This document shows, piece after piece, positions 1-36,633 of a stretch of 36,633 bases of DNA. The translations under genes and the position numbers were made by a program. The notes under the pieces were generated by a model, which did not search any database, was not told the origin of the DNA, and saw only the letters and a list, made by a program, of their open reading frames with translations. Positions within the stretch are counted from its first letter, which is position 1. The number at the start of each line of letters is the position of its first letter. Origin of the DNA: Vicinamibacteraceae bacterium (GTDB lineage: Bacteria > Acidobacteriota > Vicinamibacteria > Vicinamibacterales > JAFNAJ01); the NCBI GenBank assembly GCA_023384595.1, contig JAHDVQ010000015.1, positions 1-36,633 of the forward strand. Reading direction: 5' to 3'.

Positions 1-190
1 TAGAGCCCACAGAGCCTACAGAGCCTACGGAGCGCACGGAGCCTACGGAGCCTACGGAGCCTACGGAGGCTAACAGAGCCTACAAAGCCTACGGAGCCTA
101 CAGAGCCTACGGAGCCTACAGAGCCTACAGAGCCTACAGAGCCTACATAGCCTACATAGCCTGCAAAGCCTACGGAGCCCACCGAGCCCC
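1..190. repeat. Left array of a 9-bp tandem repeat (AGCCTACRR)
   Basis: About twenty imperfect head-to-tail copies of a 9-bp unit, AGCCTACAG or AGCCTACGG, with single-base variants (AGCGCACGG, AGCCTACAA, AGCCTACAT) and one irregular spot near 66 to 72 (GGAGGCTAACAG). The array touches the window edge, so its true left end is unknown. Read on the + strand it has the same sequence as the array at 658 to 827 read on the minus strand, so the two are inverted around the small gene at 230 to 592. No spacers alternate with the units, so it is not a CRISPR. Confidence 0.95.
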
Positions 191-229
191 TGCAGGCTTG
201 GTTAGCCCGTGGGGGCTTGGTTGACCGTG

Positions 230-592
230 TTACGGTTCGAGATATCGGATCGAGCTGTGCAGTTTGTGCAATGCCCTGACGAGGTGTTGCTGGCAGGTTC
301 TGCAGCGTCTGGTCCGATCGAAGGAGGCGAACCCCAGGTCGCAGCTGAGGTCGAGGAGGCTGCCGACTTCGACCGCCGATCCGAGGGCGATGTTGAGGAA
401 GTGTTCGTACTCGCCGCGTCCTGAGCGCCCGCAGCCTTCGGCTATGTTCGCGACCACAGAGACCGCGGAACGGCGGAGCTGCTCCCGGAGGTTGTAACGC
501 TCGGTGTCCGGCAGGTCAGCGGCGACCCGGTAGACCTCCACGGCAAGCGTCCGCGCCAGGGCATAGACTTCGAGCCTCTCCGGATTCCTCAT
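230..592 (-). CDS. Four-helix-bundle protein of the 23S rRNA intervening-sequence (S23/IVP) family
   Basis: A 120-residue protein starting at an ATG (592). It has the familiar family layout: an N-terminal stretch with LEVYALARTLAVEVYRVAADLP, the segment YNLREQLRRSAVSVVANIAEG with the family's typical R-R-A-xxS-xxxNIAEG pattern, then GEYEHFLNIALGSAVEVGSLL. Family length is about 115 to 125 residues, so it looks complete. Such proteins were first found in intervening sequences of 23S rRNA genes and resemble the Avd accessory protein of diversity-generating retroelements, but their biochemical role is not well defined. Here there is no rRNA, reverse transcriptase or variable repeat nearby. The gene instead sits between two inverted 9-bp repeat arrays, just upstream of rpsT and divergent from it. 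Only GGGGA directly against the ATG resembles a ribosome binding site. Family assignment is confident; function is unknown. Confidence 0.88.
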   Translation of the reverse strand: MRNPERLEVYALARTLAVEVYRVAADLPDTERYNLREQLRRSAVSVVANIAEGCGRSGRGEYEHFLNIALGSAVEVGSLLDLSCDLGFASFDRTRRCRTCQQHLVRALHKLHSSIRYLEP

Positions 593-657
593 TCCCCAGG
601 CGCACGCAAGCTCCGCGCCGTCCCTTCCGTTGGCCCATCGGTGACCTGTCGCCCGTC

Positions 658-827
658 ATAGCCTTTGTGGGCTTTGTAGGCTCCGTAGCCTTTGTAGCCT
701 TTGTCGCCTTGGTAGCCTTTGTAGCCCTTGTAGCCCTTGTAGCCCTTGTAGCCTTTGTAGCCTTTGTAGCCTTTGTAGGCTTTGTAGGCTTTGTAGGCTT
801 TGTGGGCTCTGTAGGCTCTGTAGGCTT
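658..827. repeat. Right array of the 9-bp repeat, inverted relative to the left array
   Basis: About nineteen imperfect copies of GCCTTTGTA, GGCTTTGTA or GCCCTTGTA. On the minus strand these read AGCCTACAA, AGCCTACAG or GGCTACAAA, matching the left array. Variants are clustered: GGCTCTGTA copies at the far right, GCCCTTGTA in the middle, GCCTTTGTA elsewhere, as expected from local unit duplication. The span 593 to 897 has no other gene. Besides this array it holds about 65 unremarkable bases next to the small gene and the rpsT promoter, whose -10 box starts 10 bases beyond the last repeat unit. Confidence 0.95.
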
Positions 828-833
828 ACTGTG

Positions 834-842
834 TGCTATACT
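834..842 (+). promoter_or_regulatory. Extended -10 promoter of rpsT (TGCTATACT)
   Basis: TGC followed by TATACT, an extended -10 element, lies 55 bases upstream of the rpsT GTG. No good TTGACA is present at the usual distance, and the -35 position falls inside the end of the 9-bp array. The same nonamer occurs upstream of yceD and of the TonB-type gene, which supports it as a real promoter motif in this genome. Confidence 0.6.
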
Positions 843-897
843 TTAGTGTTTCGCCCCCTTGAAGGGCCCTGACACTCTTTCGGTGAGGTTAGAACCT

Positions 898-1173
898 GTG
901 GCTTCTCACGCATCCGCGCTCAAGGCCCACAAGCAGAGCCTGCTCCGGCGCGATCGCAATCGTCAGTATCGGACGCGGCTTCGGTCGGCCTTGAAGAGCC
1001 TCCGCGCGGCAATCACGAAGGGTGAGGTCGACGAGGCGAAGCAGTCGCTGTCGGCGACCGTGTCGCTCATCGACAAGATGGTCGGCAAGGGGATCATCCA
1101 CGACAACGCGGGCGACCGCTACAAGTCGCGGCTGGCCCGGCGCCTGGCCAAGGCGACCCAGCCGTCGGCCTAG
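898..1173 (+). CDS. rpsT: 30S ribosomal protein S20
   Basis: A 91-residue basic protein of the small ribosomal subunit that binds 16S rRNA. The start is taken as the GTG at 898, because the product then begins ASHASALKAHKQS, matching the short N-terminus of S20 (SALKR-type segment), and GGTGAGG at 882 to 888 is a ribosome binding site 9 bases upstream. An upstream TTG at 859 would add 13 residues with no family match. Typical S20 features follow: RNRQYRTRLRSALKSLRAAI, then a helix ending in a lysine/arginine-rich tail (RYKSRLARRLAKA). It is the only + strand gene in the window. Its TAG is directly abutted by the stop of the convergent holA. Confidence 0.95.
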   Translation: MASHASALKAHKQSLLRRDRNRQYRTRLRSALKSLRAAITKGEVDEAKQSLSATVSLIDKMVGKGIIHDNAGDRYKSRLARRLAKATQPSA

Positions 1174-2250
1174 CTACCGCCGGGGCCCGCGTCTCGCCGC
1201 CATCGCGGCGGCGAGCTCCACCACCAGCCGCTCCAGCAGCACCAGCGGGTCCCCGCCCGACGACTTGAGCGCCGTGTCCGCGCGGAAGACCGCCTCGGCG
1301 GCCGCCGCGCGCCCGCGCGGCATGCGCTCGCGCGCCCACCATCCCAGCTGACCGAGAATCTGGTAGGGCGACGTGCCCGACTCCACGGCCAGCTGCAGTT
1401 CCCGCAGGGCCGTCGCCAGGTCGCCGTTCGAGAGCGCCGTCGTGATGGCCCAGGGGTCGATCGAGGTGGCGCCGCCCACCACCGCCTCCACGTCGCGGCG
1501 GGCCACTTCGCCCCGGCCCTCGCAGAAGAGGGCGATCCGCTCGGCCGCCTGCCGGAGCGCGTCGGTATCCGACCCGGCGTGGTCGAGCAGGGGATCGAGC
1601 GCGCCGCGCGCCACCCGCAGGCCCTGCTCGCGCAGGATGTCGAGGACATACCGCTCGGCGCCGCGCCGCGCATCCTGCTGACCGCGGGCGCCGAAGCCGG
1701 CCGCCGGCACGCCCGAGCAGTCGACCACCAGCGCGTGCTCGACGACGAGCTTGCCCAGGCGGGTGCCGCGGTCGACGGTGCGCGCCTCGAGTATCAGCGT
1801 GTTCTCCGCGACCGGGGCCTTCAGGTAGGCTTCGAGCGCGCCGATGGTGCCGGTTGACGCGCTCTCGGGGGGCGCCTCCGGCGCGTCCACCGCCTCGTCG
1901 CCGTCGTCCTCGTCGCTCCCCGCGCCGGCACCGCGCTTCTTCCTGATCTGCTTGAAGATCTCGTCGAAGTGCAGCACCGTCACGAAGCGCCGGCCGCCCA
2001 TGAACGACAACTGGCGCACCGCGAGCAGCGCCGCCTGCAGCAGGTCGGGCTGGTCGGCGTGGAGCGCCGACGGGTCGGTCAGGTGAAAGCGCTCGACGTT
2101 GAAGGCGCGGTCCTCGTCGGGCACGAGCGCCTCGAGAGCGGCCACGGCCTGGCGCCGCTTCTCGGTGTCGTCGCCGGCCACGAGCACCACGGGCGCATCG
2201 AACCCGCGCGTGAGCGTCGCGGCAAGATCGTCCGCATCGACAAAGGCCAT
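1174..2250 (-). CDS. holA: DNA polymerase III delta subunit
   Basis: A 358-residue protein, close to the usual 330 to 345 of HolA, the clamp-loader subunit that opens the beta sliding clamp. The N-terminal part has the degenerate nucleotide-binding-like fold seen in delta (VVLVAGDDTEKRRQAVAAL, then FNVERFHLTD, LSFMGGRRFVTVLHFD). The middle carries a collar-like segment with YVLDILREQGLRVARGALDPLL and GEVARRDVEAVVGG. Residues of about 110 to 137 form an unusual acidic, low-complexity insert (GSDEDDGDEAVD) followed by a Pro/Glu/Ala stretch, probably a flexible loop. ATG start 21 bases after the lptE stop; last gene of the leuS-lptE-holA group, as often seen with lptE. Its stop directly abuts that of the convergent rpsT, so there is no room for a terminator between them. 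Confidence 0.9.
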   Translation of the reverse strand: MAFVDADDLAATLTRGFDAPVVLVAGDDTEKRRQAVAALEALVPDEDRAFNVERFHLTDPSALHADQPDLLQAALLAVRQLSFMGGRRFVTVLHFDEIFKQIRKKRGAGAGSDEDDGDEAVDAPEAPPESASTGTIGALEAYLKAPVAENTLILEARTVDRGTRLGKLVVEHALVVDCSGVPAAGFGARGQQDARRGAERYVLDILREQGLRVARGALDPLLDHAGSDTDALRQAAERIALFCEGRGEVARRDVEAVVGGATSIDPWAITTALSNGDLATALRELQLAVESGTSPYQILGQLGWWARERMPRGRAAAAEAVFRADTALKSSGGDPLVLLERLVVELAAAMAARRGPRR

Positions 2251-2271
2251 GGCTGACGCGGCCGCGCGGCC

Positions 2272-2823
2272 CTAGAACGCCTCGAGGATGGAGCTCACGA
2301 CGGTCTTCGCGAACTCGGTCGAGACGCGCTCGGTGGCGTTCGATCCCGTGCCGAAGAAGGCCTGCGCGTCGAGCGCCGTCGCGCCGGTCGACACGTCGAA
2401 CTCGTCGCGGAAGACGAGCGTCGGGTTCTCCCACAACACCTTGTTGGCGCGCACGTCCTCGAACTTCACGCTGAGCACGACGATGATCTGGTAGCGCGTG
2501 GCGATCTGCTGATCGTTGAACGCCGAGGGGTTGAGCGCGATGGTCGTGATCTCGCCCGTCAGCACGGCGTCGGCGCCCGTCGTCTCGGGGATGACCTTGT
2601 AGCGCCCGCGTCCGATGAACTCGGTGCGGATGCGCTGGGTGAGTTGCTGCTCGACCTCGAAGACGGGCGTCCGGTTGCCGAGCGTGGGAATGCCGATGGT
2701 CTGGATGTAGTCCGGCAGGAACGAGCCGCGGCCGGCCAGGGCATACCCGCAGCCGGACGATGCCGCCGATGCCGCGGTCACCCACGCCAGGGCCAGCGCG
2801 GCGAGCAGGCGCCGCCGCGTCAT
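2272..2823 (-). CDS. lptE: LPS-assembly lipoprotein LptE
   Basis: A 183-residue outer-membrane lipoprotein that plugs the LptD barrel and helps insert lipopolysaccharide. It begins [15 protein letters not shown], a positively charged N-terminus and hydrophobic core, followed by a lipobox-like ASSGC (S rather than L at -3). The mature start CGYALAGRG is typical of LptE. The body shows [22 protein letters not shown] and [11 protein letters not shown], the LptE core. The ATG overlaps the leuS stop as ATGA (2820 to 2823), so it is translationally coupled; the order leuS-lptE-holA is a common one. Consistent with the other lipid A and outer-membrane genes in the window. Confidence 0.92.
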
Positions 2824-5402
2824 TTCGCCACCACGCCGACCAGGCGCCCCTTCACGACGACCACCTTCTGCACGGTCTTCCCTTCCGTGTGCTGCCTGAC
2901 GTGCGGGTCGGCCAGCGCCGCGGCCTCGAGCGCCGCGTCGTCGATGTCGGCTGGCACGGTGAGCCGCGCACGCACCTTGCCGTTGACCTGCACGGGAATC
3001 ACCAGGGCCTCCGCGCGCGCGACCTCGGCGTCGTGCGCCGGCCATCCCGCCGCGACAATGCCGCCCTCGTGGCCGAGCCGCTCCCACAGCTCCTCGGCCA
3101 TGTGCGGGGCAAACGGTGCGAGCAGGCGCACGAGCGCCTCGAAAGCCTCCTTCACCACGGCCTTCGTGGCCGCGCGCTCGATCGACGGGACCTCGGCCTC
3201 GTCGTCCCGCCGCCCGACGCGAAGCCACCCGGTCTTCTCGCCGTAGGCGTAGAGATCGTTGACCAGCTCCATCAGCGCGGAGATCGCCGTGTTGAGGTGC
3301 ACGCGCGGATAGAGGTCGGCGCTGACGCGCCGGATCGTGTCGTGCGTCTTCCGGCGCAGCGCCCGGTCGTCGCCGTCGAGGTCGAGGGAGGCCCAGCCGG
3401 CCGTCTCTCCCCGCAGCGCGCCGGTGAGCGGCGCGACGAGCCGCCAGACACGCGCCAGGAAGCGGTAGCTCCCCTCGAGGCCCGCGTCGGTCCACTCGAC
3501 TTCCTTCTCGGGCGGCGCGACGAACATCACGTACATGCGCAGCGCATCGACGCCGACCCGCTGAATCATCTCGTCGGGATCGACGACGTTGCCCTTCGAC
3601 TTCGACATGACGTTGCCGTCCTTGAGCACCATGCCCTGGGTGAGCAGGCGCGCGAACGGCTCGTCGTGGGTGACCATGCCGAGGTCGCGGAACACGCGGG
3701 CGAAGAAGCGCGAGTAGATCAGATGCAGGATGGCATGCTCGACGCCGCCGCTGTAGAAGTCCACCGGCGCCCAGTACGCCACCCGGGCCGGATCGAACGC
3801 CTGCTGGTCGTTCCGCGCGTCGCAGAACCGGTAGAAGTACCACGACGAGTCGACGAACGTATCCATCGTGTCCGTCTCGCGCCGCCCCGGACCGCCGCAG
3901 GCCGGACACGCGGCGTTCACGAACTCGGGAATCTGCGCGAGCGGCGAGTCGCCCTTGCCGCTGAACTCCACGACCTTCGGCAGCACGACGGGCAGATCGG
4001 CATCGGGCACCGGCACGATGCCGCACGTGTCGCAGTAGATCATGGGGATGGGCGTGCCCCAGTACCGCTGGCGCGAGATGCCCCAGTCCTTGAGCCGGTA
4101 CTGCACCGCGCGCCGGCCGAAGCCCTCGCGCTCGGCGCGGTCGGCCATCGCCTGCCACCCGGCGTCGGCGCGCATGCCCGTGAACTCGCCCGACGCCACG
4201 AGCGTCCCCGGCCCGTCGTAGGCCGCGGCCATCGTCGCCCCGTCGAGGATCCCCGCCGGCATGCTGCCCGCCGGCGCGGCGTCGCGATCGGCCTCGGTGG
4301 GCTGCACGACGGCGGTCACCGGCAGGCCGTACTTGCGCGCGAACTCGAAATCGCGCTGGTCGTGCGCCGGCACCGCCATCACGGCGCCGGTGCCGTAGTC
4401 GCCGAGCACGAAGTTGGCGACCCAGATCGGCACGGCCTCGCCCGTGAAGGGGTTGCGTGCCACGCGGCCCGTGTCGAAGCCTTCCTTCTCGACCTCGCCA
4501 GACATGCGGGCCACGCGGTCCTGCGCCCTGAAGCGTTCGAGCGCGGCCTTGAAGACCGCCGGGTCGGACGAGGCGCGTGCGAACTCCTCCACCAGCCGGT
4601 GCTCGGGCGCGAGCAGCACGAAGGTGGCGCCGAAGATGGTGTCGATGCGCGTCGTGAAGACGTCGATGTCCTCGACGGCGCGGCCCGTGGCGTCGAGCAG
4701 CGGGAACGCCACGTGCGTCCCCTCCGACCGCCCGATCCAGTTCCGCTGCATCGTCAGGACCTTGTCGGGCCAGTCGCTGAGGCCGTCGATGGCCGAGAGC
4801 AGCTCGTCGGCGTACTCGGTGATGCGGAAGAACCACTGCTCGAGGTCGCGGTGCTCGACCGGCGTGCCGCAGCGCCAGCAGCCGCCGTCCACCACCTGCT
4901 CGTTGGCGAGCACGGTCTGGCAGCTCGGGCACCAGTTCACCGACGACCGCTTGCGGTAGGCCAGCCCGCGTTCGTACATCCGGATGAAGAGCCACTGGTT
5001 CCAGCGGTAGTACTCCGGATCGCACGTGGCCAGCTCGCGTCCCCACGCGTAGCTGATGCCGAGCCGCTGCAGCTGCCCCTTCATGTGGGCGATGTTCTCG
5101 CGCGTCCACGTCTCGGGATGCAGGTTGTTCTTGATGGCGGCGTTCTCGGCCGGCAGCCCGAAGGCGTCCCACCCGAAGGGGTGCAGGACGTTGGCGCCCT
5201 GGGCGCGCTTGAGGCGCGCCACCACGTCGCCAATCATGTAGTTGCGGACGTGGCCCACGTGGGCGTGGCCCGAGGGATAGGCGAACATCTCGAGGCAGTA
5301 GAACTTGGGCCGCGACGGATCCTCGACGGCCTCGAAGGCCCGCGTCTCGGTCCACCGGCGTTGCCACTTCTGCTCGATGTCCTGGGGTCGGTATTCAGCC
5401 AC
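2820..5402 (-). CDS. leuS: Leucyl-tRNA synthetase
   Basis: A class I aminoacyl-tRNA synthetase that charges tRNA-Leu in the cytoplasm. From the GTG at 5402 the protein is 860 residues, the same length as the E. coli enzyme, starting [13 protein letters not shown]. The HIGH-type motif is HVGH (about 48 to 51, in PSGHAHVGH) and the KMSKS motif is MSKSKGN. Between them lies a zinc-type C-x2-C pair (CPSC, then CWRC) and the large CP1 editing domain with [12 protein letters not shown] and [15 protein letters not shown] longer form from GTG 5471 (883 residues) is possible, but the extra 23 residues are proline-rich and resemble nothing in the family. Neither start has a well-placed ribosome binding site, so the start is uncertain; the identity is not. 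Confidence 0.95.
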
Positions 5403-5509
5403 GGCAACAGTCTTGACGGGCGGGCACTCCCGGCCCGGGCCCGGCGGAAACCGGCGCTCCGGGCTCGGCACCCGCTGGCAGAGGGCGTCCTGAGCGACGC
5501 AAACGTGAA

Positions 5510-5515
5510 ATTATA
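5510..5515 (-). promoter_or_regulatory. TATAAT -10 box upstream of leuS
   Basis: The minus strand reads CGCTATAATTTC, a perfect TATAAT, about 38 bases above GTG 5471 and 108 above GTG 5402. The box overlaps the stop codon of the preceding deacetylase gene. No clear TTGACA was seen at 16 to 18 bases. If used, leuS-lptE-holA has its own promoter. Confidence 0.45.
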
Positions 5516-6545
5516 GCGTAGGCCAGAAGGCGAGCAGGGCGCGGCGCGCGGCCTGGGCCGCGGCCTGGCCCCGCGTCGACTCGCCGGCGGCGGGCCCGAT
5601 CTCGACCGGTGTCGAGGCCAGCACCTGGAGCGAAACGTCGAGCCCTTCCGAGAGCCCGACCAGGTCGTAGCCGCCCTCGGTCACGAGCGCGAGCCGGCCC
5701 CGGGCGTGCCGGCGCGCCACGCCCCACAGGTGCCCCATCATCGAGGCGAAGCCGAGCGTCGAGACGCGCATGCCGGCCAGCGGATCGCGGTCGTGGGCGT
5801 CGTAGCCGGCCGACACTAGCACCAGCTCGGGCGCGAAGGCGTCGAGGATCGGCGTGACGACGGTGCGGAACGCCACGTCGTAGTCGGCGTCGGTCGCACC
5901 GGCCGCGAGCGGCAGGTTCACGGTGAAGCCGCGCCCCTCGCCGCGCCCGGTCTCGTCGGCGGCCCCCGTTCCCGGATAGAACGGGAACTGGTGCAGCGAG
6001 ACGTAGAGCACCGACGGGTCGTCGTAGAACATCCACTGCGTCGCGTTGCCGTGGTGCACGTCGAAGTCGACGATGGCCACGCGCGCCGCGCCGAGCGCCG
6101 TCCGCGCGTGCGCGGCCGCCACGGCGACGCTGTTGAACAGGCAGAAGCCCATCGCGCGGTCCGCCTCGGCGTGGTGACCGGGCGGCCTGACGAGCGCGGC
6201 CGCGGGCGAGCAACGCTCCCAGGCGGCGTCGGCCGCCTGACACGCCGCGCCCGCCGCGAGCCCCGCGATCTCGAAGGATTCGGGCGAGGTGAAGGTGTCG
6301 GGGTCGAGGGCCACCGCGCGGCCCGTGGTGGCGGCGATCCGATCGACGTACTCGGCCGCGTGCACGCGCAGCAGTTCCTCGCGCGTGGCGGGCCTCGGCT
6401 CGAGCACCGACGCGCCGCGGGCCGCCCAGCGCCCGGCCACCACGTCGAACACCTCGGCGCGCTCGGGCCGTTCCGGATGCCCGGGCGGCGTCGTGTGTTC
6501 CGCGAACCGCGGCGAGGCGACGAGTGCGAGCGCCGAGCCGTTCAT
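5511..6545 (-). CDS. Histone deacetylase family protein (zinc deacetylase, AcuC/class II-like)
   Basis: A 344-residue member of the arginase/deacetylase fold; these enzymes remove acetyl groups from lysines, polyamines or related amines with an active-site zinc. Motifs in order: HPERPER (about 23 to 29), RPPGHHA with the paired catalytic histidines, GFCLFNSVAVAA, the metal-binding DFDVHHGN, SLHQFPFYPGTG, SAGYDAH with another metal Asp, and EGGYD near the C-terminus. All key residues are present. The ATG overlaps the stop of the acyltransferase gene as ATGA. It is the last gene of the run from yceD. The true substrate cannot be read from sequence; acetoin utilisation, polyamine or protein deacetylation are all possible. 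Confidence 0.9.
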   Translation of the reverse strand: MNGSALALVASPRFAEHTTPPGHPERPERAEVFDVVAGRWAARGASVLEPRPATREELLRVHAAEYVDRIAATTGRAVALDPDTFTSPESFEIAGLAAGAACQAADAAWERCSPAAALVRPPGHHAEADRAMGFCLFNSVAVAAAHARTALGAARVAIVDFDVHHGNATQWMFYDDPSVLYVSLHQFPFYPGTGAADETGRGEGRGFTVNLPLAAGATDADYDVAFRTVVTPILDAFAPELVLVSAGYDAHDRDPLAGMRVSTLGFASMMGHLWGVARRHARGRLALVTEGGYDLVGLSEGLDVSLQVLASTPVEIGPAAGESTRGQAAAQAARRALLAFWPTL

Positions 6546-7240
6546 GCTCCTCCCCTGCCCGCCGCCACGAGATCGAGCGCGCGAGCCTTCAGCGCCAGCA
6601 GCACGCCCTCGAGGCGTTGCCGTTCCCGCTCGAGCGCCTCCTCATCGGCCGGATCCCCCGGAACGAAGAAGGGCGCCCCGATTGAGATGACGACGCGGCT
6701 CCAGGGTTTCGGCACCTGCGTGCGGTCCCAGCTTCCGAGCGTCCAGTGCCGGGCCGCCTCGATGTGGAAGGGGACGATCGGCGCGCCGGTGGCGCGCGCC
6801 AGCCACACCACGCCGGGCTGGACGACCTCGGCGGGCCCCCGCGGTCCGTCCACCGTGAAGGCCGCCGAGCGGCCCTGCGCGATGTCCCGTTTCAGCTGGA
6901 CGAGCGCCTTGATGCCGCCCCTCGACGACGACCCGCGCGCCGTGCCGTAGCCGAAGCGCCTGATGATGCGGGCAATCCACTCGCCATCGAAGTTCTCGCT
7001 CGTGATGACGACGATGCCGCGGCGCGCGAAGTACGCCGTGCCGGGCAGGATCCGCCCGTGGAAGAACGCCATGATGGGGGGCAGCGGCCCGTCGAGGGCC
7101 GCCGCGTAGTGCTCGCCTCCGTCGACCTCCCACCGGAACGTGCGGGCGAGCGTCGCGATGAGCGGATACCCGGCGGCGGCAATGGCCGCCACCTGCGCCC
7201 GCTTCACGCGCGACGCCTCCCAGCCCGCGTGGGTCTTCAC
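6542..7240 (-). CDS. DUF374 lysophospholipid acyltransferase-like protein
   Basis: A 232-residue protein of the DUF374 branch of the LPLAT acyltransferases, which place acyl chains on lipid intermediates at the inner membrane. Seen: an N-terminal hydrophobic stretch (AAIAAAGYPLIATLA), the motif AFFHGRILPGTAYF holding the catalytic-type histidine, ITSENFDGEWIARII, SSSRGGIKALVQLKRDI, and TVDGPRGPAEVVQPGVVWLARATGAP, all hallmarks of DUF374. The GTG start at 7240 overlaps the stop of the upstream Fe-S protein (GTGA), and its own stop overlaps the next ATG. In other bacteria DUF374 proteins lie near lipid A genes and may acylate lipid A or a related lipid; that role is inferred here. Confidence 0.87.
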   Translation of the reverse strand: MKTHAGWEASRVKRAQVAAIAAAGYPLIATLARTFRWEVDGGEHYAAALDGPLPPIMAFFHGRILPGTAYFARRGIVVITSENFDGEWIARIIRRFGYGTARGSSSRGGIKALVQLKRDIAQGRSAAFTVDGPRGPAEVVQPGVVWLARATGAPIVPFHIEAARHWTLGSWDRTQVPKPWSRVVISIGAPFFVPGDPADEEALERERQRLEGVLLALKARALDLVAAGRGGA

Positions 7241-9153
7241 GCCGACGGCGGACCTCCCGGATCGGGCGGGCCCGCCGCGGCCGGCGGCGCGCTCGCCACG
7301 GTCCCCGCCAGCTCCGGCGCCTCGCGGAAGACCGCGTTCGGCCGTGCCGCCTTCAGGCGGCCGTCGACGTAGGTCATGAGGTCGACCATCTGGGTCGACG
7401 CGTTGGAGCTGGCGGCCGCGCCCTTCAGCATGATCGAGCAGAAGGGACAGCCCATGACGACGGTGTCGGCGCCCGTGCCCTGGAGCTGCTCGAAGCGCTC
7501 CTGGCTGATGCGCTTGCCCTCCTCGTGCTCCTCGAAGAGCAGGCCGCCGCCCGCCCCGCAGCAGAAGGGGTTCTCGCGGTTGCGCGCAGGCTCGACCACG
7601 GTGGCACCGACGCGGTCGAGCAGCTCGCGCGGCTCCTCGTGCGTGTGCGCGTAGCGGCCGAGGTAGCACGGATCGTGGAAGGTCACCGTCTCGGTCTTGT
7701 CGAAGCGCACGCCGTGCATCAGGTCTGCCACGAGCACCGACGAGTGCACCACCTCGGCCTCGTAGCCGAACTCGCGGTAGTCGTGCCCGATCGTCTTCAG
7801 GCAGTGCGGGCACGAGGTGACGATCTTCGTGACCCCGTGCGTCGTGAACTCCTCGATGTTCTGCGTGGCCAGCTCCTGGAACATGTACTCGTTGCCGCTC
7901 CGCTTGGCGATGTCGCCCGTGCATCGCTCCTTCGCCAGCACGCCGAAGGTGACGCCCTTCGCGCGCAGGATGTCGAACAGGGCGCGCAGCGATTTCTGGA
8001 AGTCGGCCTCGAAGGCGCCGGCGCACCCGAGCCACACGAGGAACTCGTGCTTCGAGCGGTCGAAGATCTCGACGCCGGCCGACTGCACGAACTTCTGGCG
8101 CTGGTCGTAGAGCAGGCCCCAGATGTTGCCGCGGCGCTCCAGGTTGTTGTAGACGCCGCCCAGGTAGTCGGGCGCCTCGCCGTTCGACACGAGGCCGCGG
8201 CGCGCGCCGATGATGACCGGGGTGTGCTCGATGCCGACCGGGCACTGGTTCTCGCAGGCGCCGCACGTGGTGCACTGCCACAGCACCTTCGGGTCGTAGA
8301 CCTCCGCGAGCGTCGCCTCGAGCCGGTTGGCGAGCAGCGCTTCCTCGTTCTGCAGGATCAGGCGCTTGGGATTCAGCAGCTTTCCCGTCGCGTAGGCCGG
8401 GCAGTTCTCCTGGCACCGCCCGCACTCGACGCAGGTGAAGGCGTCGAGGACGGCCTTGCGCGGCAGGTCCTTCACCGTCTCGAAGCCCACCTCCTCCTTC
8501 TCGAAGTCGAGGTTGGGCACCGTTTGCAGCACGGGCGACTTCAGGAAGACGGTGATGGGCGCCAGCAGCAGGTGCAGGTGCTTCGAGTTCGGGATGAGGC
8601 CGAGGAACGTGAAGATGATGACCATGTGCAGCCACCAGTTCACGCGCTCGGCCGGGCCGGGCTCGATGACGAGGTCGATGAGGAACGTCACCATGAGCGC
8701 GGCGATGAAGGCATCGATGAGCACCGACTCCTTCGACACCGTCGCGCCGAGCTCCGGCGGCTGCACGAATGCCCGGCGCACCAGCAGGTACGCGATGCCC
8801 GCGATGACCAGCAGGCTGAAGGGCACCAGCGCGAGCTTGTAGTAGTAGAACGCCCGCGTCTCGGAGAGATCCGCGATGCCGAGGCCGTGGAGCGTCTCCA
8901 CGGCCGTGTAGAGGCCGAAGGCGACGAATCCCCAGAAGACGAACAGGTGCGCGAAGCCGACGACCGGCTTGGCGCCAATCACCTTCGACTGGAAGACGAC
9001 CTCGCCGAAGAAGCGCATCAGCCGGGCGCCGAGGCCGTCGGTCGAGATGTTGTCGGCCGCCCGGACGTAGAGCCGCGTGCGGTGGGCCATCTGCTGGCCG
9101 AACCACGCGAGGCTCGCGATGACGACGAGCCAGAAGAGCACGACTTCGAGCAT
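7237..9153 (-). CDS. Membrane Fe-S oxidoreductase, probable ETF:menaquinone oxidoreductase
   Basis: A 638-residue protein with an N-terminal membrane part of five or six helices (residues about 1 to 215, including FAHLFVFWGFVAFGLYTAVE and WWLHMVIIFTFLGLIPNSKHLHLLL), with histidines suited to bind heme b. A ferredoxin-like pair follows (CVECGRCQENCP and CTTCGACENQCP, two 4Fe-4S), then two CCG domains of the heterodisulfide-reductase type (LGCAGAF, CPHCLKTIGHDY, HDPCYLGRY, CCGAGGG, GCPFCSIML). Proteins of this design beside etfAB pass electrons from the ETF to menaquinone during acyl-CoA oxidation. The position just after etfB-etfA fits that role. The ATG at 9153 has AGGGAAA upstream. The C-terminal 30 residues are a Pro/Ala/Gly tail of no known role. 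Confidence 0.88.
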   Translation of the reverse strand: MLEVVLFWLVVIASLAWFGQQMAHRTRLYVRAADNISTDGLGARLMRFFGEVVFQSKVIGAKPVVGFAHLFVFWGFVAFGLYTAVETLHGLGIADLSETRAFYYYKLALVPFSLLVIAGIAYLLVRRAFVQPPELGATVSKESVLIDAFIAALMVTFLIDLVIEPGPAERVNWWLHMVIIFTFLGLIPNSKHLHLLLAPITVFLKSPVLQTVPNLDFEKEEVGFETVKDLPRKAVLDAFTCVECGRCQENCPAYATGKLLNPKRLILQNEEALLANRLEATLAEVYDPKVLWQCTTCGACENQCPVGIEHTPVIIGARRGLVSNGEAPDYLGGVYNNLERRGNIWGLLYDQRQKFVQSAGVEIFDRSKHEFLVWLGCAGAFEADFQKSLRALFDILRAKGVTFGVLAKERCTGDIAKRSGNEYMFQELATQNIEEFTTHGVTKIVTSCPHCLKTIGHDYREFGYEAEVVHSSVLVADLMHGVRFDKTETVTFHDPCYLGRYAHTHEEPRELLDRVGATVVEPARNRENPFCCGAGGGLLFEEHEEGKRISQERFEQLQGTGADTVVMGCPFCSIMLKGAAASSNASTQMVDLMTYVDGRLKAARPNAVFREAPELAGTVASAPPAAAGPPDPGGPPSA

Positions 9154-9177
9154 GATGGCGTTTCCCTGCTGGGGGCG

Positions 9178-9205
9178 CGGGAGGACGTCAGGGCCCGTCC
9201 TCCCG
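9178..9205 (-). terminator. Strong hairpin between etfA and the Fe-S oxidoreductase gene
   Basis: A perfect 10-bp stem pairs 9178 to 9187 (CGGGAGGACG on +) with 9196 to 9205, with an 8-base loop. A second, 7-bp GC stem (9221 to 9227 with 9234 to 9240) lies directly after the etfA stop. Neither is followed by a run of T on the minus strand, so they are terminator-like or attenuating hairpins rather than classical intrinsic terminators. Confidence 0.4.
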
Positions 9206-9241
9206 GGTGTCCGTCCGTGCGCGGCCGGGCCGACGGCCGCG

Positions 9242-10201
9242 TCAGGCCTTCAGCGCGGTGATGATCGCCGGCACGACCTCGAAGAGATCCCCGGTGATGC
9301 CGTAATCGGCAATCTCGAAGATCGGCGCCTCGGGATCCTTGTTGATGGCCACGATCGTGCGGCTCCCCTTCATGCCGACGACGTGCTGGATCGCCCCCGA
9401 GATACCGAGCGCGAGATAGAGCTTCGGCGCCACGGTCTGGCCGGAGCTGCCGATCTGCCGGTCCATCGGCAGCCAGCCCGCGTCGCAGATGGGCCGTGAG
9501 GCCGCCAGCTCCGCCTGCAGCGCCGCGGCGAGCTCCTTCGCCATCTCGAGGTGCTCGGGCGCCTTGATGCCGCGCCCAACCGAGACGATGCGTTCGGCCT
9601 GCGAGAGGTCGACGGCCTGCTTCGCTTCCTGGAACGGCGCCTCGGGCCGCTGGCGGATGGCCGCCGGATCGACGGCCGCGTCGACGGCGCGAACCGGGGC
9701 GGCCGTGTCGCCGCGCACGAGCGCGTCCACCTTGAAGGCGCCGATCTGGAACGACACGAGGTGCGGCGCCGGCCCCTCGGCGACGACGTCCGCGACGACC
9801 TTCGCCTGGAACATTGGCCGCGTGAACGCGAGCCCGTCGCCGTGCGGCTTGGCCGCGACGACGTCGGTGATGAGCGCGCGATCGAGCCGGGCGGCGAGCG
9901 CCGGCGCGAAGTCGCGGGTCTGATAGGTATGGGTGAAGAAGACGTGCGCGGGCGCTTCGGCCGCGATGAACGCGGCCAGCGCCTGCACGAAGCCGTCGGC
10001 CGTGTAGGCCTCGAGCGAGGCGTGCTCGACGCGCACGACCTCGTCGACCTTCGCCGCGGCGAGCTCCGCCGCGGCCGCCTCGAGGCCCTGTCCGAGAAGC
10101 GCCACCTTGACCGGGCCTCCGAGGCCCTGGGCGGCGATGATGGGCTCCCAGCTGGCGCGATTCAGCTTGCCGTCGCGCTGTTCGGCAATGACGAGCACCA
10201 T
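9242..10201 (-). CDS. etfA: Electron transfer flavoprotein alpha subunit
   Basis: A 319-residue protein, normal for EtfA, which binds FAD and with EtfB accepts electrons from acyl-CoA dehydrogenases. N-terminal half: [20 protein letters not shown], a typical start. The C-terminal FAD-binding half shows [86 protein letters not shown] and LFEVVPAI. It starts with ATG 2 bases after the etfB stop. Followed by a hairpin and then the membrane Fe-S oxidoreductase, its likely electron acceptor. Confidence 0.96.
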
Positions 10202-10203
10202 GG

Positions 10204-10965
10204 CTAGAACACCCTCGCTTCCTCGCGGAGCACGCGTACGAGCTCCTTGGCCGCCTCGTCGGGCGCCCCGGCGATCATGCGGGTCTGCTTGCTCTTCTCC
10301 GGGAAATACAGGCTCACGATCCGCTGCCGCGCGGCGAGATCGGCCGGCGCCGCGACGCTGCGGATCTCCTTCTTCTTGGCGGCCATGATGCCCTTGAGCG
10401 TCGCGTACCGCAGCTGGTTGATGCCGCTCTGGATGGTGAGCAGCGCGGGCAGCGGGAGGCGGATCCACTGGAACCAGCCGCCTTCGAGCTCGCGCTTCAC
10501 GCGCAGCCCGCCGTCCTCGACGGCCACGTCCATCGTGATGGTGCTGTGGGCGAGCCCCAGGCGCTCGGCCAGCACGACGCCCACCTGCCCGAAGCCCTGA
10601 TCGTCGGACTGGAGGCCCGTGAGCACGAGGTCGAAGTGCTCGTCGCGGAGCGCCGCGGCGAGCGCCCCGGCCACGACGAACGCGTCGGCCGAGGCGAGCG
10701 CCCCGTCCTCGACGTGGATGGCGCGATCGGCGCCGCGCGCCAGCGCCTCGCGCAGCGCCTGGACGACGCGCGACGGGCCGGCGGAACAAACCACGACCTC
10801 GCCGCCGTGCTGCTCCTTGAGCCGCAGGGCCGCTTCGAGGGCGTAGGCATCGGGCTCGTTCAGCTCGAACGAGGCGTCCTGGTCTCGAATCCAGGTCTTG
10901 TCGTCGCTGAGGCGCAGTTGCCACTCGCGTCCCACGACCTGCTTGATGCACACCGCGATTTTCAT
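10204..10965 (-). CDS. etfB: Electron transfer flavoprotein beta subunit
   Basis: A 253-residue protein, usual for EtfB, which binds AMP and partners EtfA. It starts MKIAVCIKQVVG, then shows LNEPDAYALEAALRLKEQHGGEV, GADRAIHVED, DLVLTGLQSDDQGFGQVGVVLAERLGL and a C-terminal KGIMAAKKKEI segment, the family's conserved end region. ATG with GAGAGG 3 to 4 bases upstream. It lies 84 bases after fabF, with a GC hairpin in the gap, so it may be partly separated from the fab genes in expression. Confidence 0.96.
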   Translation of the reverse strand: MKIAVCIKQVVGREWQLRLSDDKTWIRDQDASFELNEPDAYALEAALRLKEQHGGEVVVCSAGPSRVVQALREALARGADRAIHVEDGALASADAFVVAGALAAALRDEHFDLVLTGLQSDDQGFGQVGVVLAERLGLAHSTITMDVAVEDGGLRVKRELEGGWFQWIRLPLPALLTIQSGINQLRYATLKGIMAAKKKEIRSVAAPADLAARQRIVSLYFPEKSKQTRMIAGAPDEAAKELVRVLREEARVF

Positions 10966-11004
10966 AGGCCTCTCGCCGTACGGGAATGAATGCGGGGGCG
11001 GGAA

Positions 11005-11026
11005 GCGGGCCGCCCGCGCGGCCCGC
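11005..11026 (-). terminator. GC hairpin between fabF and etfB
   Basis: GCGGGCCG (11005 to 11012) pairs perfectly with CGGCCCGC (11019 to 11026) around a 6-base loop. It lies 24 bases beyond the fabF stop and about 40 bases before the etfB start. No T run follows on the minus strand, so termination would be partial or factor-assisted. Confidence 0.4.
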
Positions 11027-11049
11027 GCAAACGACGCCGGAGCGCGCGG

Positions 11050-12294
11050 CTACGCGGCGTCGGGGTTTCGGAACAACAGCGCGGCGTTGGTCCCGCCGAA
11101 GCCGAACGAGTTGGACATCGCATACCCGATCGCTCGCTCGCGCCGCGTGTGCGGCACGAAATCGAGGTCGCAACCCTCCTCCGGGTTGTCGAGGTTCACC
11201 GTCGGCGGCGCCACCTGGTCGCGCAGGGCGAGCACGGCCAGGCCCGCCTCGAGTCCGCCGGCGGCCCCGAGCAGGTGCCCCGTCATCGACTTGGTCGACG
11301 ACACCAGCAGGCGTGCCGCGTGGTCGCCGAAGCACCGCTTGATGGCGACGACCTCGGTCGGATCGTTGATGGGCGTCGAGGTGCCGTGCGCGTTGATGTA
11401 GTCGACGACCGCCGGCGGCACGCCCGCCTTGTCGAGCGCCATCTGCATCACCCGCACCGCGCCGTCGCCGTCCTCCGGCTGGCCGGTCATGTGATAGGCG
11501 TCGGAGGTCAGGCCGTAGCCGACCACCTCGGCGAGCACGCGCGCCCCGCGGGCCCGCGCGAACTCGTACTCCTCGAGCACCAGGACGCCGGCCCCCTCGC
11601 CCATCACGAACCCGTCGCGGTCGCGGTCGAACGGCCGGCTCGCGCGCTCGGGCTCGTCGTTGCGGGTGGACATGGCGCGCATGGCGGCGAACCCGCCGAT
11701 GCCCATGGGCGTGATGGCCGCCTCGGAACCGCCGGCGATCATGACGTCGGCATCGCCCCGCCGGATGATCTCGAACGCGTCGCCGACGGCGTGCGCCGAG
11801 GCCGAGCAGGCCGTGCACGTCGCCGAGTTGGGCCCCTTGGCGCCGAAGCGGATCGACACCTGCCCGGCCGCCAGGTTGATGATGGCCGAGGGGATGAAGA
11901 AGGGGGAGATCTTGCGCGGGCCGCCCTCGATGAGGGCGCGGTGCTCGCGCTCGATGGTCTGGAAGCCGCCGATGCCCGACGCCACGAACACGCCGACGCG
12001 CGTGGCGATGTCGGGCGTCACCCGCAGCCCGGCGTCGTCGACGGCGAACTGCGCGGCGGCGATCGCGAAGTGGATGAAGACGTCCATCTTCTTGACGTCC
12101 TTCTTCTCCACGAACGCGAGCGGATCGAAGCCCTTCACCTCGCCCGCGATGCGCGTGGCGAACTGCGAGGCGTCGAACCGCGTGATGGGACCGATGCCGC
12201 TGCGGCCCGCGAGCACCGACGACCAGGTCGCCTCGGTGCCCACGCCGAGCGGCGACACGAGCCCGACGCCCGTGACGACCACTCGTCTGGTCAA
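11050..12294 (-). CDS. fabF: 3-oxoacyl-[acyl-carrier-protein] synthase II
   Basis: A 414-residue condensing enzyme that extends acyl-ACP with malonyl-ACP. The catalytic triad is intact and falls at the same numbers as in E. coli FabF: Cys163 in CTACSAS, His303 in NAHGTSTP, His340 in GHLLGAAG. It also has VTGVGLVSPLG at the N-terminus and NSFGFGGTNAALLF at the C-terminus. The reading frame starts with TTG at 12294; no ATG lies nearby, a GTG four codons in would cut into the conserved N-terminal strand, and AGGGGG overlapping the acpP stop is well placed for the TTG. It follows acpP by 8 bases. Confidence 0.96.
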   Translation of the reverse strand: MTRRVVVTGVGLVSPLGVGTEATWSSVLAGRSGIGPITRFDASQFATRIAGEVKGFDPLAFVEKKDVKKMDVFIHFAIAAAQFAVDDAGLRVTPDIATRVGVFVASGIGGFQTIEREHRALIEGGPRKISPFFIPSAIINLAAGQVSIRFGAKGPNSATCTACSASAHAVGDAFEIIRRGDADVMIAGGSEAAITPMGIGGFAAMRAMSTRNDEPERASRPFDRDRDGFVMGEGAGVLVLEEYEFARARGARVLAEVVGYGLTSDAYHMTGQPEDGDGAVRVMQMALDKAGVPPAVVDYINAHGTSTPINDPTEVVAIKRCFGDHAARLLVSSTKSMTGHLLGAAGGLEAGLAVLALRDQVAPPTVNLDNPEEGCDLDFVPHTRRERAIGYAMSNSFGFGGTNAALLFRNPDAA

Positions 12295-12302
12295 GCGGCC
12301 CC

Positions 12303-12548
12303 CTACTTCTTGGCCTTGGCGTGCGCCTCGATGTAGGCGACGGCCTCCTTGACCTTCGTGATCTTCTCGGCCTCGTCGTCGGGGATCTCGATGTCGAAGG
12401 CCTCCTCGAGCGCCATCACCAGCTCGACGACGTCGAGCGAGTCGGCGCCGAGGTCCTCCTGGAAGGAGGCATCGGCCGTGACCTCCTCCTCGTCGACCCC
12501 GAGCTGCTCCACGATGATGCTCTTGACCTTGTCAGCTACTGACGACAT
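12303..12548 (-). CDS. acpP: Acyl carrier protein
   Basis: An 81-residue acidic protein that carries growing acyl chains on a phosphopantetheine arm. The arm attaches to Ser37 in the DSL motif ([17 protein letters not shown]). It starts [17 protein letters not shown] at an ATG with a strong GGAGG 5 bases upstream, in line with the high expression expected of ACP. The helix [18 protein letters not shown] is typical. It lies between fabG and fabF, the usual order. Confidence 0.97.
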
Positions 12549-12590
12549 CCACGCCTCCGTATTCGGTTCTGCGCGCCCTGGCGGGCGACC

Positions 12591-13334
12591 TTACATGTAC
12601 ATCCCGCCGTTGACGGCGAGCACCTGCCCCGTGATGTAGCCCGCCGCGTCGGAGGCGAGAAACCGCACCGCCGCCGCGACGTCCTCTGGCGCGCCGAGCC
12701 GCCCCAGCGGCACCTGCGCCGCCCAGGAGGCGTGCGCCTCCGCCGAAATGGCGCGGGTCATGTCGGTGTCGATGAGCCCCGGCGCCACGACGTTCACCGT
12801 GATCTGCCGCGACGCCAGCTCCCGCGCCAGCGACTTGGCGAAGCCGATGAGCCCCGCCTTCGACGCCGCGTAGTTCGCCTGGCCGGCGTTGCCCGTCTGC
12901 CCCACCACCGAGCTGATGAAGATCAGGCGCCCGGCGCGCTGCTTCATCATCGGCTTGATGACCGCCTGCGTGCACTGGAACGCGCCACCGAGGTTCGTCG
13001 CCAGCACGGCATCCCAGTCGTCCCGCTTCATGCGCAACAGCAGCTGGTCGCGGGTGATTCCGGCATTATTGACGAGAACGTCGATTCGGCCAAATCGCTC
13101 GAGCACCGTGTCGACGAGCGCCGTCACCGACGCCGGATCGGTCACCTCGAGCGGCAGGGCGAGGGCCGTCCCGCCCGCGGCGGTGATGGCCTGCGCCGTC
13201 TCGTCCGCGTGCTGCCCGCGCGCGGCGGCCACGACCGTGGCGCCACCCTCCGCGAGCGCGATCGCGGTCGCCCGGCCGATGCCGCGCGAGGCGCCCGTGA
13301 CCAGGGCGATGCGTCCTGAGAGATCGAAGCTCAC
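12591..13334 (-). CDS. fabG: 3-oxoacyl-[acyl-carrier-protein] reductase
   Basis: A 247-residue short-chain dehydrogenase that reduces 3-oxoacyl-ACP with NADPH. Cofactor motif TGASRGIG (13 to 20), NNAG (89 to 92), and the catalytic set Asn114, Ser142, Tyr155 and Lys159 (YAASK). The C-terminal GYITGQVLAVNGGMYM is typical of FabG. The GTG start at 13334 overlaps the fabD stop (GTGA), giving translational coupling. Its place between fabD and acpP makes the FabG role much more likely than a generic SDR. Confidence 0.95.
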   Translation of the reverse strand: MSFDLSGRIALVTGASRGIGRATAIALAEGGATVVAAARGQHADETAQAITAAGGTALALPLEVTDPASVTALVDTVLERFGRIDVLVNNAGITRDQLLLRMKRDDWDAVLATNLGGAFQCTQAVIKPMMKQRAGRLIFISSVVGQTGNAGQANYAASKAGLIGFAKSLARELASRQITVNVVAPGLIDTDMTRAISAEAHASWAAQVPLGRLGAPEDVAAAVRFLASDAAGYITGQVLAVNGGMYM

Positions 13335-14278
13335 GAGTGGGGGAACAGCGCCTCCAACGCCGGGGTGCCGAGGTGCTGCTCGGTGTTGAGTACCGTCGCT
13401 TCCGGGTCGATTTTCTTCACCAACCCGCTCAAGACCGTCCCCGGACCTACTTCAACATACGTGCGGACGCCCTCGGATGCAAGGCGCCGCACGACCTCTT
13501 CCCACCGCACGGGACGCGACACCTGCGCGACGAGCGCGTCGATGGCCGCCGCCGCGTCGCGCTTGGGCTCGGCATCGACGTTGGCCACGACGGGCATGCG
13601 CGGGTCGCGCGCGGCGGCACCGCGCAGCGCGGGCTCGAGGCGCGCTTCGGCCGGCTGCATGAGGGCGCAGTGGAAGGGGGCGCTCACGGGCAGCGGAATG
13701 GCGCGCCGCGCGCCCAATGCCTTCGCGCGCTCGGCGGCGCGCGCGACGGCCTCGGCGTGCCCCGCAATCACCACCTGGCCCGGCGCATTCAGGTTCGCCG
13801 GGCTCACCACCTGCCCGCCGGCAGCGTCCGCGCAGGCCTGCGCGACCAGCGGTGCGTCGAGACCCAGGATGGCGGCCATCGCCCCCTCGCCCACCGGCAC
13901 GGCCTCCTGCATGTACTGCCCCCGGCGCCGGACCAGCCGCACGGCGTCGGCGAACTCGAGGGTGCCCGCCACCACGTGCGCCGAGTACTCGCCCAGGCTG
14001 TGGCCGGCCACGAAGTCGGGCACCAAACCGCGCGCGGCGAGCACGCGCGCGGCGGCCACGCTGGTCGCCAGGATCGCGGGCTGCGTGTTCTCGGTGAGCA
14101 CGAGGCGCTCGTCGGGCCCCTCGAAACAGAGACCGCTCAGCGACTCTCCCAGCGCCCGGTCGGCCTCGTCGAACGCCGCGCGGGCCTCGGGATAGGCCTC
14201 GGCGAGAGCGCGGCCCATGCCCACCTTCTGGGCACCCTGGCCGGGAAACAGGAACGCGAGCTTGTCGGGCATCGGCAT
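13331..14278 (-). CDS. fabD: Malonyl-CoA:ACP transacylase
   Basis: A 315-residue enzyme that moves malonyl from CoA to ACP. The nucleophile is Ser94 in GHSLGEYSA, with its partner His203 in SAPFHCALM; the N-terminal FLFPGQGAQKVGMG is the usual glycine loop, and VEVGPGTVLSGLVKKI the usual C-terminal segment. ATG at 14278 (a second ATG, two codons on, is possible). There is no clear ribosome binding site: the upstream DNA is a heptamer array ending 6 bases before the start. The fab order here is plsX-fabD-fabG-acpP-fabF, without the fabH often found between plsX and fabD. Confidence 0.95.
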   Translation of the reverse strand: MPMPDKLAFLFPGQGAQKVGMGRALAEAYPEARAAFDEADRALGESLSGLCFEGPDERLVLTENTQPAILATSVAAARVLAARGLVPDFVAGHSLGEYSAHVVAGTLEFADAVRLVRRRGQYMQEAVPVGEGAMAAILGLDAPLVAQACADAAGGQVVSPANLNAPGQVVIAGHAEAVARAAERAKALGARRAIPLPVSAPFHCALMQPAEARLEPALRGAAARDPRMPVVANVDAEPKRDAAAAIDALVAQVSRPVRWEEVVRRLASEGVRTYVEVGPGTVLSGLVKKIDPEATVLNTEQHLGTPALEALFPHS

Positions 14279-14284
14279 GGTCTG

Positions 14285-14361
14285 GGCGTTAGGCGTTAGG
14301 CGTTAGGCGTTAGGCGTTAGGCGTTAGGCGTTAGGCGTTGGGCGGTGGGCGTCAGGCGTTG
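14285..14361. repeat. Heptamer tandem array GGCGTTA between plsX and fabD
   Basis: Eleven contiguous 7-bp units: seven exact GGCGTTA copies (14285 to 14333), then GGCGTTG, GGCGGTG, GGCGTCA and GGCGTTG. On the coding (minus) strand the units read TAACGCC. The array fills most of the 114-base gap between plsX and fabD and ends 6 bases from the fabD ATG, leaving no normal ribosome binding site. The near-identity of the copies closest to fabD points to recent duplication. It resembles the array at 36515 to 36587 (GGCRTCC units). Confidence 0.95.
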
Positions 14362-14392
14362 AGCGCGGCAGCAGGGCGATGGCGTCGGACGT

Positions 14393-15433
14393 TCACGCGC
14401 CCGGGGCGGCCGGCGCGTCGGCGGTCGCCTCGGGCTGGCACGAGTCGGCCACCTCGCGCGCCAGCCGCTCGAGCAGGCCGCAACGCGCGAGGTCGGCGGT
14501 CTTCACGATGCCGTTCGACACGGCGTGCGACGACGACCGGCCGTGACCGACCATGCACAGACCGTTGACGCCCAACAGCGGGGCCGCGCCGTACTCGGCC
14601 GGGTCCATCCGCCGTCGAAAGTCCGCGAACGCGCCGCGCGACAGGAGGTAGCCAAGCTGACCCTGCAGCGTGCTCCGCAGCGCGTCGGTCAACATGCGGT
14701 CGAGCGCGTCGACGACACCCTCGCTCACCTTGAGCGCGATGTTGCCCGTGAAGCCGTCGCACACGATGACGTCGGCCTCGCCGCGAAACACGTCGCGCGC
14801 TTCGACGTTGCCCGTGAAGCGCAGCCCCGACTCCTTGAGCAGGCGATGGGCCTCGCGCACGAGGTCGGTACCCTTGGTCGCCTCCTCGCCGATCGAGAGG
14901 AGCCCGACGGTGGGCGACTCGAGGTTGAAGGCCAGCCGCGCATAGGCGGCGCCCATCATGGCGAACTGCACGAGGTGCTGGGGGCGGCACTCGATCGTCG
15001 CGCCCGCGTCGACGAGCACCGCGGTGCCGCGTTCTGTGGGGATCGGGGCGGCGAGCCCCGGCCTGTCGACGCCGGGAAGGCGCCCGAAGACCGCGTGCGC
15101 GGCCACCATCGTCGCGCCGGTGTGCCCGGCGCTGAAGACACCGGCGGCCTCGCCCCGGGTCACCGCCTCGAGGGCCACGCGGATGGAGGCGGCACGCTTG
15201 CTGCGCAGGACCGTCGTCGAGGCCTCGTCCATGGCGACGACCTCGTCGGCGTCGAGCAGCAGGATGTCGTGGGTGGAGCCGGGGACGGCGTCGAGACGGG
15301 CGAGCTCGGACTCGATGTCGGGCCGCCGGCCGACCAGGAGGACGGGAACGCCCCGGCCGACGGCGTCGACGGCCCCTTCAACGACGCTGCGGGGAGCGTG
15401 GTCGCCCCCCATGGCATCGACCGCGATGCGCAT
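14393..15433 (-). CDS. plsX: Phosphate acyltransferase PlsX
   Basis: A 346-residue enzyme that turns acyl-ACP into acyl-phosphate, the acyl donor for PlsY in phospholipid synthesis. It begins RIAVDAMGGDHAP, the family signature, and continues with SAGHTGATMVAAH, GLLSIGEEATKGTDLVREAHRLL, FTGNVEARDVFRGEADVIVCDGFTGNIALK and a C-terminal GVNGLCMVGHGRSS. Length is normal. It starts with ATG 42 bases after rpmF, in the common yceD-rpmF-plsX-fab order. Confidence 0.96.
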   Translation of the reverse strand: MRIAVDAMGGDHAPRSVVEGAVDAVGRGVPVLLVGRRPDIESELARLDAVPGSTHDILLLDADEVVAMDEASTTVLRSKRAASIRVALEAVTRGEAAGVFSAGHTGATMVAAHAVFGRLPGVDRPGLAAPIPTERGTAVLVDAGATIECRPQHLVQFAMMGAAYARLAFNLESPTVGLLSIGEEATKGTDLVREAHRLLKESGLRFTGNVEARDVFRGEADVIVCDGFTGNIALKVSEGVVDALDRMLTDALRSTLQGQLGYLLSRGAFADFRRRMDPAEYGAAPLLGVNGLCMVGHGRSSSHAVSNGIVKTADLARCGLLERLAREVADSCQPEATADAPAAPGA

Positions 15434-15475
15434 CGTCTGTGGCGCGGCGCCGTGTGGGCCGCCGCGCGCCAGCGC

Positions 15476-15658
15476 CTAGTCCTCGTCGACCGGACGCACC
15501 TGCCGGCCGCGGTAGTAGCCGCAGTTCGGGCACACGAGGTGCGGCAGCTTCCGCTCGTGGCACTGGGGGCACTCGCTCAGACCCACCGGCTGCAGCGCGT
15601 CGTGCGTGCGCCGCTTGGCCGTGCGGGTCTTCGAGTGACGTCGTTTCGGATTTGGCAT
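15476..15658 (-). CDS. rpmF: 50S ribosomal protein L32
   Basis: A 60-residue large-subunit protein. It begins with the basic PNPKRRHSKTRTAKRRTHDAL and has the zinc-ribbon form with two C-x2-C pairs (CPQC and CPNC), so it is the Cys-containing, zinc-binding type of L32. ATG start with purine-rich GAGAGG upstream. Location between yceD and plsX is the usual one and links ribosome supply to lipid synthesis. Confidence 0.97.
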   Translation of the reverse strand: MPNPKRRHSKTRTAKRRTHDALQPVGLSECPQCHERKLPHLVCPNCGYYRGRQVRPVDED

Positions 15659-15719
15659 GACTCTCTACCTCTCTCGGTCCCGGCCGGCGCCTGGCACCCG
15701 GTCCGGCAAGGGCCCATCG

Positions 15720-16253
15720 CTACGCATCGTCGCGGTCGCGCAACTCCCGAAGGGGCGCCAGCCGCGGGTCTTCCCATTCGTTCGTGCACGAGCACGTGCC
15801 GGTGTTGCGGTTGATCCCGCACACCGGACACAGCCCCTGGCAGTCGACGCGGCACAGCGCCTTCATCGGCAGGGCCAGGTAGAACTGCTCCCGCAGCACG
15901 GTCGCGAGATCGATCACCGGCTCGTCGTAATAGCTCGTGTCGACGTCGTCCTCTTCGATGCGGGCTTCGTCGTCCTCGACGCGCCGCTGGTCGGCGCGCG
16001 GGATGAGGCGCAGGTCGAAGGTGGCCGACACCGGCCAGTCGAACGGCTCCAGACAGCGGCTGCAGTCGAGCGACAGCGTCGTCTCGACCGTCCCGTGCAG
16101 CTGATACTGATCGTCTCGCTTCTCGACGGCCAGCTGCAGGGCAATCGGCGAGACCACCCTGAACGTGTCGTCCCGCGTGTCCAGCTCAGCCGGCTGGTAG
16201 GTGCGCTCGATGCGCGCGACCGGGCCATGTATGCGGGCAAGATCGAGTTGCAC
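15720..16253 (-). CDS. yceD: DUF177 (YceD) family protein
   Basis: A 177-residue protein of the DUF177 family, conserved upstream of rpmF in most bacteria and implicated in 23S rRNA accumulation; its exact activity is not settled. Seen: SLDCSRCLEPFDWPV with a C-x2-C pair in the middle, an acidic stretch (EDDEARIEEDDVD), and the C-terminal LPMKALCRVDCQGLCPVCGINRNTGTC, the family's hallmark cysteine cluster. The GTG start at 16253 has GGAGGG 5 bases upstream. An extended -10 promoter lies 40 bases upstream, so it probably leads the rpmF-plsX-fab transcript. Confidence 0.9.
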   Translation of the reverse strand: MQLDLARIHGPVARIERTYQPAELDTRDDTFRVVSPIALQLAVEKRDDQYQLHGTVETTLSLDCSRCLEPFDWPVSATFDLRLIPRADQRRVEDDEARIEEDDVDTSYYDEPVIDLATVLREQFYLALPMKALCRVDCQGLCPVCGINRNTGTCSCTNEWEDPRLAPLRELRDRDDA

Positions 16254-16292
16254 GGGCTCCCTCCGCGGCGAGCCGCCACGGGCGAAACCCTG

Positions 16293-16301
16293 AGTATAGC
16301 A
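16293..16301 (-). promoter_or_regulatory. Extended -10 promoter of yceD (TGCTATACT)
   Basis: The minus strand reads GTGCTATACTCAGG, placing TGCTATACT about 40 bases ahead of the yceD GTG. It falls in the 55-base gap after dgt. The -35 position has no TTGACA match, as expected for an extended -10 promoter. The same nonamer precedes rpsT and the TonB-type gene. Confidence 0.55.
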
Positions 16302-16308
16302 CGCGGGC

Positions 16309-17385
16309 CTAGCCCGAGGCGCCCATCGGGTCCACCGGCCCGGCCGCCAGTTCCACCCACGGCTTCGGGATGAAGAGCTGTTCGTAGAGCCGGACCGCGA
16401 AGCGGTCCGTCATCCCCGCGAGGAAGTCGCGCGAGGCCGCGTCGAGCCCCTCACGGGCGAGGGTGCCGCCGTCCAGGAACCGCTCCGGCTCGCGCCGGAC
16501 GCGTTCCCAGAGGCCCCCGAGGATGCCCTCGGCCTTGCCGAACTCGGCGGTGGCGCGCGAGTTCTCGTAGACGGCGTCGAACAGGTAGCTTCTCAGCCCG
16601 AGCGTGGCCTCGAGCACCTCGGGACTCATGCGGACCTCGGCCAGACCTCCCTCGAGCGTCTGCTCGATGACGTCGGCCACCATGGTGCCGATGCGGGCCG
16701 AGGTCGAGTCGCCGAGGACGGCCACGGCGCCCGCCGGGAGCTCCTGGGGGTGCAGGATGCCCGCGCGGATCGAGTCGTCGATGTCGTGGTTCACGTACGC
16801 GATGATGTCGGCCACCCGCGCGATCTGTCCCTCGATGGTCGACGCGCGATGCTCGGGATCGGCGCCGACCGGCAGGCCGTGCTTCCCCTTCGAGTGGCGG
16901 GCGATGCCGTCGCGGACCTCCCAGGTCAGGTTCAGCCCGCGGCCCTCGTTCTCGAGCACGTCCACGATGCGCAGGCTCTGCTCGTAGTGGTTGAACCCGC
17001 CGGGCACGAGCTTCTTCAGCACGCGCTCGCCGGCATGGCCGAACGGCGTGTGGCCGAGGTCGTGTCCGAGGGCGATGGCCTCGGTCAGCTCCTCGTGGAG
17101 CCGCAGCACCTTGGCGATGGTCCTCGCGATCTGCGACACCTCGAGCGTGTGCGTGAGGCGGGTCCGGTAGTGATCGCCGGTGGGCGCGAAAAAGACCTGC
17201 GTCTTGTGCTTCAGGCGGCGGAAGGCCTTGCAGTGCACGACCCGGTCGCGGTCGCGCTGGAAGGCCGGCCTGATGGGATCTTCCTCCACGGGGACGAGGC
17301 GTCCCTTCGTGCGCGCACTGCGCGCCGCCTGCGGGGCGAGGAACTGGTCCTCCCGGGCTTCGAGCTGTTCGCGAATCGTCGTCAT
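16309..17385 (-). CDS. dgt: dGTPase-like HD-domain triphosphohydrolase
   Basis: A 358-residue enzyme of the Dgt family, which releases triphosphate from dNTPs. HD-type metal ligands are visible: His79 (RLTHTLEV), His108-Asp109 (GHDLGH), with His112 and His117, and the later Asp in YVNHDIDD. The early FRRLKHKTQVF segment is also conserved. The ATG at 17385 lies 2 bases after the deoB stop; a GTG two codons upstream overlaps that stop as GTGA and could equally be used. It shares a transcript with deoB, so the pair handles deoxynucleotide turnover. It is the short (about 360-residue) bacterial type, and its substrate range may be wider than dGTP. Confidence 0.92.
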   Translation of the reverse strand: MTTIREQLEAREDQFLAPQAARSARTKGRLVPVEEDPIRPAFQRDRDRVVHCKAFRRLKHKTQVFFAPTGDHYRTRLTHTLEVSQIARTIAKVLRLHEELTEAIALGHDLGHTPFGHAGERVLKKLVPGGFNHYEQSLRIVDVLENEGRGLNLTWEVRDGIARHSKGKHGLPVGADPEHRASTIEGQIARVADIIAYVNHDIDDSIRAGILHPQELPAGAVAVLGDSTSARIGTMVADVIEQTLEGGLAEVRMSPEVLEATLGLRSYLFDAVYENSRATAEFGKAEGILGGLWERVRREPERFLDGGTLAREGLDAASRDFLAGMTDRFAVRLYEQLFIPKPWVELAAGPVDPMGASG

Positions 17386-17387
17386 CG

Positions 17388-18596
17388 TCACGCCGGGCCC
17401 ACCGCGCGCCGCTCTTCGTCGAGCACGAGCGGCAGGAAGCTCATCCCGTGTTCGAGGCGCGCGATCCCGAACCACTCCGCCAGCGTCTGCGCGAGGTCCG
17501 CGAAGCTCGCGCGCGTGCCGATGTTCGCGCCCGCCCGCACGCCGCCGCCCCACAAGAGCACCGGCACGTACTCGCGCGAGTGGTCGGTGCTCGGCGTCGT
17601 CGGATCGTTGCCGTGGTCGGCGGTCACCACCACCAGATCGCCGGGGCGGAAGGCCGGCAGGAGCGCGGCCAGCTCGCCGTCGAACGCCTCGAGGTTCGCC
17701 GCGTAGCCTTCGGGGTCGTTGCGGTGGCCGAACTGCGTATCGAAGTCCACCAGGTTCACGAAGACCAAGCCGTCGTCTAGCGTGGCGACCTCGTGCGCGA
17801 GGCGCGCGACGCCCTCGCGATCGCTCCCGGTTTTCACCGCGCGCGTGATGCCGCGGCCGGCGAAGAGATCGGCGATTTTCCCGATGGCCACCACCGGCAC
17901 GCCGGCGCTCGTGAGGCGATCGAGGAGCGTAGGCGCCGTGGGCGTCTGCGCGTAGTCGTGGCGGTTGGCGGTGCGCGTGAAGGCGCCGGGCACCCCGACG
18001 AACGGCCGCGCGATCACGCGGCCGATGCCGTGCTCGACGGCCGCGATCTCGAAGGCGATCTCGCACATCCGGTACAGCTCGGGCACCGGGATGACGTCTT
18101 CATGCGCCGCAATCTGAAACACGCTGTCGGCCGACGTGTAGACGATGGGCCGGCCGCTGGCCATGTGGGCTTCACCGAGGCGATCGATGATCTCCGTGCC
18201 CGACGCGACCACGTTGCCCAGCACCGTCCGTCCGATTCTCGCCTCGAACGGGTCGAGAATCTCGGGTGGGAATCCGGCGGGGAACGTGGGAAACGGCCGG
18301 TCGAGCACGAGGCCCATGAGCTCCCAGTGCCCCGTCACCGAGTCCTTGCCCGCCGAGGCCTCGGCGAGGCGTCCGACGGCGGCGCGCGGCGGCGCGGGCG
18401 GCGGTCCGCCGAGATCGACGATCGAATCGAGGCCCAGCGACCTGAGCGTCGGCACCCGGAGCGGCACGAGGCGGGCGATGTTGCCGAGGGTGTTGCTGCC
18501 CTCGTCACCGTAGCGGGCGGCATCGGGAAGCTCGCCGGCACCGACGCTGTCGAGCACGATGACGAACGCGCGGCGCGGCGCGGACGGGCCGGTCAT
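17388..18596 (-). CDS. deoB: Phosphopentomutase
   Basis: A 402-residue alkaline-phosphatase-superfamily enzyme that interconverts ribose or deoxyribose 1-phosphate and 5-phosphate. It shows AFVIVLDSVGAGELPDAARYGDEGSNTLGNI with the first metal Asp, the catalytic Thr region GKDSVTGHWELMG (KDTTTGHWE in many relatives, the Thr before GHWE is kept), FVNLVDFDTQFGHRND, and TADHGNDPTTPSTDHSREYVP with the remaining metal ligands. Length is normal. ATG start 3 bases after hfq; its stop overlaps the possible GTG start of dgt. Confidence 0.95.
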   Translation of the reverse strand: MTGPSAPRRAFVIVLDSVGAGELPDAARYGDEGSNTLGNIARLVPLRVPTLRSLGLDSIVDLGGPPPAPPRAAVGRLAEASAGKDSVTGHWELMGLVLDRPFPTFPAGFPPEILDPFEARIGRTVLGNVVASGTEIIDRLGEAHMASGRPIVYTSADSVFQIAAHEDVIPVPELYRMCEIAFEIAAVEHGIGRVIARPFVGVPGAFTRTANRHDYAQTPTAPTLLDRLTSAGVPVVAIGKIADLFAGRGITRAVKTGSDREGVARLAHEVATLDDGLVFVNLVDFDTQFGHRNDPEGYAANLEAFDGELAALLPAFRPGDLVVVTADHGNDPTTPSTDHSREYVPVLLWGGGVRAGANIGTRASFADLAQTLAEWFGIARLEHGMSFLPLVLDEERRAVGPA

Positions 18597-18599
18597 GCG

Positions 18600-18863
18600 C
18601 TACGACTCGTGGGAGGCGTAGTAGTTGGCGATCGACTTGCCGGAGCGGATGGCCGCAATCGCGTGCTTGAAGATCATCTGATCGGCGCCCGCGCTCTCGA
18701 CGACGAGCGCGAACCGATCGAAGTTCTTGATGCGCCCTTCGAGCTCGGCCCCGTCCATGAAGCGGATCGACACCACCAGCCGCTCCCGCCGCGCGTGGTT
18801 CAGGAAGACGTCCTGGATGTTGGGTGACGAGGCGGGACCTCGCATGTCCTTGGATGGCGGCAT
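18600..18863 (-). CDS. hfq: RNA chaperone Hfq
   Basis: An 87-residue Sm-like protein that pairs small RNAs with mRNAs. The start is the ATG at 18863, which shares its A with the miaA stop (TGATG); an in-frame upstream start inside miaA is less likely. Motifs: NIQDVFLN (proximal RNA face), HARRERLVVSI (rim arginines), GRIKNFDRFALVV (Sm1) and IFKHAIAAI (Sm2). The usual YKH of Sm2 is FKH here (Phe66). The N-terminus is about ten residues longer than E. coli Hfq and the C-terminal tail is short. Next to miaA, as in many bacteria. Confidence 0.94.
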   Translation of the reverse strand: MPPSKDMRGPASSPNIQDVFLNHARRERLVVSIRFMDGAELEGRIKNFDRFALVVESAGADQMIFKHAIAAIRSGKSIANYYASHES

Positions 18864-19831
18864 CAGGACGCGACTCCTCGGTCGACGAGCCACGCGGTCG
18901 CGCGGTCGATGGTGGCGAGTTCTTCCCCAGGCATGTCGAGCCAGTGTAGGTTAGGCTCTTTTCTGAACCAGATCAACTGGCGCCGCGCGTAGCGGCGGTT
19001 CTCGCGGACGATGAGCGCGCGCGTCTCGGTTTCGTCGCGCACGCCGTCCAGCATCTCGAGAACCTGCCGGTAGACCAGACCCGTGAAGGCGTGCGCCGAC
19101 CTGGGCACGCCCTCGTCGAGCAGCCGCCGCACCTCGTCGACGACGCCCCGCGCAAACTGCGCGTCGACGCGCCGCGCGACCCGCTCGGCCGTCTGCTCGC
19201 TCGAGAGCCGCAGCGCGATCGTCTCGAGACGCATGCCCTCGATGGGCGACCGGGTCTCGGCGAAGTGCGCGGTGAGCGGCCGTCCCGTGAGCACCAGCAC
19301 CTCGAGCGCGCGCACGATGCGCTTCAGATCGCGCGGCAGGATGCGGCGGCCCGATGCCGGGTCGCGCGAGGCGAGCAGGCGGTGCAGCCGTTGGACGCCG
19401 TGACGCGCGGCGAGGTTCTCGAGGCGCGCGCGCAGCGCCGGATCCCGCGCCGGGCCGGGAAACATCCCCCGCGTGAGGGCGCGGTAGTAGAGGCCGCTCC
19501 CGCCCGCGAGAATCGGCACCCGCCCCCGGCGCTGGATGTCGCCGACGACGGCGGCCGCCTCCTGCGCGTAGCGCGCCGCCGTGTAGGTCTCGTCCGGCTC
19601 GACGAGATCCACCATGTGATGCGGAACCCCGTGCTGCTCCTCCGGCGCGACCTTGTCGGTGCCGATGTCCACGCGCCGGTACACGGCCGTCGAGTCGCAG
19701 GCGACGACCTCTCCCCCGACCCGCTTCGCCAGCTCGATCGCGAGCCGGCTCTTCCCTGTCGCCGTGGGTCCGACGACCGCCAGCAGCAGTGGCTGTGGCG
19801 TCATGGCGTCGCGCCCGCCGGGCGAGGTCAT
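18863..19831 (-). CDS. miaA: tRNA dimethylallyltransferase
   Basis: A 322-residue enzyme that adds a dimethylallyl group to A37 of tRNAs reading UNN codons. Seen: the P-loop GPTATGKS, ACDSTAVYRRVDIGTDK with the conserved Asp-Ser, HHMVDLVEPDETYTAARY, GGSGLYYRALTRG, DLKRIVRALEVLVLTGRP, and the C-terminal RRYARRQLIWFRKEPNLHWLD. The ATG at 19831 overlaps the stop of the TonB-type gene (ATGA); a second ATG nine codons in is also possible. It is followed directly by hfq. Confidence 0.95.
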   Translation of the reverse strand: MTSPGGRDAMTPQPLLLAVVGPTATGKSRLAIELAKRVGGEVVACDSTAVYRRVDIGTDKVAPEEQHGVPHHMVDLVEPDETYTAARYAQEAAAVVGDIQRRGRVPILAGGSGLYYRALTRGMFPGPARDPALRARLENLAARHGVQRLHRLLASRDPASGRRILPRDLKRIVRALEVLVLTGRPLTAHFAETRSPIEGMRLETIALRLSSEQTAERVARRVDAQFARGVVDEVRRLLDEGVPRSAHAFTGLVYRQVLEMLDGVRDETETRALIVRENRRYARRQLIWFRKEPNLHWLDMPGEELATIDRATAWLVDRGVAS

Positions 19832-20820
19832 TGCGAGGGCACGGCCTCGTTGTAATAGAAGGTCACGGTGAAGAACGCGCGGTCGTCGGGGTACTCGCGG
19901 GGCAGCGCCTGCGTGGGGTTCGAGGCCGCCAGCGCGTTGAAGGCGGCGTTGTCGAAGGCCTGCACGCCCGCGGGCTTCACGATGCGGAGGTCCGTGATGC
20001 GCCCGTCGCGATGCACGTTGAAGGTGAGCACGACGTGCCCGTGCATCGACATCGCCGCGTACGGGATGAACCAGTTGCGCTTGACCTGGGCGATGAAGCG
20101 CCGCACCCACGGCCCGAACTCCACGCCCTTGGTGTCGAACTGGATCGCGGGCCCATAGGCGCTGTCGCCGCCGCCGGGGTTGTCGAACGACTGGTTCTGC
20201 ACGTACTGCTGCAGGTTTCGGAGCGCGTCGCCGAGGCTGCCTCCGCCCACGCCCTGGCGGCTGTTCCTTGCGGCCCGCGTCTCGGCTGGCGCGGGCGTCG
20301 CGAACCCCGGCCCGTTGCTGTTCGACGCCCGCGCGGCGTCGCCGTGCGCCCCCCGCGCCTCCTCTCCCGCCTCGGCCGGCTCCGGACCGGGACCCTGACC
20401 GCGGGCACGCATTTCCGGCGTCGCCTCGACGCGCTCGGCCGAATTGCCGCGCGCGAAGGGCAGCGAGTTGGTCGGGTTGGGCGCGCGCTCCACCGTGCGT
20501 GCCTGGCGATCCATGTCGGACAGGTCGGCGCGCGGCGGCGGCGCTGGGGCTGGGGTGTCGATGCGGGGCTGCACGAAGACGAACCGCGGCGTCTGCTCCT
20601 GCGCCTGAGCCCGCTCGGCTTCGAGGCGCGCCATTCGGGCGGCGACCGCCTCGGCCGACTGCTCGTTCAGCGTCTGGATCCACGGCAGCTCGGGCGCGAA
20701 ATAGAGGAACGCGAGCAGCGCGACGTGGACCGCGACCGACAGCACGAACGCCTCGCGCCGCGTCATCGCGGTGTCGAGCGTCGGCGTCTCGGGGTGTCGG
20801 TCCTCGAAATCGAAGTACAT
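19828..20820 (-). CDS. TonB/TolA-type periplasmic energy-transducer protein
   Basis: A 330-residue protein with TonB architecture: a short cytoplasmic N-terminus, one membrane segment (about 24 to 42, AFVLSVAVHVALLAFLYFA), a coiled, Glu/Gln/Arg-rich then Pro/Ala-rich linker (about 50 to 185), and a C-terminal TonB/TolA-like domain (about 235 to 325) with VRRFIAQVKRNWFIP, GHVVLTFNVHRDGRITDLRIVKPAG, DNAAFNALAASNP and FTVTFYYN. Such proteins carry proton-motive energy from an ExbB/ExbD or TolQ/TolR pair to the outer membrane; no such pair is in this window. The ATG has GGGGAAGG upstream. A TGCTATACT box lies close by. Confidence 0.85.
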   Translation of the reverse strand: MYFDFEDRHPETPTLDTAMTRREAFVLSVAVHVALLAFLYFAPELPWIQTLNEQSAEAVAARMARLEAERAQAQEQTPRFVFVQPRIDTPAPAPPPRADLSDMDRQARTVERAPNPTNSLPFARGNSAERVEATPEMRARGQGPGPEPAEAGEEARGAHGDAARASNSNGPGFATPAPAETRAARNSRQGVGGGSLGDALRNLQQYVQNQSFDNPGGGDSAYGPAIQFDTKGVEFGPWVRRFIAQVKRNWFIPYAAMSMHGHVVLTFNVHRDGRITDLRIVKPAGVQAFDNAAFNALAASNPTQALPREYPDDRAFFTVTFYYNEAVPSQ

Positions 20821-20834
20821 CAGGGCCTTCCCCG

Positions 20835-20843
20835 AGTATAGCA
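20835..20843 (-). promoter_or_regulatory. Extended -10 box (TGCTATACT) upstream of the TonB-type gene
   Basis: The minus strand reads TTGCTATACTCGGGG, the same nonamer found ahead of rpsT and yceD. It lies only 14 bases from the ATG at 20820, so a transcript starting from it would have a leader of about 8 bases and would lose part of the ribosome binding site. It may therefore give a nearly leaderless mRNA, or the match may be chance. Confidence 0.4.
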
Positions 20844-20886
20844 ACGAGCCTGCCAGCGGCCGCGGGGAATCGGCGCGCGTGCGCCC

Positions 20887-20902
20887 GCCGGCGGGAGCCG
20901 GC
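20887..20902 (-). terminator. GC hairpin just after menG
   Basis: GCCGGC at 20887 to 20892 pairs with GCCGGC at 20897 to 20902 around a 4-base loop, one base past the menG stop. There is no T run. With the promoter-like box at 20835 to 20843 it suggests a transcript boundary between menG and the TonB-type gene. Confidence 0.3.
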
Positions 20903-20903
20903 C

Positions 20904-21686
20904 TCAGCCCGTGGCGGCGGCCCGCGTCGCCACATAGAGATAGACGACGCCGAAGGTCAGACGGATGGGCCGGACGTGTTCGAATCCCGCGCGCTCGAGC
21001 ATCGCCGCGAAGGTAGCCGGCTCGTGGAACGACCCGACGGAGGCCGGCAGGTAGGTGTACGCCTCGGCGTGCCGCGAGACGAGCCGGCCGATGCGTGGCA
21101 AAACGTGGCGGAAATACCACAGGTAGGCCGCCCGCACGATGGGCGTCCGCGGCAGGGCGAACTCGAGGATCGCGACCCGCCCGCCCGGTTTCAGGATCCG
21201 CCCGAACTCGCCGAGCGCCACCGTGGGATCGAACACGTTGCGAATGCCGAAGGCGACCGTGACGGCGTCGGCCGACCGATCGGCCAGAGGCAGCCGCATG
21301 GCGTCGCCGCGCAGCAGCGGAACGCGGGCGTCGAGCCCCGCGTGCGCGAGCTTGGCCTGCCCGACCCGAAGCATCTCGGGCGCGAAATCGATGCCGATGA
21401 CCCGGCCGGCGCGGCCAGGCGCCGCCGGCGGGCGCACGGCCGCCAGCGCGAAGTCGCACGTCCCCGTGCACACGTCGACCACGGTGTCGCGCCCCGAGAG
21501 CCGCAGTTCTCGGATGGCGCGGCGCCGCCACACGAGATCGAGCCCGCCGCTGAGGACGTGATTGAGCAGGTCGTACCGCCGGGCGATGGCGTCGAACATG
21601 CGGGCGATCTTCTCGGGGCGCTTGTCCTCGCCGAGCGGTGTCGCCCGGGCGGCCTCCGATCGCGCCCCGGCGGCAGGCGGCGTCAT
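20904..21686 (-). CDS. menG: Demethylmenaquinone methyltransferase (UbiE/MenG)
   Basis: A 260-residue SAM-dependent methyltransferase that makes the last C-methylation of menaquinone. Seen: IARMFDAIARRYDLLNHVLSGGLD, the family's first signature; the SAM site VVDVCTGTCDFALAA, GIDFAPEML, and FGIRNVFDPTVALGEFGRILKPGG, the second signature; and YTYLPASVGSFHEPATFAAMLERAGF. The ATG at 21686 overlaps the stop of the UbiX-type gene. The futalosine genes upstream make the menaquinone role certain enough to prefer the name menG over ubiE. Confidence 0.94.
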   Translation of the reverse strand: MTPPAAGARSEAARATPLGEDKRPEKIARMFDAIARRYDLLNHVLSGGLDLVWRRRAIRELRLSGRDTVVDVCTGTCDFALAAVRPPAAPGRAGRVIGIDFAPEMLRVGQAKLAHAGLDARVPLLRGDAMRLPLADRSADAVTVAFGIRNVFDPTVALGEFGRILKPGGRVAILEFALPRTPIVRAAYLWYFRHVLPRIGRLVSRHAEAYTYLPASVGSFHEPATFAAMLERAGFEHVRPIRLTFGVVYLYVATRAAATG

Positions 21687-22306
21687 CGGGTGTCCTTCCA
21701 CGCGGGGAACAACGTGTGCGTGAACCCGAGCACCGACAGGATCTTCCCGGCCACGAACGCCGCCAGGTCGTCGATCGTGCGCGGCTGCTGGTAGAAGGCG
21801 GGCATCGCCGGCAGGACGATGGCACCGGCCTCGGCGAGTGCCACCATGTTGCGCAGCTGCGGGAGGCTCAGCGGCGTCTCGCGCGGCACGACCACGAGCG
21901 GACGCCGCTCCTTCAGCATGACGTCGGCGGCGCGCTCCACCAGGCTCCGAGACAACCCGTGGGCGATGGCCGCCATCGTCTTCATCGAGCAGGGGACAAC
22001 GACCATCGCCTCGCAGCCCTGGCTGCCGCTCGCGAGCCGCGCGCCGAGGTCCTTGTTGCTGTGCAGGAACAGCCGGCCACGCGCGACGCCCTCGCCGTAG
22101 CGCGCGGCGAGGAACGCGTCGAGACGATCGACGGCGGCGTCTTCGCCCAGCTCGTCGCGCAGCAGCCGGCGACCGAAGTCGGTGACGACCGCGTCGACGT
22201 CGCACCCCTGCTCGAGCAGCGCCGCGATGGTCCGCGCGGCGTAGATGGCGCCGCTCGCCCCGGTGACGGCGACGGCGATGTTGCGGCGCGGCGTGTCAGT
22301 GGACAT
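21683..22306 (-). CDS. mqnM: UbiX-type flavin prenyltransferase, probably MqnM
   Basis: A 207-residue flavoprotein that prenylates FMN to make the cofactor of UbiD-type decarboxylases. Seen: IAVAVTGASGAIYAARTIAALLEQG at the N-terminus, VVVPCSMKTMAAIAHGLSRSLVERAADV, and RRPLVVVPRETPLSLPQLRNM with the conserved PRETPL. All are typical of UbiX/Pad1. In futalosine-pathway genomes this homologue is called MqnM and serves the UbiD-like MqnL; MqnL is not in this window. It overlaps mqnP by 11 bases and menG by 4. Confidence 0.92.
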   Translation of the reverse strand: MSTDTPRRNIAVAVTGASGAIYAARTIAALLEQGCDVDAVVTDFGRRLLRDELGEDAAVDRLDAFLAARYGEGVARGRLFLHSNKDLGARLASGSQGCEAMVVVPCSMKTMAAIAHGLSRSLVERAADVMLKERRPLVVVPRETPLSLPQLRNMVALAEAGAIVLPAMPAFYQQPRTIDDLAAFVAGKILSVLGFTHTLFPAWKDTR

Positions 22307-23159
22307 AGATGGCCGCCCCCGTCGTAGCCAGGTAAAGCAATCCGACGTAGCCGTTCAAATCGAACGCGCGCTTGACCTGCGACAGATCGTCGGCGCGGAC
22401 GAGCGATTGTTCGTAGGCGAGCAGGGCGACGACCCCCGCGACGCCCACGAAGTACAGCGGGCCCAGTCCGGCGACCCAGCCCAGCGCCACGAGCGCCAGC
22501 GCCGTCACGCCGTGCATGACGCGCGAGATGAGGAGCGCCCTCGGCACGCCGAACCGCACGGGAATCGAGCGCAGCCCGGCCCGGCGATCGAAGGCGATGT
22601 CATCGCACGCGTAGAGCACGTCGAAGCCGCCAACCCAGGTACCAATGGCGACGGCCAGCCAGACGGGCTCCCAGCTCGCGCCGCCGCCGGCCGCCAGCCA
22701 GCCGCCGACGGGCGCCACGGCCATGGCGAGCCCCAGGAAAAGCTGCGTACTCCACGTGACGCGCTTCGCGAGCGAGTACCAGAACACGATGGCGAGCGCC
22801 ACCGGCGAGAGCGCGAAGCAGATGGGGCCAAGCATCCAGGTGACGGCCACGAACAACACCGAGGCGACACCGACGAACGCCCAGGCTTCACCGGCCGACA
22901 TCGCCCCGCGCGGCAGCTCGCGCGACGCTGTCCGCGGGTTGGCGGCGTCGTACCGCCGGTCGACGATGCGGTTGAAGCCCATGGCGGCGCTGCGCGCCGT
23001 GACCATGGCCGCCAGGATCCAGCCGACGCGGCCCCAGGTGAGCGGCACGCTGCGCCCGGCGAGCAGGGCGCCCACCAGGGCGAACGGCAGCGCGAACACC
23101 GTGTGCCCGATGCGGACAAACGACAGGTACGTGCGCGCGCGCTGGAGCATGTCAGTCAT
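22296..23159 (-). CDS. mqnP: UbiA-family prenyltransferase, probably MqnP
   Basis: A 287-residue inner-membrane protein with about eight hydrophobic segments that attaches the prenyl side chain to the naphthoquinone precursor. Both Asp-rich motifs are present: NRIVDRRYDAANPRTASRELP in the first half and YACDDIAFDRRAGLRSIP in the second; the loop YSLAKRVTW is also typical. The protein would pass as 4-hydroxybenzoate prenyltransferase, but its place between mqnX and mqnM supports the futalosine-pathway prenyltransferase MqnP. The start (ATG 23159) overlaps the mqnX stop by 8 bases; an ATG three codons on is also possible. Confidence 0.9.
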   Translation of the reverse strand: MTDMLQRARTYLSFVRIGHTVFALPFALVGALLAGRSVPLTWGRVGWILAAMVTARSAAMGFNRIVDRRYDAANPRTASRELPRGAMSAGEAWAFVGVASVLFVAVTWMLGPICFALSPVALAIVFWYSLAKRVTWSTQLFLGLAMAVAPVGGWLAAGGGASWEPVWLAVAIGTWVGGFDVLYACDDIAFDRRAGLRSIPVRFGVPRALLISRVMHGVTALALVALGWVAGLGPLYFVGVAGVVALLAYEQSLVRADDLSQVKRAFDLNGYVGLLYLATTGAAIYVH

Positions 23160-24417
23160 CTCCTCCGCCTGGCAGACCCGGCCACGACACGCGATCGGCC
23201 GTCACACCCTCGAGCAGCCACGCTTCGGGGCCGTGCACTCGTTCCTCGAGCGCGGCGGCGGGAAGTTCCACGCCGATGATGGCCGCCCGCTTCCCGGGCT
23301 CGATGGTCCCGAGTTCGGTCTCCCAGCCCAGGGCGCGTGCGCCGTCGAGCGTCGCGCACCGGACGAGGCGCGCCGGTGGCACCTCGGGCGCGAGCGCCCT
23401 CGCCGACGCCAGCTCGTCGAACATGCTCAGCGAGTCCGCGCTCGCCAGGCTGTCGGTCCCGAGCGCCAGACGCACGTCCGACGCGATGAAGCGGCCGAGC
23501 GGCACGCGGCCGGCGCCCGTCCACTCGTTGCTTCGCGGACAGGCGACGAGTGACACGCCAGCCTCGCGGAGCCGGGCCAGTTCGCCGCCGGTGAGCTGGA
23601 CGCCGTGGACCGCGACCAGCCGCGGCCCCAGCACCCCGAGCCGCGCGAGGTACTCGACCGGCGCGCAACGCGGGACGGTCCAGGCGGGATCCCAGCTTTC
23701 GAGCGACTCGAGCAGCGCACGCCACGGTCCGTTCCCGTCGCGCAGGAACGTGATCTCCTCGACCGACTCGGCGAGGTGCAGGCTCCACGGCATCGCCGAG
23801 GCCTCGGCCTCGCGCGCCACGCCTGCCAACAAGGCCGGGCTCGACGAGTACGGCGCGTGGGCCGCCAGCGCGACGCGAACATCGGCCCTGCCTCGCGCGC
23901 CCGACACCACACGCGCTGCGGCGACACGCGCAGCGGCGGCATCGCGCTCGGTTCGTCCCCAGGCCAGGCGTTCATCGGCGAGGTCGCCGCGAAAGCCGAT
24001 CACCTCGGCGAACACGACGGCCGGCATCCGGGCCTCGGCCAGTGCCTCCACTGAGGCCAGCGTGTTCCCGATGTCGCCGACCAACCCCGTGCCACTCGCC
24101 CGCATCGCGGCGATCGCGGCACGCATGGGCGCCGGGTCGTCGGCGCCGGCCTCGCGGCGCAGCGACACGAGGCGGCCCGCCCAGGCCGGCATCGACGTGT
24201 CGCGCGCCACCCGTCCGGCCATCCACGACAGCTCGAGGTGGGTGTGCGCGTTGACGAGCGCCGGCAGCACGGCGTGGCGCGGGAGATCGACAACGGGAAC
24301 ACCCGCCGGAGACGTGCCGGTGACCTCGACCACGCGTCCGCGCTCGACCAGGACCACGCCGCGGCGGCGTGGCGGCCCCGCCACGGGCACGCACCACGCG
24401 GCCCGGAGCGCGATCAC
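23152..24417 (-). CDS. mqnX: Aminodeoxyfutalosine deaminase (amidohydrolase family)
   Basis: A 421-residue metal-dependent amidohydrolase of the TRZ/ATZ type. Metal and catalytic residues are all visible: His58 and His60 (NAHTHLE), His214 with Glu217 (HLAES), His271 (VHGV) and Asp322 (GTDS). In genomes with mqnA and mqnC, this protein deaminates 6-amino-6-deoxyfutalosine before nucleosidase cleavage. The GTG start at 24417 overlaps the mqnC stop (GTGA), and its end overlaps mqnP, so it sits inside the menaquinone run; that context drives the functional call. Without it, a generic guanine or S-adenosylhomocysteine deaminase would be considered. Confidence 0.85.
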   Translation of the reverse strand: MIALRAAWCVPVAGPPRRRGVVLVERGRVVEVTGTSPAGVPVVDLPRHAVLPALVNAHTHLELSWMAGRVARDTSMPAWAGRLVSLRREAGADDPAPMRAAIAAMRASGTGLVGDIGNTLASVEALAEARMPAVVFAEVIGFRGDLADERLAWGRTERDAAAARVAAARVVSGARGRADVRVALAAHAPYSSSPALLAGVAREAEASAMPWSLHLAESVEEITFLRDGNGPWRALLESLESWDPAWTVPRCAPVEYLARLGVLGPRLVAVHGVQLTGGELARLREAGVSLVACPRSNEWTGAGRVPLGRFIASDVRLALGTDSLASADSLSMFDELASARALAPEVPPARLVRCATLDGARALGWETELGTIEPGKRAAIIGVELPAAALEERVHGPEAWLLEGVTADRVSWPGLPGGGDD

Positions 24418-25640
24418 GAAGGCTGCGCCGGGCGGCCCGGCGCGCGGCGCTGCTCGCGCGCCGAACGGCTCCGCGCGGCGTACCCCGAGAGTTCGTCCGG
24501 CATGAGCGCCGTGCCCGCGTCCTTGGCCACGGCCAGCCCGAAACGCCGCGGGATGGCGCGCTCGCGGAAGATGGGCTCGCCGAGCAGGTCGTAGTGCATG
24601 TTGCGCCGGCGCGGCGCGAACCCTGCGTTCTCGATGTTGGTGACGATCTCGATTTCGTCCATGCAGTAGCTGGCGCCGGCCGCCCGCACGACGTTCTCCT
24701 CGATCATCACGCTGCCCATGTCGTTGGCGCCGAAGGCGAGCGACAGTTGTCCGACCTTCCCACCCTGCGTCACCCACGACGACTGCAGGTTGTCGACGTT
24801 GTCGAGCACGATGCGCGCCGTCGCGAGCGTCCGCAGGTACTCGACGCCGGTCGCCTCGACACCGGAGAGTTCCGTGTGCTCGGGCTGGTAGCTCCAGGCG
24901 ATGAACGCGGTGAAGCCGCCGGTCTCGTCCTGCAGCCCCCGCACGCGGAACATGTGCTCGAGCCGCTCCTCGGGCGTCTCGACGGTCCCGTACATCATCG
25001 TGGCCGTCGTGCGGAGCCCGGCGCGGTGCGCCGCCCGCATCACGCCGATCCACTCGTCGGCGGTCGCCTTGTTGTAGCAGTTGAGCAGCTTGCGCACGCG
25101 ATCGACCAGGATCTCGGCGCCCCCACCCGGGATGCTGTCGAGCCCCGCGGTGATGAGCCGGTCGATCACGGCCTCGACCGGGAGCTTCGCGAGCCTCGAC
25201 AGGTGCACGACCTCGGGCGGCGACAGCGCGTGGAGGCGGAATCGCGGATACCGCGCCTTGACGGCGCGGAAGAGGTCCTCGTACCACTCGAGCGGCAGGT
25301 CCGGGTTGTGCCCGCCCTGCAGCAGCAGCTGCTCACCGCCCACCTCGATCGTCTCGTCGATCTTCTGGAAGATCTCTTCGAAGGAAAGGACGTACCCCTC
25401 CGGCGACCCGACGTGCCGGTAGAACGCGCAGAAGCTGCACCGCGCCACGCAGACGTTCGTGTAGTTCACGTTGCGGTCGATGATGTAGGTGACGATGCGC
25501 TCGGGGTGCCTGCGCGCGCGGATGGCGTCGGCGAGCGTGCCGAGCAGGTGCGTCGGCGCCTCGCGGTAGAGGAGGCAGGCCTCGTCGAAGCCGACGCGAC
25601 CGCCCGCCGCCACCTTCTCCGCAATCGCGTGCACACTCAT
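24414..25640 (-). CDS. mqnC: Cyclic dehypoxanthinyl futalosine synthase (radical SAM)
   Basis: A 408-residue radical SAM enzyme that closes the ring of dehypoxanthinyl futalosine. The cluster motif C-x3-C-x2-C is intact at Cys64, Cys68 and Cys71 (NYTNVCVARCSFCAFYR). Further: EQLLLQGGHNPDLPLEWYEDLF, AGLDSIPGGGAEIL with the MqnC-type DSIPGGG, TATMMYGTVETPEERLEHM, and the C-terminal FGANDMGSVMIEENVVRAAG. These favour MqnC over MqnE. The C-terminal 30 residues are a basic tail beyond the domain. It overlaps mqnA at its start (ATGA) and mqnX at its end (GTGA). Confidence 0.93.
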   Translation of the reverse strand: MSVHAIAEKVAAGGRVGFDEACLLYREAPTHLLGTLADAIRARRHPERIVTYIIDRNVNYTNVCVARCSFCAFYRHVGSPEGYVLSFEEIFQKIDETIEVGGEQLLLQGGHNPDLPLEWYEDLFRAVKARYPRFRLHALSPPEVVHLSRLAKLPVEAVIDRLITAGLDSIPGGGAEILVDRVRKLLNCYNKATADEWIGVMRAAHRAGLRTTATMMYGTVETPEERLEHMFRVRGLQDETGGFTAFIAWSYQPEHTELSGVEATGVEYLRTLATARIVLDNVDNLQSSWVTQGGKVGQLSLAFGANDMGSVMIEENVVRAAGASYCMDEIEIVTNIENAGFAPRRRNMHYDLLGEPIFRERAIPRRFGLAVAKDAGTALMPDELSGYAARSRSAREQRRAPGRPAQPS

Positions 25641-26437
25641 CCCTGCTCCCCTCGATAGAACCGCAGCGGGGCCGGCGCCTCGACCAGGCCAAGGCGCGCC
25701 GCGCCGTCCCAGAACCAGCGTATCGCGGTCTCGTGACGGGCGCCCAGACAGTACTTCATGTTCTCACGCAGATAGCGCGAGGCCGTCTGCCGGCGGCCGG
25801 CATCCCCGGGCGCGTAGGCGGCGGCAATCTCGTCGAGGTGCGCCAGTCCCTCGTCGCGGGCCTCGACGAGCGCATCCACCATGGCCGGCGCCACCGCGCC
25901 GGCCCGCCCGGCCCACATCGCCCACACGAACGGCAGCCCCGTGTGCGCCGTCCACTCGGCGCCGAGGTCGATCTTCTCGAGCCCCCGGGCCGCATGGTCG
26001 GCAAAGAGCGCGTTGTCGCCGATGAGGAGCGCCGCGTCGGCGACGCCGAGCATGGCGTCGAGGTCAGGGGCCTCCTGCATGAACGCCGGTCGAATCCTCC
26101 ATCGTTCGTCACACAGCAGGCGGACCAGCGCCGCCGACGTGCGCGAGCTCGTGTCGAGCGCGATCGCCTCGACCTCGGCGATGGGCCGCCTCGTGAAGAG
26201 GGCCACCGACGCCACCGGCCCGTCCGAGGCGAGGGCCACGTGGGGGACGACCGCGTAGCCGCCCCGGCCGATTTCGATCGACGGGATGAGCCCGAGATCG
26301 AGGGTGCCCTCCTCGAGCAGCGCGGCACACCTCGACGGCACGTCGAATCGCAGCGCGATGTCGGTGCGCGCGTCGAGCCCGTAGACCACGGGCCGCGCGT
26401 TCAGGTACGACACGGCGCCGATGCGCAGCACGTTCAC
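25637..26437 (-). CDS. mqnA: Chorismate dehydratase MqnA
   Basis: A 266-residue protein of the MqnA/MqnD fold (two-lobed, like periplasmic binding proteins). MqnA turns chorismate into 3-[(1-carboxyvinyl)oxy]benzoate, the first step of the futalosine route. It starts at GTG 26437 with VNVLRIGAVSYLNARPVVYGL, the SYLNARP signature of MqnA, then LDLGLIPSIEIGRGGY, LDTSSRTSAALVRLL, ALLIGDNALF, and TGLPFVWAMWAGRAG. The start overlaps the stop of the MqnE-like gene (GTGA) and the stop overlaps mqnC (ATGA). Length is usual. Confidence 0.93.
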   Translation of the reverse strand: MNVLRIGAVSYLNARPVVYGLDARTDIALRFDVPSRCAALLEEGTLDLGLIPSIEIGRGGYAVVPHVALASDGPVASVALFTRRPIAEVEAIALDTSSRTSAALVRLLCDERWRIRPAFMQEAPDLDAMLGVADAALLIGDNALFADHAARGLEKIDLGAEWTAHTGLPFVWAMWAGRAGAVAPAMVDALVEARDEGLAHLDEIAAAYAPGDAGRRQTASRYLRENMKYCLGARHETAIRWFWDGAARLGLVEAPAPLRFYRGEQG

Positions 26438-27330
26438 GCCTCCCGCACGGCCCGCCGTCCGTCGCGCTCGACCGGGTCGAGCGCCGCCGCCCTGATGTTG
26501 CGCAGAATCTCCTCGAGCGGCGCCCGGCGGGGACCGTGCGGCGCCTCGTCGTCCGCCTGCACGCCATCCACGTCGTCGGCCCCGAAGAGGAGCGCGACCT
26601 GCGCGAGCTTCGGTCCGTACAGCCGCCAGTCGACCTGGATGCTCGGCACGTCGTGGAGCGCCAGGCGGGCCAGGGCGACGACCTTCACGTCGTCGTAGCC
26701 GGTCGTGGGCCGGGCGTGGTCGATCTCGCGCGCGAGCGGGGCGAACGACCGTACCACGCCCGAGGTCTTCTGCAGGCGACGCACATCCTGAAGCGTGGGG
26801 ACGGGCGAACCGGCCGGCCACCGCCGGATCGTGAAGCGGGCGATGGCGGCGCCCGCGTCGCGGACGGCCTCGACGTCGCGGCGCAGGTCGTCGTGCTCGT
26901 CGACGGTCGCCTCGGCGACCGCGGCCAGCCCGGCCTCGGTGAGGTCGGTGACGAGTTCGCGCAGCGCGTCGGCGCCGCCCGCCATCCGCGAGAGCGCGGC
27001 GAGCGTGAAGGCGGTGACCGGGATGCCGGCCGCGCGCCTCACGGCCTCGCGGACCGCGGCCACGGCGTCGCCCGGCGACGCGGGCGTCCCCACGAGACGG
27101 ACCTCGCCGGCCGCGGGCGGGATCGGCACGTGCGCCACGGCCTCGAGAGGGATCTCGGCGACCCGGACGAACGTGGTGCGGCTGCCGTGGCGCTTCCGGC
27201 GCGCTTCGTCGGCCACCATGCCGAGCGCGACCAGGTCGGAGGCCTCCGACCACAGCGTCTCGAGCGTCGCGGCCGGGATGGGCTGACCGGCGAGCACCTG
27301 GCTGCTCACCTCGCCCAGGACCGTTGCCAT
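26434..27330 (-). CDS. Cysteine-free MqnE-like protein (radical SAM cluster motif lost)
   Basis: A 298-residue protein with the outline of aminofutalosine synthase MqnE but without its chemistry. N-terminal residues 27 to 50 (WSEASDLVALGMVADEARRKRHG) and C-terminal residues 207 to 256 (RPTTGYDDVKVVALARLALH and YGPKLAQVALLFGADDVDG) match the MqnE pattern. Where MqnE has its Cys-rich cluster motif, after the HG-type segment, this protein reads FVRVAEIPLEAVAHVPIPPA, and it has no cysteine anywhere. It is also about 70 residues shorter than MqnE. The ATG at 27330 has AAGGAAAGGA upstream; a GTG at 27363 overlapping the preceding stop is the alternative. The frame is open and linked to mqnA by GTGA, so it is not an obvious pseudogene. 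A structural partner or a new activity is possible; its function is unknown. Confidence 0.75.
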   Translation of the reverse strand: MATVLGEVSSQVLAGQPIPAATLETLWSEASDLVALGMVADEARRKRHGSRTTFVRVAEIPLEAVAHVPIPPAAGEVRLVGTPASPGDAVAAVREAVRRAAGIPVTAFTLAALSRMAGGADALRELVTDLTEAGLAAVAEATVDEHDDLRRDVEAVRDAGAAIARFTIRRWPAGSPVPTLQDVRRLQKTSGVVRSFAPLAREIDHARPTTGYDDVKVVALARLALHDVPSIQVDWRLYGPKLAQVALLFGADDVDGVQADDEAPHGPRRAPLEEILRNIRAAALDPVERDGRRAVREA

Positions 27331-27359
27331 GAACCCTGTTCCTTTCCTTGAGATCATCC

Positions 27360-28319
27360 TCACCGCGTCGCCACGAATTCCGCGTCGATGGCCGACGTGA
27401 TGCGCGTGGCCAGATCGAGCGCCGCCCGGCCCTGCGCGCCCGTGACGCGGGGCGCGCGGCGTTCCCGCACGGCGCCGACGAAATCGGCCAGCTCCGCCCT
27501 CAACGGTTCGTCGCGGACGACCTCGATGCGGCCGCCCGCGATGGCCGGCACTCCGGACGGACCCGGCTCGAGCGCGTAGCGCTCCACTTCCTGCGCCGCG
27601 TAGTCGATCGAGATGTACGCGTCGCGCTGGAAGAAGCGGACCTTGCGCACGCGATCGCGGCTGATACGGCTCGCGGTGACGTTCGCGATGCAGCCCGACG
27701 AGAAGCGCAGCCGGGCGTTGGCGATGTCGACGCGCCGTGTGAGCACGGGCACGCCGACCGCCTCCACCCCCACCACCTCGCCCGGCACCGTCGCCAGCAG
27801 GACGTCGAGGTCGTGGATCATCAAGTCGAAGACGACGTCGATGTCGAGGCTGCGCTCGGGAAACGTGCCCAGCCTGTGAATCTCGACGAAGCCGGGGCGG
27901 TCGATGACGCCGAGCGCCGCGGTGACCGCGGGGTTGAAGCGCTCGGTGTGCCCCACGGCGAGGACCGTCCCGCCGCGCGAGGCGGCGTCGAGCATCCGAT
28001 CGGCCTCGGCGAGCGTCCGCGCCATGGGCTTTTCGACCAGCACGTGCACGCCGCGCTCGAGGAAGCCGCAGGCCAGATCCGCGTGCGACTCGGTGGGCGT
28101 CGCGATGGTCACCGCGTCGACGCGCCCGTCGAGGGCCTCCACCGACGTCATGGCCTCGACGCCGTACTGCGCGGCATACTGCGCGGCCCGCTCGGGACGC
28201 GCGTCCACGATGCCGACCAGGTGCGCCCCTTCCAGTTCGGCAAGGATGCGGGCGTGGTGCCGGCCGAGGTAGCCGACGCCGACTACGGCGATGCGAAGCG
28301 CCTGCGAGTGCGTGTTCAT
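27360..28319 (-). CDS. Gfo/Idh/MocA family oxidoreductase (possible GnnA-type sugar dehydrogenase)
   Basis: A 319-residue NAD(P)-dependent dehydrogenase. It has the Rossmann motif [18 protein letters not shown], the [11 protein letters not shown] loop, the catalytic VLVEKPMA (EKP) motif and [12 protein letters not shown] with the conserved histidine. It overlaps lpxI by ATGA and lies one gene from fabZ-lpxA. In Acidithiobacillus ferrooxidans a Gfo/Idh/MocA protein, GnnA, oxidises UDP-GlcNAc at C3 so that GnnB can aminate it, giving lipid A with amide-linked chains. The neighbours make that role attractive here, but no GnnB-like aminotransferase is in the window, so it stays a hypothesis. Family call is confident. 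Confidence 0.88.
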
Positions 28320-29146
28320 GGGAGAGGGGTGATGTCGCGGCCGACGACCGCGATGTTCGCGTCGCGGGCCGCCTCGAGGAACCGGCCGCCGTCCACGATG
28401 AGCGTGCGTCCGGCGTCGATCGAGATTGCCGTCGCCCCGGCCGTCTTCATCACCTCGATGGTCGGGACGCCCACGACGGGCACGTCGAACCGCATGTCCT
28501 GGTTCGGCTTGGCCACCTTGACGACACGCGTGCCGGGACCCGCGAGCCGGCCGGCCCGCAGAATGGCGGCATCGGTGCCCTCCATGGCCTCGACCGCGAC
28601 GACCGCCCTGTCCTTCACCACGATCGTCTGCCCGATGTCGAGTCCCGCGATGGCGTCGGCCATCCGGTAGCCGAAGTCGAGGTCGTCACGCTCCTCGTCG
28701 CTCGGAGGACGGGCCGCGAGCGACCCCGGCCGCGCCACCAGTGGCTCGAGGAACGCCGTCGAGTCGAGCAGCTCGATCCCCTTGTCGCGCATCACGTCGG
28801 CCACCGCGGCAATGAGCGCGTCGGTGTTCTTCGCCTTCAGGCGCAGCAGCACCGACATCAGCGTGAGATCCGGCACGATGCCCGAGAAGATCTTGGTGTG
28901 CTTGACCTGCCCGGCCATGACGGCCTGCCGGACGCCCTCGCTCTTGAACGTGGCGATGGCCTTGCCGAGCTGCCCGAGCGACAGCCAGTGGAAGGTGGCG
29001 CCGGCCTCGCGCGCCACGTCGGCCAGCCCGGGCTCGGCCTCCTCCTTCACGGCCACCACCGTCACGTCGTGGCCCATCTCGCGCGCCGCCTCGAGCACGA
29101 GGAACGGGAACCGCCCGTTCCCCGCGATGAGTCCCACGCGGCTCAT
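28316..29146 (-). CDS. lpxI: UDP-2,3-diacylglucosamine pyrophosphatase LpxI
   Basis: A 276-residue enzyme that cleaves UDP-2,3-diacylglucosamine to lipid X, standing in for LpxH. It begins [21 protein letters not shown], then [63 protein letters not shown]. The Asp in RFDVP (Asp221) corresponds to the catalytic Asp225 of the Caulobacter enzyme, and [20 protein letters not shown] is the usual C-terminal segment. Length is normal. ATGA overlaps join it to fabZ-lpxA before and to the Gfo-type gene after. Confidence 0.95.
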
Positions 29147-30387
29147 GCGTCGTCGCCTCCCTCCTCGAGGCGTCGCGAGCCTCGGCGGAGGGTGACGCCA
29201 CGCGGCGACGAGTGGATGAAGTCCACGAGGTACCGCACCTCGTCGCAGGCCAACGCCTCGCTGCGCGCGATCTCGTCGAGCGCCTGCGACGCGTTCAGCT
29301 TCGAGACGAGCAGCAGGCGGTAGGCCCCCCGGAGGCGCCGCACGACCTCGGGCGCGAAGCCGCGGCGTACGAGCCCGATCGTGTTGAGGCCGTAGAGGCG
29401 CGCGCGGTTGCCGACCGTCTTCGCAAACGGCAGCGCGTCCTTGGTGACGACCGTGTAGCCGCCGATGAAGGCGTGGCGGCCCACGCGGCAGAACTGGTGC
29501 ACGCCCGAGTAGGCGCTGATGGTCGCGAAGTCGCCGACGTGCACGTGTCCGCCGAGCGTGGCGGCGTTGCCGAAGATGGTCTCCGAGCCGACGTGGCAGT
29601 CGTGCGCCACGTGCGCGTAAGCCATGAAGAGGTTGCGGTCGCCAATCGAGGTCACGCCGCCGCCGCCGGCCGTGCCGCGGTGCACGGTCACCGCCTCGCG
29701 GAAGACGTTGCGGTGGCCGATGACCAGACGCGTCGGCTCGTCGGCGTACTTGAGGTCCTGCGGCGCCAGGCCGATCGACGCGAAGGGAAAGAACTCGTTG
29801 TCGTCGCCAATCTCGGTGCGGCCGTCGATGACGACGCTGGCCCCGACACGGTTACGCCGCCCGAGCCGCACGTGCGGCCCGATGACCGCGTGGGGCCCGA
29901 CGCGCGTGCCGGCGCCGATGACGGCGCCGTCGTGCACGATCGCGGTGGGATGGATGTCGAGGCCCTCGCGGAGACCGAGCAGCACGTCGGCCTCCGCCAC
30001 CGGCTGTCCGGCCACCGTGGCCACGCCTCGCACACGCACGAGGGGGCCTCGCCGGCGCACGAGCTGCACGTCGAGCGTGACGGTGTCCCCCGGCGCCACC
30101 TGGCGCCGGAACTTCGCGTTGGCCACCCCCCGGAGCGAGGCTCGCAGGGTCGGCGCCGCGTCGGCCAATACGAGCGCGGTCGCCGCCTGGGCAATCGCCT
30201 CGATGATGAGCACCCCGGGCAGCACGGGCGCGCCTGGGAAGTGTCCGGTGAAGAAGTCCTCGCTCACCGAGACCTGCTTGGTGACGACCAGACGGGCACC
30301 GGGCTCGTGCGACGCGAGCGTGTCCGCAAGCGGTGCTGGGAAGCGGGACGCGAGACGAGGGGCGGCGGCGAGGACGTCGACAGGCAC
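29143..30387 (-). CDS. Fused FabZ dehydratase and LpxA acyltransferase
   Basis: A single 414-residue frame. Residues 1 to about 140 are a hotdog-fold Fab[21 protein letters not shown] carries catalytic His49 and Glu63, at the usual FabZ spacing; the N-terminal HRYPFLLVDR segment of FabZ is weakened to [14 protein letters not shown]. Residues from about 142 are LpxA, a left-handed beta-helix beginning [15 protein letters not shown], with [12 protein letters not shown] holding the catalytic His (His261, the counterpart of E. coli His125) and the helical C-terminus. FabZ makes trans-2-enoyl-ACP; LpxA puts a 3-hydroxyacyl chain on UDP-GlcNAc. Both use 3-hydroxyacyl-ACP. GTG start at 30387 with no clear binding site. 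fabZ and lpxA are usually separate neighbours; LpxC-FabZ fusions are the better-known case. Confidence 0.92.
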
Positions 30388-30406
30388 GGTGGTGGAATCC
30401 GGAAGG

Positions 30407-30446
30407 GCACGGCGTCCGGGCGACGGGCGGCCGCCCGGACGCGTGC
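30407..30446 (-). terminator. Very strong hairpin between ompH and fabZ-lpxA
   Basis: A perfect 11-bp stem (30412 to 30422 with 30432 to 30442) around a 9-base loop, extended by a further 4 bp (30407 to 30410 with 30443 to 30446) past one bulged base. It occupies more than half of the 69-base gap and begins 10 bases after the ompH stop. No T run follows on the minus strand. It could act as an attenuator, a 3'-end stabiliser for the ompH message, or a factor-assisted terminator. Confidence 0.5.
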
Positions 30447-30456
30447 CGGGTCGGGC

Positions 30457-31113
30457 CTACTGGGCGGGCTTGGGCGCCGGCTGCGCCGCCAGCGCCGCGT
30501 CGAACCGCTTGATGACGTCGGCCGTGACGTCGAGCCCCGGCGACGCCCACACGAGCCCCGAGTCGAAGCGGCTGAAGAGCATGTAGAGGCCGCGTTCCTG
30601 GGCCACCTGCTGGATGACCGGGCTCAGCTTGCGCTGGAACTCCAGCTGCAGTTGCTGCTGGAGCTCCTGGACCTCGGCCTGCGCGTCCTGGGTGGCGCGC
30701 TGGATGTCGACCGTCTGCCGCTCGATTTCCTTCTCGAGCTGCGCGCGCGCCGAGTCGTTCATCACCCCGCCGCTCTGCTCGAGCTTCTCGCGGTTGGCCT
30801 GCAGCTGCTTCTGCCGCTCACCGAGCTCGGCGAGCTTCTTCTCCTGCAGCCCCTTGACCCTGGCGCTGGCCGACTTGCCCTCGGCCGACTCGTTGGCGAT
30901 GCGCTGGATGTCGATGTAGGCCACCTTGGCGTCGGCCGGGAAGGGCACGCTCAACTGCTGCGCGGGGGCGGCCGGCTGGGCCGGCGTCTGCGCCGCGGGG
31001 GCCGGCGTCTGCGCCGCGGGGGCCGGCGTCTGCGCCGCCTGCGCCGCGACGGTGGCGGGCACCCACGCCCCCATCACCAGGGTCAACACCGAAACTGCAA
31101 GGCTCGCTCTCAT
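30457..31113 (-). CDS. OmpH/Skp-family periplasmic chaperone
   Basis: A 218-residue protein that holds unfolded outer-membrane proteins in the periplasm for BamA. It has a signal peptide (RASLAVSVLTLVMGAWVPATVAAQA), then a Pro/Ala/Gln-rich spacer built of three tandem AQTPAPA copies encoded by a 21-bp DNA repeat, then VAYIDIQRIANESAEGKSASARVKGL, the OmpH start, and a long charged coiled-coil (about 80 to 165) ending in LSPVIQQVAQERGLYMLF. The ATG has AAGGA 8 bases upstream. The order bamA-ompH-fabZ/lpxA is the usual one. Confidence 0.92.
   Translation of the reverse strand: MRASLAVSVLTLVMGAWVPATVAAQAAQTPAPAAQTPAPAAQTPAQPAAPAQQLSVPFPADAKVAYIDIQRIANESAEGKSASARVKGLQEKKLAELGERQKQLQANREKLEQSGGVMNDSARAQLEKEIERQTVDIQRATQDAQAEVQELQQQLQLEFQRKLSPVIQQVAQERGLYMLFSRFDSGLVWASPGLDVTADVIKRFDAALAAQPAPKPAQ
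30980..31042. repeat. 21-bp tandem repeat inside ompH
   Basis: Three copies of a 21-bp unit (GCCGGCGTCTGCGCCGCGGGG on +), the first two identical and the last differing only in its final bases. In frame it encodes a seven-residue Pro/Ala/Gln/Thr unit just after the signal peptide. The near-identity suggests that copy number may vary between strains. Confidence 0.9.
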
Positions 31114-31169
31114 CTGACGTGTCCTTTCACGGGAGGGAATAAGACCAATCGGGCCGCGGCGCGTCCGCC

Positions 31170-33830
31170 TCAGAAGGTCGACCCCACGGCGAACCGGAAG
31201 GTGAAGGCCTTCTGCGGCCGGTAGCTGTTGTCGAGCACGCCGTCGCGCTGGGGATTGTACGCAAAGATCAGCCGGAACGGCACGTTCAGCACGGGCATGA
31301 AGAACCGCACCTCCGCGCCGGTCGACGTCTTGAACTCGTTCAGCGTGAACCGCTGGCCGTCGTCGCGCACCTGGCCGGCGTCGTAGAAGAGCACTAGCCG
31401 CACCGGCCCCGCAATCGAGATCAGGTACTCGGTGTTGAACAGCAGGCTCTTCGTGCCGCCGATGACCAGGTTCGAGATCGGCTCGCGCGGGCCGATGGTG
31501 CGCAGGTCGTAGCCCCGGACGCTGTACTCGCCGCCCAGGTACAGCCGCTCGAAGATGGGCAGCACCTTGCTCGACCCGTAGGTGCCCACGAACTCGACCA
31601 GCCCGCGCACGGCGAGCGAGGTCCGGTTCGTCTGCTTGAACATCACGATGCTCTCGAGCCGGGGCTTGTAGAACCGCGTATCGCCCCCGAGGCCCGCCAG
31701 CTCCACCCCCGCCGAGAACCGCTTGCCCTGGGTCGGGAAGATCGGGTTGTCGATGGTGTCGTAGCGGATCGACGGCTGAATCTTGCTGATGGTGCGCGCG
31801 CCCCCGGCGCCGATGAGCAGGGCGTCGGCGAGGAACGGATTGCTCTTGATGACGTCCTCATCGAGATACAGCTCGTTGATGTCCTTCACGGTGACGCGCT
31901 CGAAGCTGTAGCCCATGTAGGCTCGCGTGAAGTCGGCCACCGGGAAGCCGAAGACGAGGTTGCCGCCCGTCGACCCCTGCGTGAACTGCGAGATGTAGCG
32001 CACCTCGCGCTTGTAGATGTCGAAGCCGCCCGTGATGGGCCGATCGAACAGGAACGGCTCGGTGAACGCCAGCTGGTAGTTCTGCGACCGCTCGCCGGCC
32101 TGCAGACCGAGCGACAGCGTCTCGCCGCGTCCCATGAAGTTGGACGTCTGGAACGCCAGTTGTCCGAAGAAGCCCTCGAACTGCGACACGCCCGCGCCGA
32201 AGGTGAGCTGGTTGCGGTTCTGCTCCTCGAACTTCAGCGTGACGTCCACGCGGTTGTCGAAGCCCGGCGCCTTCTCGACCTTGATGGCGTCGCCCTCGAG
32301 GTTCTTGAAGTACCCGAGCTGGTTCAGCCGCTTCACGCTGTACTTCAGCGCCTCGGTGTTGAACACGCCGTTCTCGAGGAGCCGGATCTCGCGACGGATC
32401 ACGTTGTCGCGCGTCGTCGTGTTGCCCACGAACGTCACGCGGTTCACGAAGTACTGCTTCCCCTCCTGCATCCGCATCGTCACGTCGACGACCGGAGGCG
32501 CCTGCTTCGCGGCCTCGACCTCCTCGGGCGTCGGCGCCGACCCGTCGGCGGGCGGCTTCGGCATGTCGCGCGGCTGCAGGTCGGGATACCCCGTGAACTC
32601 GAAGTAGCCAATCTGCCCGTAGACCTCGCGCGCCTTCTCGAGTCCCTTGCGGATCTGCTTCTCGGAGTAGTAGTTGCCTTCCTTGATCTTGTTGAACAGC
32701 TGCCGCAGGCCTTCGGACTTGACGACGTTGTTGCCCGCGAAGTCGAAGGTGCCCACCCGGTAGCGCCGGCCTTCCTCGACGGGTACCCGCAGCTGGATGA
32801 AGCGCTTGCTCTTGTCGGCCGAGTCCTCGAGCACCTTGACCTCGGGCGAGCCTACGCGCGCGGCGATGTAGCCGCGGTCGCGGTAGTACTCGACGATGCG
32901 ATCGGCGTCCTCCTCGAACTTCGTCTCCTGGTAGGTGCCGCGGCCGGTGATGAACGAGAGGAACCACTGTTCCTTGTTCTCCTTCATCCGGCGCCCGAGC
33001 GACCCGTCGCTGATCGCCTCGTTGCCGATGAACTCGATGTCGCGAATCTTGTACTGCGGGCCTTCCTCGATCCGGAACGACAGGTTCACGAGCTTCGGCC
33101 CCCCGGCCACCGGCGTGATGACGTGCGACACGTTCGCGCCGAGGAAGCCCTTCTCGGAGAGCATCTCGCGCAGCACGCCCTCGACGCGCCGGACGACCCC
33201 GGGATCGATGAACGAGTCGAGGCGGACCGTGATGCCCAGCTCGCGCAGCTTCTCCTCGATCTTCGACTGCTCGAGCTTCTCCGAGCCGACGTACTCGACG
33301 ATCTTGACGCGCTGCCGCTCCTCGATGTGGTAGGTCACCATCTTCCCGACCACGCCGTTCTCGAAGACGTAGTCGGTGACCTCGACGCTCAGGTCGTCCA
33401 GGAAGTTGGTGTTCCAGAGCGTGCGGAAGTCGTCGACGATCGTGCGCTCGGTCTCCTCGGTGTAGGGAACCCACACGTCGGCCGACGGCCGGCTCGGACG
33501 GAGCTTGATGTAATAGAGGTAGGTCTGGGGCTCGATGACCGACGCGCCTCCCTGCCGTTCGAAGCAGGGCGCCAGCGTGTAGACGACGGGGCCCGAACCG
33601 GCGGGCGGGAGCTTGGCTGGCAGGGGCACGGGCAGCCCGCACTGGGTGGGCTGGCCGGGTGGAGCCTGCAGGCCGGCGGTCCGCTCCTGGCCAGTGGCGG
33701 GCGGCGGCACGGGCGCGGTGGCCGGCGGCGCGGCCGGCGGCGCCGGGGCGGCGGGCGTCTGGGCCTCGACGAGTCCGGGCAGCGCGAGCGTCGCCACCAG
33801 GCACCAGCGAGCAACAGCACTACGCATCAT
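31170..33830 (-). CDS. bamA: Outer membrane protein assembly factor BamA
   Basis: An 886-residue outer-membrane barrel that inserts other barrels. The ATG at 33830 gives a clear signal peptide (MMRSAVARWCLVATLALPGLVEAQ) and has GAGGTG upstream. A Pro/Ala-rich spacer (about 25 to 75) precedes the POTRA domains, which include YYIKLRPSRPSADVWVPY, YKIRDIEFIGNEAISDG, YRVGTFDFAGNNVVKSEGL and YFVNRVTFVGNTTTRDNVI. The 16-strand barrel starts near NQLTFGAGVSQFEG, carries the lid-locking VRGY motif (771 to 774) and ends in a terminal Phe. The Pro-rich spacer and an insert in the fourth POTRA region (PKPPADGSAPTPEEVEAAKQ) make it longer than the about 810 residues of E. coli BamA. Confidence 0.96.
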   Translation of the reverse strand: MMRSAVARWCLVATLALPGLVEAQTPAAPAPPAAPPATAPVPPPATGQERTAGLQAPPGQPTQCGLPVPLPAKLPPAGSGPVVYTLAPCFERQGGASVIEPQTYLYYIKLRPSRPSADVWVPYTEETERTIVDDFRTLWNTNFLDDLSVEVTDYVFENGVVGKMVTYHIEERQRVKIVEYVGSEKLEQSKIEEKLRELGITVRLDSFIDPGVVRRVEGVLREMLSEKGFLGANVSHVITPVAGGPKLVNLSFRIEEGPQYKIRDIEFIGNEAISDGSLGRRMKENKEQWFLSFITGRGTYQETKFEEDADRIVEYYRDRGYIAARVGSPEVKVLEDSADKSKRFIQLRVPVEEGRRYRVGTFDFAGNNVVKSEGLRQLFNKIKEGNYYSEKQIRKGLEKAREVYGQIGYFEFTGYPDLQPRDMPKPPADGSAPTPEEVEAAKQAPPVVDVTMRMQEGKQYFVNRVTFVGNTTTRDNVIRREIRLLENGVFNTEALKYSVKRLNQLGYFKNLEGDAIKVEKAPGFDNRVDVTLKFEEQNRNQLTFGAGVSQFEGFFGQLAFQTSNFMGRGETLSLGLQAGERSQNYQLAFTEPFLFDRPITGGFDIYKREVRYISQFTQGSTGGNLVFGFPVADFTRAYMGYSFERVTVKDINELYLDEDVIKSNPFLADALLIGAGGARTISKIQPSIRYDTIDNPIFPTQGKRFSAGVELAGLGGDTRFYKPRLESIVMFKQTNRTSLAVRGLVEFVGTYGSSKVLPIFERLYLGGEYSVRGYDLRTIGPREPISNLVIGGTKSLLFNTEYLISIAGPVRLVLFYDAGQVRDDGQRFTLNEFKTSTGAEVRFFMPVLNVPFRLIFAYNPQRDGVLDNSYRPQKAFTFRFAVGSTF

Positions 33831-33975
33831 GAAACACACACACCTCGGCGAGGACGCGGGAACCGGCACACCGCACGGGGCCCATTCCGGCATCCTGCCC
33901 ATGACGGGGACGGCTGGCGGGCGCAGGCCAAGCCATCAGTTTACTGGAAGTTAGACGTCCACGGCCAGAGCCCGG

Positions 33976-34000
33976 CCGGACCCGGCGATGCTGGGCCCGG
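33976..34000 (-). terminator. Hairpin after clpC
   Basis: Positions 33976 to 33983 pair with 33993 to 34000 over 8 bp (one G-T wobble on the transcript) with a 9-base loop, 19 bases past the clpC stop. No T run. The 189-base gap between clpC and bamA otherwise holds only a weak -10-like TAAACT (33938 to 33943, minus strand) that could serve bamA. Confidence 0.3.
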
Positions 34001-34019
34001 ACGCGGCGGACTGGCCCGA

Positions 34020-36455
34020 TCAGTTGAGCTTCCGGCCGGCCTCGAGCTCGCCCGCGGGCCGGTAGGCCAGCGTGCTGCCGTCGAGATAGACCTCGAGATC
34101 GCCCCCGCGCAGGTGCCCGCGGATGAGTTCCTCGGCCAGCGGATCCTCGATGTACCGCTGAATCGCGCGGCGCAAGGGGCGCGCGCCGTAGGAGCGGTCC
34201 TTGCACGTCAGGTCGATGATCCAGTCGATGACGTCCGGCGAGACGTCGATGTGCATCCGCCGGTCGACGAGGTTCTCGTTCACCTGGTCGACGAGCAGCC
34301 GCGTGATCCGGCGCAGGTCGTCGTCGGAGAGCGGCTCGAAGACGATGATCTCGTCGATGCGGTTGATGAACTCGGGGTTGAAGGTCCGCTTCACCTCCCC
34401 GAGCACCATGTCGGACACGCTCTTGTTGATGTCGCGGACGTCGCTCGACTGGAAGCCCATCGATGCCTTCTTCTGGATGAAGCGGGCGCCGATGTTCGAC
34501 GTCATGATGATGATCGTGTTCTTGAAGTTCACCCGGTTGCCGAGGCCGTCCGTCAGGTGGCCGTCCTCGAAGACCTGCAGCAGGATGTTGAACAGGTCCG
34601 GGTGCGCCTTCTCGATCTCGTCGAGCAGCACCACCGAGTAGGGATTGCGCTTGACCTTCTCGGTGAGCTGGCCGCCCTCTTCGTGACCCACGTAGCCCGG
34701 GGGCGAGCCGATGAGCTTCGACACCGAATGCTTCTCCATGTACTCGGACATGTCGAAGCGGATGAGCGCGTGGTCGGAGCCGAAGAGGAAGTTGGCGAGC
34801 GCCCGCGCCAGCTCGGTCTTGCCGACGCCGGTGGGCCCCAGGAACACGAAGCTCCCCACGGGGCGCGTCGGCGCCTTCAGCCCGGCGCGCGAGCGGCGGA
34901 TGGCGCGCGAGAGCGCCGAGATGGCCTGCTCCTGGCTGATGACGCGCCGGTGCAGCTCCTCTTCCATCCGCAGGAGCTTGTCGCCCTCGTCCTGGTTGAT
35001 CGACGTCATGGGCACGCCGGTCCACTTCGAGACGACCTCGTCGATCTCCTGCTTGCCCACCAGCACGCGGCGCTGGCTGTTCTTCACGTCGAACTTCTCG
35101 CGCACGAACTGGAGGTTCTCGCGGGCCATCACCTCCTGCTCGCGGAAGAACTGCGCGCGCTCGAAGTCCTTGGCCGACACGGCGCTCTCGAGCTGCTCGA
35201 CGGCCACCTTGATGTTGCGGTTGATCTCGCCGAACTCCTCGCTGTAGCCGGCCTCGCGCAGCTTGGCCCGCGCGCCGGCCTCGTCGACGAGGTCGATGGC
35301 CTTGTCGGGCAGGAAGCGATCGGTGATGTAGCGGCTCGACTGGTAGACGGCGGCCTCGATGGCTTCGTGCGTGTACTCGACGTGGTGGAAGGCCTCGTAC
35401 CGGTCCTTCACCCCCATGAGGATCGAAATCGTCTCGCGCTCGCTCGGCGGATCCACCTTGATGGCCTGGAAGCGGCGCTCGAGCGAACGGTCCTTCTCGA
35501 TGTACTTCCGGTACTCGGCCGGCGTGGTCGCGCCGATGCAGCGGATCTCGCCGCGCGACAGCGCCGGCTTGAGGATGTTGGCCGCGTCGAGCGAGCCCTC
35601 GGCCGAGCCGGCCCCCACCAGCGTGTGCAGCTCGTCGATGAACACGATGATGTTCGGGTTCTCGGTGAGCTCCTTCATGATCGCCTTCAGGCGCTCCTCG
35701 AACTGCCCGCGGTACTTCGTGCCCGCGACGATCAGCGAGATGTCGAGCGCCAGGATGCGCTTGTCGGCGAGGAAGTGCGGCACGTCGCCGACGATGATCT
35801 TCTGCGCGAGGCCTTCGACAATCGCGGTCTTGCCGACGCCCGGCTCGCCGATGAGCACCGCGTTGTTCTTCGTGCGGCGGCAGAGCACCTGCTGCACGCG
35901 CTCGAGCTCGGCGTCGCGGCCGACGAGCGGGTCGAGCGAGTTCTTCAGCGCCCCTTCCGTGAGGTCGCGCGAGAACTCCGCGAGCAGCGGCGTCTCCTTG
36001 ACGCGGGTGAGCGTGGTCTTCTCGTTCAGGAGCTGGACGATGTCCTCGCGCACGGAGTTCAGGCGCATGCCCTTCTCCATGAGGATCGAGGCCGCCACCG
36101 AGCGCTCTTCGCGCAGGATGCCGAGCAGCAGGTGCTCGGTGCCGATGTAGTTGTGCAGGAGGCGGTCCGCCTCCTCGGCGGCGTACTGCAGGACCCGCTT
36201 CGTCTCGGCGCTGAAGGGAATCTCGACCGACGTCGAGACCTTCTCGCGGAAGACCGTCCGGCCCTCGATTTCCTTGCGGATGCTCTCGAGGGACAGGTGG
36301 GAGCGGGCGAAGATGCGGCTGGTCAGGCCCTTGCCTTCGCGGATGAGGCCCAGCAGCAGGTGCTCCGTCTCGATGGAGATGCTGCCCAGCTGACTGGCCT
36401 CGTAGCGCGCGAAAAAGAGCACTCGCCGCGCTCGTTCGGTATAGCGTTCGAACAT
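34020..36455 (-). CDS. clpC: ATP-dependent Clp protease ATP-binding subunit ClpC
   Basis: An 811-residue AAA+ unfoldase that feeds proteins to ClpP. It starts at ATG 36455 ([20 protein letters not shown]) with AGGGA upstream; an upstream in-frame ATG would only add residues read from a repeat array. Two Clp-N repeats (about 1 to 145) are followed by AAA-1 with Walker A GEPGVGKT (203 to 210) and Walker [10 protein letters not shown], the UVR-like middle segment of ClpC ([23 protein letters not shown]), and AAA-2 with GPTGVGKTE and [22 protein letters not shown] fits the ClpP-binding loop position with MGF rather than LGF or VGF. The short middle domain separates it from ClpB. Confidence 0.96.
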
Positions 36456-36506
36456 CCGGTCGTCCCTGACTGCGTGCGCGTGGCTTGAACGGGAGCGTTC
36501 ACCGAC

Positions 36507-36512
36507 ATTATA
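36507..36512 (-). promoter_or_regulatory. TATAAT promoter box of clpC
   Basis: The minus strand reads CCGGTATAATGTCGG, a perfect TATAAT 51 bases ahead of the clpC ATG. The -35 position (about 36530 to 36535) lies inside the heptamer array and reads GGACGC, so any -35 contact would be made to a repeat unit. No CIRCE operator (TTAGCACTC inverted repeat) was seen nearby. Confidence 0.6.
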
Positions 36513-36514
36513 CC

Positions 36515-36587
36515 GGCATCCGGCGTCCGGCGTCCGGACAGGCCACCGGCATCCGGCGTCCGGCATCCGGTCCGGCATCAGGCGTGC
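36515..36587. repeat. Heptamer tandem array GGCRTCC upstream of clpC
   Basis: About ten units: GGCATCC, GGCGTCC, GGCGTCC, a short GGACA, GGCCACC, GGCATCC, GGCGTCC, GGCATCC, a short GGTCC, GGCATCA and GGCGTGC. On the minus strand they read GGATGCC or GGACGCC. The array starts 2 bases beyond the TATAAT box of clpC. It shares the GGCRT core and 7-bp period with the array at 14285 to 14361. Confidence 0.9.
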
Positions 36588-36616
36588 GAACGCGTTCCGG
36601 CTCGTGAACGCGGCCG

Positions 36617-36633
36617 GTCAGGCGGTGCCTGAC
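36617..36633. other. Perfect short inverted repeat at the window edge
   Basis: GTCAGGC (36617 to 36623), three bases, then GCCTGAC (36627 to 36633) at the very end of the window. It may be the stem of a terminator, or the edge of a larger element cut off by the window. Nothing else was seen between 36588 and the end. Confidence 0.35.

What the first reader, a model, noticed from the sequence alone, without database searches (positions are those of the whole stretch)
1..827. Four-helix-bundle gene framed by inverted arrays of the same 9-bp repeat
The arrays at 1 to 190 and 658 to 827 are reverse complements of one another as families (AGCCTACRR on + at left, on minus at right). Any transcript through the locus could fold into a stem of up to about 170 bases, with many alternative registers, with the IVP-family gene in the loop. 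In 23S rRNA intervening sequences, relatives of this protein also sit in a loop closed by complementary ends. The unit may therefore be a mobile or RNA-processing element that carries its own stem as a repeat array and lives outside rRNA. The geometry is seen directly; the function is inferred.
Basis: partly seen in the sequence, partly recalled or inferred. Interest (0 to 1): 0.72.

Follow-up and report, generated by a model that had tools for sequence, protein, structure and literature searches.

The report
Tiny mobile gene with hairpin-array ends
A small gene lies between two mirror-image arrays of short repeats, and comparison with hundreds of other bacterial loci shows that gene and arrays form one small piece of DNA that inserts between genes, probably the free-living form of an insert known until now mainly from ribosomal RNA genes.

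Summary
The geometry is real. A PF05635 (23S_rRNA_IVP, four-helix-bundle) gene at 230-592(-) lies between inverted 9-bp arrays at 2-188 and 659-827.

The architecture is not specific to that unit, though. In 101 IVP loci of the same phylum, 75 have matching inverted flanks; the unit is usually 7 bp and differs between loci. Within genomes, 33/53 matched flank pairs score >=35 against 1/254 mismatched pairs. Named genomes from many phyla give 48/69. Controls (rpsT, ParE) give 0.

Complete cyanobacterial plasmids supply clean empty sites: arrays plus gene appear or disappear together in tight intergenic gaps. One element family recurs at three or more unrelated sites, and its homology ends at the outer array edges. 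An internally deleted copy keeps both arrays. The arrays are therefore the element's ends.

Literature on the Coxiella 23S IVS describes the same parts: an IVP ORF, a terminal-repeat stem cut by RNase III, and tandem heptamers.

Best reading: a free-standing IVS-like mobile unit whose transcript folds into a long stem. RNA excision and the mobility mechanism are inferred. How the arms keep matching while the unit drifts is unexplained.

The parts
2..188 (+). Left array, about 20 copies of AGCCTACRR read on the + strand; 3' arm of the unit in the sense of the IVP gene; cut at its outer end by the contig end
   Evidence: TRF; unit scan; match to the right array; contig start
230..592 (-). IVP / four-helix-bundle gene, 120 aa, PF05635 and TIGR02436
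   Evidence: related to PDB 2GSC
659..827 (-). Right array, about 19 copies of AGSCTACRR read on the - strand; 5' arm of the unit in the sense of the IVP gene
837..842 (+). Neighbour, not part of the unit: -10 box TATACT of rpsT, about 10 bp beyond the outer edge of the right array
   Evidence: aligns with the same position upstream of rpsT in relatives that lack the unit, e.g. L375 and L377
898..1173 (+). Neighbour, not part of the unit: rpsT (ribosomal protein S20)
   Evidence: PF01649

Best explanation
The locus is one copy of a small mobile insertion unit, roughly 0.42 to 0.9 kb: [short tandem array]-[four-helix-bundle IVP gene]-[inverted copy of the same array]. It is the free-standing counterpart of the intervening sequence (IVS) of 23S rRNA genes. 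SHOWN by comparison with other loci: arrays and gene insert and move together in intergenic or intercistronic gaps, and the arrays are the ends of the unit. SHOWN by counting: the two arms of a locus match each other in inverted orientation although the unit differs widely between loci; the arm upstream of the gene is usually G-rich; where both neighbours lie on one strand the gene is biased to the sense strand. INFERRED: the unit is transcribed with its neighbours and folds into a long stem with the IVP coding region in the loop; RNase III cuts the stem, as known for rRNA IVSs, so that the host transcript tolerates the insert; the IVP protein binds its own stem or the ends during mobility. 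INFERRED: many solitary arrays and short array hairpins are deleted derivatives. How the two arms stay matched while the unit drifts is not established; copying one arm from the other by hairpin template switching is the simplest guess.
For: Inverted locus-specific arms in 75/101 loci, 33/53 vs 1/254 within genomes, 48/69 in named genomes of many phyla, 8/10 in complete plasmids; rpsT 0/29 and ParE 0/30. Empty sites without arrays in complete plasmids: L402/L403 vs L382, L404 vs L384, L393/L394 vs L388/L395, L397/L398 vs L399/L400 and L387. Same element family at unrelated sites with homology ending at the outer array edges, and a 170-bp internal-deletion copy. In the window's relatives the rpsT upstream region has neither IVP nor arrays. 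Purifying selection on IVP, dN/dS 0.12-0.23. Polarity G>C in 64/75 and 40/48 upstream arms. Sense bias 43 vs 17 between co-directional neighbours. End-to-end RNA pairing predicted. Coxiella IVS: IVP ORF, 28-bp terminal-repeat stem cut by RNase III, tandem heptamers of variable number (PMC4990558).
Against: About a quarter of IVP loci show no clear inverted arms. Inverted array pairs without IVP exist, at one site around promoter-like sequence and with different units per species, so arrays are not strictly dependent on IVP. No near-identical IVP copies within the genomes sampled, at most 82%, so movement within a genome is rare or old. No G-U bias that would favour RNA pairing. In Coxiella the IVP protein is thought not to be made (PMC4990558). 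The window's left junction is unknown.
Confidence: 0.62

Rival explanations
1. The unit is mobile, but the arms act at the DNA level. The inverted arrays form hairpins or cruciforms in single-stranded DNA that a trans-acting enzyme (for example an IS200/REP-type tyrosine transposase) or the replication machinery recognises, and RNA folding is incidental.
For: All comparative evidence for a mobile unit holds equally. No G-U preference in either strand. The internal-deletion copy that keeps both arrays (L407) and dispersed arrays resemble non-autonomous derivatives moved in trans.
Against: No recombinase in the unit and none sought in trans here. Polarity of the arms relative to the gene and the sense bias are not expected of a purely DNA-level end. 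Inserts inside operons such as nrdB/nrdA would still need to be tolerated in RNA.
Confidence: 0.22
2. IVP genes insert into the loops of pre-existing array hairpins, which are independent repeats of the host genome; the arrays are the target and not part of the element.
For: Array hairpins without IVP are found in the same genomes and at the L155-type site in related genomes; rRNA insertions lie at the top or base of stem-loops (PMC11270868).
Against: Empty sites in complete plasmids contain no arrays. One element family keeps its array unit at unrelated sites. Different cassettes at one site have different units in both arms.
Confidence: 0.07
3. The arrays are a host-serving RNA or transcription feature (attenuator, stability hairpin or operon coupler), with IVP as a domesticated regulator of the neighbouring genes.
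For: Purifying selection on IVP. Many insertions lie inside operons: cas6/cas4, nrdB/nrdA, integrase and transfer genes. Transcript-stability and translation-coupling roles have been suggested for cyanobacterial 7-bp hairpin repeats (PMC2670836).
Against: Presence is sporadic at orthologous sites and neighbours vary widely. Neighbour function is not shared.
Confidence: 0.06
4. Ordinary intergenic microsatellite-like repeats that happen to lie on both sides of a gene.
For: Short arrays are common in these genomes, 82 in 400 kb, and this unit is genome-wide.
Against: Matched vs mismatched flank tests, inverted vs direct orientation and gene controls; empty sites.
Confidence: 0.03

Closest known systems
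Intervening sequences (IVS) of bacterial 23S rRNA genes, e.g. the Coxiella burnetii IVS in helix 45 (PMC4990558)
   Same: IVP/S23-family ORF in a loop closed by complementary ends; similar size (428 nt); tandem heptamers of variable number beside the ORF; sporadic occurrence.
   Different: Lies outside rRNA, between protein genes; the whole stem is built of tandem arrays whose unit differs between loci; RNase III excision is known for the IVS and untested here.
Short tandemly repeated repetitive (STRR) heptamers of cyanobacteria (PMC2670836; original descriptions from own knowledge)
   Same: Intergenic arrays of mostly 7-bp units that can form hairpins, function unknown.
   Different: Here the arrays occur as inverted pairs that end a unit with an IVP gene, and in many phyla.
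REPINs / REP-associated tyrosine transposases and MITEs (PMC3116915, PMC2817692 as listed; general features from own knowledge)
   Same: Small intergenic hairpin elements, with short derivatives that lack the gene.
   Different: No transposase in the unit; ends are tandem arrays of variable sequence instead of a conserved palindrome.
PF13366 (PDDEXK_3, GxxExxY) loci
   Same: Also framed by inverted short-repeat arms: 21/30 loci score >=30.
   Different: Arms use a largely conserved unit (CCACAGAGGCACAGAG) and fewer are called tandem arrays (14/60 flanks); different protein fold.

Membership tests
PF05635 / TIGR02436 four-helix-bundle IVP family | Profile match above the curated cut-off | tested here: met
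   100 bits vs cut-off 33.8; 94.4 vs 24
23S rRNA IVS | Located inside an rRNA gene | tested here: not met
   No Rfam match in the window; neighbour is rpsT; none in 60 other IVP loci
23S rRNA IVS | IVP-family ORF in a loop closed by complementary ends | tested here: met
23S rRNA IVS | Excision by RNase III | not testable with these tools
   No RNA data; only predicted pairing
Mobile insertion unit | Filled and empty alleles of the same site | tested here: met
   For the class. For the window: relatives lack IVP and arrays upstream of rpsT, but the left junction is missing
Mobile insertion unit | Same element at unrelated sites with defined ends | tested here: met
   For the class: L399, L386, L405/L406, L407; not shown for the window's own copy
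Classical insertion sequence / transposon | Encodes its own transposase or recombinase | tested here: not met
   The delimited units of about 420 bp contain only the IVP ORF
Classical insertion sequence / transposon | Target-site duplication | tested here: inconclusive
   At most one possible 5-bp TTCTA duplication; other sites show small deletions
STRR | Intergenic tandem arrays of about 7-bp units | tested here: met
   Period 7 is the commonest in IVP flanks, 97 of 161 array-bearing flanks; the window's unit is 9 bp
REPIN / RAYT system | Cognate REP-associated tyrosine transposase in the genome | not tested
   PF01797 was not searched

The most novel reading that the evidence does not exclude
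A pan-bacterial class of minimal mobile elements without any recombinase. Its ends are inverted tandem arrays whose unit drifts freely while an unknown copying process or selection keeps both arms complementary, and its only product is a four-helix bundle that guides movement through an RNA or single-stranded DNA hairpin. rRNA IVSs and many unexplained heptamer arrays (STRRs) would be its rRNA-resident and decayed members.
Probability: 0.35. Interest if true: 0.95.

Novelty: new variant of a known kind. Interest (0 to 1): 0.84.

Why it matters
IVP genes are numerous (up to 17 found in one genome here) and have no known function. Showing that they are the cargo of small mobile units with array ends gives the family a defined context, unifies free-standing copies with rRNA IVSs, and offers an origin for short heptamer arrays scattered in bacterial genomes. 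It also poses a clean evolutionary puzzle: arms that stay complementary although their sequence is not conserved. Cultured cyanobacteria with complete genomes carry clean filled and empty sites, so mobility and RNA processing can be tested directly. No description of this architecture was found in the open-access library searched; subscription papers and preprints were not covered.

Tried and rejected
(1) Array unit specific to IVP: rejected, AGSCTACRR is genome-wide. (2) Chance or intergenic background: rejected by rpsT, ParE, random-window and mismatched-flank controls. (3) Direct-orientation arrays (insertion into a tandem array): 9/101 only. (4) RNA-level selection through G-U tolerance: no signal (85 vs 88). 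(5) IVP landing in pre-existing hairpins: suggested by the site, then contradicted by clean empty sites. (6) Left neighbour of the window: the S4-domain gene that precedes rpsT in relatives lies elsewhere in this genome (C305), so the left junction stays unknown. (7) Phage carriage: no match in 50,697 phage records. (9) Literature searches under several names found no prior description. (10) Score thresholds (30 or 35) for flank comparisons were chosen after looking at the first null distribution; the within-genome and named-genome tests came after that and used the same scoring.

Full report
OBSERVATION. Two 9-bp arrays lie at 2-188 and 659-827. The left matches the reverse complement of the right with score 125, against 19 in direct orientation and a shuffle maximum of 19. 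Between them, 230-592 on the minus strand encodes a 120-aa protein of PF05635/TIGR02436, related to solved structure 2GSC. Both strands fold far better than shuffles. The window begins at the first base of contig C76, so the left array is truncated by the assembly.

THE UNIT VERSUS THE ARCHITECTURE. The 9-mer AGSCTACRR is spread through this genome: 295 hits to an 18-mer pattern, 0 to the reversed control. Only four IVP genes are present. Some inverted pairs of the same unit have no IVP inside: L037, L038 and L049. However, the other three IVP genes of this genome, and most of those in the same family of genomes, sit beside arrays of other units, mostly inverted across the gene (GGCTCCR, GTGCCCA, GATCCGCY, AGGCTGC and others). 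The association is therefore with an architecture, not with a sequence.

QUANTIFICATION. I compared upstream flanks with reverse-complemented downstream flanks for 101 IVP loci from about 60 genomes of the same phylum. Matched pairs have median score 39 against 19 for mismatched pairs. 75/101 exceed the 99th percentile of mismatched pairs, and 9/101 do so in direct orientation. Within single genomes, 33/53 matched pairs reach 35 against 1/254 mismatched. Of 80 loci from named genomes of many phyla, 69 had usable flanks, and 48 of those reach 30 against 4/207 mismatched. Controls: rpsT 0/29, ParE 0/30. Arrays occur in 115/204 IVP flanks, 2/58 rpsT flanks and 71/1580 random 250-bp windows. In 400 kb of two complete genomes, arrays are common (82) but mostly single. 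The only strong inverted array pair with a long loop is itself an IVP locus, apart from one coding-like GGCCACC repeat. Period 7 dominates (97 of 161 array-bearing flanks), followed by 8, 14 and 9. The score cut-offs were chosen after the first null distribution was seen.

ANATOMY. The arm upstream of the gene is G-rich in gene sense: G>C in 64/75 (p 3e-10) and 40/48 in the independent named set. The window's own copy does not follow this (its upstream arm has more C than G). Median distance to the gene is 57 nt upstream and 19 nt downstream. The upstream neighbour is co-directional in 66/96 cases (p 3e-4). Where both neighbours lie on one strand, IVP is sense in 43 and antisense in 17. IVP is under purifying selection in the pairs where dS could be estimated, dN/dS 0.12-0.23. 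Within the genomes sampled, no two IVP ORFs exceed 82% nucleotide identity.

MOBILITY. At orthologous chromosomal sites, related genomes carry different IVP cassettes, with flank homology resuming close to the outer array edges in the best cases (L155/L158, L157/L161). The cleanest evidence is in complete plasmids of cultured cyanobacteria. Integrase gene: empty in L402/L403, filled in L382. nrdB/nrdA: empty in L404, filled in L384. Transfer-gene site: empty in L393/L394, filled in L388/L395, and an array remnant without IVP in L396. A hypothetical-gene operon has two separate sites: empty in L397/L398, one filled in L399/L400/L401 and the other in L387. The empty sites contain no array, so arrays and gene arrive together, in gaps of a few bases to about 60 bases, with small deletions and at most one possible 5-bp duplication. 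One element family is found at unrelated sites (L399; L386; L405/L406), and homology between the contexts runs from the outer edge of one array to the outer edge of the other (about 420 bp, 78-82% identity) and stops there. L407 is a 170-bp internally deleted copy at a further site, keeping both arrays and both ends of the ORF. For the window itself, relatives L375-L380 have neither IVP nor arrays upstream of rpsT; the right array ends about 10 bp before the rpsT -10 box. The window's left junction is missing, so its own insertion is supported by one side only, and mobility of this particular copy is inferred from its class.

CONFLICTING EVIDENCE. At one site in the same order (query L155), genomes without IVP often carry inverted array pairs around a short loop, with promoter-like sequence inside and with different units per species. 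This can be read as decayed units or as independent array hairpins. It is why I do not claim that every array derives from an IVP unit.

COMPARISON WITH THE KNOWN. The Coxiella burnetii 23S IVS (PMC4990558) is a 428-nt element with an IVP-family ORF, a 28-bp stem of terminal inverted repeats cut by RNase III, and tandem heptamers (GACAGAT) of variable number just upstream of the ORF. These are the parts seen here, outside rRNA: no rRNA was found at the window or at 60 IVP loci. Cyanobacterial STRRs are 7-bp intergenic hairpin-forming repeats of unknown function (PMC2670836). PF13366 (GxxExxY) genes are also framed by inverted arms, with a more uniform unit, so the architecture is not confined to IVP. 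In the open-access library I found no report of IVP genes framed by inverted tandem arrays.

MECHANISM. Shown: a discrete insertion unit whose ends are the arrays, carrying a conserved protein, inserted between genes. Predicted: transcripts pair end to end (124 pairs between the arms in the window's sense strand); in some of the seven units folded the number of end pairs is within the range of shuffles. Inferred: RNase III excision, by analogy with the rRNA IVS. Inferred: movement through an RNA or single-stranded hairpin with IVP as binding partner. Not established: what recombines the DNA, and how the arms stay complementary while drifting. The G-U test gave no support for RNA over DNA.

VERDICT. 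Observation confirmed. Interpretation partly supported: the mobile, IVS-like reading is supported by comparative evidence; the RNA-processing part remains inference.

Noticed in passing
L235-L264 (PF13366 loci): GxxExxY/PDDEXK_3 genes are also framed by inverted short-repeat arms, built on a largely conserved unit CCACAGAGGCACAGAG. A second gene family with the same architecture.
   Followed up: partly
window 14285-14360: GGCGTTA heptamer array, about 11 copies, between fabD and plsX, without an inverted partner within 1.2 kb.
   Followed up: partly
window 36513-36585: Degenerate CCGGCGT/CCGGCAT array upstream of the clpC-like gene, without an inverted partner within reach.
   Followed up: partly
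L037 3134-3579 and L049 2320-2986 (own genome): Inverted AGSCTACRR arrays framing other contents: a roughly 90-aa ORF with a signal-like N-terminus, and an IS3-type transposase fragment.
   Followed up: no
L055, L056 (G003) and L114 (G303): IVP gene and an upstream divergent ORF are duplicated together over 1.1-1.4 kb at 74-81% identity, with an array on one side only; perhaps a larger composite element.
   Followed up: no
L383 vs L392 (cas6/cas4 interval): In two plasmids with 99.4% identical flanks, one carries an IVP unit between cas6 and cas4 and the other a different inverted-repeat insert (GTAGGTTGGGTT...AACCCAACCTAC); the interval looks like an insertion hot spot.
   Followed up: partly
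contigs C37, C94, C142 and C76 of G000: Several contigs of the window's assembly begin or end inside AGSCTACRR arrays, so such loci are probably under-represented in short-read genomes.
   Followed up: no
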